Part shown: positions 1-64,000 of the stretch, piece by piece
How the letters are laid out: every line of letters begins with the position of its first letter
How positions within the stretch are numbered: the stretch's first letter is position 1
Assembly: GCA_008501735.1 (NCBI GenBank)
Contig: QQUF01000048.1
Coordinates: 59,629-123,628 of the forward strand
Length of the DNA stretch: 64,000 bases
Direction: 5' to 3'
From: Calditrichota bacterium
GTDB taxonomy: Bacteria > CLD3
Notes under the pieces: model-generated
What the model was told of the DNA's origin: nothing
Seen by the model: the letters and a program-made list of their open reading frames with translations, nothing else
Database searches by the model: none
Position numbers and translations under genes: made by a program

Positions 1-489
1 TTGCCTGAAAAAATGAAAATGTCTTTAATTGAGCCATTACGTGAACTTTTTAAAGATGAAGCACGCGAAGTTGGGCACGAACTTGGTTTACCTGACGAAG
101 TAATTCACAGACATCCGTTTCCGGGACCTGGACTTGGAATCAGAATTCTCGGAGATATTACAGAAGCCAAAGTCAAAGTTTTACAAGAAGCAGACGCAAT
201 TTACATTGAAGAACTAAAGAAAACAGGGCAGTACGAAAAGATTTGGCAAGCAGGTTCTGTTTTGCTTCCTGTTCAATCGGTTGGAGTTATGGGAGACGAA
301 AGGACTTACGAAAACGTTCTTGCTCTTCGTGCCGTTACAAGTCTTGACGGAATGACAGCAGATTGGGCTCACATTCCTTACGAGATTCTTGGCAAAATCT
401 CTAATCGAATCATTAACGAAGTTCGCGGAATTAACCGCGTTGTTTACGACGTTAGTTCAAAACCACCTGCAACAATCGAATGGGAATAA
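1..489 (+). CDS. guaA: GMP synthase (glutamine-hydrolysing), C-terminal part
   Basis: This is the C-terminal end of GMP synthase, which amidates XMP to GMP in purine synthesis. The visible 162 residues cover the dimerisation domain: the '[13 protein letters not shown]' block near residue 36, '[14 protein letters not shown]' in the middle, and the family-typical ending 'PPATIEWE'. The gene is cut by the left edge of the window, so the TTG at position 1 is simply an in-frame codon and not the true start. The N-terminal glutaminase and ATP-pyrophosphatase domains lie outside. The identification is firm because this C-terminus is very conserved. Confidence 0.96.
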
Positions 490-500
490 ATTTAAAACAA

Positions 501-538
501 GTAGAGACGCACGGCTGTGCATCTTATTTCCAAAAAAT
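501..538. repeat. Degenerate GTAGAGACGCAC palindromic repeat
   Basis: After guaA lies a partial copy of a short palindrome. GTAGAGACGCAC is followed by a GGCT loop and GTGCATCT. A second arm, TGCGTCT, occurs about 15 bases further on and pairs with AGACGCA. Similar GTAGAGACG palindromes are common dispersed repeats in other bacteria (general knowledge). It may also act as a weak terminator for guaA, since TTAATTTTAAATTTT follows the second arm. Confidence 0.5.
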
Positions 539-569
539 GCGTCTTAATTTTAAATTTTCGAAAATAAAA

Positions 570-600
570 AAGCCTCTAAAAGTTTTACTTAAAGAGGCTT
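570..600 (-). terminator. Rho-independent terminator for the glycosyltransferase operon
   Basis: AAGCCTCT and AGAGGCTT form an 8-bp stem around a 15-nt loop. Read on the minus strand, the stem is followed by TTTTTATTTT. It therefore ends the leftward transcript carrying the two glycosyltransferases and the 39-residue peptide. In the plus direction no T-run follows, so it would be a poor terminator for guaA. Confidence 0.75.
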
Positions 601-643
601 GTTGTGTAGCAAGGTTATTCAAAAGCTTGTTTTCTTTCTAGGT

Positions 644-763
644 TCAAACCGACAAATCTTTTCCTTTGTCGCCAACAAAAAAGCTTGTTGAAATTAATCC
701 AACAACAAAAAGTACGTTTACCACTATCCAAAAGATGAATAGGTTTACGATTAAATTTGACAT
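644..763 (-). CDS. 39-residue membrane peptide
   Basis: I do not recognise a family. The ORF begins MSNLIVNLFIFWIVV and ends KGKDLSV. It has one hydrophobic stretch at about residues 4-31, interrupted only by Asn and Trp, and then a short charged tail, so it should be a single-pass inner membrane peptide. The start is well supported: an AGAGGAG Shine-Dalgarno sequence sits just upstream and overlaps the stop codon of the preceding heptosyltransferase-like gene, which suggests translational coupling. The operon terminator follows at 570-600. It could regulate or stabilise a membrane enzyme such as the upstream GT87-like protein, but that is a guess. Confidence 0.6.
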   Translation of the reverse strand: MSNLIVNLFIFWIVVNVLFVVGLISTSFFVGDKGKDLSV

Positions 764-777
764 TTTGAACTCCTCTC

Positions 778-1938
778 TTAGCTCTTACTGAAAAATTTAG
801 TTACTTCTCTGAAAACCTCAGAAACTTCAATTGACTCCATACACTTTGGAGAATCGTAAATACAATTTACAGTCTTAGAATTATTAACGCTCATACACGG
901 GCTACATTCCAAGTTTTTGTAAACCACTGATTTTTTTTCTCCTAAAGGTGAATACCTCAGAGGTGTTTCAGGTCCAAAGAGTCCTACAATTTTTGTGCCG
1001 ACTGTCACACCTAAGTGCATTGGACCACTGTCATTTGTAACTAAAATTTCAGCTCGTGAGAGTAGAACGGCTAAATCCAAAAGTTCTAACTTTCCTGCCA
1101 AATTCAAAACTTGCTCTTTTGAGTTGCACAAATTTTGTATCATTTTTACATAGTTTGTCTCATTTTGAGAACCAATTAAAATTACTCCGTAGTCATTTAG
1201 AAAAGTGATTTTGTTAATTAATTCTGCAAAATTCCTAAAATCCCAACGTCTTTCAAAAGCAAGTTGACTTGCATTTGGATTTACCACAACGAATTTTTTC
1301 CCAAACTCAAAATTTTTAAGAACTTCCTGAATTTTGAAAAGATTTTCTTGTGGAAATTTTTTGTGTTGAGTTTTTAATTTTTCAACTTTCGTTTCATTTT
1401 CGGAAACGACTAATTTTAAAAAATTTAGTGAGGTGTGCATTTGTTCATCAAAAATTATCGAAAAATCGAGAAGGCTCTCTTTTATAACTTTCTGACCGTG
1501 TGTGAAGCCTTTTAGAACTTGCTTCTTTAACAGAAATCCAAAAATTGTTGAGAAATTTGCAAAGAACTCAAGGTCAAAAACGATGTCAAATTTGATTTTT
1601 CTAAGTTTTTTCCACGCCAAAGTTGACGAGAAAAAAAACTCATCGAAATCTCCGAGCTTAATTGTAAAAAACTTTTCAACGTTCGGCAAAAGCTTCTCAA
1701 GTTCTTTGTTTTGTGCCAAAGTCAAAATGTAAATTTTGCAGTCTGGAAATTTTTCTTTGAACTTTGAAATCGAAGGTTCAGCCAACAAAAGACTTCCGAT
1801 TCCCCAAAATTTTATGAAAAGCACATTCTTTGGATTTTCAGGGTATTGTTTCGATTTTGAGGATTTGAAGAAAGAAAGTAACCGAATCAGAAAATTCCCA
1901 ATTCTTTCGTCAACACCTTTCATTGAAGCAATTTTCAT
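778..1938 (-). CDS. Glycosyltransferase family 9 (heptosyltransferase-like)
   Basis: This 386-residue protein belongs to the ADP-heptose:LPS heptosyltransferase family (GT9), which adds sugars to the lipopolysaccharide core on the cytoplasmic side of the inner membrane. The C-terminal nucleotide-sugar domain shows 'NPNAS' near residue 220, 'LIGSQNE' near 254, 'TNDSGPMHLG' at 301-310 and 'GLFGPETPLRYSP' near 319. Four cysteines near the end (CSPC and a later pair) occur in many GT9 proteins. The start codon overlaps the stop of the upstream membrane glycosyltransferase by one base (TAATG), so the two are co-translated. The exact sugar donor cannot be read from sequence. Confidence 0.85.
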   Translation of the reverse strand: MKIASMKGVDERIGNFLIRLLSFFKSSKSKQYPENPKNVLFIKFWGIGSLLLAEPSISKFKEKFPDCKIYILTLAQNKELEKLLPNVEKFFTIKLGDFDEFFFSSTLAWKKLRKIKFDIVFDLEFFANFSTIFGFLLKKQVLKGFTHGQKVIKESLLDFSIIFDEQMHTSLNFLKLVVSENETKVEKLKTQHKKFPQENLFKIQEVLKNFEFGKKFVVVNPNASQLAFERRWDFRNFAELINKITFLNDYGVILIGSQNETNYVKMIQNLCNSKEQVLNLAGKLELLDLAVLLSRAEILVTNDSGPMHLGVTVGTKIVGLFGPETPLRYSPLGEKKSVVYKNLECSPCMSVNNSKTVNCIYDSPKCMESIEVSEVFREVTKFFSKS

Positions 1939-3506
1939 TACTTCAATTCCAGCTTGTAAACTGTCGGGAAACCAACTCCTCTTCCTCGTTCACTCAAGAA
2001 AACGATTGTTTTTTCGTCTAACCAAAACGGCTGTGAATTTCTACCTTTTGAGTTTGTGAGTTGTCTTTTGTTAAGGAAAATTTGATTGCTTTCAACTTGA
2101 AGTGAATCGGTTGCAGTAAATTTTTCACCCAGAAATTCTTTTTCGACTTCACCTTTGAAATTCAAGAAATGAGCAAACAAGTAACCGTTTTCTTCTGAAA
2201 TTTTATAAGCTAAAAGTTCTTTTTCTTCGCTGAAAAATGGCTTTGCCGTGTCAGTTGTAATTTGCCGAAACAAAAATGGTGAAAGGAAAAACAAGGCAAA
2301 GGCAACTTTTACGAAAGCATAATTTTTGAACTTTACAGGTTTCACAAAAAACATAAAAACACATATTAAAACCCAAAATCGTGGAATTTTTAAAAAGTCA
2401 GGAAAACTTGAAAACCAGCTATAAGGAAGTGTGAAAAGAATGAAGGAAAACAGAAGAACAAAAATCACTTCCGATTCCTTTTCTTCCTTTAAGTTTTCGT
2501 AGCACAAAACCAAAAGTGGTAAAAGTAATATTACAAAATGGTAAGTCGCAGAAGTTGAAGAAATTAAAAGACTGAGTGTTAGCCAAGAAACGAACTTCAC
2601 ATTTTCAGAGACTTCCAAATTTTTGTTTTGTAGAAAAGTCAGGCTGAAAAAAGTCCCCTTAAAGAGTGCAGACAAAACTGAAAGCCAAAGTAAAGATTCG
2701 ACAAAAGGGTTCGGGTTCAAAAGAGAATCTTTCAAAAAAAGATTTTTGAGCAAAACGTCAAAACTTTGGAAACTCCACGAAAACGGATTTTGCAAAAATC
2801 CTTGTGAAGCTCTCGGCAAAATTTCTGTGAGGTAAAATTTGTAAATCTCAAAATCCACTGCAAACAAAGTCAAACCACTAAGAACTAAGCAGAAAGTCAA
2901 AGTGCAAAAAATGCTTTTGAAATCTTTTTTAAGCAGGAAATGGAAAAGCAAAATCGCAGGAGTAATTTTTAAAAGAATTGATAGACTGAGTAAAATTGAA
3001 GCAAGAACCCGTTTTTCCTTTTGGTAAGCCAAGAAAGTTTCGGTCAGCAGAAACAGTAGAAAAATGTAAGTTTGCCCGATGTAAAAATTATTTCTCAGAG
3101 GAATGAAGCAAAGTAAAGCCACAAAAAAACTTAGCGTAAAATCCTTTTTGTAAAAACTTGAAATCCTGACAAGGACCCAAAAGAGTAAGAAGAAGTTGAA
3201 AAGATTCCACAGAAATTTTGCTTCGTAAGGTTCAAAAAAAGTCAGTGGCAAAAAGTAAAAAGGAGTCGTTGGTGGAAAAGGAATGAAACTAACGTACTCG
3301 TCTTCGATTCCACAATTTTTGACTTCTTGATTGAACTTGTAAACGTCGTAAATCTCGTTTGAGAACTTTCCTTCCACTAAAATTTTTGCAGAAGTGTAGT
3401 AGTTGGCAAAATCTCCAAATTTGTAACTTTGTGCAGGAACTAAAACTCCAAACACAAAAACAAAAATGAAAATGGCAATTACAAGTAAGTCTTTTCTTTT
3501 AGACAA
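1938..3506 (-). CDS. Polytopic GT87-like (DUF2029) membrane glycosyltransferase
   Basis: The protein has 522 residues and roughly ten hydrophobic segments up to about residue 415. The N-terminal loop 'GDFANYYTSAKILVEG' (about residues 32-47) matches the aspartate-bearing loop after TM1 in the GT87/DUF2029 family, whose members use polyprenyl-phosphate sugars on the outer face of the inner membrane. The last 90 residues leave the membrane and look like one blade of a TolB/WD40-type propeller ('WLDEKTIVFLSERG'), which is unusual for this family. It heads a three-gene operon with the GT9 protein and the small membrane peptide, so a role in surface glycan synthesis is likely. Confidence 0.65.
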   Translation of the reverse strand: MSKRKDLLVIAIFIFVFVFGVLVPAQSYKFGDFANYYTSAKILVEGKFSNEIYDVYKFNQEVKNCGIEDEYVSFIPFPPTTPFYFLPLTFFEPYEAKFLWNLFNFFLLFWVLVRISSFYKKDFTLSFFVALLCFIPLRNNFYIGQTYIFLLFLLTETFLAYQKEKRVLASILLSLSILLKITPAILLFHFLLKKDFKSIFCTLTFCLVLSGLTLFAVDFEIYKFYLTEILPRASQGFLQNPFSWSFQSFDVLLKNLFLKDSLLNPNPFVESLLWLSVLSALFKGTFFSLTFLQNKNLEVSENVKFVSWLTLSLLISSTSATYHFVILLLPLLVLCYENLKEEKESEVIFVLLFSFILFTLPYSWFSSFPDFLKIPRFWVLICVFMFFVKPVKFKNYAFVKVAFALFFLSPFLFRQITTDTAKPFFSEEKELLAYKISEENGYLFAHFLNFKGEVEKEFLGEKFTATDSLQVESNQIFLNKRQLTNSKGRNSQPFWLDEKTIVFLSERGRGVGFPTVYKLELK

Positions 3507-3541
3507 ATTAAAATTCTTCTTTAAAAGGTTTGATTTTAAAG

Positions 3542-3615
3542 TCCCTTTTTGAAGAGGGATTTAGGGAGATGTTAAAGGAAAACATCCTCCTAACCTCCTT
3601 CAAAGGAGGAATTTG
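3542..3615. repeat. Multi-hairpin intergenic repeat (CCTCC/GGAGG type)
   Basis: Three consecutive inverted repeats fill this gap: TCCCT/AGGGA, then TTAGGGAGATGTT against AACATCCTCCTAA (one mismatch, 7-nt loop), then CCTCCT/AGGAGG around TCAA. This composite resembles a dispersed repeat common between genes of Bacteroidota and Chlorobiota. It lies upstream of the GT87-like gene and downstream of the small lipoprotein terminator. Confidence 0.7.
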
Positions 3616-3653
3616 TTGGGTGTAAAATAGCTAAAATTAATTTATTAAAAATA

Positions 3654-3686
3654 AAAAAGCCCTCACGAAATTGTGAAGGCTTTTTA
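3654..3686 (-). terminator. Rho-independent terminator after the small lipoprotein gene
   Basis: AAAGCCCTCAC and GTGAAGGCTTT pair around GAAATT with one mismatch. Both sides are A/T tracts: read leftward the stem is followed by TTTTTTATTTTT. It ends the transcript of the lipoprotein gene at 3705-4001 and could work in both directions. Confidence 0.8.
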
Positions 3687-3704
3687 TCAAATTTTGAAAC
3701 TGAA

Positions 3705-4001
3705 TCAGTAAGTAATATGGAGTACTCGATTCTTTGAATCAACCAAAATACTTACAGCTGTTTTTAGTTCATAGTATATCGCATAATCAGTAAATTCAAT
3801 AACTAAAAATCCTTCTTTTGCATAAGCATCTGTTCTTTCTACAAAAGAATTTGGAGAAGAAGTTCCATCAAAATTTAGTATTGAAATAGACTGAATAGGT
3901 CGAATTGAATTTATTTCATCTTCAATAGTAAATTCATCTTCCTCACAAGAGAATGAAAAAACTGATAAAATTAAAATCAGCAATAAAATTAATCTTTGCA
4001 T
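3705..4001 (-). CDS. Small putative lipoprotein, unknown function
   Basis: The product has 98 residues with a type II signal peptide: hydrophobic residues 3-17 followed by the lipobox 'SFSC' (Cys at about 19), then an acidic stretch 'EEDEFTIEDE'. The mature part is short and probably beta-rich, with no family I recognise. It is a single-gene unit with its own terminator downstream. It sits just downstream of the molybdenum hydroxylase subunit on the same strand, about 50 bases away, so the two may be read together, but nothing suggests a shared function. Confidence 0.6.
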   Translation of the reverse strand: MQRLILLLILILSVFSFSCEEDEFTIEDEINSIRPIQSISILNFDGTSSPNSFVERTDAYAKEGFLVIEFTDYAIYYELKTAVSILVDSKNRVLHITY

Positions 4002-4054
4002 TTTTTTACTCCTTTAAAATTTTTTAGGGCGAATCTTTCTCTTCGCCCTAAAAG

Positions 4055-6433
4055 TTACACTTTAGTTTCTACTTTCTTTTCAGTTTTTCCGTTTGTGTGA
4101 GTTCCGTTTGTATGCCCATTTTTGAGAGCCAAAGCATCTGCTTTTTTCTTTTCTTCGATTGCTCTTAAAACTCTTTCAGGAGTAATCGGAACTTCGTTGA
4201 TTCTCACACCAATTGCATCATAAACTGCATTTACAATCGCAGGAATTGAAGGTGCAAGAGGTCCTTCTCCTGATTCTTTTGCTCCAAAAGGTCCTTCAGG
4301 GTCGTCTGATTCGACCAAAATTGAGTTAAGTTCTGGCGTATCATAAATTGTTGGAATTTTGTATTCAAGTAAAGAAGGTGTCCAGAAAAGTCCTTTTTTC
4401 GTGATTCTTTGAACTTCCAAAACAGCTTCACCAAATCCCATATAAGCACTTCCATCAACTTGTCCTTCACAAATTATTGGATTCAAAGCTTTTCCACAGT
4501 CGTGAGCAGTAACGAGGTTGTGAACCTTGATTTCACCTGTTTCAACGTCAACATCAACTTCTGCTGCCGCAGTTGTAAAACTGTAAGCTGGTGAAGGTCC
4601 TGCTCCTGCTCCTTTGTAATCTCCGCCAAGTTTTGGAGGAGTGTAACTTCCAGGAGCGGAAAGAGTTCCGTGTTTAGTTTCTGCCAAAACAACGCAGTCA
4701 ATGAAATCCATACAAATCGAAGCGTCTTTAATTGAGAAAATTTCGTTGTCTGCAAGTTCCAAATCTTCTTCGGGAACTTTAAGGTGTTCGGAAGCAACGT
4801 CAAGAAGTAGTTTCTTCAATTTTTCTGCTGCATCAATTGCTGCATTTCCAGCCATAAAAGTTACACGACTTGAATAACTTCCCATATCGACAGGAGTCAA
4901 ATCTGTATCTGTTTGGCAAACTCTAACGTCAATTGGACGAACTCCGAGAATTTCGGCAGTTACGTAAGCGAGCATTGAATCGGAACCTTGTCCAATGTCA
5001 GAAGCTCCGCAAAAAACCGCAACTCCACCACCTCTGTCAATTTTTGTAACAACTCCGGAATGTGGCATATCGTTCCAATAAATTGGTTTTCCTGCTCCGG
5101 AAATGTAAGTTGAACCTGCAAAACCAACACCTTTGCCGTAAGGTAATTTTCCGAATTTATCTTTCCAATCTAATTTCTCAGCTGCTTGTTCACACGCTTC
5201 AACAAAACCACAACTTGTAATTCTAAGTGAATTTACAGTCATTGTGTTTGCTTCAACGGAATTTTTGATTCGAACTTCGACAGGGTCAAGTCCTAAGTGC
5301 TCAGCGATTTTGTCCAAATGTGCTTCGATTGCAAAACGTGGTTGAACAGAGCCGTGACCTCTTTTTGGTCCTGCTGCTGGTTTGTTTGTGTAAAGTCTTT
5401 GTGCTTCAAATCTGAAATTTGGCACTTTGTAAGGGAGAGTCAAAAATTGTCCTGAGTAATAAGTTGTAACAATTCCGTAAGAACCGTAACCACCACCATC
5501 AAGCCAAGATTTGTAATCAATTGCAGTAATGCTTCCGTCTTTTTTTACACCGACTTTGAGCCACATTTTCATTGCGTGTCTTCCACGATAAGCGTAAAAA
5601 ACTTCTTCACGAGTGTAAATCAATTTTACAGGACGACCACATTTTTTTGAGAGCCAAGCAACACAAAATTCAAGTGCAAAAGGTTCTGACTTACCACCAA
5701 AACCTGAACCAATGTGAGGTTTAATGATTCTTACGTGACTTCTTGGAATCTCAAAAACTTTCGCCATTTCTCTGTGAAGGTAGTGAGGAGTTTGTGTTGA
5801 AGACCAAACTGTAACTCTTCCGTCTGGAGCCCAATCACCGATTGCTCCGTGAGTTTCAAGTGGAACGTGAGTGTTTGCTTCAAAAAGATAATCTTCTTCC
5901 AAAACGTAATCGGCTTCTTCCATTCCTTTGTCCACTTCGCCAAAATCAAGATTGATTTTTTTCGCAAGGTTGTTGACTCTTCGCGGATTTTCGTGAAGCA
6001 TTGGCAAATCTTCTCGTAAAGCATCTTCAATTGAAAGAACAGGAGGAAGAACTTCGTAGTCAACTTCGATGAGTTCAAGAGCTTCTTCGGCAGTTTCTTC
6101 GTCAATCGCTGCAACAGCTGCAACCTCGTCACCGACGTAACGGACTTTGTCAATTGCAAGAGCATTTTCGTCTTGTGAAGAAGGGAGAATTCCGTATTTA
6201 ATTGGTAACTCTTTTCCAGTCATAACAGCTAAAACTCCTGGGTGAGCTTCTGCTTTTGAAGTGTCGATGTTTTTTATTAGTGCGTGAGGATGCGGGCTTC
6301 GGAGAATTTTTGCGTAAACCATTCGAGGAAGTTTCATATCGTCAACAAAAATTGCGTGACCTGTAACTTTGTCCAAGCCTTCAATTTTCGGAACTCTTTT
6401 GCCGATGACCGAGTATTTTTGCTTTTTAGTCAT
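4055..6433 (-). CDS. Xanthine dehydrogenase-family molybdopterin-binding subunit
   Basis: This 792-residue protein is the large catalytic subunit of a molybdenum hydroxylase (xanthine oxidase family). An 'a/b hammerhead' domain spans about residues 18-130. The molybdopterin-binding region carries 'HIGSGFGGKSE' at about 240-250. The catalytic glutamate is expected at E723 in 'KESGEGPL', equivalent to GEPPL in xanthine oxidase. The overall pattern is closest to aryl-CoA or aldehyde dehydrogenase large subunits such as HcrA, but the substrate cannot be told. Family enzymes normally need a 2Fe-2S subunit and often a FAD subunit, and neither gene is nearby. The C-terminus ends in an odd low-complexity tail with repeated NGHTNGTHTNG. 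Confidence 0.88.
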   Translation of the reverse strand: MTKKQKYSVIGKRVPKIEGLDKVTGHAIFVDDMKLPRMVYAKILRSPHPHALIKNIDTSKAEAHPGVLAVMTGKELPIKYGILPSSQDENALAIDKVRYVGDEVAAVAAIDEETAEEALELIEVDYEVLPPVLSIEDALREDLPMLHENPRRVNNLAKKINLDFGEVDKGMEEADYVLEEDYLFEANTHVPLETHGAIGDWAPDGRVTVWSSTQTPHYLHREMAKVFEIPRSHVRIIKPHIGSGFGGKSEPFALEFCVAWLSKKCGRPVKLIYTREEVFYAYRGRHAMKMWLKVGVKKDGSITAIDYKSWLDGGGYGSYGIVTTYYSGQFLTLPYKVPNFRFEAQRLYTNKPAAGPKRGHGSVQPRFAIEAHLDKIAEHLGLDPVEVRIKNSVEANTMTVNSLRITSCGFVEACEQAAEKLDWKDKFGKLPYGKGVGFAGSTYISGAGKPIYWNDMPHSGVVTKIDRGGGVAVFCGASDIGQGSDSMLAYVTAEILGVRPIDVRVCQTDTDLTPVDMGSYSSRVTFMAGNAAIDAAEKLKKLLLDVASEHLKVPEEDLELADNEIFSIKDASICMDFIDCVVLAETKHGTLSAPGSYTPPKLGGDYKGAGAGPSPAYSFTTAAAEVDVDVETGEIKVHNLVTAHDCGKALNPIICEGQVDGSAYMGFGEAVLEVQRITKKGLFWTPSLLEYKIPTIYDTPELNSILVESDDPEGPFGAKESGEGPLAPSIPAIVNAVYDAIGVRINEVPITPERVLRAIEEKKKADALALKNGHTNGTHTNGKTEKKVETKV

Positions 6434-6487
6434 TGTTTTACCTTAATCTATAATTGTATTCATTTTTTTTGCTTATTTATCAGTTTT

Positions 6488-6520
6488 ATAATTTAACAAA
6501 AAGATTAGATTTTTTTCAAA
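6488..6520 (-). promoter_or_regulatory. Candidate promoter for the molybdopterin subunit gene
   Basis: On the minus strand TTTG (6517-6520) is followed after 21 bases by TAAATTAT (6488-6495), a fair match to the Bacteroidota TTTG-N19-21-TAnnTTTG pattern. The start codon lies about 55 bases downstream. Confidence 0.35.
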
Positions 6521-6593
6521 TTCTTTTGTTAAAGAAAGAGTTAGAACTTATAAAGCGAGTAAATTTGAAGTGTTAGAAGATTGTTAAATTAAT

Positions 6594-6624
6594 TTTGTGA
6601 TTGAAATTTTTATTCCTACATTCA
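6594..6624 (+). promoter_or_regulatory. Candidate promoter for the FadL-family gene
   Basis: TTTG at 6594-6597 and TACATTCA at 6617-6624 are separated by exactly 19 bases, fitting the Bacteroidota-type promoter except for the last bases of the -7 box. The start codon of the FadL gene is about 60 bases further on, preceded by the SD-like TTAGGAGATG. Confidence 0.45.
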
Positions 6625-6686
6625 TTTCCAATATTTGTGACTTCTGTCAATTTTTGTTTAATTATTCATAAAACTTAGGAGATGAA

Positions 6687-7964
6687 ATGAAATCACAGAA
6701 GCTATTGCTCTTCGTTGCGTTGAATTTATCAGCGGCAAGTGCATTTGCAGGAGGTTTTCAGATCAACGAACACGGTGCAAGACAAACCGGAATGGTTGGA
6801 ACTTTCGTCGCAACTGCCGATGACCCAAGTGCAGTTTTTTATAATCCTGCGGGATTGGTCAATGTTAAAGGAAAGCAAATTTCCTTAGGAACAACTTTAG
6901 TTACTTACGATAGTCAGTTTGCTGGGAAAGCTCCTTCTCCAGGATTCGGAACAAGTGCTTCGGCTAAAACAGGTTTCTTTTTTCCTTCAACTTTTTACTA
7001 CACACACCAATTGAATGAAAACAGTACTCTTGGTTTAGGTTTCTTTAATCCCTTTGGGCTTGGAAACGCTTGGGACGAAGACGGTTACTTAGGTCGTTAT
7101 CGCCTTAGAGAAGTCGATTTAAAATCTTTTTACATCAATCCTTCTTATGCTTTTAGAGCTGGTGATCACCTTTCAATCGGAGTTGGACTTGATATTATTT
7201 GGGCACAATTCAAACTTGAAAAAGAAATTGCCCTTGCGATTGACCCAAACACAACTCAAGTTGTGAATGTTGGAACAACACTTCTTGAAGGAAACTCTGA
7301 CCTTACTCTCGGTTGGAATGCGGGAATTTTAGCAAATTTCGAGAATGTTCGTTTTGGGCTAAGCTACAGACACGAAGTAACGAATGAAGTGAATGACAAA
7401 GATGCAACTTTTGACCTTACTAGCATGGATCTTACAAATCCTTTTGCACCAATAGCTTTTGATAGACTAAAGAATCAAAAATTCGATTCAGAACTTACTT
7501 TTCCAAGTACTTTAACACTTGGTTTAGCTTACCAGTTTACTGAAAAAGTGTATGCAGAAGTTGATTGGTCTTGGGTTGGTTGGTCATCTTTTGACAAACT
7601 TGAGTTCAGATTTGAGAACTCCGACCTTAACCAAACAATTCCAGAAGACTACAAAGATGTTTGGAACATAAGACTTGGAGTTGAGTGGAAAGCTCACGAA
7701 AAATTTGATGTTCGTTACGGTTATCTTTACGACCGTTCACCAGTTCCAGACGGAACAGTTAGTCCTTTACTTCCCGGTTCAGACAGACACAATTTTTCTG
7801 TTGGACTTGGCTGGCACATCAATGAAAATATGGATTTAGATATTTCGGATATGCTTGTTTTGTTTGACGACAGAGACACTAACGGACAAAGCCACGATAA
7901 CATTGACGGCGAGTACAGAACTCGAATCAATCTCGTTGGTCTTAGTTTCACTTACAAATTCTAA
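6687..7964 (+). CDS. FadL/OmpP1-family outer membrane transporter
   Basis: The 425-residue protein has a signal peptide that ends 'SAFAGG' near residue 22. It is followed by the family's diagnostic N-terminus: 'GGFQINEHGARQTGMVGT', then 'DDPSAVFYNPAGL' near residue 50. The rest is alternating beta strands ending in Phe, as expected for an outer membrane barrel. FadL proteins move hydrophobic compounds such as long-chain fatty acids or aromatics across the outer membrane. The gene is 12 bases upstream of an SGNH esterase lipoprotein, an arrangement often seen in Bacteroidota that may couple ester cleavage to uptake. The start is supported by the upstream AGGAG. Confidence 0.88.
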   Translation: MKSQKLLLFVALNLSAASAFAGGFQINEHGARQTGMVGTFVATADDPSAVFYNPAGLVNVKGKQISLGTTLVTYDSQFAGKAPSPGFGTSASAKTGFFFPSTFYYTHQLNENSTLGLGFFNPFGLGNAWDEDGYLGRYRLREVDLKSFYINPSYAFRAGDHLSIGVGLDIIWAQFKLEKEIALAIDPNTTQVVNVGTTLLEGNSDLTLGWNAGILANFENVRFGLSYRHEVTNEVNDKDATFDLTSMDLTNPFAPIAFDRLKNQKFDSELTFPSTLTLGLAYQFTEKVYAEVDWSWVGWSSFDKLEFRFENSDLNQTIPEDYKDVWNIRLGVEWKAHEKFDVRYGYLYDRSPVPDGTVSPLLPGSDRHNFSVGLGWHINENMDLDISDMLVLFDDRDTNGQSHDNIDGEYRTRINLVGLSFTYKF

Positions 7965-7976
7965 GGAAAAAGAAGG

Positions 7977-9341
7977 ATGAAATTTAATTACAAATATATT
8001 TTACCAATTAGTTTAATCGCCCTCGCAGGTTGTTCTTTAGACGACGCAACCTTTGAAGCAGAAGAACCAACACAAGCAACTAAAGATTTGTTTGCAAACT
8101 ATGTTTCAATCGGAAACAGTCTTACTGCTGGTTTTACAAACAGTGGTTTAAGACACGATTATCAAGAAAATTGTTTCCCTGCACAAATTGCAAGAGGAGC
8201 AGGAAAAATCGCGACAGACAACGGTGCAACGACAAGTGCTGATGAATTTGAGATTCCTTACATTAATTTTCCTGGTATTTCAACACTTGGTGGAAATACA
8301 GGAACAACTGTTTTAGTTGGATTTACTGCGACAGGAAGTCCTAACATTCAACCTGGCGGAACTTACACTGACCCTGAACTTCCGGGAATGTTAAATAATG
8401 TTGCACTTACAAGACCTTACAATAATCTTGGAGTTCCTGGAGCAGTTGCAGCTCAAATCCCATTAGTTAAATTTAGTTCCGATAGTTTAGCTGGTGAAAA
8501 TCCATTTTTTGATTTGGTTTTGAGAAACAATCCAGCGGATACAACTGCTAAAACTATTCTCGAACAGGCAATTGGTTTGAATCCATCTTTTGTTTCAGTT
8601 TGGCTTGGTAATAATGAAGTTCTTGGCTACGCGACTGCTGGTGGTCTTAATGATTTAGATGAAACAATTGCAGGTTTTAACCCTTTTAACAAAACCTTGT
8701 TTGAACAATCTTACACTGCAATTTGGGGAGCTTTGTTACAAGCAAATCCTGACCTTAAAGGATTTACTTGCACAGTTCCTAAAATCACAAATGCACCATT
8801 TTTTACAACTGTAAAGCCTTACTACACAACTGCTGAAAATTCTGCAATCCCAGAAGGTGTTCACGTTCCTGTTTGGGGAAAGAAGTTATTAGATGGTACA
8901 GTTAGAATGCTTACAGAAGATGAGTTTGTTCTTTTAACAGCTGCTTCCGTAATGGCAACAGGAGCTGGTTCAGATTCTTCTTTAGCTTTAGATGACCAAT
9001 ATTGGTTAGACTCTGACGAAATTGCAATCATTGAAGATTATGTAACAGCTTACAACGCTACCATTAACACTGTAGCAAGTGCAAACGGAATTCCTGTTTT
9101 TGATACAAATACTTTCTTAGAAGAGTTCTTACCTGAAAATGGTGGAAAAGGAGTTCTTTCGGGAATTGACCCTCTAACAACAGAATTCATTAGTGGTGGA
9201 ATTTTTGGACTTGATGGAGTTCACCCAAATCCACTCGGTTACGGTTTACTTGCAAATGAGTTAATGGATATGATTAACGAAAAGTATGGCACAAACCTAC
9301 AGCACGTTAACTTGAACAAACTTGTTGGAATCGTAGAATAA
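7977..9341 (+). CDS. SGNH/GDSL-like esterase lipoprotein
   Basis: The protein has 454 residues. A lipobox 'LAGC' puts the acylated cysteine at residue 19. The SGNH hydrolase blocks are visible: block I 'YVSIGNSLTAGF' with the nucleophile Ser48 (Asn replaces the usual Asp of GDS), a block III-like 'VWLGNNEVLG', and the C-terminal 'DGVHPNPLGYG' carrying the Asp and His of the triad. It should hydrolyse esters at the cell surface or in the periplasm. It is co-transcribed with the FadL porin and followed by a clear terminator. Confidence 0.82.
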   Translation: MKFNYKYILPISLIALAGCSLDDATFEAEEPTQATKDLFANYVSIGNSLTAGFTNSGLRHDYQENCFPAQIARGAGKIATDNGATTSADEFEIPYINFPGISTLGGNTGTTVLVGFTATGSPNIQPGGTYTDPELPGMLNNVALTRPYNNLGVPGAVAAQIPLVKFSSDSLAGENPFFDLVLRNNPADTTAKTILEQAIGLNPSFVSVWLGNNEVLGYATAGGLNDLDETIAGFNPFNKTLFEQSYTAIWGALLQANPDLKGFTCTVPKITNAPFFTTVKPYYTTAENSAIPEGVHVPVWGKKLLDGTVRMLTEDEFVLLTAASVMATGAGSDSSLALDDQYWLDSDEIAIIEDYVTAYNATINTVASANGIPVFDTNTFLEEFLPENGGKGVLSGIDPLTTEFISGGIFGLDGVHPNPLGYGLLANELMDMINEKYGTNLQHVNLNKLVGIVE

Positions 9342-9356
9342 ATTTTACGTTTGTTT

Positions 9357-9389
9357 AAAAGGCGAAATCAAATTGGTTTCGCCTTTTTT
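9357..9389 (+). terminator. Rho-independent terminator after the esterase gene
   Basis: AAAAGGCGAAA pairs with TTTCGCCTTTT around a nine-base loop and is followed by TTG. This is a strong stem with a U-tract and ends the FadL-esterase operon. Confidence 0.88.
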
Positions 9390-9416
9390 GTTTAAGAACT
9401 AAAATGAATTTTGAAA

Positions 9417-9929
9417 ATGAAACTCAGACTTACATTTTTGCTACTTGCTTCTTTTCTAAAAATTTCTTGCGGACAAGAGAGTTTTGAAGAAATCTTGCAA
9501 GAGACTTACAAAGATTTTAATGTTCAGCACATTCAACCCGATTCACTTCTAAAGTTAAATTCAAAGTTTTACTTACTTGATACTCGTGAACAAAGTGAGT
9601 TTGAAGTAAGTCATTTGGAAAATGCAGTTTGTGTCGGCTACGATAATTTTTCATTAGATTCGGTGAAAGAATTTGCGAAATCTGACACGATTGTTGTTTA
9701 CTGTTCAATCGGTTACAGAAGTAGTAAAATTGCTGAAAAACTCCAAGAACAAGGCTTCAAAAATGTTTTTAATCTTTACGGTGGAATTTTTCAGTGGGTG
9801 AATTCGGAACTTCCTGTTTTTCGTAAGGGCAAAGCAATTGAAGAAATTCACCCTTACGATATTTTTTGGGGAAAACTTGTGGAAAATCCAAAAGTTAAAA
9901 AAGAATACAAACCTAAATCCGACAAGTGA
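9417..9929 (+). CDS. Rhodanese-domain lipoprotein
   Basis: The product is about 170 residues. It has a short signal sequence with lipobox 'KISC' and then one rhodanese domain. 'YLLDTREQSEFEVSHLENA' is the CH2A-like stretch and 'VVYCSIGYRSSKIA' is the active-site loop with the persulfide cysteine. A periplasmic sulfur-transfer or thiol role is likely. An in-frame TTG lies six bases upstream (9411), and I prefer the ATG at 9417. The stop overlaps the GTG start of aroA (GTGA), so the two genes are translationally coupled although their functions seem unrelated. Confidence 0.8.
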   Translation: MKLRLTFLLLASFLKISCGQESFEEILQETYKDFNVQHIQPDSLLKLNSKFYLLDTREQSEFEVSHLENAVCVGYDNFSLDSVKEFAKSDTIVVYCSIGYRSSKIAEKLQEQGFKNVFNLYGGIFQWVNSELPVFRKGKAIEEIHPYDIFWGKLVENPKVKKEYKPKSDK

Positions 9930-11143
9930 AAACAATCAAAATAAATTTACCTCCAGACAAATCAATTTCTCACAGAGTTGCAATTTTTGGAAGTGTTTTT
10001 GACGGTGAAACAATCGTTGAAAATTTTTCCACTTGTGAAGACTGTCTTTCCACTTTGTCTTGCCTTGAAAAATTAGGAGTAAAATTTTCACTTGAAAAAA
10101 GTATTCTCAAGATTCAAGGAAAAGGTCTTTACGGCTTAGAAAAACCAAACGAAAATTTGGACTGTGGAAACTCTGGAACAACGATGAGGTTTTTAACAGG
10201 GCTTCTTGCAGGGCAAAAATTTGATTCGGTTTTGGTTGGCGACAAATCTCTTTCCAAAAGACCGATGGAAAGAGTCATTAAGCCTTTGAGTTTGATGAAC
10301 GCAAAAATCGAACTTTCCGAAAACGGAACTGCTCCAATAAAAATTTTTGGTTCAGCCCTAAAACCAATTTCCTACGAAATGCCTGTCGAAAGTGCTCAAG
10401 TAAAATCTGCAATCCAAATTGCAAGTTTTTACTCAGGCGAAAGTAAAATTTCTCACAAAACCAACTTTCGAAACCATACGGACTTAATTCTTAAAGAATT
10501 TTCAAAGGCTCAAAAGAATTGGAAAATCAAAATTCCGAATGATTTTTCTTCCGCTTCATTTTGGATTGTGTTTGGGATTGCCAACAAAAGAAATTTAAAA
10601 ATTAGCTTAAAAAATGTTGGGCTGAATCCGACAAGAACGGCTTTTCTAAAAGTCGTAAAAAAGATGGGTGCGAAAATCAAAATTAAGAATCAAAAACTTT
10701 TTGGAAATGAACCTGTTGGCGACCTTTTAATTTCTCCTTCAAAAACAAAGAATGTAGAAATTGTTTCAGAACTAATTCCAAACTTAATTGATGAAATTCC
10801 AATTTTGTCAATTCTTGGAATTTTCAGCAAAGGCAAATTTTCTTTGAGAAATGCCTCTGAACTTCGCGTAAAGGAAGTTGACAGAATTTCTGCTTTAACG
10901 AAAATTTTTAAGGCTTTAGAGTTAGATTTTCAAGAATTGTTCGATGGCTTTGAATTTGAACCTTCAACAAATTTTACACAAATTACTTTGCCCGAAACTT
11001 CTGACCACCGAATTGCGATGAGTTCAGCGATTCTTTCGCTTTTGAGTGAAGGAAAAGTAGAGTTTAAAAACTTTGAATCTGCTAAAATTTCCTACCCGAA
11101 CTTTGAAGAAGAATTCTTGAAAATTCTAGAAAGGAATGGGTAG
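9926..11143 (+). CDS. aroA: 3-phosphoshikimate 1-carboxyvinyltransferase (EPSP synthase)
   Basis: EPSP synthase joins PEP and shikimate-3-phosphate in aromatic amino acid synthesis. The 405-residue protein shows 'PPDKSISHR' near residue 10, 'LDCGNSGTTMRFLTGLL' near 78, 'KSLSKRPMERVI' near 107, 'ESAQVKSAI' near 155, 'RVKEVDRI' and 'DHRIAMS' near the end. It is shorter than the usual 420-440 residues because a strand-turn segment of about 20 residues is missing between 'FRNHTD' (near 181) and 'IPNDFSSASFW' (near 203). The gene starts with GTG overlapping the upstream stop, and its own stop lies inside a 26-nt palindrome. Confidence 0.92.
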   Translation: MKTIKINLPPDKSISHRVAIFGSVFDGETIVENFSTCEDCLSTLSCLEKLGVKFSLEKSILKIQGKGLYGLEKPNENLDCGNSGTTMRFLTGLLAGQKFDSVLVGDKSLSKRPMERVIKPLSLMNAKIELSENGTAPIKIFGSALKPISYEMPVESAQVKSAIQIASFYSGESKISHKTNFRNHTDLILKEFSKAQKNWKIKIPNDFSSASFWIVFGIANKRNLKISLKNVGLNPTRTAFLKVVKKMGAKIKIKNQKLFGNEPVGDLLISPSKTKNVEIVSELIPNLIDEIPILSILGIFSKGKFSLRNASELRVKEVDRISALTKIFKALELDFQELFDGFEFEPSTNFTQITLPETSDHRIAMSSAILSLLSEGKVEFKNFESAKISYPNFEEEFLKILERNG

Positions 11144-11182
11144 GGAACAAAAATTTTTGTTCCCTACAAAATTGTTCCCTAC
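11141..11182. repeat. Palindromic repeat TAGGGAACAAAAA/TTTTTGTTCCCTA plus extra half copy
   Basis: A perfect 26-nt palindrome at 11141-11166 begins at the aroA stop codon and is followed by a further half copy, TTGTTCCCTACA, at 11173-11182. The same 26-nt palindrome recurs at 17282-17307. Between the convergent aroA and uvrA genes it could serve as a terminator in both directions. Confidence 0.85.
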
Positions 11183-11187
11183 AGAAT

Positions 11188-14013
11188 TTACTTCAATTCC
11201 TTCTTCAAAAACTTCCCTGTGTAAGATTTCCTTTTTCTGACAAGTTCTTCGGGAGTTCCACAAGCGATAATTTGTCCGCCGTTTTCACCGCCTTCTGGTC
11301 CGATGTCAATAACGTAATCCGCTGTTTTTACAACGTCCAAATTGTGTTCGATTACCAAAACTGTGTTGCCTTTTACAACAAGTCTCTCGAGAACGCTAAT
11401 CAGCATTTTTACGTCGTCGAAGTGTAAACCTGTTGTTGGTTCGTCAAGAATGTAAATTGTTTTTCCTGTGCCGATTTTGGAAAGCTCTGTCGCAAGTTTT
11501 ACTCTTTGAGCTTCGCCTCCAGAAAGAGTTGTTGCTTGTTGCCCAAGATGAATGTAACCGAGTCCAACGTCGAAAAGTGTTTGCAATTTTCGCTTCACTC
11601 TTGGCACATTTTGGAAAGTTTCCAAAGCCTCTTCGACTGTCATTTCAAGAACTTCTGAAATGTTTTTGCCTTTAAATTTTACTTCAAGAGTTTCGGAGTT
11701 GTAACGTTTACCTTTGCAGACTTCGCAAGGAACGTAAACGTCAGGTAAAAAGTGCATTTCAATTTTGATTAAACCGCCTCCTTGACAGTGCTCACATCTT
11801 CCACCTTTTACATTAAAACTGAACCTTCCAATTTTGTAGCCGCGAATTTTAGCTTCGTTTGTGCTTGCGAAAATTTCGCGAATCGGTGTAAAAAGCCCTG
11901 TGTAAGTTGCAGGATTTGAACGAGGAGTTCTGCCGATTGGCGATTGGTCAATGTCAATTACTTTGTCAATGTTTTCAATGCCTTTGATTTCTTTGTAAGG
12001 AAGCGGATTTTTCTTTCTTCCTGTAAAATGCTTGGCAAGAATTGGGTAAAGCGTTTGGTTAATGAGCGAAGATTTTCCTGAACCCGAAACTCCTGTAACA
12101 GCAACAAAAGTCCCAAGTGGAATCTTCAAATTAACTTCTTTCAAATTGTTTCCGCTACAACCTTTTACTTCAAGAAAGGTTCCGTTTCCATCTCGGCGTT
12201 TTTCAGGAATGTGAATTTCTTTTACACCTGAAAGGTACTGACCTGTAATTGAATTTTTGTTTTTTTCAAGTTTTTTGGGCGGTTCTGCTCCGACAACTTT
12301 TCCTCCGTGTCTTCCTGCTCCGGGTCCTAAATCCACAACAAAATCTGCAACTTCAATTGTCTCTTTGTCGTGCTCAACGACGATTACCGTGTTCCCTAAG
12401 TCGCGAAGTTTGATTAAAGTTTTGATGAGCCTTTCGTTGTCTCTTTGGTGAAGTCCAATACTTGGCTCGTCAAGAACGTAAAGAACGCCAACAAGCTGTG
12501 AGCCGATTTGAGTTGCAAGATGAATTCTTTGGCTTTCGCCTCCTGAAAGTGTGTTTGCAGTTCTGTCAAGCGATAAGTAATTCAACCCAACACTAAGCAA
12601 AAATCCAAGTCGTTCCTTGATTTCTTTGAGAATTTGGTGAGCAATTTCCATTTCTCTTTCAGTCAATTCAAGTTTCTCAAAAAACTCACAAGCATCTTCA
12701 ATTGACATTCTTGTAAGAGAAGTAATGTTTTCATTTCCCATTTTTACAGCGAGCGATTCGGGTTTGAGCCTTTCTCCGTTACAGTCTTTGCAAGGGTGAT
12801 TGGACATCCATTTTTCTGTTTTTGCTCTTGAACCTGGCGAAGTAGATTCTTTATAACGTCTTTGCATTCCTGTGATTACACCTTCAAAATTTCCTTCGTA
12901 TTCGTAACGACTTTTTTTGTCTTTACTCTGAAAAACGAACTTCACTTTTTTACCTTTTGTTCCATAAAGTAGTACTTGTTGGACTTCTTCTGAAAGGTCT
13001 TCAAAAGGTGTATTGAAGTTGAAGTCGTAAACTTTTCGCAAAGTTCTGACTTGGTCGAAATACCAACTTCTTCTTGGAACTCCAAGTGGTGCAACTGCTC
13101 CTTGCATAATTGTAAGGGAAGGGTCGGGAATGATTAAATTTTCGTCGATTTCAAATTTGTAACCAAGTCCGTCGCAATTTGGACAAGCTCCGAAAGGCGA
13201 GTTGAAAGAGAAATTTCGTGGTGCGATTTCTTCAAAGGAAATGTTGCAATCGTGACAAGCAAAATGTTCTGAGTAAACAATTTCTTCCTGTCCGATTACA
13301 TCGATGTAACAAATTCCTGAGCCGAGTTTGAGTGCTGTTTCGATTGAATCTGTGAGACGACTTTTAATTCCACTTTTGATGACAAGTCTGTCTAAGAGGA
13401 CTTCGACGTTATGTTTTTTTGTTTTGAAGACTTTAAAATCTTCCGAAAGGTCTTTGATCTCTCCGTCAAGTCTGATTCTTGTGTAACCATCTTTTTTAAT
13501 TTGCTCAAAAAGTTCTCTGAATTCTCCTTTTCGTCCTCTGACAATCGGTGAGAGAATTTGAATTTTTGATTTTTCAGGAAGTTGGAGAATGGAGTTTACA
13601 ATTTGTTCAGCGGATTGTTTTTCAATTTTTTGACCACATTTATAACAGTGTGGAATTCCGACTCTTGCAAAAAATAATCTCAAGTAATCGTAAATTTCTG
13701 TTACGGTTGCAACTGTTGAACGTGGATTTTTGCTAACCGTTTTTTGCTGAATCGAAATTGCTGGAGAAAGACCGCTGATGTAGTCAACGTCAGGTTTTTC
13801 CATCAAACCAAGAAATTGTCTTGCGTAAGAAGAAAGTGATTCGACGTAACGTCTTTGTCCTTCGGCATAAATCGTATCGAAAGCTAAAGAAGATTTTCCC
13901 GAACCTGAAAGCCCTGTGATTACGATAAGTTTGTTTCGCGGAATTTTTACAGTAATATTTTTAAGGTTGTGCTCTCTTGCTCCTTGAACGACAATGAAAT
14001 CTTGGTTATCCAT
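11188..14013 (-). CDS. uvrA: Excinuclease ABC subunit A
   Basis: UvrA is the damage-recognition ATPase of nucleotide excision repair. The 941-residue protein has the full family layout. The first ATP-binding half has '[20 protein letters not shown]' near residue 34 and the CxxC zinc modules 'CYKCG' and 'CPNCDG'. The second half has '[10 protein letters not shown]' near 640, a zinc module 'CEHCQGGG', and signature motifs '[12 protein letters not shown]' and '[12 protein letters not shown]'. Both Walker B 'LDEP' motifs are present. The gene is divergent from rpoD, and the shared 286-base gap contains a nested inverted repeat that could be a regulatory site. Confidence 0.98.
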
Positions 14014-14054
14014 TTATTTCCTAAAAGATTTAGATTCAAAAAAATTTAGCTTAG

Positions 14055-14105
14055 TTAAGAAATTTTACTGACACCTTTATGTCAGTAATACTTTTAATTT
14101 CTTAA
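14055..14105. promoter_or_regulatory. Nested inverted repeat between uvrA and rpoD
   Basis: TTACTGACA (14065-14073) and TGTCAGTAA (14080-14088) form a perfect 9-bp inverted repeat around CCTTTA. Outside it TTAAGAAATT (14055-14064) pairs perfectly with AATTTCTTAA (14096-14105). It may be a protein-binding operator for uvrA (a damage-response gene in many bacteria), for rpoD, or a structured leader. No T-run follows that would mark it as a terminator. The rest of the gap shows no gene. Confidence 0.55.
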
Positions 14106-14299
14106 GAAAAATTTGTGACTTGGGTCTCAAATTTACTGATTTGTGATGACGGACAAAGATTTTTGACAATTTATCTGAAAAAAAGTGAAAATTATGGGTC
14201 TAAATCACACGAACTTTTTGATTGAGTGTGTTCATTTAAGTTAAAGAGTCTAAAACAGCTCTTAAAAAATGTTTAATTTTAAGTAAAGGCGGTGTTAAA

Positions 14300-15157
14300 A
14301 TGGTACGTTATTCAAACTCGACAAAAAACTTCAACAGAAATTTAGAAAATTATCTTCAAGAGATAAACAAATGGAATCTGTTAAGCCAAGAAGAAGAAAT
14401 TGAACTTGCACGTAAAATTAAAGAAGGTGATGAATTTGCTGCGAACAAATTAGTTACAGCAAATCTTCGTTTTGTGGTTTCAGTTGCTCGACAATTTGTG
14501 AATCAAGGTCTTTCTTTGGGAGACTTAATTAATGAAGGAAATATTGGTTTGATTAAAGCTGCTTGCAAATTCGATGAAACGCGAGGTTTCAAGTTTATTT
14601 CTTACGCAGTTTGGTGGATTCGACAAGGAATTATGCAATCGATTGCAGATAATTCAAGAGTAGTAAGACTTCCAACGAATAAATTTGGAAACATTGCCAA
14701 ACTTGGGAAAGCTCATAACAGGCTTGAGCAAAATTTTGAACGAGAGCCAACAATCGAAGAACTTGCAGAAGTAATGAAACTTACTGTCAAGGAAGTTTCG
14801 GATACAATGAAACATTCTGCTCGTTACCTTTCGATTGATGCTCCAATGTTTGACAACGAAGATGGAAATTCTCTTTTAGATATAATTCCTGGTTCAATGG
14901 AAAGACCTGACAATCATATTTTGACGGAGTCAATTAAATCCGAAATTGACAGAGTCTTGAACAGCTTGAGTGTTCGAGAAGCAAAAATTATCAAACTTTA
15001 CTTTGGAATTGATTCTCACAAAGCAATGACTCTTGAAGAAATTGGACGAGAAATTGGTCTGACAAAGGAAAGAGTTCGCCAAATTAAAGAAAGAGGAATC
15101 AAGAAATTGAGACACGCTTCAAGAAGTAAAATTCTTAAACATTTCGTCAACATTTAA
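14300..15157 (+). CDS. rpoD: Primary sigma factor, Bacteroidota type
   Basis: This 285-residue sigma-70 factor lacks the long region 1.1 of proteobacterial RpoD and starts almost at region 1.2 ('NLENYLQEINKWNLLSQEEE'). Region 2 reads 'ANLRFVVSVARQF...GDLINEGNIGL...FISYAVWWIRQGI', and region 4.2 ends 'TLEEIGREIGLTKERVRQIKERG'. The length and layout match the housekeeping sigma of Bacteroidota, which reads TTTG/TAnnTTTG promoters. Such promoters are seen at 6594, 25335 and twice before the rrn leader. The SD-like AAAGGCGG precedes the ATG. lpxC follows after one base, so sigma factor and lipid A genes share a transcript. Confidence 0.93.
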   Translation: MVRYSNSTKNFNRNLENYLQEINKWNLLSQEEEIELARKIKEGDEFAANKLVTANLRFVVSVARQFVNQGLSLGDLINEGNIGLIKAACKFDETRGFKFISYAVWWIRQGIMQSIADNSRVVRLPTNKFGNIAKLGKAHNRLEQNFEREPTIEELAEVMKLTVKEVSDTMKHSARYLSIDAPMFDNEDGNSLLDIIPGSMERPDNHILTESIKSEIDRVLNSLSVREAKIIKLYFGIDSHKAMTLEEIGREIGLTKERVRQIKERGIKKLRHASRSKILKHFVNI

Positions 15158-15158
15158 A

Positions 15159-16073
15159 ATGCAAAGAAAAACCTTACAGAATAGTTTTTCAATTTCAGGA
15201 AAAGGAATTCATAGCGGAAAAAACTGCTCTGTAACAATTTTACCTCATAAATCCCGAAAGGGAATAATCTTTGAACGCACAGACTTAAAAGCGAATCATC
15301 AAGTTTGTGCTTCTTTGGATTTCGTCCAAACTGATTCTCAGAGACAAACCATTCTGCAAAGCCAAGATGTTCGGATACAAACTCCTGAACATCTTTTGGC
15401 TTCTCTTTTTGCGTTTGGAATTACAGATGCGAAAATACAAATCGACAGCGAAGAAGTTCCGATTTTAGATGGAAGTGCTAAAACTTTTTGGCGGGAAATC
15501 AACATAGTTGGAACTGAGATTTTGCACGAGAGAATTGAACCTTTAGAAATTACGCAAAGATACGAAATACGAGAAAGTGGCTCTTCAATTAAAGTTTCAC
15601 CTTCTGATTCATTCTCAGCAAAAATTTCTTCAAATTTCAGGGAAATTGGTTTTTTAGAAGAAACTTACACCCTTGAAGATTTTCCACAAATTTCTCAAGC
15701 AAGGACTTTTTGTTACTTGAGCGAGGTTGAACTTTTGCTAAAAGCAGGTTTGATTCAAGGCGGAAGTTTGGACTCTGCTTTTGTAATCGTTGATTCAGCA
15801 CCAACAGACTTTCTTAAGTCGCAATTTCCAAAGTTTAATTTTGAGCAAGATTTCTCGAGAATCAAAATTATCTCTTCTGAAGGAAATAATTTCAGAATTC
15901 CAAAAGAACCTCTTGCACACAAATTTCTTGACCTTGTTGGAGATTTTTCCTTACTTCAAATTCCGATTTTGGCAAAGGTCGAAGCTGTTTCGCCAAGCCA
16001 CAGACTAAATCACAAAATTTTGAAGGAAATTTTTAGTAATGAGTTCCAACGAATCCAAAAATTACGAGCTTGA
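15159..16073 (+). CDS. lpxC: UDP-3-O-acyl-N-acetylglucosamine deacetylase
   Basis: LpxC is the committed zinc-dependent deacetylase of lipid A synthesis. The 304-residue protein has 'GIHSGKNCSV' at the N-terminus and 'QTPEHLLASLFAFGI' with the first zinc His. 'LDSAFVI' is the counterpart of the usual SLDNA motif, 'LAHKFLDLVGD' carries the HxxxD zinc ligands, and 'SHRLNHKIL' carries the catalytic His. In many Bacteroidota and Chlorobiota LpxC is fused to FabZ. Here it stops in the first codons of a separate fabZ, overlapping it by 35 bases in another frame. Confidence 0.95.
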   Translation: MQRKTLQNSFSISGKGIHSGKNCSVTILPHKSRKGIIFERTDLKANHQVCASLDFVQTDSQRQTILQSQDVRIQTPEHLLASLFAFGITDAKIQIDSEEVPILDGSAKTFWREINIVGTEILHERIEPLEITQRYEIRESGSSIKVSPSDSFSAKISSNFREIGFLEETYTLEDFPQISQARTFCYLSEVELLLKAGLIQGGSLDSAFVIVDSAPTDFLKSQFPKFNFEQDFSRIKIISSEGNNFRIPKEPLAHKFLDLVGDFSLLQIPILAKVEAVSPSHRLNHKILKEIFSNEFQRIQKLRA

Positions 16074-16497
16074 CGTAAACCAAATTCAAGAAATTATTGC
16101 ACATCGTTACCCATTCCTTTTAGTTGATAGAATCTTAAAAATTGAAGACGGCAAAAAAGTTACAGGACTCAAAAATGTAACTTTTAATGAGCCTCATTTT
16201 ATGGGACATTTTCCAAATCACCCAATTATGCCTGGAGTTTTGATTCTCGAAGCAATGGCTCAAACAGGAGCTGTTTTACTCAAAAACCTTGTTCCCGACT
16301 TTGAGAAAAAACTCGTTTACTTCGCTGCAATTGACAACGCAAAATTCAAAAAGCCGGTTGTCCCAGGCGACCAATTAATTTTTGAAGTTGAGTTAGTAAA
16401 TTTCCGAAGAGGAATTTGCAAACTCGTTGGTAAGTCTTTTGTTGATGGAAACCTTGTTTCTCAAGCTGATTTCACAGCCGCAGTAATTGACAGGTAA
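16039..16497 (+). CDS. fabZ: 3-hydroxyacyl-ACP dehydratase
   Basis: FabZ dehydrates 3-hydroxyacyl-ACP in fatty acid elongation and balances acyl chains between phospholipid and lipid A. The 152-residue protein shows 'IAHRYPFLLVDRIL', the catalytic His in 'EPHFMGHFPNHPIMPGVL' and the catalytic Glu in 'LILEAMAQTGAVL'. The ATG at 16039 lies inside lpxC but is preceded by a good SD (GAAGGAAA), which supports this start and argues for translational coupling rather than a fused product. The N-terminal 'MSSNESKNYELDVNQIQEII' may be a relic of a linker to LpxC. Confidence 0.95.
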   Translation: MSSNESKNYELDVNQIQEIIAHRYPFLLVDRILKIEDGKKVTGLKNVTFNEPHFMGHFPNHPIMPGVLILEAMAQTGAVLLKNLVPDFEKKLVYFAAIDNAKFKKPVVPGDQLIFEVELVNFRRGICKLVGKSFVDGNLVSQADFTAAVIDR

Positions 16498-16504
16498 AAC
16501 AAAC

Positions 16505-17272
16505 TTGATTCACCCAACAGCTATAATTTCTGAATCTGCAAAAATTCACCCGACAGCAAAAATTTCACCTTTTGCCGTTGTCGAAGGCGAAACGAAAATT
16601 GGCGAGAATTGTGAAGTCGGTGCAAATGCTTTCATCGGAGCAGGAACAACTCTTGCAAAAGGAGTTAAAATTTTCACAGGTGCAGCAATCGGCGGAATTT
16701 CTCAAGATTTAAAATTCAATAACGAAGAGTCTTTTTTACAAGTTGGCGAAAACACAATTTTGCGTGAATTTGTAACCGTGAACAGAGGAACAGAAAAAGG
16801 AAGCACAACTCAAATCGGTAAAAATTGTCTCGTAATGTCTTACACTCACATTGCTCACGATTGTAAAATTGGAAACAGCGTAATTCTTGCAAATTCTGTG
16901 CAAATGGGAGGTTACGTCGAAATTGACGATTTTGCAGGAGTTGGTGGAATTGTTCCGATTCACCAATTTGTAAAAATCGGAAAATTTGCTTACATCGGCG
17001 GAGGTTACAGAGTTCCAAAAGATGTTCCTCCTTTCATTCTTGCCGCAGAAGAACCACTAAAATTTTGTGGCCTAAACGTTGTCGGACTAAGAAGAAGAGG
17101 ATTTTCAAGAGAGCAAATTTCGGAATTGAAAAAAATTTACAAAACAATTTTTTCACCAAAACTTAACGTTCAACAAGCATTGGAAAAACTCCAAACAGAA
17201 CCTGATTCCAATGAAAAGCAAGAAGTTTTAAATTTTATCAAAAACTCGAAAAGAGGAATAATTTCGGGGTAA
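16505..17272 (+). CDS. lpxA: UDP-N-acetylglucosamine acyltransferase
   Basis: LpxA transfers 3-hydroxyacyl chains to UDP-GlcNAc, the first step of lipid A synthesis. Left-handed beta-helix hexapeptide repeats fill the first 170 residues ('IGENCEVGANAFIGAG'), with the catalytic His in 'THIAHDCKIGN'. The C-terminal helical domain ('GLNVVGLRRRGFSREQI') is typical. I chose the TTG at 16505 because AGG lies ten bases upstream and the product then begins MIHPTAII, as LpxA usually does. A TTG at 16487 inside the fabZ end is the alternative. The gene completes the rpoD-lpxC-fabZ-lpxA unit. Confidence 0.94.
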   Translation: MIHPTAIISESAKIHPTAKISPFAVVEGETKIGENCEVGANAFIGAGTTLAKGVKIFTGAAIGGISQDLKFNNEESFLQVGENTILREFVTVNRGTEKGSTTQIGKNCLVMSYTHIAHDCKIGNSVILANSVQMGGYVEIDDFAGVGGIVPIHQFVKIGKFAYIGGGYRVPKDVPPFILAAEEPLKFCGLNVVGLRRRGFSREQISELKKIYKTIFSPKLNVQQALEKLQTEPDSNEKQEVLNFIKNSKRGIISG

Positions 17273-17281
17273 ATTTATCCT

Positions 17282-17307
17282 TAGGGAACAAAAATTTTTG
17301 TTCCCTA
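17282..17307. repeat. Second copy of the 26-nt TAGGGAAC palindrome
   Basis: This is identical to the copy at 11141-11166: TAGGGAACAAAAA followed directly by its reverse complement. It lies nine bases after the lpxA stop and is followed by CAACC, not a T-run, so the transcript may be processed or only partly terminated here. Confidence 0.85.
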
Positions 17308-17329
17308 CAACCAAAAGGAAGAAACCTTA

Positions 17330-18142
17330 ATGTTTTTACAAAAAATAACGATTCTAATTACCATTTTAATTTTTATAAACACTTTGTTCTCTGCTCCAAA
17401 AGACGGAAGTGATTACGTTTCAGTTGAACTAATTCCATTGACAAACGGAATTGCTCCAAACCAAAGTTTCTACTTGGCAACAAAATTCAAGATTGACAAA
17501 AAATGGCATCTTTATTGGAAAAATCCCGGAGATGCAGGTTTGCCTCCTTCTGTTGAATGGAACCTTCCGAAAGGTTTTATAACAAGCAACTACATTTTTC
17601 CAACTCCAAAGAAGCTTGTCGAAAGTGAAATTTTAAGTTTTGTTTATGATAGGGAACTTTACCTTTTGACAGAAATTAAAGCTCCCGAAGAAATTCCAAA
17701 TTCAATCGAAATCGGTGCAAAAATTGATTGGCTTGTTTGCAAAGACATTTGTCTTCCGGGAAAAGGTGAGGCAAAACTCTCTCTTCCCAAAGTGAATTCT
17801 ATTGAGTCTTCGGAAGAGCAAAAAACACTTCTTGACGGGATAAAATCTAAACTCCCGTTAGAATTAGACTTGAATTTTAAAGCTGAAACCGATGGCAAAA
17901 AAATCATTTTAAAATTTGAGTCGGAAAAAGATTTTTCTGAATTGGAGTTTTATCCTGAAAATGGGGAGTTGTTAGATTACGAGTTTGAGGAAAAAATTAC
18001 CCAAGATGGAAAAATTTACGAAGTTGAATTCAAACGTTCGGAGTACAACGACAAATTACCGAAAAATTTTAAAGGGTTACTTTTCAGTAAAGACTCAAAA
18101 AAAGCTATTTCGGTAAACATAGAGTTAGTTTTAGAGGATTAG
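17330..18142 (+). CDS. DsbD N-terminal-like periplasmic protein
   Basis: The product has 270 residues, with a signal peptide in residues 1-21. The domain resembles the periplasmic N-terminal module of the thiol:disulfide interchange protein DsbD. 'FKIDKKWHLYWKNPGDAGLPPSVEWNLP' has the family pattern, and 'WLVCKDICLPGKGE' carries the pair of cysteines expected to take electrons. The membrane electron-carrying domain of full DsbD is absent, so it must act with a partner protein or as a stand-alone redox carrier. Its end overlaps the convergent ABC transporter gene by four bases. Confidence 0.72.
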   Translation: MFLQKITILITILIFINTLFSAPKDGSDYVSVELIPLTNGIAPNQSFYLATKFKIDKKWHLYWKNPGDAGLPPSVEWNLPKGFITSNYIFPTPKKLVESEILSFVYDRELYLLTEIKAPEEIPNSIEIGAKIDWLVCKDICLPGKGEAKLSLPKVNSIESSEEQKTLLDGIKSKLPLELDLNFKAETDGKKIILKFESEKDFSELEFYPENGELLDYEFEEKITQDGKIYEVEFKRSEYNDKLPKNFKGLLFSKDSKKAISVNIELVLED

Positions 18143-19800
18143 GAAAATTCCTTAAATTTTTCGTTGTGGGAAATCACAAGAATCGTCGAAAACCAATTTT
18201 CAATTCTCAGAAATTCTAACAAAGACTCGACTGTCTTTTCATCAAGGTAAGTTGTCGGTTCGTCAAGAACTAAGATTTCTGCTTCACGTAAAAGTCCTCT
18301 TGCAATCGCAAACTTCTGTCTTTCTCCTCCTGAAAATTTGTTTCCGAGTTCTCCGCCTTTTGTTTCTAAATCTTTTGGTAATTTTTCTAAGACCTTGTCT
18401 AAGCCAAGAATCGCAAAAATTTTCTCTACTTTTGCATAATTTATTTCTTTCCCAAAAGTCAAGTTCTCTGCAAGTGTAAAATCAAAAAGCCTTACTTCTT
18501 GAGGAACAAAAGCAAATAACTCTAAGTAAGTTCCTAATTCAAATTTCTCGACTGAAACTCCGTCAACTAAAATTTTACCCGAATTTGATTTCAAAAGCCC
18601 AAGCATTAATTTTACTAAAGTTGTTTTGCCGAAACCATTTTCACCTGTGAAAATTTTCGTCTCACCTTTTTGGAGTGAAAAGTCAAAATCCTCAAAAACT
18701 TTTGTGCCATTTGGATAAGTAAAGTTTACTTTCTCAAAGCGAATCTCTTTTTCAAATTTTGGACTTTTTGTTTTAACTGCCTCTTGTTCAACCTCTGTAA
18801 AAATTCTTTCGGCAATTCCTTTTCCTTCTTGCAAGAATGCGTTTGCATTGCTCAACTTTTTTAACGGACTCATCAACTGAAAAAGCCCAAGCAGAAAAAC
18901 AACAAAATCATCAGGCGAAATCGTTTTCTCAACTAAGACTTCTTCACTTCCGAGAATTAGTACAAAAGTTAGTGCCAAAATTCCTAAGAACTCCGAAAGA
19001 GGTGAGGCTAAACTTTGACGAGAAATTACTTTACCACGAACTTTGAAGTAATTTTGTAACTCTTTCTCAAATTTTGAAAAAAAGAATTTCTCACTTCTAA
19101 AAGTCTTGAGCAACAAAATCCCATCAAAAGTTTCTTTGGCAATTTCTGTAATTCTTGCAAAAATCTCTTGCCCAAGTTTTCCTTGAGATTTTAAAGTTTT
19201 TGTCAAAAATCGAATAAAAACAAGACTGACTCCACAAACAGCAAAAGTTAAAAAAGTGAGTTTTGGCGAAATCCAAAGAACCACAGAAAAGTAAGCCAAA
19301 ACCAAAATCGGCTCTTTCAAGAGAATGACAAAATTTTGAAAAACAGTTGCCATTAATCTTTCAATGTCTTGAGTAATTTTGGAAATATTTTCGCCTGTTG
19401 AAACGGCTTCGAAATAACTAAGCGGGTTTTGCAAAAGCGTTTCAAAAAGTTGCTTTCGAAGTTTAAGGGAAGTCTTTTCTTGTAAAAGTGAAAGTGAGAA
19501 ATTTGAGGTAAAAGCAAAAAGATTACGCAATCCAAAAAGTGAAATAATTAATAAGGAAACTCTAAAAAAAAGCCCTTCGCTTTTGCTTGGCTCAATTAAA
19601 AACGCGATTAAATTTTTTGGATTAAAATTAAAAATTGAAGTTTGTTCAGTGAGTAAATTTTCTTTGCCGAACAGAACGGAAAAAAGAGGCGAAACACTCC
19701 ACAAAGCCAAACTACTAAAAATTCCGTAAGCGATTACGCTAAGCAAAATTGTTGCTAGAGTTTTCTTGTCGGAGAGTAGAATTTTGAAGAAAGGCTTCAT
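18139..19800 (-). CDS. MsbA-like ABC exporter (permease-ATPase half transporter)
   Basis: The 553-residue half transporter has about six N-terminal membrane segments (to about residue 310) and a C-terminal ATPase. Walker A is 'GENGFGKTT' at 386-394, the signature 'FSGGERQ' is at 489-495, Walker B 'ILVLDEPT' is at 509-516 and the switch His is near 545. The family includes lipid A and lipid flippases and drug exporters. The substrate is unknown here, and a lipid role is plausible given the nearby lipid A genes, which are on the other strand. The downstream end is cut short compared with many members ('HNEKFKEFS'). Its start overlaps the O-methyltransferase gene by four bases. Confidence 0.85.
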   Translation of the reverse strand: MKPFFKILLSDKKTLATILLSVIAYGIFSSLALWSVSPLFSVLFGKENLLTEQTSIFNFNPKNLIAFLIEPSKSEGLFFRVSLLIISLFGLRNLFAFTSNFSLSLLQEKTSLKLRKQLFETLLQNPLSYFEAVSTGENISKITQDIERLMATVFQNFVILLKEPILVLAYFSVVLWISPKLTFLTFAVCGVSLVFIRFLTKTLKSQGKLGQEIFARITEIAKETFDGILLLKTFRSEKFFFSKFEKELQNYFKVRGKVISRQSLASPLSEFLGILALTFVLILGSEEVLVEKTISPDDFVVFLLGLFQLMSPLKKLSNANAFLQEGKGIAERIFTEVEQEAVKTKSPKFEKEIRFEKVNFTYPNGTKVFEDFDFSLQKGETKIFTGENGFGKTTLVKLMLGLLKSNSGKILVDGVSVEKFELGTYLELFAFVPQEVRLFDFTLAENLTFGKEINYAKVEKIFAILGLDKVLEKLPKDLETKGGELGNKFSGGERQKFAIARGLLREAEILVLDEPTTYLDEKTVESLLEFLRIENWFSTILVISHNEKFKEFS

Positions 19801-20420
19801 TTTATTTTGTAGCTCAAACCAATTCCGTCTTTTAATGGCAAAATTGTTGTGTGGAATTCCTCTGACTCAAGCAACATTTTTCGGTAAGTTTCGAGGTAAG
19901 GGTTAATTTTTTGCGGGACTTTTTTCTTTTTGACTCTGAGAATGTTGTCAGTTACCAAAAGTCCGCCGAGTTTCAGTTTCTCTTTGGCAATTGGCAAGGC
20001 TTTCGGGTAAAGATATTTGTCGCAATCAAGTAAAATTAAGTCAAATTTCTCTGTTTGTTCTTCTAAAATTGTGAGTCCGTTTCCGACACAAAATTCAATT
20101 TTTTCACTAATTCCTTCTTCAAGAAAAGATTCTGTAGCCATTTCTTTATATTTCGGGTTTAAATCAGTACAAATAATTTTTCCATTTTCAGGAAGGTTTC
20201 TAGCGAACCAAAAAGCTGAGTAGCCAAAACCTGAACCAACTTCAAAAATTAACTTTGAATTTGTGAGCAAAACGAGTTGGCTAAGGAAATTTCCGACTAC
20301 TTTCCCGACAACCGGAAAGTCTGTTTTTAAAGCAAAATTTTCTAATCTTTGGTGAGTTTCTGAAAGTTTAGGTTGGATTGATTCGAGGTAATTTTCGACT
20401 TCGTTATGTGAGATTTGCAT
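19797..20420 (-). CDS. Class I SAM O-methyltransferase (family 3)
   Basis: The 207-residue enzyme has the SAM-binding motif 'FEVGSGFGYSAFWFA' near residue 79, the acidic 'ICTDLNPKY' of motif post-I, and 'FDLILLDCDKYLYPKAL' plus 'LLVTDNIL', which are the metal and substrate motifs of the catechol/caffeoyl-CoA O-methyltransferase family. The natural acceptor cannot be deduced. It is followed, with a four-base overlap, by the MsbA-like transporter gene, so a modified small molecule or lipid that is then exported is one possible reading. Confidence 0.82.
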   Translation of the reverse strand: MQISHNEVENYLESIQPKLSETHQRLENFALKTDFPVVGKVVGNFLSQLVLLTNSKLIFEVGSGFGYSAFWFARNLPENGKIICTDLNPKYKEMATESFLEEGISEKIEFCVGNGLTILEEQTEKFDLILLDCDKYLYPKALPIAKEKLKLGGLLVTDNILRVKKKKVPQKINPYLETYRKMLLESEEFHTTILPLKDGIGLSYKIK

Positions 20421-20526
20421 TTTTAATTAACTTAATTTTAAATTTTTAGATTGTTCTTTTGCAATTTAGCAAATTATCTTAGGAGTTCAAATTCTTACAA
20501 ATTTTCACCAAACCAAAAGTTACAAA

Positions 20527-20907
20527 ATGTCTTTGAATAATTTTTTAAAACCGATTAGTCTAATTTTAATTGCTTTGTTTTTATTTACTTCCTGTTCGCA
20601 ACGAGTTTTTGTGGACAACACAGAAATTGAAGAGACTTTTCCGAAGAATAAGAAAAATGGAAATATTTTTGTCGGAGATATTTTACTCGGTGAGACAATT
20701 CAGTTTGATTCCTTTGAACTTTTAGAATCTAACGAAAAGTTTTTTGTGGCAGCGGTTTCACGAAAAAGTAAAATTGATACTTTGAATTTTAAACATTCTG
20801 AAACCACAGTTTCTTACGACAAGTTCAGCAAAGCTCAAACAATTTCTTCACTAATTTCTGGAAGCATTTTAACTGGTCTAATTATTTGGACAATTTTTAG
20901 GGATTAG
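20527..20907 (+). CDS. Small lipoprotein with C-terminal membrane segment, unknown
   Basis: The product has 126 residues. A hydrophobic N-terminus ends in the lipobox 'LFTSC' (Cys near 23). The middle is polar and beta-rich, and the last 20 residues ('SLISGSILTGLIIWTIF') form a membrane segment. I do not recognise the family. The layout resembles small Bacteroidota lipoproteins annotated only as hypothetical. It stands alone between divergent and convergent neighbours, ending three bases before the stop of the metallo-hydrolase gene. Confidence 0.6.
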   Translation: MSLNNFLKPISLILIALFLFTSCSQRVFVDNTEIEETFPKNKKNGNIFVGDILLGETIQFDSFELLESNEKFFVAAVSRKSKIDTLNFKHSETTVSYDKFSKAQTISSLISGSILTGLIIWTIFRD

Positions 20908-20910
20908 TTT

Positions 20911-21564
20911 TTACACCAAAAACGGATTCATTCGTTTTTCCAAACCGATTTTCGTGTTCGGTCCGTGTCCGGGAATTACGATTGAATCGTCGTCTAAAGT
21001 AAGAAGTCTGTTTTTGATTGAGCCAACCAAAACTTCCATAGAAATTCCCCAAAGGTCAGTTCTTCCGACACTTGACTGAAAAAGTGTGTCTCCTGTAAAA
21101 ATTAAATTTTCGTCTCCTTCAACTTGGAAACAAGAACTTCCTTCTGTGTGTCCGGGAGTAAAAATTATGTTTAATTTGTGGTCGCCGAAAGTGATAATTT
21201 CTTCGTCTTCAAAGTAGTGGTCAACAGGTGAAATTTCTTTGAAGTTGGGCCAAAAATCCTGAAACCACCTTTCACGAGTAAAGTCGAGTTGTTTTTGGAA
21301 ATTTTCGTAAAGCCACTTTTCTTTTTCGTGCATCATCACTTGTCCGTTGGTTGCATCTTTGACTTCTTTTGTCGCAGAAATATGGTCAACGTGAGTGTGA
21401 GTGTGCAAGATTGCTTTTACTTTAAAGCCTTGCTGAGTGATGAGGTTTAGGATTTTTTGAGCTTCGTCGCCAGGGTCAATGATGATTGCTTCGAGAGTTT
21501 TCTCACAACCTAAAATTGAACAGTTACAGCCTAAAGCACCAACAGGAAAAGTTTTAACAAACAT
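20911..21564 (-). CDS. Metallo-beta-lactamase-fold hydrolase (glyoxalase II-like)
   Basis: The 217-residue protein has the MBL metal site 'HTHTHVDH' at residues 54-61, then 'FTPGHTEGSSCF' and 'IFTGDTLF', and ends with 'VIPGHGPNTKIGLEKRMNP', where a His completes the two-metal site. It is typical of short glyoxalase II-like thioester hydrolases. The long C-terminal substrate domain of true glyoxalase II is absent. Detoxification of thioesters or a persulfide dioxygenase-like role are options. It sits directly downstream of an unknown gene on the same strand (gap 18 bases). Confidence 0.85.
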   Translation of the reverse strand: MFVKTFPVGALGCNCSILGCEKTLEAIIIDPGDEAQKILNLITQQGFKVKAILHTHTHVDHISATKEVKDATNGQVMMHEKEKWLYENFQKQLDFTRERWFQDFWPNFKEISPVDHYFEDEEIITFGDHKLNIIFTPGHTEGSSCFQVEGDENLIFTGDTLFQSSVGRTDLWGISMEVLVGSIKNRLLTLDDDSIVIPGHGPNTKIGLEKRMNPFLV

Positions 21565-21582
21565 TTTTAGCTTTTAATTTTT

Positions 21583-22155
21583 TTAGAAGAATCGAGTAAG
21601 AGCGTTAATCAAACCTGTGTACTGCCAAAATTTATCAATTGACTCTTTTGGGAAATTGAAAAAATCAATAATTGTTACTTCATTAATTTCTTCTAAGTAA
21701 TCAATAAAAAGTGAAGGAAACTCACCAACTTTAATATTTTCGTCAAGAAATTCTTCACCAATTTCTCCTAAGAAACGATTGACCTTTTCAGAAATGATGC
21801 TTGCAAAACACCACTCGCTCATCACGTAAGAAAAGTCTGCTTTGTGAGTGTAATAAAGTTCGGCTTGAATAAAAATTAATTTGTAAATATACCTTTGAGC
21901 ATAAAGGAAAGACTTTTTTTCAAATTCGTTAAAATCACAAATTTTGATTTTGTCATCAACAATCTTTTGTTTATAAATTGCCAATTCAGCGACTTTTTCT
22001 AAAAAAGAATAGTAGTCGTCAATGCAAACTTGCTTCTTTTCCAAAACTGAACTTGTGTAAAAATAACCGTTATTTCTTTTCTCTAAAAAACCACTCTCCG
22101 ACATTAACTCCAAGTCAGATTCGTTGAACCCTCTTTTAGAACCATTTACAAACAT
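21583..22155 (-). CDS. Hypothetical protein
   Basis: The product has 190 residues, and I do not recognise the family. It has no signal peptide. The N-terminal 35 residues ('GFNESDLELMSESGFLEKRNNGYFYTS') could fold as a small winged helix. The rest is helical and rich in aromatic residues ('YAQRYIYKLIFIQAELYYTH'). It could be a cytoplasmic regulator or scaffold. It is read with the metallo-hydrolase gene and is separated from the Wzi-like gene by 70 bases that show nothing clear. Confidence 0.55.
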   Translation of the reverse strand: MFVNGSKRGFNESDLELMSESGFLEKRNNGYFYTSSVLEKKQVCIDDYYSFLEKVAELAIYKQKIVDDKIKICDFNEFEKKSFLYAQRYIYKLIFIQAELYYTHKADFSYVMSEWCFASIISEKVNRFLGEIGEEFLDENIKVGEFPSLFIDYLEEINEVTIIDFFNFPKESIDKFWQYTGLINALTRFF

Positions 22156-22225
22156 TCTAGAACCTATAATAGTTTTGATTTAATAAAATTTAACTTCGAT
22201 TGCTCAAAGAATCAAGAATTGAATT

Positions 22226-23875
22226 TTAAAAATTTCCACTCACTGAAAAATCATACAAAATTCCAAACTTGAAATAACTTACACCACTGAATTTTTCACC
22301 TGAAATATTTTGGTAATTTGATACGCTTGCAAAATCAACATCTAAAACTGCTCGCAAATTTTCTCTGTGAATGTATTCGAGACCAAGTGAATATTCCAAA
22401 GTTTTTTCCGCTTTTTTTACATCGTCGCTTACAAAAGGAAAATCTTCTTCGTAACCTTCTTCAGCCGTGAAATTCAAGTAGGCTTTGTTGAATCTGTCAA
22501 CAATGTTCAAATCACCTTTACGATAAAATTTCCCGCCGAAAGTAGCTTGTAATTTTGGCAAAATTCTACCTGAAATTTGCAAATCAAAAAGTTCAAAATT
22601 ATTGCCAAAAGGGTGAGCAATTGCCTTTGTTCTGTGAAGAAATTTCTCAGCTCCTTTATCTTGACCGTTGAAAGTTCTATTTGTTACTCTAAAATACTCT
22701 GCTGAAAATGTGTAACCTGAAAATCCGAAAAAATCAGCCCAATCAGTTCCAAGCAAAATTCCCATTTCCGTTGGTTCAAGGTCTTCAGGTGAAGAATCAT
22801 CAATTTGGTAATCGTCAATGACAACACCTCCGTAAAGTCTCAAATTATTTTTCAAGTAATAGTCAAAATCAAAGCTTAAAATTGAATTTCCTCCTTCACC
22901 TTTCAAGTCGTCGTTTGCTTGTTCGCCTGTGTAAAATCCCATTGGATTTACGTAATTCAGTTCAAAACTTCGGTCTTCACCAGAGTAAAGGTAAATTTCC
23001 GAAAGCCCTAAATTTAGTTTTCCATCTAAAAAATTCAAGTCAAGACGATGACCGTTTACAAATCGATTTGAAAGATAAAATCCTGCTTTTTGCGGATTGG
23101 TAGCGAATTGAGTTGAAGTTGAGTCGTCAGAAAAAGACTTGTCAAGTCTGATTCCGAAAAATGAAAACTTTGCAAAACTATTTTTGAGTTCCACAAAGTA
23201 TTGGTCGAAAGGTTCTGAGTTGTCCGAAAAAACTAATTTCCCTGTTCTACCTGGTCCGAGAGTTAGGTAATCTCTTCCGAGTTTTGCTGTCAGAAATTTG
23301 TAGTCTGCTAAAATGTAAGCCGATTCGTTGTAACCTCGAAGTCCGAATCTTTCGTTTCCTGAATAGCTTAGTTGGTAGTCAAGTTCTCCATCTAACAAGA
23401 TTTTTTGGTAAACTCCTAAGTATTCATTTACTTCAAAGCCTAAGTTTGTTCGCAAAAAAACTGTTGTTTTCGATTCGGTTTCTTTTTCTATTTTGGTTCG
23501 GCTTTCTGCTGTCAAATCAAATCTGCTTTGGTAATTTTTGTCAGCATTTATAAATTTTGGTTCAAGTGTAAAACCTGCTTGAAGACTCGAATTCCCTTCA
23601 GAAGCAAATTCGCTTTCCAACTCGTTTTCAATTTCGGTTCTCAAAACTTTTTCGTAGCTAAAATCATCTGCCCAAGTTTCCTTCTCAAAAGCTTTAACAA
23701 TTTCACCTTTTGTGAAAGGAAGGTTGTTGAGGTCAAGTTTTGCAAGTTTGCCTCTGATTTTGAGTTCTTGAATATTTTTGTAAATCCAGTGGTTTGTCGG
23801 GATTGTTTCGGTAAGTCCTGCAAAAGCAGAATTGAAGCTAAAAGCTAAGGAAAGTGCAAGTATTGTTTTTTTCAA
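22226..23875 (-). CDS. Wzi-like capsule assembly outer membrane protein
   Basis: The 549-residue protein has a signal peptide ending 'SAFAG' near residue 20. The mature N-terminus 'TNHWIYKNIQELKIRGKL...PFTKGEIVKAF' is the helical prelude found in the capsule assembly protein Wzi family. Then come many amphipathic beta strands, including 'AKLGRDYLTLGPGRTGKLVFSDNSEPFDQYFVE', a conserved Wzi feature. It is predicted to be an outer membrane barrel that tethers or assembles surface polysaccharide. It follows the paiB-like gene on the same strand. Confidence 0.78.
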   Translation of the reverse strand: MKKTILALSLAFSFNSAFAGLTETIPTNHWIYKNIQELKIRGKLAKLDLNNLPFTKGEIVKAFEKETWADDFSYEKVLRTEIENELESEFASEGNSSLQAGFTLEPKFINADKNYQSRFDLTAESRTKIEKETESKTTVFLRTNLGFEVNEYLGVYQKILLDGELDYQLSYSGNERFGLRGYNESAYILADYKFLTAKLGRDYLTLGPGRTGKLVFSDNSEPFDQYFVELKNSFAKFSFFGIRLDKSFSDDSTSTQFATNPQKAGFYLSNRFVNGHRLDLNFLDGKLNLGLSEIYLYSGEDRSFELNYVNPMGFYTGEQANDDLKGEGGNSILSFDFDYYLKNNLRLYGGVVIDDYQIDDSSPEDLEPTEMGILLGTDWADFFGFSGYTFSAEYFRVTNRTFNGQDKGAEKFLHRTKAIAHPFGNNFELFDLQISGRILPKLQATFGGKFYRKGDLNIVDRFNKAYLNFTAEEGYEEDFPFVSDDVKKAEKTLEYSLGLEYIHRENLRAVLDVDFASVSNYQNISGEKFSGVSYFKFGILYDFSVSGNF

Positions 23876-23892
23876 TTTTAATTCCTGTCGGT

Positions 23893-24513
23893 TTAATTCT
23901 TTTTCAGTTTTTCTTCCATTAAAAAAGCAATTTTTCTTGAATCTTCCAAGTCAGATTTTTTCAAGTTATCAATTATTTTTTTGCGTCTTTCGGCAGTGTG
24001 ATTTTGGCTTAGTTTCGATTTGCCAAAAATCTTCGTTACTTCGATTTTAAACCCAACAATTGCTTTTAAATAGCTTTGTTTGACCTTCTCAGGCATTTCG
24101 GGTTTCCAAGGAATTGGGAAATCTTTTTCGTTAAACTTAGTCAGTTTTTCCAAAATCTCAAAAAGTGCTTTCTCTTCTCTCACCAATTTCACTTTGCCAT
24201 AAACGTGAACCGCTGTGTAATTCCAAGTTGGAACTCCAAAGTCGTCAAACCAATTCGGTGAAATGTAGGAATGAGCTTCGTTAAAAATTACCAAAACTTC
24301 TTTTTCTTCAAGGTTTTTCCATTGTGGATTTGCAATTGCTAAATGTCCGAACAAAGTTCCCTTCTCGCTTTTATTTTCTTCAAGGAAAAAAGGCAAGTGA
24401 GTTGCAAAGGGAAGTTCGTCAACAGTCGAAACCAGAGTTCCGAAACTATTTTCGTGAATGTTTTTTTTTATCTTTTCAAGGTCGGTTTCTAAAAAATGTT
24501 TTGGAATGTACAA
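23893..24513 (-). CDS. PaiB-like FMN-binding protein
   Basis: The 206-residue protein matches the PaiB family (FMN-binding split barrel, described as a negative transcriptional regulator in Bacillus). 'MYIPKHFLETDLEKI' is the typical start, 'THLPFFLEE' and 'GHLAIANPQWKNL' follow, and 'AHSYISPNWFDDFGVPTWNYTAVHVYGK' is the diagnostic block. A role as an FMN-dependent oxidoreductase rather than a DNA-binding regulator is possible. It lies between eutN and the Wzi-like gene in a reverse-strand run of four genes. Confidence 0.85.
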   Translation of the reverse strand: MYIPKHFLETDLEKIKKNIHENSFGTLVSTVDELPFATHLPFFLEENKSEKGTLFGHLAIANPQWKNLEEKEVLVIFNEAHSYISPNWFDDFGVPTWNYTAVHVYGKVKLVREEKALFEILEKLTKFNEKDFPIPWKPEMPEKVKQSYLKAIVGFKIEVTKIFGKSKLSQNHTAERRKKIIDNLKKSDLEDSRKIAFLMEEKLKKN

Positions 24514-24533
24514 ATCTAACTCCTTGAGTTTCC

Positions 24534-24797
24534 CTATTTGTCAACTCTGTCAACGATTCCGATAATTCCTGCGTCAACGGGTGAAAGAGGATTTTTCATT
24601 GGAACGATTGCTTCTTTTGAAGTAACGTAGAAAACGATTTCACCAACTCCAACTCCTGCAAAATCTAAAGCAACGATTTCATCGCCGATTTTTTTTAGTT
24701 CTGAATTTATTGGCTGAATCAACATCATTTTGTGTCCTTCAACTTCGGAGTGCTTTTGTGTTGCCCAAATATTTCCGACGACTTTAGCTAAAAACAT
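24534..24797 (-). CDS. EutN/CcmL-family microcompartment vertex protein
   Basis: This 87-residue protein has the full pattern of BMC pentamer proteins: 'MFLAKVVGNIWATQKH' at the N-terminus, 'GHKMMLIQPI' in the second strand, 'VALDFAGVGVGEIVFYVTS' in the middle and 'PVDAGIIGIVDRV' at the end. Such proteins cap the vertices of bacterial microcompartment shells. No hexameric shell protein (Pfam BMC) or core enzyme is next to it. The neighbours are a TPR protein and a PaiB-like protein. A candidate cargo, DeoC with an encapsulation-like N-terminus, lies about 18 kb away at 42942-43676. Confidence 0.88.
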   Translation of the reverse strand: MFLAKVVGNIWATQKHSEVEGHKMMLIQPINSELKKIGDEIVALDFAGVGVGEIVFYVTSKEAIVPMKNPLSPVDAGIIGIVDRVDK

Positions 24798-24800
24798 TTT

Positions 24801-25283
24801 CTAATTTACCTTTTTGACTAAGTTCCAGTAAGCTTTTTCTGCTAGTTCGTAACTTGGTTCAATTCTTAAAGTTGCTTTGTATTCTTCCAAGGCTTCAAGC
24901 CACTTTCCTTGTTTTTCCAAAATCCTTGCGTAATTCAAATGTGGAAAATGATGACTTTCGTAACGCTTTGCTTTCATTGCCTTTTTGAGCCAAGGAATTG
25001 CCTCATCGAATCTTTTAAGTTCAACAAGGTAAGCTCCGATATCGTTGTAAGGATTTCCAAAATCAGGGTCAACTTCGATTGCAATTTTGCAAAGTTCAAT
25101 TGCCCTTATGTATTCTTTTTCAAAGCTGTAAGCCCAACCCATAAAAGTGTACGCTTCTGCTGTTGGGTAAAGTTCAATTGATTCCTCGTAAAGTTCGATT
25201 GCCTTTTTAACGTTGCCATTCATTTGCAATTTGTAGGCTTTTTTGAGTAATTCTTCTGCTTTTTTTAGGGAATCAAATTCCAT
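24801..25283 (-). CDS. TPR-repeat protein
   Basis: The 160-residue protein is built of about four tetratricopeptide repeats, for example 'AIELYEESIELYPTAEAYTFMGWAYSFEKEY', and has no signal peptide, so it should be cytoplasmic. TPR proteins are adaptors for protein assembly. The stop is three bases before the EutN start codon, so both are probably translated together. An assembly or scaffold role for the microcompartment is possible but only inferred from position. Confidence 0.8.
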   Translation of the reverse strand: MEFDSLKKAEELLKKAYKLQMNGNVKKAIELYEESIELYPTAEAYTFMGWAYSFEKEYIRAIELCKIAIEVDPDFGNPYNDIGAYLVELKRFDEAIPWLKKAMKAKRYESHHFPHLNYARILEKQGKWLEALEEYKATLRIEPSYELAEKAYWNLVKKVN

Positions 25284-25334
25284 TTTTTACCTTTGATTTT
25301 CAGTTAAGGTCATAATTTAAAACAAATTTTTAGC

Positions 25335-25365
25335 TTTGAGCATTTTAGTTACGGTTTTATCTTTT
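25335..25365 (+). promoter_or_regulatory. Candidate promoter for livH
   Basis: TTTG at 25335-25338 and TATCTTTT at 25358-25365 are spaced by 19 bases, a close match to the Bacteroidota pattern. The livH start codon lies about 40 bases downstream. Confidence 0.5.
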
Positions 25366-25403
25366 TCGCTAAATTTCCCACAAACAAAATTCAAAAATAT
25401 TTA

Positions 25404-26303
25404 ATGAGCGAATTTTTACAGCAGTTAATCAACGGACTTTCTCTCGGTAGCATTTACGCACTAATTGCACTTGGTTACACAATGATTTACGGAGTGCTGA
25501 AATTTATAAATTTTGCTCACGGCGATGTTTTTATGATTGGAGCTTACGCAGGATTTTACGTCGCTCCTTTAGTTTTGGGAATTTTCCCTTCTCCTTTTGG
25601 TGGTTTACTTGTAATGCTAATTGCGATGCTTGCTTGTGCAGTTCTCGGAATGGTAATCGAGAAACTCGCTTACTCACCGCTTCGGAATGCTGCAAGACTG
25701 ACAGTTTTGATAACAGCAATCGGAGTTTCACTTTTCCTCGAATACACAGGACAACTTTTCTTCGGAGCTGACCCAAGACGTTTTCCTGAACTTGTCGTCA
25801 ACACAGAATTAATGAATTTAAACGGAGTAATCATTTCTTTGAATGAAGTGATTGTTTTAGTAACGGCTTTAATTCTGATGGTTGGCTTACAAATCATTGT
25901 TATGAAAACGAAACTCGGAACAGCGATTCGTGCAGTTTCTTACAACGGAGTTGCGGCAAGTTTGATGGGAATTAACACAAGTGTTGTGATTTCTTTTACT
26001 TTCATTCTTGGTTCGGCACTTGCAGGAGCGGCAGGAGTTCTTTACGCACTTTCTTATCCGAGCATTGACCCTTTAATGGGAATTTTGCCAGGTTTAAAAG
26101 CATTCGTCGCAGCAGTTCTTGGCGGAATCGGAAACATTCCCGGAGCAATGGTTGGCGGATTAATTATCGGAGTTGTTGAGACTTTCACAGTTGGTTACAT
26201 TTCTCCAACTTACAGAGATGCAATTGCCTTCACAATTCTAATTCTAATCCTAATTTTCAAACCAACAGGTCTGTTTGGGACTACTCAAAGAGAGAAGGTT
26301 TAA
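25404..26303 (+). CDS. livH: Branched-chain amino acid ABC transporter permease
   Basis: The 299-residue permease begins 'LINGLSLGSIYALIALGYTMIYGVLKFINFAHGD', the diagnostic LivH opening. It has about eight membrane segments and ends 'TGLFGTTQREKV' as LivH proteins do. It imports branched-chain amino acids or similar compounds together with LivM, the LivG/LivF ATPases and a binding protein. None of these follows. The next genes are hicB, hicA and a SEFIR protein, so the operon may have been broken by an insertion, or the partners lie elsewhere. Confidence 0.92.
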   Translation: MSEFLQQLINGLSLGSIYALIALGYTMIYGVLKFINFAHGDVFMIGAYAGFYVAPLVLGIFPSPFGGLLVMLIAMLACAVLGMVIEKLAYSPLRNAARLTVLITAIGVSLFLEYTGQLFFGADPRRFPELVVNTELMNLNGVIISLNEVIVLVTALILMVGLQIIVMKTKLGTAIRAVSYNGVAASLMGINTSVVISFTFILGSALAGAAGVLYALSYPSIDPLMGILPGLKAFVAAVLGGIGNIPGAMVGGLIIGVVETFTVGYISPTYRDAIAFTILILILIFKPTGLFGTTQREKV

Positions 26304-26324
26304 GAGATTTTTTTCGATTTAATT

Positions 26325-26357
26325 TTTGACTTGAAAAAAGTATAGAAATTAAATCTT
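26325..26357 (+). promoter_or_regulatory. Candidate hicBA promoter
   Basis: TTTG (26325-26328) and TAAATCTT (26350-26357) are separated by 21 bases. The -7 element overlaps the left arm of the inverted repeat at 26354-26389. Confidence 0.4.
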
Positions 26358-26389
26358 TTAATCCATAAATTATAAATCGGATTAAAAGA
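26354..26389. promoter_or_regulatory. Operator-like 11-bp inverted repeat before hicB
   Basis: TCTTTTAATCC (26354-26364) and GGATTAAAAGA (26379-26389) are exact reverse complements around an AT-rich 14-nt spacer. The site overlaps the promoter -7 box and lies about 17 bases before the hicB start. HicB antitoxins usually repress their own operon, so this is a likely autoregulatory site. Confidence 0.6.
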
Positions 26390-26406
26390 AATCAAAGAGG
26401 TGCAAA

Positions 26407-26736
26407 ATGCAAGTCAAAATAGTGATTGACAAAATTCCTATAAAAATTAAAAAACGTAAAAATTGGTTTTTGGCAACAAGCCCTGATTTAGATGTTTCTT
26501 CACAAGGCGAAACAAAAGAGAAAGCGATTCAGAATTTAGGAGAGGCTATTTCTTTGTTTTTAATTACTTGTTTTGAAGTGGGAACTTTGGAAGATGTGCT
26601 TCAAGAATGTGGTTATCACTCTGAATCCAGAGCAAAAAACTCCCCTAAAAAAGTTGAGACAATCGACATCTCTGTTCCAATACCATTTTTAAATTATCAA
26701 GAACAAAAAAATCATTTAGAAGAATGCCACGCATAA
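26407..26736 (+). CDS. hicB: HicB-like antitoxin
   Basis: This 109-residue protein has the HicB fold: a small partly degraded RNase H-like N-terminal half ('WFLATSPDLDVSSQGETKEKAIQNLGEAISLFL') that binds HicA. The C-terminal tail, with 'VETIDISVPIPFL', is poor in recognisable helix-turn-helix, so the DNA-binding part, if present, is unusual. A strong SD (AAAGAGGTG) supports the start. It precedes hicA, the reverse of the common toxin-first order, and overlaps it by 13 bases. Confidence 0.8.
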   Translation: MQVKIVIDKIPIKIKKRKNWFLATSPDLDVSSQGETKEKAIQNLGEAISLFLITCFEVGTLEDVLQECGYHSESRAKNSPKKVETIDISVPIPFLNYQEQKNHLEECHA

Positions 26737-26957
26737 CACCAATTAATTGGAAAGTCTTAGAGTGTATTTTCTTAAAAATTGGTTTTGAATTTAAAAGACA
26801 AGTAGGAAGCCACAGGTCGTACACAAAGAGCGGAATAAGAAGACCAATTGTTATTCCAACCTACAAAGAGATTGACACTGAAATTATAAAAAGCAATTTA
26901 AAAACCGCTCAACTTTCGAGAGACAAATATTTTGAACTCTTGAAAGAGTGTAAATAG
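26724..26957 (+). CDS. hicA: HicA-like mRNA interferase toxin
   Basis: The 77-residue protein matches the HicA/YcfA toxin family, a double-stranded RNA-binding fold that cleaves mRNA on ribosomes. The active-site His is expected at residue 30 in 'RQVGSHRSYTKSG', followed by 'RPIVIPTYKEIDTEIIKSNLKTAQLS', where family members have the conserved 'IP.H...L..GTL..IL.Q..L' stretch. The final half is diverged from that consensus, so activity is not certain. It is translationally coupled to hicB and is followed after about 40 bases by the SEFIR gene on the same strand. Confidence 0.82.
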   Translation: MPRITPINWKVLECIFLKIGFEFKRQVGSHRSYTKSGIRRPIVIPTYKEIDTEIIKSNLKTAQLSRDKYFELLKECK

Positions 26958-26998
26958 AATCAAGGACTCAAGTTTTAAAGAAAACTAGAGAAAAAACT

Positions 26999-27763
26999 AT
27001 GAAAATTCCTAAAGTATTTATTTCATATTCACACGATTCTCAAGAACATAAAATGTGGGTAATGGATTTGGCAACTCGACTGAGGAATTTTAGTGTTGAT
27101 GCAATTTTAGATCAATGGGAACTAAAACTTGGAGACGATTTACCTCATTTTATGGAAACTAATCTTGAATCATCGGATTATGTTTTAATGATTTGTACCG
27201 ATAATTATGTAAAAAAAGCTAATGCAGGAAAAGGAGGAGTTGGTTATGAAAAAATGATTGTTACTTCAGATTTAATGAGTAGAATTGATTCAAACAAAAT
27301 AATTCCAATTATTCGACAAGACGGAGCACATAAAGTTCCTACATTTCTTAAAACAAAACTTTTTATCGACTTCTCTTTGAATAATGATTATGAATCTAAT
27401 TTCGATGAATTAGCTAGAACAATTCACAAAAAGCCATTGTTTAAGAAACCAGAAATTGGAAACAATCCATTTGTACCTGTTGAAGAATTAAGACCTGAAA
27501 AAACAAATGATTTACTATTCATCATCATGAAAGAAATCGTCAGTAGGTATGAGAATGGAGCCACAAGTTTTCTTTACTCCTCTTCGCAAAAAAGTTTTGA
27601 TATTTCAAGGATATTATTTGATATTAACATGACCAAAGCAGGAAGTTTAGGTTATATCAAACGCTTTAGTCGTATGAATGATTTTGGTGAATATCAAGAT
27701 TTAGTTGGGTTAACACATAAAGGGAAAGTATTTGCGATTGAGCAAAATTTAATCAAGAAATAG
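26999..27763 (+). CDS. SEFIR/TIR-domain protein with unknown C-terminal domain
   Basis: The 254-residue protein opens with 'PKVFISYSHDSQEHKMWVMDLATRLR', the start of the bacterial SEFIR (TIR-like) domain. 'DAILDQWELKLGDDLPHFME' and 'YVLMICTDNYVKKANAGKGGVGYEKMIV' follow. Glu84 in 'GYEKM' sits where TIR NADases have their catalytic Glu. The domain ends near residue 145. Residues 165-254 form a separate region ending 'LVGLTHKGKVFAIEQNLIKK', which could be a small winged helix or sensor, of no family I know. Its codon use looks more AT-rich than that of its neighbours. A phage-defence or signalling NADase role is possible. Confidence 0.75.
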   Translation: MKIPKVFISYSHDSQEHKMWVMDLATRLRNFSVDAILDQWELKLGDDLPHFMETNLESSDYVLMICTDNYVKKANAGKGGVGYEKMIVTSDLMSRIDSNKIIPIIRQDGAHKVPTFLKTKLFIDFSLNNDYESNFDELARTIHKKPLFKKPEIGNNPFVPVEELRPEKTNDLLFIIMKEIVSRYENGATSFLYSSSQKSFDISRILFDINMTKAGSLGYIKRFSRMNDFGEYQDLVGLTHKGKVFAIEQNLIKK

Positions 27764-27820
27764 AATTTTCCATTTTATACCTATTCTTAGGAATTTAGAA
27801 ATAGTAATTTGAGTATCTCA

Positions 27821-28261
27821 CTAATCCTCTTCTAAATTATGTCTTTTAATCATTACGACTTTTGATTGTGCGTAAACCGAATGGCAACTGACGCAAGAGT
27901 TTACCATTTTTGTGTAAGTTTCTTTATAATTTTCGGTTGAGTCAAATGCTTGGACTGACTTTGCAAACTCGTCGTTCTTTCTCAAAAATGTATCTCCAAA
28001 ATCTGTGCCTTTTAGTTTCTCGGTAATTTCAAGCATTTTTTGAATTGATTCTTCTTTTGGCTTTTCGTTGGTTTTAGCTTTGTCTTTCATCTCAAGAATG
28101 TTCGCAAACATCTGAAACATTATTTGCTTCAACTCACCTCTATCAACCTTAACGGTTTTACTTTCGCTTGGCTTTTCAGTTTCCGCTTGGGCTTTCGGAC
28201 TCTCCGCACAGCTCAAACTAAAAAGTGTAAAGATTAAACCTGTTACTAAAATATTCTTCAT
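27821..28261 (-). CDS. Lipoprotein c-type cytochrome, single haem
   Basis: The product has 146 residues. The lipobox 'SLSC' places the lipidated Cys at 18, a linker rich in Glu and Lys follows, and a helical domain carries one haem-attachment site 'CVSCH' at 123-127 near the C-terminus, as in cytochrome c'-type four-helix bundles. It should be anchored to a membrane facing the periplasm. No partner oxidase is adjacent. It lies three bases downstream of the deoxyhypusine-synthase-like gene on the same strand and may be read with it. Confidence 0.7.
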   Translation of the reverse strand: MKNILVTGLIFTLFSLSCAESPKAQAETEKPSESKTVKVDRGELKQIMFQMFANILEMKDKAKTNEKPKEESIQKMLEITEKLKGTDFGDTFLRKNDEFAKSVQAFDSTENYKETYTKMVNSCVSCHSVYAQSKVVMIKRHNLEED

Positions 28262-28264
28262 TTT

Positions 28265-29218
28265 CTAACTTTCATTTTTATCAAAAATTTTATTTTCGAT
28301 TCCTGCGTAAAGCAGTGGAATCATAATTTCGTGGTGTCCAATAAAATTAAAAAACTTTCCTCCTGGTCGCCTTAAAACATTTTCCCAAACTCTGTAACTG
28401 TTAATCATATCGAAATTTGCACAAACTAAATTCTCAAAATCAATCCCCAAATTCCTGCTCATCGAAAATGCTTTGAGGAAAACTTCAGGCATCAAAACGG
28501 CAGAACCAAGATTCATAAAAATTCCGCCTTGTTCACCAAGTTCTTTGACTTGTTCGGCAAAAATCAAAAAATCAGCGTAGCTTTTCTCACCAATTTTTTC
28601 ACCGTCAGCAGAAAGGTGTTGGTGAATTATATCAGTTCCGACAGCGACGTGAGAAGTGAAAGGAACGTTCAATTCGTAAGCCTTTGCAACTAAACTAAAT
28701 TCCACAAATTCAGGATTTGCCTCAAGCAAAGATTTTCCGACTGCTTCACCAAGTCCGAGTTTTGAATTTGAGTTAATCGCTTCGTTCAAAAAATCACCTG
28801 TTTCTTGGGTCAAACCAAAAGTTCCCGTTTCAAGCTCTTTAGCAACGTCTTCGGAAGTCTCTCCAAAAAGTGCAAGTTCTGCGTCGTGAATAATTGTCGC
28901 TCCATTTGTGGCAATCGCAGAAATGATTCCTTCTTCCATCAATTTTATCAAAATCGGTGCAAGTCCGCATTTTATCGGATGAGCTCCCATTCCAAGAATG
29001 AATCTTCCATTTGTATTGTAATTTTTTGCGATTTCTTCTAAAAATAAATTAAGATTTTTTGAGGCGAGAATTTTAGGCAAAGAATCCAAGAATTTTTCAA
29101 AATTTGGAATACCTATCGGTTTTGCGAAAGTTTCGACTTTCTCTTTACTTGTACGAGTTTTGATACTTCGGAGTTTTAATTTGCTTCTATCAAATTTCGG
29201 GAACTTCGAATCAGTCAA
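28265..29218 (-). CDS. Deoxyhypusine synthase-like protein of uncertain function
   Basis: The 317-residue protein has a Rossmann-like middle with 'RFILGMGAHPIKCGLAPILIKLMEEGIISAIATNGATIIHDAELALFG', later 'TSHVAVGTDIIHQH' and 'GGIFMNLGSAVLMPEVFLKA'. I connect this to proteins that resemble deoxyhypusine synthase, but I cannot assign a reaction. The start is TTG at 29218, supported by the SD AGGAG six bases upstream. This start overlaps the stop of the DUF3108 gene, so the two are coupled. A longer reading frame from 29281 would run 71 bases into that gene and lacks support. Confidence 0.5.
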   Translation of the reverse strand: MTDSKFPKFDRSKLKLRSIKTRTSKEKVETFAKPIGIPNFEKFLDSLPKILASKNLNLFLEEIAKNYNTNGRFILGMGAHPIKCGLAPILIKLMEEGIISAIATNGATIIHDAELALFGETSEDVAKELETGTFGLTQETGDFLNEAINSNSKLGLGEAVGKSLLEANPEFVEFSLVAKAYELNVPFTSHVAVGTDIIHQHLSADGEKIGEKSYADFLIFAEQVKELGEQGGIFMNLGSAVLMPEVFLKAFSMSRNLGIDFENLVCANFDMINSYRVWENVLRRPGGKFFNFIGHHEIMIPLLYAGIENKIFDKNES

Positions 29219-29939
29219 TTTTTTCTCCTGAAAAATCTGTGAGTTGGACTGAAATAGAACCGACAATCGCTTTTCCTTCAACTTTTACAGGCATTTTTCT
29301 TTCGTCTCGTGTAATCCAAATCATAAGTTTCCCTTCTGCTTTGAAAAGTCCTGCTCCAGGAAGTGCGGAAACAGGTTCGATTTTGTAACAATCGAATTTT
29401 CCAGCTTTGACTTTGATTTCTTCTTCAGCGTGAACAATAACTGCCATTTCGTAAAACTTGTTGTTGTTTACGTAGTTCAAATTCAAAGTGTCACCAACAG
29501 TAAACGCTTGGTTTCTTACAAAGAAAAATGCACTTAACGGGTCAAAAATTGGGTTTTCGTTTGTAAGGACTGTGTCTTTTGAAACGACTTTGTAAAGTGA
29601 ATCGCTTTCGGCAAAAAAATCTGCTTGGTACTTTTTGTTGTAAGGTCCTTCATTTTGGACTTTCCTGAAAGCTCTTGGTTGCAAAGTTTTTGTGTCAATA
29701 AAAGTATCGAGCGTGTCTCGAACCTTGAAAAACCAATCAAAAAATTTCGCACTTTTCGCCAAAGTTGAATGTTTATAAGTCGAATCGTCAAGTTGAGTCA
29801 AAGTCATCGAAGCAGTTCCTGCGTGAATGAAACCGTAATCAATACTGAACTTCAAAACTTCTTTTGATTCACCAAAGGCGAGTGAGCTAAAGGCAAAAAG
29901 AAGAATTAAGGGGAATATTTTCAAGGTAATTTTTTTCAT
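29211..29939 (-). CDS. DUF3108-family periplasmic protein
   Basis: From the ATG at 29939 the product has 242 residues with a clear signal peptide (MKKITLKIFPLILLFAFSSLAFG). The DUF3108 pattern is visible: 'FSIDYGFIHAGTASMTL', 'FKVRDTLDTFID', 'DPLSAFFFVRN' and 'MIWITRDERKMPVKVEGKAIVGSISVQLTDF'. The domain is beta-rich and its function is unknown. An upstream in-frame start at 29972 adds 11 residues before the signal peptide and is less likely. Confidence 0.75.
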   Translation of the reverse strand: MKKITLKIFPLILLFAFSSLAFGESKEVLKFSIDYGFIHAGTASMTLTQLDDSTYKHSTLAKSAKFFDWFFKVRDTLDTFIDTKTLQPRAFRKVQNEGPYNKKYQADFFAESDSLYKVVSKDTVLTNENPIFDPLSAFFFVRNQAFTVGDTLNLNYVNNNKFYEMAVIVHAEEEIKVKAGKFDCYKIEPVSALPGAGLFKAEGKLMIWITRDERKMPVKVEGKAIVGSISVQLTDFSGEKID

Positions 29940-30057
29940 AATTTTTATTTTAAGACTCCAAACCAAAGACAATTTTCTGAGTTTGCAAATTTAATTCACA
30001 AAACATTTTCTCGATAGAAAATTTAACGCAGAGAAGCATTTTTGTTTAAGAATGATT

Positions 30058-30981
30058 TTATTTTTGCAAAGACTCCAAGTTCAAACCTCTTCTGTCTTCC
30101 TCAATTCCTTTCGGGTCAACGTGGACAAGAACTTGCGTAATTTTGGAATCGTATTTTCGGATTTTCTTAGCAACTAAATCTGAAATATCGTGAGCTTGTA
30201 GAACCGTCATTTTCGGGTTAACTTCAATGTGAATTTCGATTGCAATTTTATTTCCCAAAAATCTAACTCCGATGTCGTGAGGGTGTTCAACTTCTGCAAC
30301 TTCATTGGCAATTTTCAAAATATCTTCCAAAAAACTTTTGTCAGGAACTGTGTCGGTGATTCTTTTCATCGCGTCCAAAATCACTTCAAAACCGACTTTC
30401 AAAATCAAAACTGCAATTACAAATCCGATGAAAGAGTCAACAACTCCCCATTCAGGTTTGAAATAAATTACGATTAAACCAATCAAAACACCGATTGTCG
30501 AAAGTGAATCACTTCGGTGATGCCAAGCGTTTGCGATTAACATTGAATCGTCAAGTTCTTTGCCGATTTTGTAAGTGTACCAAAAAAGTCCTTCTTTGAT
30601 AAAAATTGAAACAACAGCAACTGAGATTGTAAGGAAACTCGCATTAGATTGCTTTTGTTCAAAAATCGAAAAAGCTGCTTCTTTACCAATTTCGTAAGCG
30701 ACAAAAATCAGTAGAACTCCCATTCCAATTTCCAAAAGAGTTTGAATTTTTCCGTGTCCGTGAGTGTGGTTTTCATCTGGCGGAAGATTCGCAAAGTAAA
30801 TTCCGCAAAGAACAACTCCATCACTCACAAGGTCAGAAAGACTGTGAAATCCATCTGAAATTAAAGCGTAACTTCCACCGAGAGTTCCTGCGGAAATTTT
30901 GATTGCTGCAAGAATTAAGTTTAGGATTGCTCCAACGATTGTAACTTTTGATTCTTTTTGTGAAAGGAGTGGTTGACTCAT
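30058..30981 (-). CDS. Cation diffusion facilitator transporter
   Basis: The 307-residue protein is a CDF-family metal exporter with about six membrane segments. The metal-binding residues are visible: 'SDGFHSLSDLVSD' (Asp43, Asp50) in TM2 and 'NAWHHRSDSLSTIG' (His and Asp) in TM5, with a His-rich loop 'HTHGHGK' between. The C-terminal cytoplasmic domain ('HDIGVRFLGNKIAIEIHIEVNP') is the ferredoxin-like dimer module. The likely substrates are Zn, Fe, Co or Cd. It is a single gene divergent from the T9SS protein. Confidence 0.9.
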   Translation of the reverse strand: MSQPLLSQKESKVTIVGAILNLILAAIKISAGTLGGSYALISDGFHSLSDLVSDGVVLCGIYFANLPPDENHTHGHGKIQTLLEIGMGVLLIFVAYEIGKEAAFSIFEQKQSNASFLTISVAVVSIFIKEGLFWYTYKIGKELDDSMLIANAWHHRSDSLSTIGVLIGLIVIYFKPEWGVVDSFIGFVIAVLILKVGFEVILDAMKRITDTVPDKSFLEDILKIANEVAEVEHPHDIGVRFLGNKIAIEIHIEVNPKMTVLQAHDISDLVAKKIRKYDSKITQVLVHVDPKGIEEDRRGLNLESLQK

Positions 30982-31150
30982 TTTGCCTTTACGAGTAGTT
31001 TAAAGTGGTTGGTGAAGCTAATAAAAGAAGTAGGTTAAAACAAATTTAACCGCTCAAAATCTAAGATTTTTTGTAAAGATGTTTTTCTTTCTAATTCATT
31101 ACTAATTTTGTAATTTAGAGGTTCTAATTCTCTCTAAAGGAAAATAAAGT

Positions 31151-32788
31151 TTGAACTTAAAAACACTCTTTTGCTTTTTAAGCGTTTCGATGTTTGCAAC
31201 AAATTTAACCTTTTCCCAAATTAGCAAAAATGTAACTTTATTCGGTCAACTAAACCCTGAACCAATTCATTACGCAGGTTCTTGGGGGTGGACTTCACCG
31301 AACGGAGAAGAATACGCTCTAATTGGTGCTTTTACAGGAACTTCGATAATTTCGATTGATGACTCACTGAACATTCACGAAGTTGATTTTATTACAGGAC
31401 CAAGTTCTAACTGGAGAGAAATTACAGTTTTAAATGACTACGCTTACGTTGTAACTGAAGGTTCTGGTTTTGGTGAAGGAATGCAAGTAATCTCACTTGC
31501 GACACTTCCAGACAGTGTTTCACTTGTAACAACTTTCAGCCAAACTTTCGGAAAAGCTCACATTATTGGCAGAGATATTTATTCGGATTCAAATTACGTT
31601 TATGTTGACGGAACTCAAACTCTTGGTGGAGTTCACATTCTTGACGTTTCAAACCCTGCAAATCCAATCGAAGTTGGAGACTATTCTCCTTACTACATTC
31701 ACGATTCACACATTCGCGGAAACAGACTTTATGCTTCAGCTTTTTACAACGGAACTCTTGACATCGTAGATATTTCTGACAAAACAAACCCAACTTTAAT
31801 TACTCAAATTTCTTACACAAATCCTTTTACACACAGTTGTTGGACTTCGCAAGACGAAACGCATCTTTTTGTAACTGACGAAGAAGACGGAACTCCTGCA
31901 AGAATTTGGAACATCGAAGATTTAAACAATATTTATGAAGTTGCTCAGTACTCTGCAAATTTCCAAAGTCTTGTTCATAACCCTTACATCCTCGGAGATT
32001 TCGTTTATATCACTCACAACACAGAAGGTTTGAGAATTGTTGACATTGCCGACCCAAGTGTTCCGATTGAAGTTGGATTTTACGATACTTATAGTGGACC
32101 AAGTGGAGGATTTCACGGACTTTGGTCAGCTTTCCCTTACTTTCCTTCACAAAAAATTATTGGAGCAAACAGAGCGGACGGGCTTTACATTTTTGAATTT
32201 AACCAAATCCACGCAGGACGAATTTATGGAACAGTTGTTGACTCATTGACAGACATTCCAATCTCAAATGCTCAAATCACAATTGGTGAAACGGGGCGAA
32301 CAACAACAACCGATAACAATGGTTTCTTCAAAATCGGCGAACTTCCAAGCTCAGAAGAGGGGTTTCTTTTAGGTTACACTTTGAATTTTTCAGCAAACGG
32401 TTACAACACAAAATCTTTGACTGATAATGTTTTAAGTCAGTCGGACAGTTTATTTTTTGAAATAAAATTAGTGGATATTAGCGTTCCTGTTAGTGAAAGT
32501 TCAAATTTGCCAAGTTTGATAAAACTTGAGCAGAATTTCCCAAATCCTTTTAACCCTTCAACTTTGATAAATTACGAATTAGAAATTGAAAATTACGAAT
32601 TAGCAAAATTGGTGATTTTTAATACTCTGGGTGAAAAGGTAAAAGAGTTTAGCTTGACCGAAACCAAAGGTTCGGTTGTTTGGAATGGAAAAAATGATTT
32701 TGGTAAAGAAGTTGCAAGTGGGACTTACTTTTACCAAATTAAGACAGATATTTTTTCACAAACGAAAAAAATGATTTTCTTAAAATAG
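31151..32788 (+). CDS. T9SS-secreted choice-of-anchor B family protein
   Basis: The 545-residue protein has a signal peptide and then a beta-propeller built of LVIVD-like repeats: 'GGVHILDVSNPANPIEVGDY', 'TLDIVDISDKTNPTLI' and 'GLRIVDIADPSVPIEVGFY'. A carboxypeptidase regulatory-like domain ('RIYGTVVDSLTDIPISNAQITI') follows. It ends in a type IX secretion sorting domain from about residue 465 ('LEQNFPNPFNPSTLINYEL' to the C-terminus). It should be exported to the cell surface or medium. The start is a TTG with SD AAAGG. A TAATTTTG box at 31103-31110 is a weak promoter candidate. Confidence 0.83.
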   Translation: MNLKTLFCFLSVSMFATNLTFSQISKNVTLFGQLNPEPIHYAGSWGWTSPNGEEYALIGAFTGTSIISIDDSLNIHEVDFITGPSSNWREITVLNDYAYVVTEGSGFGEGMQVISLATLPDSVSLVTTFSQTFGKAHIIGRDIYSDSNYVYVDGTQTLGGVHILDVSNPANPIEVGDYSPYYIHDSHIRGNRLYASAFYNGTLDIVDISDKTNPTLITQISYTNPFTHSCWTSQDETHLFVTDEEDGTPARIWNIEDLNNIYEVAQYSANFQSLVHNPYILGDFVYITHNTEGLRIVDIADPSVPIEVGFYDTYSGPSGGFHGLWSAFPYFPSQKIIGANRADGLYIFEFNQIHAGRIYGTVVDSLTDIPISNAQITIGETGRTTTTDNNGFFKIGELPSSEEGFLLGYTLNFSANGYNTKSLTDNVLSQSDSLFFEIKLVDISVPVSESSNLPSLIKLEQNFPNPFNPSTLINYELEIENYELAKLVIFNTLGEKVKEFSLTETKGSVVWNGKNDFGKEVASGTYFYQIKTDIFSQTKKMIFLK

Positions 32789-32829
32789 AACTGATTAAAG
32801 TTTAGTAGGAAGTAGATAAAGTAATAAGT

Positions 32830-34446
32830 ATGAAAATTAGAGTTCAGACAGATTTAATAGCAGAATCATTTGAAAAGCTAAAGTATTCAATCAATTTTTT
32901 ACTGAATTCAGTAGGTGTTAGCTTTACCTTCGCAAGAGAAGGCGAGAAACACGACTTAGAAATTATTTATGGTGATTTTGCTCCTTTAAATCAAAGTCAT
33001 TGTATTAGAATTTATCAGTCTGATGGTTATAAGAAACCTTCTTCTTTGCTAAATGAAATTCACGACTTTGAAGACAGAAATTTAAGTTTTAAGGTCTTAG
33101 GACCAACTGAAGATGGAAAAGCAAGTGTGAGTTTCCAACTAACAGAAAATGGTTTTACTCTTGTTTCTATTGATTTTGACCTGCTTGCAAATATTTTCTT
33201 TCATCTTTCTCGCTCGGAAGAAAAAGATAAAGCAAAAGATATGCACAAACGATACGACTCTTCTTTTTCGATTTTGCAAAAACTCGGAGGCTTAAAAACT
33301 CCGCTAATTAATAAATACATAAGACTTTTCAGTCAGCTCCTCGAACACGTTTTTCCAATCTTAATAACAAAAGAACTTTTTCCTCAAAATGAAACTTTTG
33401 GTGTCGTCTTAACTCACGACATTGACAGAATTAAAAAGTCTGGGATCAGAAGTTCAATCACAAATATTTTTTCAAAAGGGTTTGAGGGATTTCAAGATTT
33501 AGGAGATACTTTTTGGAACTTTGAGACAATCGCTCTTTTTGAAAAAGCCGTTAACGCAAGTTCTGCTTTTTATTTTATGACAGAAGCAAAGGACAGAGAC
33601 AGTCTTCGTTACCGAATCAAATCTTCAAAAATGAAAAACCTTCTCAAAGACTTGCACAGAAGTCAATTCGAAATCGGACTTCATTCAAGTTACTACTGTG
33701 ATGAAAAGAATAAGTATGACAAAGAAAAACAAGTCATTGAAAAGATTATTGATGATGAAGTTATCGGCAATCGAAACCATTATTTAAGGGCAATTTTTCC
33801 TGAATCTTGGAAAAAATTAGCTGATTCAGGCTTTGAGTACGACACAACTTTGGGTTACTCTGATGAAATCGGTTACAGGTCTGGTTATTCAGGAGCTTAC
33901 GACGTTTACTTACCAAACTCGGAACTTGGCTTGGTAGAAATTCCACTTACAGTTATGGATAGTTACTTTGGAGAAGTTCCAGATGAAGACGATTACCAAC
34001 AGAAAATGGAAATTCTAGAAGACTTGATTTTTGATGCTGAAGAAAACAACGGTACGATTTGTACTTTGTGGCATCAATCTTCTTGGGACGAAAAATATTA
34101 TGGTAAACTTAGCCTCCTTTACGAATCCTTCGTTTTAATCTGTTCACATAAACGAGCTTTTATTTGTTCACCTCGAGAGCTTGTTTCTTGGAAAAAAGCA
34201 AGAGATTCTTTCCAAATTATCGAATCAAAATTCGTTGACGATAGGTACGAAATCCTCGCTTCTGTTGGTGAAAGTTGCGAATTCCTCGCACTAAAATGTT
34301 TCTTTGGAAAATTAGAAGTCGGAAAAGTAGAAACTCTCAATGCTTCAGTAGAAGAACTTTTCTTCGACGGAACTTACTTAAGAATCATTCTGAAAAAATT
34401 GAAAAAAGGTCAAAAGGTAAGACTTAAGATTGAGCTTAACGAATAA
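32830..34446 (+). CDS. Polysaccharide deacetylase-family protein
   Basis: The 538-residue protein has an N-terminal region of about 180 residues without a known motif and a NodB-like domain after it: 'VLTHDIDRI' near residue 195, 'FEIGLHSSYYC' near 280, 'RNHYLRA' and 'GFEYDTTLGYSDEIGYRSG', then 'TLWHQSSW' near 410. This pattern is common in surface polysaccharide clusters of Bacteroidota. It may deacetylate or remodel a cell-envelope glycan. It ends by overlapping the next glycosyltransferase gene by 17 bases. Confidence 0.76.
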   Translation: MKIRVQTDLIAESFEKLKYSINFLLNSVGVSFTFAREGEKHDLEIIYGDFAPLNQSHCIRIYQSDGYKKPSSLLNEIHDFEDRNLSFKVLGPTEDGKASVSFQLTENGFTLVSIDFDLLANIFFHLSRSEEKDKAKDMHKRYDSSFSILQKLGGLKTPLINKYIRLFSQLLEHVFPILITKELFPQNETFGVVLTHDIDRIKKSGIRSSITNIFSKGFEGFQDLGDTFWNFETIALFEKAVNASSAFYFMTEAKDRDSLRYRIKSSKMKNLLKDLHRSQFEIGLHSSYYCDEKNKYDKEKQVIEKIIDDEVIGNRNHYLRAIFPESWKKLADSGFEYDTTLGYSDEIGYRSGYSGAYDVYLPNSELGLVEIPLTVMDSYFGEVPDEDDYQQKMEILEDLIFDAEENNGTICTLWHQSSWDEKYYGKLSLLYESFVLICSHKRAFICSPRELVSWKKARDSFQIIESKFVDDRYEILASVGESCEFLALKCFFGKLEVGKVETLNASVEELFFDGTYLRIILKKLKKGQKVRLKIELNE

Positions 34447-35563
34447 AACCGTTCTCGTTACAGTAATCAACGATTTTCGTAATGACGCACGAGTTCAAAG
34501 GGAAGTTCGTTCGCTACTAAGCCAAAAAGCCAAAGTTGTCCTACTTGGTTTTAATAGCAAAAATTCAAAAGAAATTTTCGATTGGAATGGTGCAAAAGTC
34601 ATTCTTCTAAAAAAATCCGATTGGTCTTGGAAAAAAGGCAAATTCATTGAGTTCGTTCTTCGTGGAATTTGGGAAGGTCTGAAATTTCCTTCTGAGTTTT
34701 ACCACGCAAACGACTTGGATTCGCTTCCGATTGGTGTTTTCCTTTCAAGTGTTTCAGGTGGAAAATTGATTTACGACAGTCACGAAATTTATACAGAAAC
34801 AGAAGGTTTGAGCCAAAAGCCAAAAGAACAAAAAATTTGGAAATGGGTTGAAAAAAAGCTAATTCCTTTTGTTGATGAGACAATTACCGTTTGTGCTTCA
34901 ATCGGAAAAGAACTTGAAAAGATGTACAAACTACCAAAAGTTTGGATTGTTAGAAATGTTTCGGAAAAGTTCAAAATCGAAACTAAAAGTGAGTCGCCTT
35001 TTCATTTCGAGAAAACAATCCTTTATCAAGGAATTTTGCGAAAAGGTCGTGGTTTGGAAATCCTTGTCAGAATTTTAGAATTTTTGCCCGAAAACTATGG
35101 AGTTGCTGTTCTTGGCGAAGGAGACGAAGTTTTGAAAAAAGAGCTTCTTGACCTTGCACAAGAGAAAGGTTTTGAAAAGAGATTAAAGTTTTACGGTAAA
35201 GTCCCACTCGACGAACTTTTGAGCTACACAAGTCACGCAGACCTTGGAACTGTTCTTGCCGAAGACATTTGTTTGAATTACTACTACATTCTACCAAATA
35301 AACTTTTCCAGTATTTGATGGCTGGAGTTCCTGTTTTGGTTAGTGATTTCCCTGAACTTAGCAACATTGTTGACACCTATAAAGTTGGAGTTAAAACGAA
35401 TCCTAAAAACCTTCAGGAAACAGCTGAAAAGATTGTTTTATTAATGGAAGACTACGAAACAAGAAAGCAACTTAAAGCAAACTGTTTAGAGGCTTCAAAG
35501 GAATTAAATTGGGAAGTTGAAGAAAAAACTTTCTTAAAAGTTTACGAAAGGTTAGCAAATTGA
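34430..35563 (+). CDS. Glycosyltransferase family 4
   Basis: The 377-residue protein is a retaining GT-B glycosyltransferase. 'NDFRNDARVQREVRSL' in the N-terminal half, 'HANDLDSLPIG', 'YDSHEIYTET' and the C-terminal nucleotide-sugar part 'ILYQGILRKGRGLEIL' and 'NYYYILPNKLFQYLMAGVPVLVSD' fit the family. It is likely to use a nucleotide sugar to build a surface glycan, together with the preceding deacetylase. The assigned start is a TTG inside the preceding gene, and ATG candidates within the first ten residues are absent. Confidence 0.85.
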   Translation: MSLTNKTVLVTVINDFRNDARVQREVRSLLSQKAKVVLLGFNSKNSKEIFDWNGAKVILLKKSDWSWKKGKFIEFVLRGIWEGLKFPSEFYHANDLDSLPIGVFLSSVSGGKLIYDSHEIYTETEGLSQKPKEQKIWKWVEKKLIPFVDETITVCASIGKELEKMYKLPKVWIVRNVSEKFKIETKSESPFHFEKTILYQGILRKGRGLEILVRILEFLPENYGVAVLGEGDEVLKKELLDLAQEKGFEKRLKFYGKVPLDELLSYTSHADLGTVLAEDICLNYYYILPNKLFQYLMAGVPVLVSDFPELSNIVDTYKVGVKTNPKNLQETAEKIVLLMEDYETRKQLKANCLEASKELNWEVEEKTFLKVYERLAN

Positions 35564-36432
35564 AAATAGAAAAGCACTGGTTTTTACTTTTAATTTTCGT
35601 CGCATTTGTTTTGGCGAGAATTTTTCTTTTTGGCGAAAAGGAAATCCCTCTTACACAAAGAGAAAGAATCATTTCTTTTGCACCGAATGTTACAGAAATG
35701 CTCTTTGCACTTGGAGTTCAGGAAAGAGTAGTTGGAGTAACACGTTTTTGTAAATCGCCTCCACAAGCCCAAGAAAAAGAAATTGTTGGTGACCTTTTTA
35801 ATCCAAGCCTCGAAAGAATTGTTTCACTTAAACCCACCAAATTCATTTCTCTTGAAATCCGCAACCCTGAACTAAAGAAAGTCTTAAGGCTTTCAAAAGC
35901 AAAGATTGTAGAAATCCCAAACGAAACAATCGAAGAAATTTTTATCGGTTTAAGAATTGTCGGTGATGCTTTGGAAGTCAAAAGTAAATCTGATTCAATC
36001 GAAACAGCTTTGAGAGAATCTCTAAAAAGTATAGCAACAGAAAATAAACTTGAAGATAGCCTAAAAATCGGAATTGTAATTGGAAGGTCAGATGGAAGTT
36101 TAGAAGAAATATACGTTGCAGGAGAAGAAACTTTTTACACTGAGCTTCTGAAAATGCTTGGAGCAAAAAATGCTTTCGGAGATTTGGAAGGGCGTTACCC
36201 AACGGTCTCTTTAGAAACTTTGTTAGAAACAGACCCTGACATTTTAATAGAAATTCAAAGTGAGCTTAACGAGGCAAAGAAACAACAAATTCTGGAAATT
36301 TGGCAAGAGCTACCACATCTTTCAGCAGTCAAAAATGGGAAGTTGAAATTCTTAAGTGGTAAATCAGTCGCAATTCCGGGAATTAAAATTGACGAAACTT
36401 TTGAAAATTTAGCAAAAATAATTAAGGAGTAA
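35560..36432 (+). CDS. BtuF-like ABC transporter substrate-binding protein
   Basis: The 290-residue protein has an N-terminal hydrophobic anchor (residues 7-24) and no cysteine lipobox. The fold is the single-helix-linker type: 'RIISFAPNVTEMLFALGVQERVVGVT' is the opening of cobalamin and siderophore binding proteins, then 'NPSLERIVSLKPTKFIS' and 'LPHLSAVKNGKLKFLSG'. It probably captures a corrinoid or iron chelate in the periplasm. The permease and ATPase are not adjacent, and it overlaps the end of the glycosyltransferase gene. Confidence 0.75.
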   Translation: MKIEKHWFLLLIFVAFVLARIFLFGEKEIPLTQRERIISFAPNVTEMLFALGVQERVVGVTRFCKSPPQAQEKEIVGDLFNPSLERIVSLKPTKFISLEIRNPELKKVLRLSKAKIVEIPNETIEEIFIGLRIVGDALEVKSKSDSIETALRESLKSIATENKLEDSLKIGIVIGRSDGSLEEIYVAGEETFYTELLKMLGAKNAFGDLEGRYPTVSLETLLETDPDILIEIQSELNEAKKQQILEIWQELPHLSAVKNGKLKFLSGKSVAIPGIKIDETFENLAKIIKE

Positions 36433-36435
36433 AAT

Positions 36436-36813
36436 TTACTCTTCTGCAAAAGCTAAAACGTAACCGTCAGAATCCAAACTGTAAGCGACTTTTTGTCCCC
36501 AATCTCTCGGGAGCAAAGGACTTAATTCTTTAGCTCCGTTGTCTAAAGCTCTTTTGTGAAGCTCTTCGGCATTCTCGACAATCAAATAAATTTCACTTTT
36601 TGGAGAATTGGAATTAGGAATTGATTTCAGCCCTAACAAATTTTCCATTCCTTTTTCAGGCATTAACCCAAGAAGAGCTCTATTTCCAAGTTCAAACTCT
36701 GTCATTCCCGGAACATTCAAAACAGGTTTTTCATCAAGAACTCTCGAATAAAATTCAGTGCTTTTCTGCTGGTCTTTGACGTAAAGAACAAAAAGTGTTT
36801 GGTTGGGTTTCAT
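36436..36813 (-). CDS. VOC-superfamily (glyoxalase-like) protein
   Basis: The 125-residue protein has the paired beta-alpha-beta-beta-beta units of the vicinal oxygen chelate fold: 'QTLFVLYVKDQQKSTEFYSRVLDEKPVL' in the first and 'SEIYLIVENAEELHKRALDNGAKELSP' with 'VAYSLDSDGYVLAFAEE' in the second. Members bind metals or small molecules, and the metal ligands here are incomplete, so function is unknown. It converges on the BtuF-like gene, with three bases between the ends. Confidence 0.8.
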   Translation of the reverse strand: MKPNQTLFVLYVKDQQKSTEFYSRVLDEKPVLNVPGMTEFELGNRALLGLMPEKGMENLLGLKSIPNSNSPKSEIYLIVENAEELHKRALDNGAKELSPLLPRDWGQKVAYSLDSDGYVLAFAEE

Positions 36814-36821
36814 CGGATAAA

Positions 36822-37394
36822 TTAATCCTGCTCAAGAAGAATGTCTAAAAGGTCGGGCAAAGTTGTGGCTAATTTTATGAATTTATCTACTTCCTTTTTC
36901 AAGTCAACTTTTGGAATGCTTTTGAAAGTGGAGTTCTCTTTTCGTTCCATTTCGACAGCCAAAAAAATCAAGTTATTTTCAAGAACAATAAATTTTATGG
37001 TTTTGCCGTCCTCTTCACCGATTCCCAATAATTTTCCATTTGCGTCGTAGTAAAATTCTGTGATTTTCGAAGCGTTTTTACCGCCACGATTCCATTTCAT
37101 TTTTCTGAGATTGGAATTGTCGTGGTAAAGCTCAATGCTTCCTCTGACCAATGAATTGGAAAGCTCGTTTCCGCTTTCTGTCAAAGCAAAAGCATTTGAG
37201 ATTTTGACCGACCAATTCTCTTCTTTAATCATTCCGTTTACTTGCTGAATTTGTGAAATGAAAAGTTCAAGTTTTTTGAGTTCTTCTTGATTCATTCCAA
37301 GTTCTTTCATCAGTTGCTCATCTTGGGAACTTTGCCCAAAAACAGCCGAAACAGAAAGTAAAAAAACGATTAGTAAAATTTTAAAATTTGGCAT
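36822..37394 (-). CDS. Secreted protein of unknown function
   Basis: The product has 190 residues. A signal peptide covers about residues 1-20 (ending 'SAVFGQ'), followed by a helical, charged segment with 'EQLMKELGMNQEELKKLELFIS' and a beta-rich half ('GSIELYHDNSNLRKMKW'). I know of no family. It sits between the VOC gene and the CxxC protein on the same strand, with short gaps. Confidence 0.6.
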   Translation of the reverse strand: MPNFKILLIVFLLSVSAVFGQSSQDEQLMKELGMNQEELKKLELFISQIQQVNGMIKEENWSVKISNAFALTESGNELSNSLVRGSIELYHDNSNLRKMKWNRGGKNASKITEFYYDANGKLLGIGEEDGKTIKFIVLENNLIFLAVEMERKENSTFKSIPKVDLKKEVDKFIKLATTLPDLLDILLEQD

Positions 37395-37400
37395 TTGAAC

Positions 37401-38096
37401 CTACTTTTGAATTAGTTCTAAATTAAGTTGTTTTATTAGTTCTGTATCGGACATTTTGATTTTTCTAACTTTCAAAATACCATCTTCTTTAAAAAGAATA
37501 TCTTTATTCTCAAATTTCTCAGTATGACTTGAAATGAGGAAAAACCAAGTAAAATGTCCGATTATGATTCTGACTATTCTGTGGGAATTGTCTTTGTACT
37601 TTTCAGGTGGCATAATAAAACCAAATCTTTCTTCTTCGACAACATAGTTGTAAAATGGAAAATTGAAAGTTTCCCCTGCATTTCCATTTAGAATCATATT
37701 TCTTAACTTTTCTTCTGCATTTGAAAGTAATTTAAACTCGTCAAACATTTCACGCGTAGAAATACTTGCTCTCCAAAGCAAGGAAAGTGAAAATATTTTA
37801 AATTTTTTGTAATCCAAATTATAAGAAAACTTTCCTTGTGGGCTTTCTAAAATTTCAATTTCCTCTCCTCCATAAAGAACTTTTCTTCCATAACTCTCAT
37901 AGGTGTTTGCTAATAATTGCTCACAATCATGACATAAAAGTTTCTCTCTTATACCCTTTTGAAGAAGAAATTTAGGATTATTACTTTGTATAAATCTATG
38001 TTTCTCGTCATACATTGATTCCGATTTGTAGAAAAACTCTGGGTAGATATGCGAATTTCTCAATTCCTTTTCTTGAAGGCATAGTTTACAATGCAT
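37401..38096 (-). CDS. HNH-like zinc-finger protein
   Basis: The product has 231 residues. The N-terminus carries a CxxC pair at Cys3 and Cys6, a 'SHIYPEFFYKS' His motif at residue 16, and a second CxxC pair at Cys55 and Cys58 ('LLCHDCEQ'). That arrangement is typical of HNH-like treble-clef proteins. The rest is alpha/beta with aromatic patches ('IIIGHFTWFFLIS'). A nuclease function is plausible but the key catalytic residues are not certain. Codon use looks more AT-rich than in the adjacent alaS gene, so it may be horizontally acquired. Confidence 0.55.
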   Translation of the reverse strand: MHCKLCLQEKELRNSHIYPEFFYKSESMYDEKHRFIQSNNPKFLLQKGIREKLLCHDCEQLLANTYESYGRKVLYGGEEIEILESPQGKFSYNLDYKKFKIFSLSLLWRASISTREMFDEFKLLSNAEEKLRNMILNGNAGETFNFPFYNYVVEEERFGFIMPPEKYKDNSHRIVRIIIGHFTWFFLISSHTEKFENKDILFKEDGILKVRKIKMSDTELIKQLNLELIQK

Positions 38097-38147
38097 ATAG
38101 TTTTCCTAATCCATTCTACTGTGAATGAATTTCTTGAAATGATTCAT

Positions 38148-40730
38148 CTAACTCAAAATCCGGACAACAGCACTCAAAGCGTCTTCCAATTTTTCAGGAT
38201 TTCCGCCTCCCATTGCTTGGTGAGGTTTTCCTCCGCCGCTTCCGTCTGCGAGTTTTGCAACTTCGCGAACGATGTCGCCTGCTCTGATTCCTGTTTTAAT
38301 CAAGTCGTCAGTTACAACAACCACAATGCTTGCTTTGTCTCCGAATTTTGCACCAAGAACTCCAACTCCTGAGCCGAGTTTCTCACGAACTGAATCTGCA
38401 AAATCTCTTAATTCGCCTGCATTGCCAACTTCAAGTTCCTTTGCTAAAACTTTGAAGCCGTTCACTTCGACTGCTTCACTTAACAAGTCGTCAGAACCTG
38501 ATTTTGCAACTTCTTTTTTGAGGTTTGCAACTTCTTTTTCGAGGACTTTCTTTTCCTCAAGAAGTTGTTGAAGTTTAGCTTCCAAATTTTCGTTTGTCGC
38601 TGAAAGTGTGCGTTTGATTGTGTCAAGCGAAAGACTTTCTTGTCTTGCAAGTTCCGTTGCTCGCATTCCTGTAACGGCTTCGATTCTTCTGATTCCCGAA
38701 GAAATTGAAGATTCGCTTACAATTCGGAAGTAACCGATTTCGCCTGTATTCTGTAAATGCGTTCCTCCACAAAGTTCAACCGAAAAATCACCTGCTTTTA
38801 CGACTCGAACAACATCGCCGTATTTTTCACCAAAAAGAGCCATTGCTCCAAATTCAAGAGCTTCGTCGTAAGCCATTTCTTTAGTCTCAAGACTCACGGA
38901 TTTTTGGATTTCAGAATTCACAAGATTTTCGATTTTCACAAGTTGTTCAGCAGAGACTTTCTCAAAATGAGTAAAGTCAAAACGCAAGTAATTGCTTTCC
39001 ACCAAAGAACCTTTTTGTTGAACGTGATTTCCAAGAATTTCTCTTAAAGCCGAGTGCAAAAGGTGAGTTGCAGTGTGGTTTTGTGCAGTTGCTTTTCGGT
39101 TTGCAGAATCAACTACAAGTTTGCCTGATTTTGGAATTTCTGAAATTGCACCGTTTGGATTTTTTGCAAAATGTATAAAAATGTCGCCTTTTTTCTGTGT
39201 GTCGTAAATTTCAAATTCGCCGTTTGCAAAAATGAATTTTCCTTTGTCGCCGACTTGTCCGCCTGATTCTGCGTAAAAAGGCGTGATGTCTGTAACGAAA
39301 TTAATTTTTTCTCCGTCAACTTTTGCAAGACGCAAATGAGCTTCGGTTTCGAGAGTCGTGTAACCGACAAAGTAAGAATGTTCTCCTTCGTCAACGACTT
39401 GGAGTTCGAGGTCTTCTGCTGCGAATTTTGTCGCTTCTCTTGAGCGTGAACGCTGGGCTTCCATTTCTTTTGTATAAGTTTCGTTGTCAACTTCCAAACC
39501 TCTTTCGCGAGCCATTACTTCAGTCAAATCAAGAGGAAATCCGTAAGTATCGTAAAGTTTGAAGGCTTCTTTTCCTGAAAAAACTTTGTCAGATTTGTTA
39601 GCGATTTCTTCAAAAAGTTCAATTCCTCTGTCAATCGTTTTGTTGAATGACTCTTCTTCATTTTTGAGAACAAGTTTGATGTGTTCTTTACCCGAAACGA
39701 TTTCAGGATACGCTTTTCCCATCGACTCAACAACTGAATCAACGATTTTGTAGAAAAACGGCTCTTTCATTCCGAGCTTTCTTCCAAAGCGGCAAGCACG
39801 TCTCAAAACTCTTCGCAAAACGTAACCTCTTCCTTCATTTGAAGGCAAAGCTCCGTCTGCAATTGAAAAAGTCAAAGTTCGAATATGGTCAGCGATTACA
39901 TTCATCGAAACTTGATTCTCACCTTCGTATTTTTTTCCTGTTACTTCTGAAATTTGCTTGAGAATTGGAGTAAAAATATCTGTGTCGTAGTTTGAAGTTT
40001 TGTCCTGTAAAACAGCAACAATTCTTTCAAATCCCATTCCTGTGTCAACGTGTTTTTGTGGAAGTTCGACCAAAGAGCCGTCTTTTTGTCGCTCGTACTG
40101 AATGAAAACATTATTCCCGATTTCCATAAATCTTTCGTTTTCGCTGTTCACACCACGAGTTGGGTGAGTTCCATCAATGTCTTCTTCACCACCTTTGTCA
40201 ATATGAATTTCCGTGCAAGGACCACAAGGACCTGTTTCGCCCATTTCCCAAAAATTGTCTTTTGCACCACAACGAATAATGTGTTTTGGATTGATGTCTG
40301 TCTCTTTTTCCCAAATTTCAAACGCTTCGTCATCAGTTTCAAAAACTGTTGCATAAAGTTTGTCTTTTGGTAATTTCCAAACTTCTGTTAGAAGTTCCCA
40401 ATACCACTTGATTGCTTGTTTTTTGTAGTAATCGCCGAAAGACCAATTTCCGAGCATCTCAAAGAAAGTGTGGTGGTAAGTGTCAACTCCAACTTCTTCG
40501 AGGTCGTTGTGTTTTCCGCTGACACGAATACACTTTTGCGAATTCACTGCACGTGAGTACTCACGTGTTCCAGTTCCAAGAAAAATATCCTTGAACTGAT
40601 TCATTCCTGCATTTGTGAAAAGCAAAGTTGGGTCGTCATTCGGAGCAACCGAAGAAGACCGCACAAAAGTATGCTTTTTATCTTTAAAAAAATCTATGAA
40701 TTGCTGTCTTATTTCCTGTGAAGTAAGCAT
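38148..40730 (-). CDS. alaS: Alanyl-tRNA synthetase
   Basis: AlaRS charges tRNA-Ala. The protein starting at ATG 40730 has 860 residues with the class II catalytic core ('DDPTLLFTNAGMNQFKDIFLG', 'HHTFFEMLGNWSFGDYYKKQAI'), the editing domain zinc motifs 'HTATHLLHSAL' and 'CGGTHLQNTGEIG', and the C-terminal C-Ala domain ending in 'GGGKPHQAMGGG'. I use the ATG at 40730, which has an AGGA site. It follows the TOPRIM-like gene by one base, so the synthetase is translated from the same transcript as the AAA-TOPRIM pair. Eight more residues would come from a start at 40754. Confidence 0.97.
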   Translation of the reverse strand: MLTSQEIRQQFIDFFKDKKHTFVRSSSVAPNDDPTLLFTNAGMNQFKDIFLGTGTREYSRAVNSQKCIRVSGKHNDLEEVGVDTYHHTFFEMLGNWSFGDYYKKQAIKWYWELLTEVWKLPKDKLYATVFETDDEAFEIWEKETDINPKHIIRCGAKDNFWEMGETGPCGPCTEIHIDKGGEEDIDGTHPTRGVNSENERFMEIGNNVFIQYERQKDGSLVELPQKHVDTGMGFERIVAVLQDKTSNYDTDIFTPILKQISEVTGKKYEGENQVSMNVIADHIRTLTFSIADGALPSNEGRGYVLRRVLRRACRFGRKLGMKEPFFYKIVDSVVESMGKAYPEIVSGKEHIKLVLKNEEESFNKTIDRGIELFEEIANKSDKVFSGKEAFKLYDTYGFPLDLTEVMARERGLEVDNETYTKEMEAQRSRSREATKFAAEDLELQVVDEGEHSYFVGYTTLETEAHLRLAKVDGEKINFVTDITPFYAESGGQVGDKGKFIFANGEFEIYDTQKKGDIFIHFAKNPNGAISEIPKSGKLVVDSANRKATAQNHTATHLLHSALREILGNHVQQKGSLVESNYLRFDFTHFEKVSAEQLVKIENLVNSEIQKSVSLETKEMAYDEALEFGAMALFGEKYGDVVRVVKAGDFSVELCGGTHLQNTGEIGYFRIVSESSISSGIRRIEAVTGMRATELARQESLSLDTIKRTLSATNENLEAKLQQLLEEKKVLEKEVANLKKEVAKSGSDDLLSEAVEVNGFKVLAKELEVGNAGELRDFADSVREKLGSGVGVLGAKFGDKASIVVVVTDDLIKTGIRAGDIVREVAKLADGSGGGKPHQAMGGGNPEKLEDALSAVVRILS

Positions 40731-40731
40731 T

Positions 40732-41460
40732 TTATTTTTCCTGTGTATTTTCATCGTTTAAGAATTCAAATATTTCGCCAACACCAAATTTGTCGGTAAC
40801 TGTCTCTTTAAGAAATTCTAATTTTGTTGTTTCAATTATTTCTTGATAAAATTCGTGTAAATATTTGTCTGAAAGCAAAACCTTACAAATGTTTGGCTCA
40901 AGTTTGTTATTAATTTTTACTTTTTCTTTGAGGATTAATTTGCCGTTTGTTGCTTTAAGAAAGGCTTCAATCTCTTTTTCGGGGTAATTCTCAGGTTCAA
41001 TTTTTCTTAATAAAAATGTCGTGATGTTTTCGAGTGCGATTGTGTTTTGTCCGTGAAATTTTGGACAATCAAATTTCCAATCTCCGAAAATGATTTCTTT
41101 GTTGTGGTTTGGAGCTAATTTTTCAAGTTTTGCGGTGAGTTGCTTTTTGTCTTCTTCAAACTTTATTTCGTTACCTTCGTCAGGGTCGAAAATGATTAAG
41201 ATTTTAGAAAACTCGTTTAATGCTTTTTGATATTGCTCTCTTGTGAGGTCATTTTCAAGAAGAACACCTTCTTTAGAGTTTCCAAGTAAAAATTTGAAAG
41301 TAAAATTAGAGTTTGTTAAATTTTTAATTCTTTTGTTTTCTCTTTGGCAGTATTCGTTTCTACCAATTTCCTCAAGTCCATAAATTTTAAAAAGGTAGTT
41401 GTAGTAAAAATATAAATCGTGAACTCCCTCTAAGACCAATAAGATATTTTGATGGTTCAT
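40732..41460 (-). CDS. TOPRIM-like protein (OLD/AriB-like effector candidate)
   Basis: The 242-residue protein starts 'NILLVLEGVHDLYFYYNYLF', with Glu11 and Asp15 where TOPRIM nucleases have their E-x-x-x-D, and has 'KILIIFDPDEGNE' with Asp92 and Asp94 for the metal-binding DxD. The C-terminal part is helical and unassigned. A TOPRIM nuclease gene placed directly after an AAA ATPase gene is the layout of OLD-family and PARIS-like defence pairs, but sequence identity to these cannot be tested here. The start is one base after the ATPase stop, and the stop is one base before alaS. Confidence 0.65.
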   Translation of the reverse strand: MNHQNILLVLEGVHDLYFYYNYLFKIYGLEEIGRNEYCQRENKRIKNLTNSNFTFKFLLGNSKEGVLLENDLTREQYQKALNEFSKILIIFDPDEGNEIKFEEDKKQLTAKLEKLAPNHNKEIIFGDWKFDCPKFHGQNTIALENITTFLLRKIEPENYPEKEIEAFLKATNGKLILKEKVKINNKLEPNICKVLLSDKYLHEFYQEIIETTKLEFLKETVTDKFGVGEIFEFLNDENTQEK

Positions 41461-41461
41461 T

Positions 41462-42574
41462 TTATCCTCTTAAATCAACTCCTAATTTTTCTCTAACATC
41501 AATCGCCCTTTTTCCTTTGTATTCGTAAGCACTCATTTTGCCATCTTCAAGTTGTGTTTGTAAAATTGTTACGTCATCAATTTTAGCAATTTTAGAGCTC
41601 TGAAAAATGTCTAAAATATCATCTAAAAACTCAAGACTGTGAGTGCAAAGAATTACTTGCGTGTTGTTTTTGTAAATCGCATCTTCAAAAAACTCAATCA
41701 TTAGTCTAGAATATTTAGGATGCTGAAATGCTTCTGGTTCTTCTAAAAGGCAAATTCCATCTTTACATTTTTGCAAAGTTGAAAAAGCCTGTAAAAGTTT
41801 CTTCGCTCCATCTCCTAGATGCATTGCAGGATGTCCATAATCTTCAAAAGTGGCAAAAACAACATATTCGTTAGATTGATTACCATTTTCTTTAAAAGGT
41901 TTTCTCATTCGGAAATCTACGAGTTTCTTTAAGGAAGGAGTATTTTCAGAGAAAAGTTTTACAAATTTCTGAGTTTGATAAGTTTCTTCAAATTTTTCAA
42001 AGATTGCGTTTAATTCTTTCGTCTCGTTTAATTCCTTTGTATCAACAAAATGAACCTTGTTATCAAAATCCAGCCCTTTTTTAGAAATGAAGTTGTTTTT
42101 AGAAACATAAATATATAAACTTTGTCCATCAAAAATTTTGATAAAGTCACTTTCACTATCATATAATTCATCTAAGTCATTTAATAAATTATCTAAAAGA
42201 CTATTCTCATCTGGGTTAGAAACATAAATTTCTAAATTTCCAGATTTATTGACAAATTGTTTTAGGTGAGATTTCGAATTTAAAAATTTAGTCGCAAAGG
42301 TTAATTCTTTTGTTGGGTTAAAAGTACTTATAAGTTTTTGGTCTCCAAGATTTCCCCTTCTATTTAAAATAAAATCTGTTGCTAGGACTAATTCATTATC
42401 TGATGTCCAATGAGGATTGTTGGGTGAAACCGTTCCCAAATAAATACTTTCCAAAAGCGTTGATTTTCCCGAATTATTCGGACCGACAACAACAGTTAGT
42501 TTGTTGAAGCCTTTAACTTCGGAAGGTTGAGTAATTCCTCTGAAATTGTCAATTTCGATTGATTCTAAGTGCAT
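41462..42574 (-). CDS. AAA ATPase (OLD/AAA_15-like)
   Basis: The 370-residue ATPase shows Walker A 'GPNNSGKST' at 31-39, a signature-like 'LGDGAKKLLQ' near 253, Walker B 'ICLLEEPEAFQHP' near 274-286, and an H-loop 'ILCTHSLEFLD' near 308. This is the ABC-type head of the SMC-like/OLD family, with an insert in the middle in place of coiled coils. It is tied to the TOPRIM-like gene by a one-base gap. Its N-terminal motif 'IDNFRGI' is typical of the family. A defence ATPase that senses an invader and releases a nuclease is a reasonable hypothesis. Confidence 0.78.
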   Translation of the reverse strand: MHLESIEIDNFRGITQPSEVKGFNKLTVVVGPNNSGKSTLLESIYLGTVSPNNPHWTSDNELVLATDFILNRRGNLGDQKLISTFNPTKELTFATKFLNSKSHLKQFVNKSGNLEIYVSNPDENSLLDNLLNDLDELYDSESDFIKIFDGQSLYIYVSKNNFISKKGLDFDNKVHFVDTKELNETKELNAIFEKFEETYQTQKFVKLFSENTPSLKKLVDFRMRKPFKENGNQSNEYVVFATFEDYGHPAMHLGDGAKKLLQAFSTLQKCKDGICLLEEPEAFQHPKYSRLMIEFFEDAIYKNNTQVILCTHSLEFLDDILDIFQSSKIAKIDDVTILQTQLEDGKMSAYEYKGKRAIDVREKLGVDLRG

Positions 42575-42589
42575 AATTTTTTACCAATT

Positions 42590-42787
42590 TTAACTTGCGA
42601 TTTGTTGGTAGGAAAATTCTGTTACGTTTGTTTTTTCTTTTGCGTGTTCAATTGTCATACTTACCAAATTTCCACTTGCGTCAAGTTCGATTAGAGAATT
42701 TTCGTCCAAGTCTTTTGTTTCAACGATTTCGTTCTCATTAAAAACAAACAACAAAGTGTCAGTGTCTGCAAAATATTTTAGTTTCAT
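42590..42787 (-). CDS. DUF2283-family small protein
   Basis: The 65-residue protein follows the DUF2283 pattern: 'MKLKYFADTDTLLFVFNENEIVETKDLDENSLIELDASGNLVSMTIEHA'. These are small, probably beta-sheet proteins of unknown function that are often found beside toxin-like or mobile genes. It lies between the 42-residue ORF (nine bases upstream) and the AAA ATPase (15 bases downstream), all on the same strand. A role as antitoxin or regulator of the neighbouring genes is possible but not shown. Confidence 0.75.
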   Translation of the reverse strand: MKLKYFADTDTLLFVFNENEIVETKDLDENSLIELDASGNLVSMTIEHAKEKTNVTEFSYQQIAS

Positions 42788-42796
42788 ATTTTTATT

Positions 42797-42925
42797 TTAC
42801 CAATCCAATTCGTCTAACTTGACACCTTTTTCAATCGGTTCGTTTTTAGCTTCTTTAATACTTTCGACCATTCCGTCAATTTTTCTTAAATATTCATCAT
42901 CAGATTTTGAAACTAGTCTTTCCAT
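42797..42925 (-). CDS. 42-residue ORF upstream of the DUF2283 gene
   Basis: The ORF starts 'MERLVSKSDDEYLRKIDG' and ends 'EKGVKLDELDW'. It is mostly helical and charged. A C-terminal 'LDELDW' motif is reminiscent of small antitoxin tails, but the family is not recognised. The ATG lies 16 bases after the deoC stop; the only SD-like sequence (AGGA) is about 15 bases upstream of the ATG, so translation could be weak. It is too short to be called with confidence, but its tight fit between deoC and the DUF2283 gene supports it. Confidence 0.5.
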   Translation of the reverse strand: MERLVSKSDDEYLRKIDGMVESIKEAKNEPIEKGVKLDELDW

Positions 42926-42941
42926 ACTAAACTAAAAAGTC

Positions 42942-43676
42942 CTAAGAGCTTACAATCTTGATTCCTGCACTTGCACCGATTCTTGTTGCTCCTGCGTTTA
43001 TCATTTTGATTGCATCTTCGCGAGTTCTGACTCCACCGGAAGCCTTAACGCCAATTTTTGGTCCGACGATTTTTCGCATTAACAAAATGTCTTCTTCCAA
43101 AGCTCCGCCTGTTGAGAATCCTGTCGAAGTTTTGACGTAATCGGCTTTTGCTTCGGCTGAAAGAATGCAAGCCTGAATTTTTTCTTCGTCAGTCAAAAGG
43201 CAAGTTTCGATGATGACTTTTACTAAAGTTCCGTTTGCCGCTTTGACAACACCTTTAATGTCTTCAAGAACCATTTGGTAATTTTGTGATTTCAAAGCAC
43301 CAATATTGATTACCATATCAATTTCAGTTGCTCCGTCAGCGATTGCTTGTTTCGTTTCGTCCATTTTTGAAGCGGTTGAAGAAGCTCCAAGCGGAAATCC
43401 GATTACTGTGCAAACATCAACTCCTGTTCCTTTGAGAAGGTTCGCAGAATGTTTTACCCAAAATGGATTTACGCAAACTGAAGCAAATTTGTATTCTTTC
43501 GCTTCTTCGCAAATTTTGGTTACTTGCGGTTCGGTTGCATCAGGTTTTAGAATTGTGTGGTCAATGTATTTTGCAAGATTCGATAAGTCAGGTTTTTGTG
43601 ATTCTTGAGGAGAAACTACAGTTGAGATTTCTCCACTAAAAATTTCTGAAATTACTTGTGAAACTAAGTCAGGCAT
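42942..43676 (-). CDS. deoC: Deoxyribose-phosphate aldolase with N-terminal extension
   Basis: DeoC cleaves deoxyribose-5-phosphate to acetaldehyde and glyceraldehyde-3-phosphate. The aldolase begins near residue 30 with '[16 protein letters not shown]', has '[11 protein letters not shown]', '[12 protein letters not shown]' and the Schiff-base lysine in '[15 protein letters not shown]', and ends '[13 protein letters not shown]'. The extra N-terminal part is an amphipathic helix ('[14 protein letters not shown]', hydrophobics at 4, 5, 8, 9, 12 and 13) and a flexible linker, as in encapsulation peptides of microcompartment enzymes. It starts two bases after the 65-residue gene. Confidence 0.93.
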
Positions 43677-43678
43677 TT

Positions 43679-43876
43679 TTAATCTCCGTGAGTTTGCACT
43701 TTTTGTTCTTGTTCTAAAAAATCTATTATTTCTTCTGCCAATTCTTTGGCTTTTGTGTCGGATTCACAGACGTAACACAAACCTCTGTCTTCTTCCAAAG
43801 ATTCATGAAATTCCATAAATGAATCCATTAGCAAATCCGCTAATTTATTTTTCATTTCCGAATTATTCGTTTCCAT
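43679..43876 (-). CDS. 65-residue acidic protein of unknown function
   Basis: From the ATG at 43876 the product has 65 residues, acidic, with '[51 protein letters not shown]'-like composition; no longer run is quoted because no motif is certain. The CxxC-like 'CYVC' is too isolated for a zinc site. The reading frame is open further upstream to 44059, but that region belongs to the gene at 43863-44162, so I take the internal ATG. An alternative ATG lies at 43855. The gene overlaps its upstream neighbour by 14 bases and precedes deoC by two. Confidence 0.6.
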
Positions 43877-44162
43877 ACCACTCTTTGAGCTGTTTTGCAA
43901 TTTCTTTAGCTTGCTTTTCGCTAGAAATATTGAATTGACTTTGCTTCCTGTAATCATCACCGACTTTTTTGAAACGACGAATTGAAACTTTCGGTGCGTT
44001 ATAAACTTCGTCTTTCGGATTGTATTCTTCGTAAAGAAACATAATTGTTGTCCAAGCACCTTTTGAAAGCACGTGTTTTTCTTTTTCTCTTACTTTGAGG
44101 ATTCCATTTTCTTCGTAGTTAATGGTAAGTTTGTCGATTAATTCTGCTGTTTTTGAAGCCAT
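43863..44162 (-). CDS. 99-residue conserved-looking protein, unknown function
   Basis: The 99-residue protein is basic and compact, with 'LSKGAWTTIMFLYEEYNP', '[39 protein letters not shown]'. It has no signal peptide or membrane segment. It reads like a small nucleic-acid- or protein-binding fold with beta strands followed by a final helix. It is the first gene of the deoC-alaS run, starting about 225 bases from the divergent miaE. I cannot name a family. Confidence 0.65.
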   Translation of the reverse strand: MASKTAELIDKLTINYEENGILKVREKEKHVLSKGAWTTIMFLYEEYNPKDEVYNAPKVSIRRFKKVGDDYRKQSQFNISSEKQAKEIAKQLKEWYGNE

Positions 44163-44266
44163 AGTTTTTACTCTAATTTTAGATTTTCAAAGATTAAATT
44201 TGAACTTCTCAAATTACACACTTAATCTTTCTTTTTCAATGAAAATTAAGCAATTTGGGATTTCTT

Positions 44267-44359
44267 AACCACAGAGTTCACAGAGGTAGCACAGAGTTTC
44301 ACAAAGAAAGTTTTAAAAATCTCTGTGTTCTCTGTGCCTTCTTTGTGTTCTCTGTGGTT
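44267..44359. repeat. Imperfect palindrome of ACAGAG/CTCTGT type
   Basis: This gap holds a long imperfect inverted repeat: AACCACAGAG at the left and TCTCTGTGGTT at the right, with further matching blocks inside (CACAGAG... and ...CTCTGTG). Repeats of this type (CACAGAG/CTCTGTG) occur between genes in many bacteria. The remaining about 130 bases of the gap are AT-rich and show no gene. Confidence 0.7.
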
Positions 44360-44387
44360 GCTTTTCAAAAAAATTGGAGAATAAATT

Positions 44388-44963
44388 TTGTTTGGTTTAA
44401 AATGGCAGACTCCTGTCGAATGGGTTGAAGTAGTTTCTGAAAATTTCGGAGCATTTCTTGTAAATCACGCAGACTGTGAGCGAAAAGCTGCAAGTATGGC
44501 AATGAATTTAATTGGCAAACATTCTTACCACACAGAACTTGTCCAAAAAATGTCTTTGCTTGCGACGGAAGAAATGGAGCATTTTCAAAAAGTTTTCAAT
44601 TACTGCCAAGAACTAAAAGTGCGTTTTAGTTTTGTGAAATCAAGCGAGTACACAAACGAGCTTTTCACAATGATTCGTAGGAAAAAGCCGAAGGAATTGC
44701 TGACCGACAAACTTTTGATTGCAAGTTTAGTTGAAGCAAGAAGTTGTGAAAGATTTTATCTTTTGTCTGAAAATTTAGAAGACAAGGAGAAGCGGAATTT
44801 TTACAAGTTCTTCTTTCAAGCCGAAGCCAAACACCACTCACTTTTCATCGACTTAGCCAAGCTTTACGAAAAACCTGCTTTAGTTGAAACTCGTTTGGAA
44901 GAGTTGAAAGACAAGGAAGCCGAAGTAATCTCACAAATTCCGTTTAGTGCCAAAGTACATTAA
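44388..44963 (+). CDS. miaE: tRNA 2-methylthio-N6-isopentenyl adenosine-37 hydroxylase-like
   Basis: The 191-residue protein follows the MiaE pattern of a diiron ferritin-like hydroxylase acting on modified A37 of tRNA. Metal ligands appear in two helical pairs: 'NHADCERKAASMAM' and 'LATEEMEHF' in the first half, 'EARSCERF' and 'EAKHHSLFI' in the second. The spacing matches family members. It starts with a TTG and is divergent from the deoC operon. Confidence 0.85.
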   Translation: MFGLKWQTPVEWVEVVSENFGAFLVNHADCERKAASMAMNLIGKHSYHTELVQKMSLLATEEMEHFQKVFNYCQELKVRFSFVKSSEYTNELFTMIRRKKPKELLTDKLLIASLVEARSCERFYLLSENLEDKEKRNFYKFFFQAEAKHHSLFIDLAKLYEKPALVETRLEELKDKEAEVISQIPFSAKVH

Positions 44964-44983
44964 TTATAGAAATGGAGAATTAA

Positions 44984-45670
44984 ATGAAGAAAATTAACAA
45001 AAAAAGTAGGGTAATTTTAATTTTGAAATTATCCTGTATAATTTTATTTACAGGTTTGGTTTCTTTTGCTTATACACAAAAAAAGAATGAAGAAATTCCT
45101 AAAAAAACTATCCAAAAGAGAAAAGCTGCTTCACCTAAACTTCTTTTTCCTCAAGGATTTGATTTCCCTAAATTCCCCATATCTCGAAATGGTGATATTG
45201 GTGATCACTCAAATACATTTGTTATTAGTGTAACTGATGAAGTTTTCGATTTATCTAAAGATGTATTTAGAGTCTATTTTGACTATTCGAAAATATCAAA
45301 AGATGCAAAAGTTGAGGATATTTCGGAATATTCAATAATTAAGGAGGTAAAACTGTACAGTGCTGAAGTGTTAAAAGGAGAAGAGATACCAAAAGACATT
45401 CTCTTTTTTAACTCTATTGAATTTAAGGAAGCAATTTTGAAATATAAACCTCTCTGTTTCTCTCGTATGTATTTTCCACCATTTGACACACTTCAAAGGA
45501 ATGTTAGAGATGGACATTTAGTGAAAATTCCTGACTTGTCTTTGCATTTTTTAATACGTACATCTGACTCTGATAGTCTATTAAACTTTGCTTTGCCATT
45601 AAGAGATATTCCAAATATGATATCTGTTGACATTCCTTTAGGAATGCAGTTTCACGAATTAGGAAACTAA
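44984..45670 (+). CDS. Membrane-anchored protein of unknown function
   Basis: The 228-residue protein has a basic N-terminus and one hydrophobic segment at residues 10-29, then a Lys-rich linker and a mostly beta soluble part ('FVISVTDEVFDLSKDVFRVYFDYS'). It is probably exported or membrane-anchored with a periplasmic domain. I do not recognise the family. It follows miaE by 20 bases on the same strand. Short direct repeats (CTCCTGA, CTGAATTCT) fill the 40 bases after its stop. Confidence 0.55.
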   Translation: MKKINKKSRVILILKLSCIILFTGLVSFAYTQKKNEEIPKKTIQKRKAASPKLLFPQGFDFPKFPISRNGDIGDHSNTFVISVTDEVFDLSKDVFRVYFDYSKISKDAKVEDISEYSIIKEVKLYSAEVLKGEEIPKDILFFNSIEFKEAILKYKPLCFSRMYFPPFDTLQRNVRDGHLVKIPDLSLHFLIRTSDSDSLLNFALPLRDIPNMISVDIPLGMQFHELGN

Positions 45671-45709
45671 AACTCCTGACTCCTGAATTCTGTCTTCTGA
45701 ATTCTTCTC

Positions 45710-48700
45710 TCACTTCCCCCAAAGCACAAAAAGTTTCGTGTCTTTCTCAATCACTGTGTTAATGAAATTTTTGTAATCATCGAAATCTTCTTTCGGAACG
45801 TGCAGAGTTTTGTTGTGGAATTCTCGTTTGCCGTAGATTTTGCCTTTTTTGTACTTCAAGCTCAACTTGTAAATTCCAAGTTTTGTGTCTAATTCAAAAT
45901 CTTCTTTTAATTTTTTCGGAGCAAATTTCTTCGGAATTTCTAACACAAATTCCTCAACCGAAGAATTGTCGTAACTTGAAACCCAAGTCTCGTAGTCGTA
46001 CTCTCGTTCTTTGTCGCCGAGAACTTGCAAAGGCTTCAAAGCGTCAGTCCAAGGCATTTTTAGAATCATTAAATTCTCAACTTTAGTCGCATACTTTTCA
46101 GCCTTGAAGCTGTAAAAATATTCAAACGGTTCGTTTACTTCATCAATGTTTTTGAAGTCCAATTCCACAAGTTCGGAGTTTGCAAAATTACTTGCAATAA
46201 TTTGACTAAGGAAATCTTTTTGTTCTTTTTGTCCAACATCTCTGTAACCGTTTCGCATTTGAAAAGCAGTTAGACCTTTTTTCGTAGAATTCGATTTTTT
46301 GAGCAAATTCCCTTTTTCGTCAATTTCAGCTTCAACTTTACGAATTACAACGTTTTCCTTTTGGTGATTCATTTCAGGCAGGTTTTGTAAATCAGTTTTT
46401 TTGCCGTTAATCAAAAGTGCATTCGCTTTTTGGTCGCTAATCGGTAAAGTTCCAAAAGGCATATTCGCAGCAGTCAAGTCAAGGTAAACCAAACTCGAAT
46501 CTTGTCGTTCAACAGCAACAATGCAATGATTGAATTCTGGCGAAGGTAAAACTGAAACAGTTCCTTCACTTCGCGTGTTCACGAGGACTTGGTAAGCAGG
46601 AATTTCGACTTCGTTCAACATACTTACCATCAAAGTTGCTGTGTCTTTGCAGTCGCCGATTTTGTTGACCAAAGTGTCTCTCGCCTTTTGCGGAATCAAA
46701 CCCGATTGCCTAAAAGAAACGCTTGAGTAACGAATATTTTCGACAATGTAAGTGTAAATCGCTTTGATTTTTTCTTCGTCAGTTTTCAAATTTTTTGTGA
46801 GTTCAGCAACCTTTTCTTGAATTTCAATGCTTGACTTAACTTTGCCTCTTGCGAGTTTGTAGTACCAATTCGCAATTTCGTTCCAATCTTTGATACTTGA
46901 GACAAAAATCCATTTTCCTGCGTCGTTAATGTCTGGCATTGCAGGTTCAAATTTCATACTTGGTTGGTCGTTGAGTTCCCAAATTTGAAGCTGAAACTTG
47001 TCTTCCAAATTCGAGATTTGAGGCTCGATTTCCACGTTGTGAAGTTTGGCGTTAAACTCAAAATCCTTTGGAATCAGCAAACCGTAACGACTCGAAGCCG
47101 AAGGGTAAAACGACTGAAAATATTGCCTGTCCCAAAAATGTTCCGACAAAGAACCCGAAAAATAATTTATCACTCGCCACTTCAAGTAAACAAAATCGCC
47201 TTCTTCAATTCCTTTAAAAACAATTTCATCTTGGTTTTGGTCGGCAATAATTTCTCTTCCGTCAGTCTTAAAAACCTTCGCTTCTTCGACAATCAATTTC
47301 TCGTTAAAAGGATTGTAATCAATGTAGTAGCGTTGCCAATCGTCAGCTCCTGAAGAATTGAAAACCTTCACAAAAAGTTGGTTGTAGCTCTCCGAAGCAC
47401 CGTCTTTGTAAACGACTCGAAAATTGTCGTCAACCAAAATCACACCCGAATCCTCAGGGTAATCATCAGCGGAAGGCGAAAGAATCATTTTTGCTTTCAA
47501 GTCAACTTGCGGAATCAATTTTGAAATTGGAGTTTTGCCAAGAAGTTCACGAAGTTTATCGCGAGTAACGTAGTTTCCTCTTTCGATTTTCAGAGCATTT
47601 TGGAAAGATTCAACTGCTTTTCTTTTGTTGCCAAGAATCTTTTCGGAATCGCCTTTTAAAGTGTGAAATTCCACAATCGAAGGTGAAAGAGAAATTCCTC
47701 TTTCACAAAATTTCACGCACTCTTCAAACTTTCCAAGATTGAATTTTAGTTTTGCAAGGTTGTGAACAGGTCCGGTAAAATTCGGGAAAAGTTTGAGCAT
47801 TTTTTCGTAAGTTTTGCGAGTGTTTTTGAGGTCGCCTTTCTCCGTATAAACTTGTGCAAGCAAGTTGTAAGCCTCGAAAGACTTTTGTTTTTTAAGGAAT
47901 TTTTTAATCTTTTTAATCGCAGATTTGAAATCTTTTTTCTTTCTCAAGTCAAGCAAAACAACCGACTGTAAAACGTTGTAGTTGTTCGGCAGAGCTTCCC
48001 AACAATCGTAAATCAATTTTTCTCTCGCCTGAAAATCGCGCTTCAAAGAGAGCAAACTTGCTTTTACGTCAAAGGCTTGGTAATTCTCGGAATTCAAATT
48101 AAAAATGTAGTTGGCAGTTTCTTCGGCTTTCAGAATATTTTCATTTTGTGCAAATTCCGTAAACTTCAACAAAAGAGCTGTAAAAGACTTTTTGTCAAGT
48201 TTGAAAACCTTGTCCATCAAAGACTTGTAGTCGTCGTTTTTTCCTTCACGTTGGTTTGCGTCTGCCATTTTCTGATTTGCAAAACCAAAGTTTGGAAATT
48301 CCTTCAAAAGTTCTCGCAAAATCAGTTCGGTTTTGTCGCCTCTGTCTTGGTAGTTGTAGTAATTCGCCAAGTAAAAATAATTTTCGAGGTGTTTTGGATT
48401 CGCCTGAATTCTGTTTTTGAAAAATTCTTCTGTTGGGTCTGCAAAAGTTTCTGCTTGAAAACTTGAATCTGCTTTTGTGTAATTTTGAAACTCAGTTGAA
48501 AACTTTAGACCTTCAATTTTTTTGCCATTTGAGTTACAAATTCTTAGTGCAAAGTTGAAGTTCGGGCTTTCTTCTTTACAAATTTTGAGTAGAATTTTGT
48601 TCCAACCTTTGTAAAGTTTTGTGTGCGAGTTGAAAGTGTCGATTCCGTTGTCGAGTTCTTTTTCTTCTGCGAGAATTTGTTTGTCGTTCAGCCAAAGTTT

Positions 48701-49510
48701 GAAAGAACCGCTTGTTCCCAATCGTAAATCCACTTTCTGCTCGGTCGGCGAAAAAACAAAAGTCGTTGCGTAACTCGTAATTGCTTGTCCGATGAAATTG
48801 AAATTTAAGTCAATCCAAGGTTTGTGAGAAGAATGAGCAGGAACGAACCACTTGACAGGAATTTTGTTCAAGCCGTCGTAAGTTTTGGAGAAATCGTCTT
48901 CAGTTTCAGGCGGAAAAATTTCGTTGTAACCGCTGTTTGAAACATTGTCAAAAGGACCAACCAAAGCCCAATTTTTCACAAAACCAAGTTTGTTGTAAAA
49001 TTTCTCGTTAGCCTTTTTAAAATCACCTTTGAGCAAAACTTTATCGCCTTTTTGCTCCATTGCAATCGCGTAAGAAAAACCTTGTTCGTCAGGATTTTCG
49101 ATAATTCGGTCGAAAATGTTTTTTGTTTTTTTGTTTGAACTAAAAATCCGAGTCCAAAAACTTTTCTTTTTTGTTTTCGAGATTTCATTAAAAAAGAAGG
49201 AATTCACGACCGAAGCGTTGAAGTAAGGATAATTTTTCGGACTTGAAACCAATTTGTCAAAATTCAGCCAAGCAGAATTCAAGTCATTCTCTTGTTCTTC
49301 AATCAAAATCAAAGAACTCAATGCTCTTTCAGGATTTTCAGGAATTGCTTCGTTGAATTTTTGCTTAGCAGTTTCGTGGTCGTTCTGAATCCACGCTTTC
49401 CAACCTTCGTCAACAAGTTCAGCTTTTAGATTTGTGAAAAGGAGGAATGAAAAAATTAGGAAAAAACTTAGTGTGAAGCGTGAAGCCCGCTGAAAGCGTG
49501 CAACCCGCAA
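45710..49510 (-). CDS. Large TPR and transglutaminase-like (DUF3857) protein
   Basis: The product is about 1266 residues from the TTG at 49510 ('MRVARFQRASRFTLSFFLIF', a plausible signal peptide). TPR-type repeats fill the first half, then come a DUF3857-like beta domain ('VFKTDGREIIADQNQDEIVFKGIEEGDFVYLKWRVI') and a transglutaminase-like domain ('VNKIGDCKDTATLM' with the Cys, 'FNHCIVAVE' with the His, 'YLDLTA' with the Asp). It should be periplasmic. The frame extends to 49801, but that part overlaps the DUF309 gene and a repeat cluster, so the true start is uncertain. Confidence 0.72.
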   Translation of the reverse strand: MRVARFQRASRFTLSFFLIFSFLLFTNLKAELVDEGWKAWIQNDHETAKQKFNEAIPENPERALSSLILIEEQENDLNSAWLNFDKLVSSPKNYPYFNASVVNSFFFNEISKTKKKSFWTRIFSSNKKTKNIFDRIIENPDEQGFSYAIAMEQKGDKVLLKGDFKKANEKFYNKLGFVKNWALVGPFDNVSNSGYNEIFPPETEDDFSKTYDGLNKIPVKWFVPAHSSHKPWIDLNFNFIGQAITSYATTFVFSPTEQKVDLRLGTSGSFKLWLNDKQILAEEKELDNGIDTFNSHTKLYKGWNKILLKICKEESPNFNFALRICNSNGKKIEGLKFSTEFQNYTKADSSFQAETFADPTEEFFKNRIQANPKHLENYFYLANYYNYQDRGDKTELILRELLKEFPNFGFANQKMADANQREGKNDDYKSLMDKVFKLDKKSFTALLLKFTEFAQNENILKAEETANYIFNLNSENYQAFDVKASLLSLKRDFQAREKLIYDCWEALPNNYNVLQSVVLLDLRKKKDFKSAIKKIKKFLKKQKSFEAYNLLAQVYTEKGDLKNTRKTYEKMLKLFPNFTGPVHNLAKLKFNLGKFEECVKFCERGISLSPSIVEFHTLKGDSEKILGNKRKAVESFQNALKIERGNYVTRDKLRELLGKTPISKLIPQVDLKAKMILSPSADDYPEDSGVILVDDNFRVVYKDGASESYNQLFVKVFNSSGADDWQRYYIDYNPFNEKLIVEEAKVFKTDGREIIADQNQDEIVFKGIEEGDFVYLKWRVINYFSGSLSEHFWDRQYFQSFYPSASSRYGLLIPKDFEFNAKLHNVEIEPQISNLEDKFQLQIWELNDQPSMKFEPAMPDINDAGKWIFVSSIKDWNEIANWYYKLARGKVKSSIEIQEKVAELTKNLKTDEEKIKAIYTYIVENIRYSSVSFRQSGLIPQKARDTLVNKIGDCKDTATLMVSMLNEVEIPAYQVLVNTRSEGTVSVLPSPEFNHCIVAVERQDSSLVYLDLTAANMPFGTLPISDQKANALLINGKKTDLQNLPEMNHQKENVVIRKVEAEIDEKGNLLKKSNSTKKGLTAFQMRNGYRDVGQKEQKDFLSQIIASNFANSELVELDFKNIDEVNEPFEYFYSFKAEKYATKVENLMILKMPWTDALKPLQVLGDKEREYDYETWVSSYDNSSVEEFVLEIPKKFAPKKLKEDFELDTKLGIYKLSLKYKKGKIYGKREFHNKTLHVPKEDFDDYKNFINTVIEKDTKLFVLWGK

Positions 49511-49674
49511 AATTTGGTTGTAAAAAGTAGAAAATGGATTGCCGACTTTAGTCGGTTTTTTAGAAAAAGTGTTACTACCGCAGGAAGCGTTAGCACCACA
49601 AGAAAAAGACCTGAAAGGTTTTGAAAACCTTTCAGGTCTAAAATTTTCGTGTATTTTCGTGTGTTTCGTGGGCA
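49471..49674. repeat. Cluster of four short repeat types
   Basis: In about 200 bases I see a doubled GCGGGTTGCACGC-type unit (49474-49507), CCGACT/AGTCGG with a T-run (49542-49561), a perfect palindrome AGACCTGAAAGGTTTT-G-AAAACCTTTCAGGTCT (49607-49639), and tandem TTTTCGTGT units (49643-49674). They occupy the region between DUF309 and the TPR gene and run into its predicted signal peptide. Each resembles dispersed repeats of Bacteroidota. Confidence 0.8.
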
Positions 49675-49682
49675 AAGTATTT

Positions 49683-50075
49683 TTAATCTTTTTCTGAGAA
49701 TTCGATTTTTGGAATGGATTTGAAGTCAATTTTGATTCCTTCGTTGTTTCCTTGCTCAAGCCATTTTTCTGCAAAATTTCGCCAAGTTTGGACTTTCCCA
49801 AGAAGTTCTTTTAGCTCAACTCCAAGAAAAGAATCTCCGTAAGGTGTGAGTTTTTCAGTTCCTTTTCCAAGTTGACTAAAGCCACCTTTTGGATTTACGT
49901 TCACAGTTAAGTGGTAAAATCCGACTGCCAAGTGAATCAAACCTTGATAAAATTTTCGTGTGTCTCCAGTGATTTCGTCCCAAACTTCTTCCCAAGTGTC
50001 GTGAGCTTCAAAAAAATCTCGGTTATTAAATTCCTCAATTCCACGTAAGAAAAGTTCTTTTTGTTCTTCTGTCAT
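49683..50075 (-). CDS. DUF309-family protein
   Basis: The 130-residue protein matches DUF309: 'FLRGIEEFNNRDFFEAHDTWEEVWDEITGDTRKFYQGLIHLAVGFYHL' with the family's paired helices and 'EAHDTWEEVW' core. The function is unknown; a small helical protein that binds a partner or metal is likely. It follows purQ by one base, so the two are co-translated. Its end lies next to the repeat cluster before the large TPR gene. Confidence 0.85.
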   Translation of the reverse strand: MTEEQKELFLRGIEEFNNRDFFEAHDTWEEVWDEITGDTRKFYQGLIHLAVGFYHLTVNVNPKGGFSQLGKGTEKLTPYGDSFLGVELKELLGKVQTWRNFAEKWLEQGNNEGIKIDFKSIPKIEFSEKD

Positions 50076-50076
50076 T

Positions 50077-50760
50077 TTATGCCATTACCAATGAATTAAA
50101 GATTTCTGCTCCGTCTGTATTTCTTAAAATTTGGTCAGCACAACGTTCAGGATGTGGCATCATTCCAAGAACATTTCCTTGCTCGTTGACGATTCCTGCG
50201 ATGTTGTTGATTGAGCCATTTGGATTGGCTTCTTGAGTTACGTTTCCGTTTTCATCACAGTAACGGAAAACAACTTGTCCGTTGTCTTCGATTCTTTTAA
50301 TTGTTTCGTCAGAAGCGAAAAAATTTCCTTCTGCGTGAGCAATTGGAACGTTTAGGATTTGGTTTTTATCTAAGGAGTGAGTGAATCTAGTAGAAAAATT
50401 ATCAGTTTTCAAATTTATGTACTTGCAGATAAATCTTCTGTTTGCGTTACGAGTCAAAACTCCCGGAAGTAAACCTGCTTCGGTTAAGATTTGGAAGCCG
50501 TTACAAATTCCCCAAACGAGTCCGCCTTTTTTTGCAAAAGCAATCACTTCGTCCATAATCGGCGAAAATCTTGCAATCGCTCCTGCACGCAAGTAATCTC
50601 CGTAAGAAAATCCACCGGGAACAATCACAACGTCAACGTCTTGCAAACTGTGATCTTTGTGCCAGAGAAAAGTAACATCTTTTTTCATCAAATTTCCGAT
50701 TGTATAAAACGCATCGTGGTCACAATTTGAACCGGGAAAAACAATTACACCAAACTTCAT
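50077..50760 (-). CDS. purQ: Phosphoribosylformylglycinamidine synthase, glutaminase subunit
   Basis: PurQ is the glutamine amidotransferase subunit of FGAM synthase in purine synthesis and works with PurL and PurS. The protein has 'KFGVIVFPGSNCDHDAF' at the start, the catalytic Cys in 'VWGICNGFQIL' and the His-Glu dyad in 'MMPHPERCAD'. I start at the ATG of 'MKFGVIVFPG' (50760), as the family does; an ATG five residues upstream (50775) is possible. The partner purS lies 1.2 kb upstream, separated by an AAA ATPase gene. purL is not in the window. Confidence 0.95.
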   Translation of the reverse strand: MKFGVIVFPGSNCDHDAFYTIGNLMKKDVTFLWHKDHSLQDVDVVIVPGGFSYGDYLRAGAIARFSPIMDEVIAFAKKGGLVWGICNGFQILTEAGLLPGVLTRNANRRFICKYINLKTDNFSTRFTHSLDKNQILNVPIAHAEGNFFASDETIKRIEDNGQVVFRYCDENGNVTQEANPNGSINNIAGIVNEQGNVLGMMPHPERCADQILRNTDGAEIFNSLVMA

Positions 50761-50779
50761 TTTTTTATTTTCCATATTT

Positions 50780-50855
50780 TTAATTTTAGGAAAAACAGCC
50801 TAAAGACTGTCCTCCCGTTTCTATTAAACATTAGTTATTAGTCATTGTTCATTAG
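50780..50855. repeat. Repeat patch after the ATPase gene
   Basis: The gap between the ATPase stop and the purQ start holds ACAGCCTAAAGACTGTCCTCCCGTT (short palindrome ACAG/CTGT plus tail) and then TTAGTTATTAGTCATTG and TTCATTAGTTA units. Both kinds are dispersed repeats of this group as far as I know. They mark the 3' boundary of the gene that separates purS and purQ. Confidence 0.55.
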
Positions 50856-51947
50856 TTACTTCCATTCGTCTAATTCACCTAAGCTGAAATGTGCATCGCT
50901 TAGGAATTTTGAAACAACGTAAGGAGTATGAGTTGTAACAATGTACTGATTATTTCTTGTGTCATTTTCTAAAAACTCAATCATTCTAAGTTGCCATTCA
51001 GGATGTAGGTTTTGCTCAATTTCGTCAATCAAAACCACAGAATTCCAACTGCTTTCCATAACTAACGAAACAGCAAAATTCAAAATTTGTAATTCACCTG
51101 AACTAATATGATTTAAGCCATAAACCTCACCTTCACGGATAAACTTTACACAATTTGCACCTTTTCCGTTTTCAACACCTTGCAACTCAATTGGTGAACA
51201 GATGTCATTGAAAATTTCTTGAATATGCTCCCAAGTTGAAATTCCAAAACGTTCTTTATCCCAACCTGAATGGTTGTTGAAAGCCTTTGAAAGCCAATTT
51301 GCAAGATTCTGAATTGGGTCATTTGGTCTTTTGGGTTGCTGGAACTTTTTGTTCTTATCGTAACGATTTTGGTTTGGAGGTTTTGTTTCTCGCAAGGTTT
51401 TATTAGGGTCAAAGTAACAAACGCCACCAATTTCCTCAAAAAGTTGAGTTGTTGCTTCACCTACTTTTAATGCTTGTTTTAAGTAACCTCTTCCAGAAAG
51501 TGCCGAAGGAATTGAAGGTGTGAAATAAGTTCCAATTTTGTTGTTTGAGTAGGAATGTGGATATTCCCAAGAAACTTCGTAAGTTTCTTCTGATTCGTCC
51601 AAAAGACATTTTGCAGAGATTCTTGGATTTTGCTCGATTAACCTATTGATTTCATTTTTCTCTGAATCCTCAAGGTCAACTGTAATACTGATTTTGGAAA
51701 TAGTTTCTTTCTCATTTAGGAAGTTCTCAGCTGAAAAAAATAATCCTTTTCTCAATCTCGGTCTTTCACGATTTGCAGAGGTTTCGCAAATTACTTGAAT
51801 TGCATCAAGAATTGAAGTTTTACCGCTTGTGTTTGGACCAGAAATCAAGAACAGATTGCTTGGTTTCCCGAAAGAATCGCAAAAATCAATTGAGATTTCC
51901 TCTTTGAAAGCTCTGAAATTTTGGACAGTAATTCTCCTAACTTTCAT
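50856..51947 (-). CDS. AAA ATPase inserted between purS and purQ
   Basis: The 363-residue ATPase has Walker A 'GPNTSGKTS' at 37-45, a signature-like 'SSGELQIL' near 282, Walker B 'VVLIDEIEQNLHP' near 304 and an H-loop 'IVTTHTPYVV' near 336. Its N-terminus 'ITVQNFRAF' is typical of AAA_15/SMC-like ATPases. It has no coiled coils and its middle region is unknown. Family members often work with nucleases in defence, but no nuclease gene is next to it. Flanking genes are purS and purQ, normally adjacent, so it looks like an insertion. Its 3' end abuts a repeat patch. Confidence 0.8.
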   Translation of the reverse strand: MKVRRITVQNFRAFKEEISIDFCDSFGKPSNLFLISGPNTSGKTSILDAIQVICETSANRERPRLRKGLFFSAENFLNEKETISKISITVDLEDSEKNEINRLIEQNPRISAKCLLDESEETYEVSWEYPHSYSNNKIGTYFTPSIPSALSGRGYLKQALKVGEATTQLFEEIGGVCYFDPNKTLRETKPPNQNRYDKNKKFQQPKRPNDPIQNLANWLSKAFNNHSGWDKERFGISTWEHIQEIFNDICSPIELQGVENGKGANCVKFIREGEVYGLNHISSGELQILNFAVSLVMESSWNSVVLIDEIEQNLHPEWQLRMIEFLENDTRNNQYIVTTHTPYVVSKFLSDAHFSLGELDEWK

Positions 51948-51975
51948 TCGCTTTTCCCCTTATTTAAATCAAAAA

Positions 51976-52221
51976 TTATTTTATGATTTCAAATTTAAAA
52001 TCTTCCATTACTTCATTTGCAAGTAATTTTTGGCAGTATTCTTTTACTTTTGCTTCCGCTTCATTTTCAGCAACTTCATCAAGCTCTAACTCAATAAATT
52101 TGCCAATTCTTACAGATTGGATTTCGCTGTGTCCGAGACTTTTGAGAGCATTTTTTACAGCAACACCTTGTGGGTCAAGAATACTTTTGCGTAACGTAAC
52201 GTAAACATTTGCTTTTAACAT
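51976..52221 (-). CDS. purS: Phosphoribosylformylglycinamidine synthase subunit PurS
   Basis: The 81-residue protein matches PurS: 'KANVYVTLRKSILDPQGVAVKNALKSLGHSEIQSVRIGKFIELEL' and a C-terminal helix. PurS bridges PurL and PurQ in the FGAM synthase complex. The gene comes 13 bases after the CDP-alcohol phosphotransferase gene on the same strand. The normal next gene, purQ, is displaced by 1.2 kb by the ATPase insertion. Confidence 0.95.
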   Translation of the reverse strand: MLKANVYVTLRKSILDPQGVAVKNALKSLGHSEIQSVRIGKFIELELDEVAENEAEAKVKEYCQKLLANEVMEDFKFEIIK

Positions 52222-52234
52222 TTAAAGTAAACCT

Positions 52235-52948
52235 TTATTCTTTGTAATTTTTTTTCACGTGGTTGAGTCTTTGCCACGCCGTAATATTTGAAAAAATTGC
52301 GATTAGCCAAATTCCGATAATTAACGGATATTCTACTTTATAAATTTCATTGTCAAAGTCGTACCAAATGACCGAAAGCAAACAACCAAAACCGATAATC
52401 AAAACTCTCTCAGGTCTTTGAAGCCAACCAACTTTGCATTCGAGTCCAAGTCCTTCAGCTCTTGCACGAGTGTAACTAACCATCAAAGAACCTCCAACAG
52501 CAAGAACCGTTGCAATGAGCGTAAGCGGTATTTTGGTCAAAACTCCTGCGTTAAGACGTAAAAAACTTTCGGCTGCGATTAGGCATTCTTTCACCTCCGG
52601 ATTCGCAGAATAATCTGGAACTCCTTTTACGTAATAGTAAGCTCCGATTCCTACGAACATTACAAATTCTGAGTAACGGTCAAGGACGGAATCGTACAAA
52701 GCTCCGAATTTTGTAACTTGTCCTGTTTCACGGGCGATTTTTCCGTCAATCATATCGCAAGTTCCTGCCATAAGAATCCAAAATCCTCCCCAAAAGATAA
52801 ATCCACAGGCAAGATGAACTGCACCGAAGATTGTTAAAACAAATCCGAGAGTTGTAAAAAAGTTTGGGTCAACGCGATTTTTAATTGACCAATTGACAAG
52901 AGGACTAATTACTCCACGCCAAAAATTTTCTATCCACTTTGGAACCAA
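52235..52948 (-). CDS. CDP-alcohol phosphatidyltransferase
   Basis: The 237-residue enzyme has about six membrane segments and the full CDP-alcohol motif: D65-x2-D68G69-x2-A72R73-x8-G82-x3-D86-x3-D90. It joins a CDP-activated lipid to an alcohol, as PgsA or a phosphatidylinositol phosphate synthase does. The acceptor cannot be read. It lies in the same operon as the GGGP synthase two genes upstream, so an archaeal-type lipid substrate is a real alternative. Confidence 0.85.
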   Translation of the reverse strand: MVPKWIENFWRGVISPLVNWSIKNRVDPNFFTTLGFVLTIFGAVHLACGFIFWGGFWILMAGTCDMIDGKIARETGQVTKFGALYDSVLDRYSEFVMFVGIGAYYYVKGVPDYSANPEVKECLIAAESFLRLNAGVLTKIPLTLIATVLAVGGSLMVSYTRARAEGLGLECKVGWLQRPERVLIIGFGCLLSVIWYDFDNEIYKVEYPLIIGIWLIAIFSNITAWQRLNHVKKNYKE

Positions 52949-52966
52949 TTTAAATATTTCCTAAAA

Positions 52967-53647
52967 TTATTTCTTTAAAATCTTGTCGATAATAATAACA
53001 AATTCTCCTTTAATTGAAGGTCTTTTTTTAAAGTCTTCAATCACTTCCTCAAAACTGCCTCTGACAAATTCTTCGTATATTTTTGTAAGCTCTCGACAAG
53101 CCGTTACTTTGCGATTCGGAAAATACTCAGAAAGTTCTTTAAGAGTTTTCAAAATTCTATGAGGAGATTCGTAAAAAATTAATGTTTGTTCAATTTTTGC
53201 AACTTCTTTGAGTCGAGTTTGCCGACCTTTTTTAACAGGCAGAAATCCTTCAAAAGAAAATTTGTCTGTTGCTGCTCCTGAAGCAACCAAAGCCGAAATT
53301 CCTGCACAAGCTCCTGGAATCGGAATGATTTCAACTTCTGCCTCTAAAGCCAAATTCACAAGTCTAAAAGCCGGGTCGGAAATTCCCGGAGTTCCTGCAT
53401 CAGAAATCACAGCAACGGATTTTCCTTCTTCTAAAAGCGAAATTATTCTCTGCACTTTCTCGGGTTTACTAAAATCGTGATAACTTGTTTTGGGAGTTTC
53501 AATTTCGAAGTGCTTGAGTAAGATTCCACTTTTGCGAGTGTCTTCACAAGCAATTAAATCAACTTCTTTCAAAGTTCTAACCGCTCTAAAAGTAATGTCT
53601 TCGAGGTTTCCGATTGGAGTTGCTACGAGGTAAAGTTTTCCGTTCAT
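52967..53647 (-). CDS. rsmI: 16S rRNA (cytidine-1402-2'-O)-methyltransferase
   Basis: RsmI methylates C1402 of 16S rRNA with SAM. From the ATG at 53647 the protein starts 'MNGKLYLVATPIGNLEDITFRAVRTL', the classic RsmI opening, then 'ACEDTRKSGILLKHF', 'VISDAGTPGISDPAF', 'IPIPGACAGISALVASG' and 'LIFYESPHRI'. The frame is open further upstream to 53698, but that extra N-terminus overlaps the preceding gene by more than 50 bases. The start overlaps the stop of the GGGP synthase gene by four bases. Confidence 0.96.
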   Translation of the reverse strand: MNGKLYLVATPIGNLEDITFRAVRTLKEVDLIACEDTRKSGILLKHFEIETPKTSYHDFSKPEKVQRIISLLEEGKSVAVISDAGTPGISDPAFRLVNLALEAEVEIIPIPGACAGISALVASGAATDKFSFEGFLPVKKGRQTRLKEVAKIEQTLIFYESPHRILKTLKELSEYFPNRKVTACRELTKIYEEFVRGSFEEVIEDFKKRPSIKGEFVIIIDKILKK

Positions 53648-54402
53648 TTCTTCACTGAATGTATTGCTTTGGCAAATTCTTTCATCAAGTTTGAACAATC
53701 TTTTTGTTTTTCAAGAATTGTTCCTGTAACAACAATTGAAGCTCCTGATTTTACTTTTGAAACTGCTTCGTCAGGAGTTTTGATTCCGCCACCGCAAATT
53801 ATTGGAATGCTCAAAACTGAGCTAATTGCCTTAATCATTTCATCAGGAACAGATTGATTTGCTCCGCTTCCTGTTTCCAAGTAAACCAATTTCATTCCGA
53901 TAAATTCTGCTGCCAAAGCGTGTGCAATTGCGATGTCAGGTTTTTCACGAGGAATTGGCTTTGTATTGCTCATAAATTCTACCGAAGTTGTAACTCCTGA
54001 ACTCACAAGCATATAAGCTGTGGAAATTGGTTCAAGTCCAATCACATTCAGAGCAGGAGCAGATTTTACGTGTTCACCAATCAAAAGGTCAGGATTTCTA
54101 CCACTTACCAAACTTAAGTAGAGAATTGCATCTGCATATTTACAGACGTAATTGAAGTAGCCCGGAAAAATTATCACAGGCAAATTTGTTGATTTTTTAA
54201 TTTGCTTGAGCGAGTCCTCAAAAACATTTCTGACGATAATCGAACCACCAACCAAAAGTGCGTCTGCTCCAGCTTCTTCTGCTTTTGCTGCAACTTCGCC
54301 GATTCCTTCAACAGTGTTTTTGTCAGGGTCTAAAAGCGGAACGTACAAAGCTCCTTTTTCCTCAATTAAACCTATTAGTTTTTGGTAAGTCTCAAATTTC
54401 AC
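53644..54402 (-). CDS. Geranylgeranylglyceryl phosphate synthase (PcrB/GGGPS family)
   Basis: The 252-residue TIM-barrel prenyltransferase joins a polyprenyl diphosphate to glycerol-1-phosphate by an ether bond. 'YVPLLDPDKNTVE' near residue 20, 'ADALLVGGSIIV' near 46, 'VIIFPGYFNYV' near 75, 'YLETGSGANQSVP' near 174 and 'IICGGGIKTPDEA' near 200 are all diagnostic. The enzyme is archaeal in origin but is found in some FCB bacteria. The operon includes a CDP-alcohol phosphotransferase, so an ether-lipid pathway is worth testing. The chain length of the prenyl donor is not predictable. Confidence 0.9.
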   Translation of the reverse strand: MKFETYQKLIGLIEEKGALYVPLLDPDKNTVEGIGEVAAKAEEAGADALLVGGSIIVRNVFEDSLKQIKKSTNLPVIIFPGYFNYVCKYADAILYLSLVSGRNPDLLIGEHVKSAPALNVIGLEPISTAYMLVSSGVTTSVEFMSNTKPIPREKPDIAIAHALAAEFIGMKLVYLETGSGANQSVPDEMIKAISSVLSIPIICGGGIKTPDEAVSKVKSGASIVVTGTILEKQKDCSNLMKEFAKAIHSVKK

Positions 54403-56617
54403 TTTTCTTTTTCCTGTTGTTTTTTGGTCTTTTACGTTTTTTGTGGAATGTTCTTTTCTTAGGTTTTCGAGTTACAGTCTCATTTTCATCGCGAACCAAA
54501 AGAAAGTCAATTTTGCTTCCGTAGTGGTCAACGTCTGTAACTTTTATTCTCACGATGTCGCCGAGTCTGTAAATCTTCCCTGTCGCTTCACCGATTAATC
54601 TGTACTGTTTTTCATCAAATTTGTAGTAGTCGTCGTTTAAGTGGCGAATGTGAACGAGCCCTTCAACTCCAAATTGAATGATTTGACAGAAAATCCCAAA
54701 TTCAGTTACACCTGAAATTTTTGCATCAAATTCTTCACCGACATAATTTTCAATGAACTCGACTTTTTTAATCGCAATTGATTTTCTTTCTGCTTCAAGA
54801 GCATTTCTTTCACGCTCAGAAGCCTGTTTGCAAACTTTTGCGATTTGTGTCAATAGGTTTGAAAATCGTTGTTCGGATAATTTTCCGTCCAATTTTTCGT
54901 ATTCAAAAAGACATCTGTGAACAATTAAATCAGGGTAACGACGAATCGGCGAAGTGAAGTGAGTGTAGTTTTTGAAAGCGAGTCCGAAGTGTCCTATGTT
55001 TGCTTCTGAATAAATTGCTTTCATCATCGAACGAATTGCAATTTCGTTAATCACAAATTCTTCACTACTTCCCTTGACTGCTGCAACAATTTTTGCAAAA
55101 GCTTTTGGTGTAATATTTTTGGGCTCTTCGACTTCGTGTCCCAAAGTTCGAACTAATTCAACCAAGTCTTTGACTTTTTCCATTGTTGGCTTGTCGTGAG
55201 TTCTATAAATGAAAGGCAAAGCTCTTCGTTTCTTTTGGTCTTGAATGTGTGCTGCGACGACTCGGTTTGCCAAAAGCATAAATTCTTCAACTAATCTGTG
55301 AGCGTCAAGTCTTGGAACTGTGAAAGCTTCGACAGGTTTTCCCATTTCGTCAAGTTTGAATTTCACTTCTGTTGTCTCGAAGTCAATGCTTCCCGAAGCC
55401 ATTCTTTTTTTGATAAAAATTTTTGCAAGTTTGTTCATCAAAGCAATTTTTTCAGAAAATTCATCTTCTTTACCCAAAATGACTTCTTGGACTTCTTCGT
55501 AAGTGTAACGTCTGTTTGAATGAATTACACTTTTGCCGATTTTATGATTTTTAATCACTCCTCCAGAAGTAACTTCAATAAAACAAGTGTAAGTGAGTTT
55601 GTCTTCGTTTGGTCTCAAACTACAAAGTTCGTTTGAAAGTTTTTCGGGTAACATAGGAATTACGCGGTCAACGAGGTAAGTACTTGTTCCACGTTTAAAG
55701 GCTTCCTTGTCGAGATTAGTTCCTTCTTGAACGTAGTGACTAACGTCGGCAATGTGAACTCCGACTTCAAGATTTCCGTTTTCAAGAACTTCCAAAGAAA
55801 TTGCATCATCAAAATCTTTTGCATCAAAAGGGTCAATCGTAAAACAGACCAAATTTCGCAAATCCATTCTTGAATCAATTTCTTTTTGCGGAATTTTCGT
55901 AGATATTTTTTTGGATTCTTCTTCAACTTCTTTTGGGAATCTTTCTGAAATTTCGTAAGACCTTGCGACGGAAAGAACATCAATTCCAGGAGCGTCTGCT
56001 TTGCCGAGAATTTCGATGACTTTACCTGTTGGGTTGACCTTTTCGTGTTCCCAGCCGTAAAGTTCGACAACAACTTTGTCTTTATTTTCGGCTTCCATTC
56101 CCTCTTCCCAGTCGATGTAAATATCCCTTCTAACTCTGTTGTCGTCGGGAATTACAAAGTTAAATTTTCGTGATTTTTGGAAAGTTCCAACAATTCTTTG
56201 CGTTGTGCTTTCGAGGATTCGGATAACTTTTCCTTCACGACTTTTGCCTGAGCGTACCGAAGGTGCAAAAAGTTCGATTTCAACTAAATCGCCATTCATT
56301 GCCGTTTTCAAAAATCTTTCTGGAACGAAGATTTTTTCACCAGTTTCATCAAGGACAGCAAAGCCGTTTCCACGTGGATTAACTTGGACTTTACTCTGAA
56401 TGGTTGTTATGATTTGTTTGAATTTGTAGCGTTTGGTTTTACTACTACTAATTTCGTTTCTGTGAGTTAGTTGGTAAAGTGTCTTTCTCAAAGAACTTCT
56501 CTGTTCAGTGTCAAGATTCAGTAGTTTTTGTAATTCGTTAAGTTTGAAAGACTTCTCTTGATTTTTTTTGAGAAAAGTCAAAACTTGTGTTCGTAAATCG
56601 TTAATATTTGTCTCCAA
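54392..56617 (-). CDS. rnr: Ribonuclease R
   Basis: RNase R is a 3'-5' exoribonuclease that degrades structured RNA. The 741-residue protein begins with a winged-helix-like segment, has cold-shock domains, the RNB catalytic block 'CFTIDPFDAKDFDDAISLE' with the four Asp, and 'FTSPIRRYPDLIVHR', then an S1 domain near residue 640 and a Lys/Arg-rich tail ('RKPKKRTFHKKRKRP'). It is the first gene of a long reverse-strand operon and overlaps the GGGP synthase start by 11 bases. Confidence 0.97.
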   Translation of the reverse strand: METNINDLRTQVLTFLKKNQEKSFKLNELQKLLNLDTEQRSSLRKTLYQLTHRNEISSSKTKRYKFKQIITTIQSKVQVNPRGNGFAVLDETGEKIFVPERFLKTAMNGDLVEIELFAPSVRSGKSREGKVIRILESTTQRIVGTFQKSRKFNFVIPDDNRVRRDIYIDWEEGMEAENKDKVVVELYGWEHEKVNPTGKVIEILGKADAPGIDVLSVARSYEISERFPKEVEEESKKISTKIPQKEIDSRMDLRNLVCFTIDPFDAKDFDDAISLEVLENGNLEVGVHIADVSHYVQEGTNLDKEAFKRGTSTYLVDRVIPMLPEKLSNELCSLRPNEDKLTYTCFIEVTSGGVIKNHKIGKSVIHSNRRYTYEEVQEVILGKEDEFSEKIALMNKLAKIFIKKRMASGSIDFETTEVKFKLDEMGKPVEAFTVPRLDAHRLVEEFMLLANRVVAAHIQDQKKRRALPFIYRTHDKPTMEKVKDLVELVRTLGHEVEEPKNITPKAFAKIVAAVKGSSEEFVINEIAIRSMMKAIYSEANIGHFGLAFKNYTHFTSPIRRYPDLIVHRCLFEYEKLDGKLSEQRFSNLLTQIAKVCKQASERERNALEAERKSIAIKKVEFIENYVGEEFDAKISGVTEFGIFCQIIQFGVEGLVHIRHLNDDYYKFDEKQYRLIGEATGKIYRLGDIVRIKVTDVDHYGSKIDFLLVRDENETVTRKPKKRTFHKKRKRPKNNRKKKSEI

Positions 56618-56780
56618 ATTATTGTTCTAAAAATTTGCCCCTAAGTTACTAAAGATTGCAACTTTTGGAAATGGATTCTTTAATTAGAACAAACTAACTC
56701 AAAAGTATTTTCTAATTGCTTTAAAAGTATTAAATTCTGCAACTTGTACCAAGTTTTTAAATTTTAACAAAGGTTACCAA

Positions 56781-57878
56781 ATGGACACTCAAGATTTAAC
56801 AGTAGCAAACATCACAGGTGAAGACGCTTCTGTTGAAACGATTCAAAGAATAAAAGATGCAAAAGAAAAATTAGGCGATAAACTAATAATTTTAGGTCAT
56901 TACTACCAACGAGACGAAGTCTTCCAATTCGCAGATATTTTTGGAGATTCGTTTGAACTTTCTCGCAAAGCAGCTTTAGTCAAAAATGCAAAATACATTA
57001 TTTTCTGCGGAGTTCATTTTATGGCAGAAAGTGCAGACGTTCTGACTTCCGATGAGCAAATTGTAATTTTGCCAGACTTGAAAGCAGGTTGTTCAATGGC
57101 TGATATGGCGAACATTGAACAAGTCGAAGACGCTTGGGAAGAAATTGCTTCTGCAACTGACGACACAGTAATTCCAATAACTTATATGAACTCAACGGCG
57201 GCAATTAAAGCATTCTGCGGAAGAAATGGTGGAACAGTTTGTACTTCCTCAAATGCTGAGAAGATTTTCAACTGGGCTTTCGAAAAAGGCAAAAAACTTT
57301 TCTTCTTCCCAGACCAACATTTAGGCAGAAACACAGCTTACAAAATGGGAATTCCATTAGAGAAAATGATTGTTTGGGACCCATTTGAAGACTTTGGCGG
57401 AAATACAGAAAAAGCAATTCAAGATGCACAGATTTTGCTTTGGAAAGGACATTGCAGTGTTCACCAACATTTCAAATCTCAGTACGCAGATATGTTTAGA
57501 AAAATGTATCCTGAAATAAAAATTCTCGCTCACCCAGAATGCAATTTTGAGACAATACAAAATGCAGACTTTGTAGGTTCAACGAGTTACATAATTAATC
57601 AAGTCAACAATAGTCCAGCAGGGAGTAAATGGGCTGTCGGAACTGAAATCAACCTTGTAAACAGACTCGCTCACGAAAACCCAGACAAATTTGTAACAAG
57701 CCTTTCTCCTTACTCTTGTCACTGTAGCACAATGTACAGAATTTCTGCAGATGGATTGGCAAGCACACTTGAAAACTTGCTTGAAGGCAAAGTCGAAAAC
57801 CAAATCAAAGTTCCCGACGATATCGCCAAAGACGCAAGGTTAGCACTTTCAAGAATGTTAGATATTTCAGCAAAGTAA
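56781..57878 (+). CDS. nadA: Quinolinate synthase
   Basis: NadA condenses iminoaspartate and DHAP to quinolinate in NAD synthesis and uses a 4Fe-4S cluster. The 365-residue protein shows 'LGHYYQRDEVFQFADIFGDS' near residue 38, 'DLKAGCSMADM' with the first cluster Cys, 'KILAHPECNFE' with the second, and 'SPYSCHCSTMYR' with the third. The N-terminal tail is normal. It is the first gene of a run of seven forward genes and divergent from rnr; the 163 bases between show no obvious signal. Confidence 0.96.
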   Translation: MDTQDLTVANITGEDASVETIQRIKDAKEKLGDKLIILGHYYQRDEVFQFADIFGDSFELSRKAALVKNAKYIIFCGVHFMAESADVLTSDEQIVILPDLKAGCSMADMANIEQVEDAWEEIASATDDTVIPITYMNSTAAIKAFCGRNGGTVCTSSNAEKIFNWAFEKGKKLFFFPDQHLGRNTAYKMGIPLEKMIVWDPFEDFGGNTEKAIQDAQILLWKGHCSVHQHFKSQYADMFRKMYPEIKILAHPECNFETIQNADFVGSTSYIINQVNNSPAGSKWAVGTEINLVNRLAHENPDKFVTSLSPYSCHCSTMYRISADGLASTLENLLEGKVENQIKVPDDIAKDARLALSRMLDISAK

Positions 57879-57896
57879 ATTTCTAAGAGGTGAAAA

Positions 57897-58466
57897 ATGT
57901 CAGTAATTGAAATTCCAAGAAAGCCAAACTCCCAAATTTGGACTTACGAAAAATACTACAAGCTCAAAGATGAAAATCGTTACGAAGTAATAAATGGAGA
58001 ATTACGAAAAATGACACCGCCTGCACCAAGTCTTTTTCACCAAAGGCAGTCAAGGAAACTTGAATTTTTATTAATTAAGTTTACTGAAGAAAATAATTTA
58101 GGTGAAGTTTTCAATGCACCAATTGATGTAATTTTTGATGTTAAAACTTCACTTCAACCCGATTTAGTTTTTGTGGCAAAAGAGAATTCTGAAATGTTGC
58201 AAAAACGAGGCATTTTCGGCTCACCTGATTTAATAGTAGAAATAATTTCACCTTCTTCTTTAAGAATGGACAAACACACAAAATTTGCACTTTACGAAAA
58301 ATTTAAAGTCAAAGAATACTGGCTTGTTGACCCAAAAAATGAAGCGATTGAAGTTTTTAGTTTAGAGAAAAACAAGTACAAACTTTTTTCGATTGCTTGC
58401 GAAAAAGGTAAAGTAAATTCAAAACTGCTCAAAGGTTTTGAAGTCGAAGTTACAGAAATTTTTTAG
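57897..58466 (+). CDS. Uma2-family (DUF820) putative nuclease-fold protein
   Basis: The 189-residue protein matches Uma2/DUF820: 'RYEVINGELRKMTPPAP', 'LQPDLVFVAKEN', 'GSPDLIVEIISPSSLRMDKHTKFALYEKFKVKEYWLVDP'. The fold is a PD-(D/E)XK restriction-like nuclease and the Asp-Glu-Lys residues are present. The cellular role is unknown in general; such genes are abundant in cyanobacteria and FCB bacteria. It starts 18 bases after nadA with an SD GAGGTG. Confidence 0.88.
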   Translation: MSVIEIPRKPNSQIWTYEKYYKLKDENRYEVINGELRKMTPPAPSLFHQRQSRKLEFLLIKFTEENNLGEVFNAPIDVIFDVKTSLQPDLVFVAKENSEMLQKRGIFGSPDLIVEIISPSSLRMDKHTKFALYEKFKVKEYWLVDPKNEAIEVFSLEKNKYKLFSIACEKGKVNSKLLKGFEVEVTEIF

Positions 58467-58477
58467 GAGAAAATAAA

Positions 58478-58681
58478 ATGTCAGGACAAGGTTCAGGCGG
58501 AAATGTTTTAGCAGCTCTCGCAAGTTTTTTCATTCCAGGACTCGGACAACTTTTACAAGGAAGACTCGGAATGGCAATTGTTCACTTTGTGTTAGCAGGA
58601 GCTTTGTGGTTCATTTTAATGGGTTGGATAATCCACCTTTGGTCAATAATTGATGCCGCAAAATTTAAGTCAAAAGATTAA
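58478..58681 (+). CDS. Small TM2-like membrane protein
   Basis: The 67-residue protein has two hydrophobic segments: 'VLAALASFFIPGLGQLLQGRLG' and 'AIVHFVLAGALWFILMGWII'. The 'FFIPGLGQLLQGR' motif recurs in small TM2-like/DUF5683 proteins of unknown function. The gene lies 11 bases after the Uma2 gene, and its SD (TAGGAGA) is good. Confidence 0.75.
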   Translation: MSGQGSGGNVLAALASFFIPGLGQLLQGRLGMAIVHFVLAGALWFILMGWIIHLWSIIDAAKFKSKD

Positions 58682-58693
58682 GAAAGTATAAAA

Positions 58694-59242
58694 ATGAAAA
58701 CAGTTTTAGTAACCTTAGCAGAAGGTTTTGAAGAAATCGAAGCAATTACAGTGATTGACATTCTCAGACGTGCTGGAGCAGAAGTTACTGTCGCAGGTTT
58801 GACAGAAGGAACAATTACTGCCTCAAGACAGACAAAACACATTCCCGATTGCTTACTCGAAGAAGTAAAAGACAAAGATTTTGATTTAGTTTACCTTCCT
58901 GGTGGACTTCCTGGAGCAACTCATTTACAAAACAGTGAAACAGTAAAAGCAATTTTAAAACGACATTCCAAAAATGAAAAATTAGTTTCAGCAATTTGTG
59001 CCGCTCCGAATGTTCTCGGACATGCAGGAATTCTTGACGGAAAAACTTTTACTTGTAATCCAGCAGAAAAAGCAAAAATCGTTGCAGGAAATTACGTTGA
59101 AAGCAGGCTTGAAGTCGATGGAAAAATTGTAACTGGAAAATCAGCAGGAACAACAATGGAGTTAGCTTTCAAACTTGTCGAACTACTTTATGGAAAAGAG
59201 AAAGTCACTGAAGTTAACGCAGGCGTTCACGCAAAAATCTAA
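58694..59242 (+). CDS. DJ-1/PfpI-family protein
   Basis: The 182-residue protein is of the DJ-1/YajL group: 'VTLAEGFEEIEAITVIDILRRAGAEVTVAG', the reactive Cys102 in 'SAICAAPNVLGHAGIL', and 'PGGLPGATHLQNS'. These proteins respond to oxidative and carbonyl stress, with disputed glyoxalase or deglycase activity. It is translated in the same direction as the following three small-molecule enzymes. Confidence 0.9.
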   Translation: MKTVLVTLAEGFEEIEAITVIDILRRAGAEVTVAGLTEGTITASRQTKHIPDCLLEEVKDKDFDLVYLPGGLPGATHLQNSETVKAILKRHSKNEKLVSAICAAPNVLGHAGILDGKTFTCNPAEKAKIVAGNYVESRLEVDGKIVTGKSAGTTMELAFKLVELLYGKEKVTEVNAGVHAKI

Positions 59243-59254
59243 ACTCAGGTAAAA

Positions 59255-59602
59255 ATGAAAACAACAGAAGAAGTCTTTGAAGCTCACATTGCAGCTTTTG
59301 AAGATGGAATGGACGCAATCGTTTCAAATTTTTCGGAAGAGTCGGTAATCGTTTCGCAAAAAAATATTTACAAAGGTTTGGACGGAGTCAGAGAATATTT
59401 TACAAAATTTTTGGACAACGTTCCCGAAGGACTTTGGGACTCTTTTGAAATCACTCGCAAAGTCATCGAAAAAGACATTGTTTACTTGACTTGGGAAGCT
59501 CCTCCTTGGGTTCTGCTTGCAACTGACACTTTCGTAATTCGAGACGAAAAAATCCTTTACCAAACAGTCGCTTCGCACAAAATTTCTACAGAATTAGCTT
59601 AG
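59255..59602 (+). CDS. NTF2/SnoaL-like protein
   Basis: The 115-residue protein has the cone-shaped NTF2-like fold pattern: 'EEVFEAHIAAFEDGMDAIVSNFSEESVIVS' (helix pair), 'GLDGVREYFTKFLDN' and beta strands 'IVYLTWEAPPWVLLATDTFVIRDEKI'. Members bind small molecules or act as isomerases or delta-5-3-type enzymes; no catalytic residue is evident. It sits between the DJ-1 and nitrilase genes with short gaps. Confidence 0.75.
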   Translation: MKTTEEVFEAHIAAFEDGMDAIVSNFSEESVIVSQKNIYKGLDGVREYFTKFLDNVPEGLWDSFEITRKVIEKDIVYLTWEAPPWVLLATDTFVIRDEKILYQTVASHKISTELA

Positions 59603-59608
59603 GCGAAA

Positions 59609-60568
59609 ATGGCAAAAAACAAACTCAAAGTTGCTTTGGCACAAATCTCACCTGTTTGGCTTAACCGCAAAAAAACAACTTCCAAAATTATTGACTACAT
59701 CAAACTTGCTTCTCAAAAAGGCAGTAAGTTAGTTGTTTTTGGAGAAGCAATTCTTCCCGGCTATCCGTTTTGGCTTTCGTTTACTGACGGAGCAAAATTT
59801 AACTCAAAAATCCAAAAAGAAATTTTTGCAAAGTATTTTGAGGAAGCAGTTCAAATCAGAAAAGGAGATTTGAAACCAATTTGTAAAACTGCTAAAAAAT
59901 GCAAAATTAATGTCATTTTAGGTTGCATCGAAAGAGCTGAAAATCGAGGTTCGCACAGCCTTTACTGTTCTTTAGTTTATATTAATTCTTCTGGCAAAAT
60001 CAAATCTGTTCACCGAAAATTGATGCCAACTTACGAAGAAAGATTGGTTTGGGCTCAAGGCGACGGAAACGGTTTGAGAACTCACAAACTCGGTAAATTC
60101 ACAGTTGGTGGTTTAAATTGTTGGGAAAATTGGTTGCCTTTGGTTCGCTCAACTCTTTATGCTCAAGGTGAAGATTTGCACGTTGCAATTTGGCCAGGCG
60201 GAACTCACAACACTTTCGATTTAACAAGATTCATCGCTAAGGAATCTCGCTCTTATGTAATTTCTGTTTCAGGTTTAATGAGTAAAAAAGATTTTACAGA
60301 GGAAATTCCTAACCTAAAAAAGATTCTCAAAAATTCTCCTAAAACCCTTGTAAACGGCGGTTCTTGTTTAGCAAAACCAAACGGTGAGTGGCTAATCAAA
60401 CCTTTAAAAAATAAAGAGAAACTTTTGTTTGCAGAAATTGACCACGAAATTGTCAGAGAAGAAAGACAAAATTTCGACCCTTCTGGACATTACTCAAGAC
60501 CTGACATTACTCAACTTACAGTGAATTTTGAAAGACAAAGTATTTTGAAGAAGATTGGTAAGAAATGA
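59609..60568 (+). CDS. Nitrilase-family carbon-nitrogen hydrolase
   Basis: The 319-residue protein has the catalytic triad Glu46 ('[14 protein letters not shown]'), Lys137 ('[20 protein letters not shown]') and Cys171 ('[11 protein letters not shown]'). The CWEN context and the 'HRKL.PTYEE' block belong to true nitrilases or cyanide-type hydrolases rather than amidases. It should convert a nitrile to a carboxylic acid plus ammonia. It overlaps the cupin gene by four bases. Confidence 0.87.
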
Positions 60569-60930
60569 AAACTGAAGCGATAAATTTTAAAGAAAAATTC
60601 TCAAAATTCAGCGAAATTTGGAAGCCAAAAGTCATTGCCGAGATGAACGATTACCAATTTAAATTAGCAAAAATTCAAGGCGAATTTGTCTGGCACAGTC
60701 ATTCTGAGACTGACGAAGTTTTCATTGTTGTTGAAGGAAAAATGAAAATTGAGTTTCGTGAAGGAGAAGTCGAACTTTCCGAAGGAGAAATGTTTGTCGT
60801 TCCAAAAGGCGTTGAGCGCAAACCAAAAGCCGAAAATGAGTGCAAAATCCTTCTTGTTGAGCCAAAAGGCGTTGTCAACACAGGTGAAATGGAAAGCGAC
60901 TTAAAAGCCGAAAATGACGTTTGGATTTAG
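60565..60930 (+). CDS. Small cupin-domain protein
   Basis: The 121-residue single-cupin protein shows motif 1 '[24 protein letters not shown]' and motif 2 '[20 protein letters not shown]'. The metal ligands in motif 1 are His-His-Glu, as in many manganese or nickel cupins, while the last His in motif 2 is replaced by Glu/Arg, so metal binding is uncertain. The gene is coupled to the nitrilase gene and ends five bases before the convergent HD gene. Confidence 0.87.
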
Positions 60931-60935
60931 AGGGT

Positions 60936-62219
60936 TTACTTTCGAGTTAAGCCCAAGACTTTACTAACTTCCTCGTTTGCCTCTTTCAAATAACACACAA
61001 AATTTTTGTTCACTTCTTGCGTGAGAGCTTTAATGTAAGAAGTGTCAACTGCATCGGCGAATTCCTTGACGCTTCCGTCTGAAAAAATAATTTTGATTGG
61101 AGTGTTCGATTTTGAAGCGAAGTAGCTGTAAGCCTTTTGCTTGGATTCGATTGTTTTAAAGTAGTACTTCAAATTTTCAGGGTTTTCACCCACTTCTTTG
61201 GGCAAATGTTTAAAAATAATTTTTCGGATTGTGTCAGCATCAATTAGTTTTGTTGTCGGGATTTGCTTAGTCTTGAAAAATCTTCTGTTGTAAAACCTTG
61301 TTGCCAAGTCGCTCAAAATTCCGTCTTCGGTTTCCTGCCAAAGTTTAATGCTGAAAAACAAATCGTTGTCGTCAAGAGTAATGAATTTTTCAAGAATCTC
61401 GTCAATTTCAAACTCACCTTTTTTCAATTTCATTAGGCTTAGAAGACTTTCCGAGCCTTCCAACTTCAAATTTGGATTCTCGTCAAGAAGGTCTCTGACT
61501 CTCTGAAAAATTGATTTCAAAAGTGTATCACCGGCAAGAACAGTTTTGTGAAAGTAAACTTGCCAATACATAAAATACCTTGCGACAACGTAATTCTCAA
61601 CGTCGTAAAGTCCTTTTGACTCAACAATTAACCTGTTTTCGTGAACATTCAAGTTTTTGAGAATTCTCATAACTCCGACATTCCCAGAAGTTACACCTGT
61701 AAAAGAACTGTCTCTTTTTAGATAGTCAAGCCTGTCAACGTCAAGTTGACTTGAAACGAGTTCATGAAGAAAATGCTTTTTATAATTTCCCTCAAAAATC
61801 TGCAAGGTTAATTTAGAATCAAACTCAACTTCATTTTGGAGTTTTAGAATTAGTTTTTTAGTAATTGCTTCGTGACTAATTCCTTCGGCGATTTGACCTT
61901 CAAGAGTGTGCGAAAGTGGTCCGTGACCAATGTCGTGAAGCAAAATTGCAGACATTGTTGCGAGTCGCTCTTCAGAAGAAATTTCCACATCTTTTTCACG
62001 CAAGTTGTCAATTGCGATTTTCATTAACCAAGTTGCACCAAGTGAGTGCAAAAACCTCGTATGCAAAGCTCCTGGGAAAACGTAAGAACAAAGCCCGAGT
62101 TGACGCAAGTTCCTAAGCCTTTGGAAAATTTGCGTGTCAATTAGGTTTACAAAAGGCTCGTATTCTATTTCTATAAAATTATGAATCGGGTCATTAAAGA
62201 TTTTGGTTTTCTTTTTCAT
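60936..62219 (-). CDS. HD-domain phosphohydrolase (dGTPase-like)
   Basis: The 427-residue protein belongs to the HD superfamily of dNTPases: 'IDTQIFQRLRNLRQLGLCSYVFPGALHTRFLHSLG' in the first part, 'LLHDIGHGPLSH' with the HD pair near residue 95, and 'SSQLDVDRLDYLKRDS' with the third metal Asp. It probably hydrolyses a nucleotide triphosphate or similar. Its start overlaps the stop of the transglycosylase gene by four bases, so the two are co-translated. Confidence 0.88.
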   Translation of the reverse strand: MKKKTKIFNDPIHNFIEIEYEPFVNLIDTQIFQRLRNLRQLGLCSYVFPGALHTRFLHSLGATWLMKIAIDNLREKDVEISSEERLATMSAILLHDIGHGPLSHTLEGQIAEGISHEAITKKLILKLQNEVEFDSKLTLQIFEGNYKKHFLHELVSSQLDVDRLDYLKRDSSFTGVTSGNVGVMRILKNLNVHENRLIVESKGLYDVENYVVARYFMYWQVYFHKTVLAGDTLLKSIFQRVRDLLDENPNLKLEGSESLLSLMKLKKGEFEIDEILEKFITLDDNDLFFSIKLWQETEDGILSDLATRFYNRRFFKTKQIPTTKLIDADTIRKIIFKHLPKEVGENPENLKYYFKTIESKQKAYSYFASKSNTPIKIIFSDGSVKEFADAVDTSYIKALTQEVNKNFVCYLKEANEEVSKVLGLTRK

Positions 62220-63697
62220 TCTGTAGCCTTCACAGGTTCTGGATTACTTTCCGTAAATTCGGGATTCAAGTTAATCAAATTCGAGTAAGTTTCATACCTT
62301 TGCAAAATCGTGTTTACGTACAGAACAGTTTGCCAACCACGACAGTAACCGTACTTCACTTTTGAATAAAACTCCTTTCGAGATAATTTTTTCAAGTAAT
62401 CTGACACAACTTCCCAATCATTAGAATCTTTACCGTCCCAAATTGCTAAACTTTGTGCGTCTCTAACGTGTCCTTGACCGACGTTGTAAGCAGCAAGTGC
62501 CAAACGCAAACGATTTTCTGAGTCTGCGTTGTCGAAAAGTTCGTAAAGTTCTCGAAGATGTTTAACGCCAATTTCAATGTTCTGCTCAAGCGAATGCTCT
62601 TCGTCGAATCCATAGCCTCTTGCTGTTCTCGGCATAATTTGCATCAAGCCGACTGCTCCAGCCCAACTTTTCGCACTCGGCTTAAATCCAGATTCCTCGT
62701 ACATCTGCGAAGCAATTAAAACCCAATCAAACCCGTAATCTTCGGAATATTTTTGAATTAGTTCGTCATACTTAGAGATTTTGTTGTCATTCGAAAAAGC
62801 ATAAAAAGCCTTTTTGTAGCGAGAAACGATTTTAGGTTTGTGGTAATATCTTTTCTTAAGAATGTTAAAAAACTCAGAGCGATAAATATCTTTGTGGAAC
62901 TTATTTAACTCTTCCAGCAGCTTTGGCGATTTCTTACGAACAGCCCAAGCAACTTCTTGCTCTTCCGAAAGTGGAATTCCAATGTGTAAATCTGGGTAAA
63001 AGGTTTGCTCAGCTTCGGCAATGTTGTTGTCCAAAACGGTAATTTCAATTTGACCGTCTAAAAGGAGTTTCACGAGACTTTCATTTCCCTTCAAATGTTC
63101 TTTGTCTATAATTTCAATTTGAATGTTTGGCTCAATTCCTCTTAGAGTAAAGTCTTTTTGAATTGTAAGAAGTTGGTGATGGTAAGAAGAGCCGTTAATG
63201 ACGTGGATTCTTTTGCCAGCAAGGTCTTCGATTTTTTCTATCCCGAAATCATTCTTTTTAGTCAAAACTACTTGATGAACAAAGTTATAGGGCTTAGAAA
63301 ATTTGAGCAATTTTTCCCTTTCTTCCGTCAAGGTCATCGAACAGGCAATGACATCTCCTTTACCTTCTTTGAGGTAAGGTATCAAATCGTCCCAGTTTGG
63401 TGGAATCACAATCTTAACATTTACACCAAGCTCTTCTGCAAATTTATTTATCAACTCAAATTCAAAACCTCTTTCTTCACCTCGATAAAGGAAGTAAGTG
63501 AGAATATTATTTCTCGTCAAAATCTTTAAAGTATCACTGCTGATTATTTCGTCCAAATCCCTTGCAATCTCTATTGGTACAAGTTTTTCAATCTGGGTGT
63601 TAGAGGTTATCTTATTGTTTTCTCTTACTTTCTCGCAATTCAAAAGCAAAGATAAAATGGCAAATAAGATGAAATGTTGAGGTGATAATTTTCGCAT
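62216..63697 (-). CDS. MltF-like membrane-bound lytic transglycosylase
   Basis: The 493-residue protein has a lipobox-like 'LSLLLNC' at residue 20, a solute-binding-protein-like domain (about 50-270, 'LKILTRNNILTYFLYRGEERGFEFELINKFAEELG') and then an SLT domain with catalytic Glu in 'QMYEESGFKPSAKSWAGAVGLMQIMPRTARGYGF'. This is the MltF architecture, which cleaves peptidoglycan under regulation. The gene is divergent from the rrn promoters. Confidence 0.9.
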   Translation of the reverse strand: MRKLSPQHFILFAILSLLLNCEKVRENNKITSNTQIEKLVPIEIARDLDEIISSDTLKILTRNNILTYFLYRGEERGFEFELINKFAEELGVNVKIVIPPNWDDLIPYLKEGKGDVIACSMTLTEEREKLLKFSKPYNFVHQVVLTKKNDFGIEKIEDLAGKRIHVINGSSYHHQLLTIQKDFTLRGIEPNIQIEIIDKEHLKGNESLVKLLLDGQIEITVLDNNIAEAEQTFYPDLHIGIPLSEEQEVAWAVRKKSPKLLEELNKFHKDIYRSEFFNILKKRYYHKPKIVSRYKKAFYAFSNDNKISKYDELIQKYSEDYGFDWVLIASQMYEESGFKPSAKSWAGAVGLMQIMPRTARGYGFDEEHSLEQNIEIGVKHLRELYELFDNADSENRLRLALAAYNVGQGHVRDAQSLAIWDGKDSNDWEVVSDYLKKLSRKEFYSKVKYGYCRGWQTVLYVNTILQRYETYSNLINLNPEFTESNPEPVKATE

Positions 63698-63764
63698 TAC
63701 ATAGTTTTATTTTGGGAGTTTACATCAAGATAATAATCAAAGTGAAAAAATAATTTAAAAAAGG

Positions 63765-63794
63765 TTGACAGGGTGAAAAAAAGCATTAAATTTG
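63765..63794 (+). promoter_or_regulatory. rrn promoter P1 (Bacteroidota type)
   Basis: TTGACA starts at 63765 and TAAATTTG lies at 63787-63794. The distance from TTG to TAnnTTTG is exactly 19 bases. An E. coli-type -35 (TTGACA) coincides with the -33 element. Confidence 0.75.
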
Positions 63795-63854
63795 CCACCC
63801 GTTTCGAGAGGATGGCGGACAAAAAAAAGAAAAATATTTTATTTTAATTTTTTG

Positions 63855-63885
63855 TTTGCATTCCCAAAAAAACGCCTTAACTTTG
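63855..63885 (+). promoter_or_regulatory. rrn promoter P2 (Bacteroidota type)
   Basis: TTTG at 63855-63858 and TAACTTTG at 63878-63885 are 19 bases apart, an exact match to TTTG-N19-TAnnTTTG. Transcription would start near 63892. Confidence 0.75.
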
Positions 63886-64000
63886 AAGCCCCTTAAGAAA
63901 AGGGCAAGTTCATTGAAAAAAAGACGCTATAGAATGTGTAAAGATGACAAGAAGAAATAGTCATCGAGGGCTCAAGTTCAATTTATTGAATTGAGTTAGA
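63886..64000 (+). other. Probable rRNA operon leader
   Basis: Downstream of P2 lies a leader with a GCCCCTT/AAGGGC hairpin, a boxA-like GTTCATTGAAA at 63908-63918, and a hairpin CTCAAGTTCAAT/ATTGAATTGAG (63971-63995). The 16S gene itself is not in the window, so the assignment rests on this layout. No protein-coding ORF is convincing between 63698 and the right edge. Confidence 0.6.

What the first reader, a model, noticed from the sequence alone, without database searches (positions are those of the whole stretch)
42942..43676. DeoC with a microcompartment encapsulation-like N-terminus
About 30 extra residues precede the aldolase: an amphipathic helix with hydrophobics at 4, 5, 8, 9, 12, 13, then a linker. 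This is the layout used to load enzymes into bacterial microcompartments. DeoC-type aldolases and EutN pentamers occur in some metabolosomes (for example of the Haliangium type), and a EutN gene lies at 24534-24797. A DeoC-based compartment producing acetaldehyde is possible.
Basis: partly seen in the sequence, partly recalled or inferred. Interest (0 to 1): 0.75.

Follow-up and report, generated by a model that had tools for sequence, protein, structure and literature searches.

The report
Tagged aldolase of a scattered microcompartment
The enzyme that splits the DNA sugar deoxyribose-phosphate carries a docking tag that should load it into a bacterial protein organelle whose shell and enzyme genes lie scattered around the genome, and the same tagged enzyme tracks scattered organelle genes in dozens of related bacteria, which suggests what a class of organelle of unknown function does.

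Summary
In detail: window 42942-43676 (-) encodes DeoC with a 33-residue N-terminal extension, an amphipathic helix (L4 V5 V8 I9 I12 F13) plus a disordered linker, read from a start with a Shine-Dalgarno site. The genome has one BMC-H gene and three BMC-P genes, all unlinked (one BMC-P in the window), an RpiB with a BMC-type N-terminal domain, and an acetylating aldehyde dehydrogenase with a likely C-terminal targeting helix. Seven scattered genes match, one to one, the genes of a single compact SPU-type (DeoC + RpiB) locus in another genome. Within one Ignavibacteriales-containing class, 41 of 42 genomes with extended DeoC have BMC-P genes, against 2 of 38 with plain DeoC; across phyla it is 13 of 13 against 9 of 36. 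The acetaldehyde dehydrogenase tracks the tagged DeoC almost perfectly, and phosphopentomutase (deoB) sits beside the BMC-P pair in 22 of 29 loci. This matches the published FRAG compartments (scattered genes, BMC-P triplet, no known signature enzyme) and proposes their function: oxidising acetaldehyde from deoxyribose-5-phosphate. The SPU chemistry is already described; the dispersed version and the FRAG assignment appear new. Encapsulation is inferred, not shown.

The parts
42942..43676 (-). deoC, deoxyribose-phosphate aldolase with an N-terminal targeting extension
   Evidence: TIGR00126 E 6.8e-91 over residues 34-242; catalytic D120, K182 and K211 invariant in the alignment
43635..43676 (-). 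encapsulation-peptide-like amphipathic helix, residues 1-14 ([14 protein letters not shown])
   Evidence: AF2 helix 5-13; aligned with the N-terminal helices of DeoC in intact SPU-type loci
43578..43634 (-). linker, residues 15-33, predicted disordered
   Evidence: pLDDT < 50 at residues 15-25, no secondary structure before residue 34; not conserved in relatives
43684..43687 (-). Shine-Dalgarno GGAG upstream of the deoC start
   Evidence: direct reading
24534..24797 (-). BMC-P (EutN/CcmL) shell vertex gene, one of three in the genome, no BMC neighbours
   Evidence: PF03319 88.8 bits; G000 copies on C23, C42 and C57; best match among three BMC-P of a compact SPU-type locus is L384:7776-8102

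Best explanation
This DeoC is the signature cargo enzyme of a bacterial microcompartment whose genes are dispersed over the chromosome. Its N-terminal helix docks it to the inside of a shell made of one BMC-H and three BMC-P proteins. [quoted passage not shown] a co-encapsulated acetylating aldehyde dehydrogenase, tagged at its C-terminus, turns acetaldehyde into acetyl-CoA before it can escape; and an RpiB-family isomerase with a BMC-type N-terminal domain acts on the pentose-phosphate feed. It is an SPU-type metabolosome exploded into single genes, and it is what the FRAG compartments of Ignavibacteriales and related lineages most likely are. Shown by computation: the parts, their intactness, and their co-occurrence across genomes. 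Inferred: encapsulation, the substrate in vivo, and the role of RpiB.
For: Shell genes are in the genome and unlinked: BMC-H on C48 and BMC-P on C23, C42 and C57. Seven dispersed genes match one compact locus (L384, genome G193: RpiB, EP-DeoC, BMC-P, AldDH, BMC-H, BMC-P, BMC-P), each BMC-P with a different best partner; BMC-H 83%, DeoC 62%, RpiB 50%, AldDH 47% identity. All 11 DeoCs with an intact N-terminal helix among the genome-contig loci, other than the window's relative L109 and the short contig L175, have BMC-H and BMC-P genes in the same locus. Genome-wide: 13/13 extended versus 9/36 unextended DeoC genomes have BMC-P, three or more copies in 12/13 versus 1/36 (Fisher 1.8e-9). One class: 41/42 versus 2/38 (Fisher 3e-19). 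Full-length TIGR02518-type AldDH is in G000 and in 36 of 38 extended-DeoC genomes of that class (2 more partial) against 0 of 36 plain ones at that score, with a conserved C-terminal G-[ST]-G-I-S-E-E-E-[IV]-x-x-I-I-x-E-F helix after a linker; own version GTGKLTASQLEKIRFGFLEKMGF. deoB adjoins the BMC-P pair in 22 of 29 loci. Own RpiB N-domain resembles those of the SPU-locus RpiB in L182 and the short ORF in L384 and L117.
Against: No experiment shows a shell or encapsulation. Own deoB was not located, PduL is absent and no BMC-T is present, so substrate entry and cofactor recycling are unexplained. The DeoC core of G000/G001 does not group with SPU DeoCs but lies, poorly resolved, near unextended Bacillota DeoCs. 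A test with phylogenetically independent pairs was too weak to be significant, so the co-occurrence statistics overstate independent evidence. The own AldDH C-terminus is an imperfect copy of the consensus helix, and the RpiB N-domain similarity is weak.
Confidence: 0.83

Rival explanations
1. The compartment is real and DeoC is loaded into it, but the main substrate is another one (for example ethanolamine-derived or aromatic-derived acetaldehyde), with DeoC and RpiB as secondary or biosynthetic cargo, perhaps working in the condensation direction.
For: The AldDH is close to a general acetylating acetaldehyde dehydrogenase (PDB 5j78). Sister-family genomes have a second locus with BMC-T, an RnfC/PduS-like protein, tryptophan 2,3-dioxygenase and a muconic-semialdehyde-type dehydrogenase.
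Against: DeoC and RpiB are the enzymes shared by all published SPU subtypes, and deoB adjoins the shell vertex genes in most loci of one class. No other aldehyde-producing BMC signature enzyme was sought genome-wide here, so this is not closed.
Confidence: 0.11
2. The extension is an ordinary helix (oligomerisation, stability or regulation) and the scattered shell genes are relics without a functioning organelle.
For: Shell genes are singletons between housekeeping genes. The helix alone is only modestly unusual.
Against: All four shell proteins are full-length and their families are kept in the same family and class. The helix is conserved while the linker is not. Extension, AldDH and BMC-P genes come and go together.
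Confidence: 0.06

Closest known systems
SPU (sugar-phosphate utilisation) bacterial microcompartment (Axen 2014 PMC4207490; Sutter 2021 PMC8217296)
   Same: DeoC-type aldolase, RpiB-type isomerase, aldehyde dehydrogenase, BMC-H and BMC-P; each gene has a counterpart in a compact SPU-type locus
   Different: No locus: genes dispersed singly over contigs; no BMC-T, no PduL; RpiB fused to a 'LIT..V....ILTPLA' domain that is a separate small gene in L384 and L117
FRAG microcompartments (Sutter 2021 PMC8217296)
   Same: Shell genes at several unlinked places, BMC-P triplet, found in Ignavibacteriae and related phyla
   Different: FRAG had no recognised signature enzyme; here an unlinked tagged DeoC with RpiB and AldDH supplies one
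HO (Haliangium ochraceum) microcompartment
   Same: Some HO genomes have an unlinked DeoC with an EP-like N-terminus; BMC-P triplet and one BMC-H
   Different: H. ochraceum has three BMC-T genes; this genome has none

Membership tests
SPU metabolosome | DeoC-type aldolase (pfam01791) | tested here: met
   PF01791 and TIGR00126
SPU metabolosome | RpiB-type isomerase (pfam02502) | tested here: met
   Two RpiB genes in G000, one with a BMC-type N-terminal domain
SPU metabolosome | pfam00171 acylating aldehyde dehydrogenase | tested here: met
   TIGR02518-like, 601 bits against a cut-off of 620
SPU metabolosome | Genes clustered in one locus | tested here: not met
   DeoC, RpiB, AldDH, BMC-H and the three BMC-P all lie apart
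FRAG BMC | Shell genes at multiple separate genomic places | tested here: met
   Four places for four shell genes
FRAG BMC | BMC-P triplet | tested here: met
   Three PF03319 genes
FRAG BMC | Falls in a FRAG1-7 shell-protein clade | not tested
   The published shell-protein HMMs and trees were not available
Encapsulation peptide | About 15-20 residue amphipathic helix joined to the enzyme by a flexible linker | tested here: met
   helix 5-13 and linker 15-33
Encapsulation peptide | Directs cargo into the shell | not testable with these tools
   Needs an experiment
HO BMC | BMC-T shell proteins | tested here: not met
   Only one PF00936 match in the genome

The most novel reading that the evidence does not exclude
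The FRAG microcompartments of Ignavibacteriales and related lineages, published as having no known signature enzyme, are deoxyribose-phosphate (DNA-sugar) metabolosomes assembled from genes dispersed over the chromosome, held together only by targeting peptides; the peptide has been kept or regained even where the DeoC catalytic domain appears to have been exchanged.
Probability: 0.68. Interest if true: 0.72.

Novelty: new variant of a known kind. Interest (0 to 1): 0.65.

Why it matters
The 2021 BMC catalogue leaves FRAG compartments without a signature enzyme and hopes that ecology will one day reveal their function. Unlinked, peptide-tagged DeoC and acetaldehyde dehydrogenase give a specific, testable answer: they oxidise the acetaldehyde released from DNA sugars. 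It also shows an organelle that does not need an operon, and that cargo can be found genome-wide by its targeting peptide and by co-occurrence rather than by gene neighbourhood.

Tried and rejected
PduL search: none in G000 or G001. Rfam on the window: nothing. A strict hydrophobic-pattern definition of the peptide missed real variants such as IEKIIADL, so extension length was used for the tree test; that looser rule also admits a few genomes without BMC genes (6 of 71, mostly chance upstream Met). The independent-pairs test was underpowered (4 supported pairs). The second, BMC-T-bearing locus of sister-family genomes (L189, L190) was considered as the core of this compartment and set aside, because G000 has no BMC-T gene. 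The Haliangium-type filing was rejected for lack of BMC-T. Literature searches for FRAG function, for microcompartment with phosphopentomutase, and for Ignavibacteria with deoxyribose found no prior assignment in the held library; supplements and subscription papers could not be read.

Full report
WHAT IS THERE. The gene at 42942-43676 (-) is DeoC, 244 aa. Its catalytic domain is residues 34-242 (TIGR00126, E 6.8e-91), with the DeoC catalytic residues (D120, K182, K211; assigned from knowledge of DERA) invariant in an alignment of 22 homologues. The first 33 residues, [33 protein letters not shown], are absent from ordinary DeoCs and do not align with solved ones. The ATG has GGAG 7 nt upstream and no later Met lies in the extension. 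AlphaFold2 gives helix 5-13, a disordered linker and a confident barrel (mean pLDDT 90). By composition alone the helix is only modestly unusual (0.5% of shuffles for the full pattern; 4% for the helical moment).

SHELL GENES IN THE GENOME. The genome (4.14 Mb, 59 contigs, 100% complete) has one BMC-H (C48, between aspS- and purE-like genes) and three BMC-P (C23, C42 and the window's 24534-24797), all unlinked. It also has RpiB on C23 with a 'LIS..V....LLTPLAKDA' N-terminal domain, an acetylating aldehyde dehydrogenase on C15 (TIGR02518-like, 601 bits) and a Pta on C42. There is no PduL and no BMC-T.

ONE-TO-ONE MATCH WITH A COMPACT LOCUS. Genome G193 holds one locus with RpiB, EP-DeoC, BMC-P, the same kind of AldDH with a C-terminal helix, BMC-H, an actin-fold (EutJ-like) protein, a small 'T.KDI...LTELA' protein and two more BMC-P (L384). 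Against it the window genome's three BMC-P each pick a different partner (34, 56 and 49% identity), BMC-H is 83%, DeoC 62%, RpiB 50% and AldDH 47% identical. An Anaerolineales locus (L117) has the same RpiB, DeoC, BMC-P, BMC-H, BMC-P, BMC-P order. These are SPU-type loci by the published definition (DeoC + RpiB; PMC4207490, PMC8217296). The scattered genes here are that locus taken apart.

EXTENDED DeoC GOES WITH BMC GENES. (a) Of 80 DeoC loci in named genomes, those with the helix (L117, L129, L134, L143, L145, L156, L167, L174, L182, L183, L188) carry BMC-H and BMC-P in the same locus, and unextended ones carry none. The window's relative (L109) and two Ignavibacteriales loci (L175, L184) have the extension or its linker but no BMC genes nearby. 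(b) Genome-wide, 13 of 13 extended genomes, including those three, have BMC-P, against 9 of 36 unextended; three or more copies 12 of 13 against 1 of 36. (c) In 149 genomes of the class of L175, I tested 80: 41 of 42 extended have BMC-P, mostly three copies and mostly unlinked to deoC, against 2 of 38 plain. The two exceptions are a genome with a separate BMC locus and its own 40-residue DeoC extension (G227, L385) and one with a separate four-gene set (G173). The one extended genome without BMC-P is G247, whose DeoC is nearly the same as that of positive genomes such as G207. (d) The near relatives G001-G008 repeat the pattern (DeoC was not found in G005). Non-independence matters: on a DeoC tree the extended-with-BMC label needs 10 changes, at least 5 forced by well-supported branches, but a test on independent pairs was too weak. 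The class of G071/L175 is called Ignavibacteriales-containing because the record title of L175 names that order; the tool gave no class name.

THE PARTNER ENZYME. The full-length TIGR02518-type dehydrogenase is in all six tested genomes of the window's class and in 36 of 38 extended-DeoC genomes of the other class (two more partial), and in none of 36 plain-DeoC genomes at that score (best 460 bits). Its C-terminus carries a linker and a strongly conserved final helix, for example GSGISEEEVERIIREFKKS, LSEKEIDKIVEEFIRSRK in the sister family and GTGKLTASQLEKIRFGFLEKMGF in the window genome. This is the layout of a C-terminal encapsulation peptide. So two unlinked enzymes of one two-step pathway both carry peptide tags and vary together.

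LINK TO DEOXYRIBOSE. In 22 of 29 BMC-P loci of that class (L299-L327), and in L237/L263 and L250/L265, phosphopentomutase (deoB, TIGR01696 460-471 bits in two examples) lies within the 1.5 kb flank of the BMC-P genes. DeoB makes deoxyribose-5-phosphate, the DeoC substrate (established knowledge).

MECHANISM. Deoxynucleoside -> deoxyribose-1-phosphate -> (DeoB) deoxyribose-5-phosphate -> (DeoC, lumen) glyceraldehyde-3-phosphate + acetaldehyde -> (AldDH, lumen) acetyl-CoA -> central metabolism or acetyl-phosphate by Pta. Shown: genes, tags, co-occurrence. Inferred: encapsulation, flux direction, Pta use, RpiB role.

COMPARISON AND NOVELTY. The 2021 catalogue describes FRAG compartments: no defined locus, up to six places, BMC-P triplet, Ignavibacteriae and related phyla, no obvious signature enzyme. 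It also notes unlinked DeoC with an EP-like N-terminus in some HO genomes, and proposes DNA-sugar catabolism for SPU. What appears new is the assignment of tagged, unlinked DeoC and AldDH to the FRAG-like arrangement, with genome-scale support, and the deoB link. I found no earlier statement of it in the held library, which lacks most subscription papers and supplements. FRAG identity rests on the published description, not on the published shell HMMs. I file it as a new variant of a known kind.

Noticed in passing
window 26999-27763 (+): Single-gene bSEFIR-type defence protein (PADLOC E 1.7e-82, Pfam SEFIR/TIR_2).
   Followed up: partly
window 40732-42574 (-): AAA_15/AAA_21 ATPase with a small partner gene, resembling PDC-M38A/B and AriA (PARIS-like) defence pairs, directly downstream of deoC; the nearest relative (L201) has a related ATPase at the same place.
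   Followed up: partly
L189:8469-16549 and L190: Sister-family genomes carry a second, BMC-T-bearing locus with RpiB, tryptophan 2,3-dioxygenase, an RnfC/PduS-like protein and a hydroxymuconic-semialdehyde-type dehydrogenase: possibly a microcompartment function tied to tryptophan or aromatic breakdown.
   Followed up: partly
window 42942-43577; L007: The DeoC catalytic domains of the window genome and G001 sit apart from the SPU-type DeoCs and nearest, with weak support, to unextended Bacillota DeoCs; they also lack the usual C-terminal Tyr. The enzyme may have been exchanged and the tag regained.
   Followed up: partly
L192:11957-12220; L382:1607-2005; L384:7376-7777: A short domain (LIT..V.......ILTPLA.D.A.EL.V) with no Pfam match is fused to RpiB here but is a separate small gene in compact SPU-type loci.
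   Followed up: partly
window 43863-44162 (-): 99-aa conserved protein of no known family, kept next to deoC in the nearest relative (L201:9071-9397).
   Followed up: no
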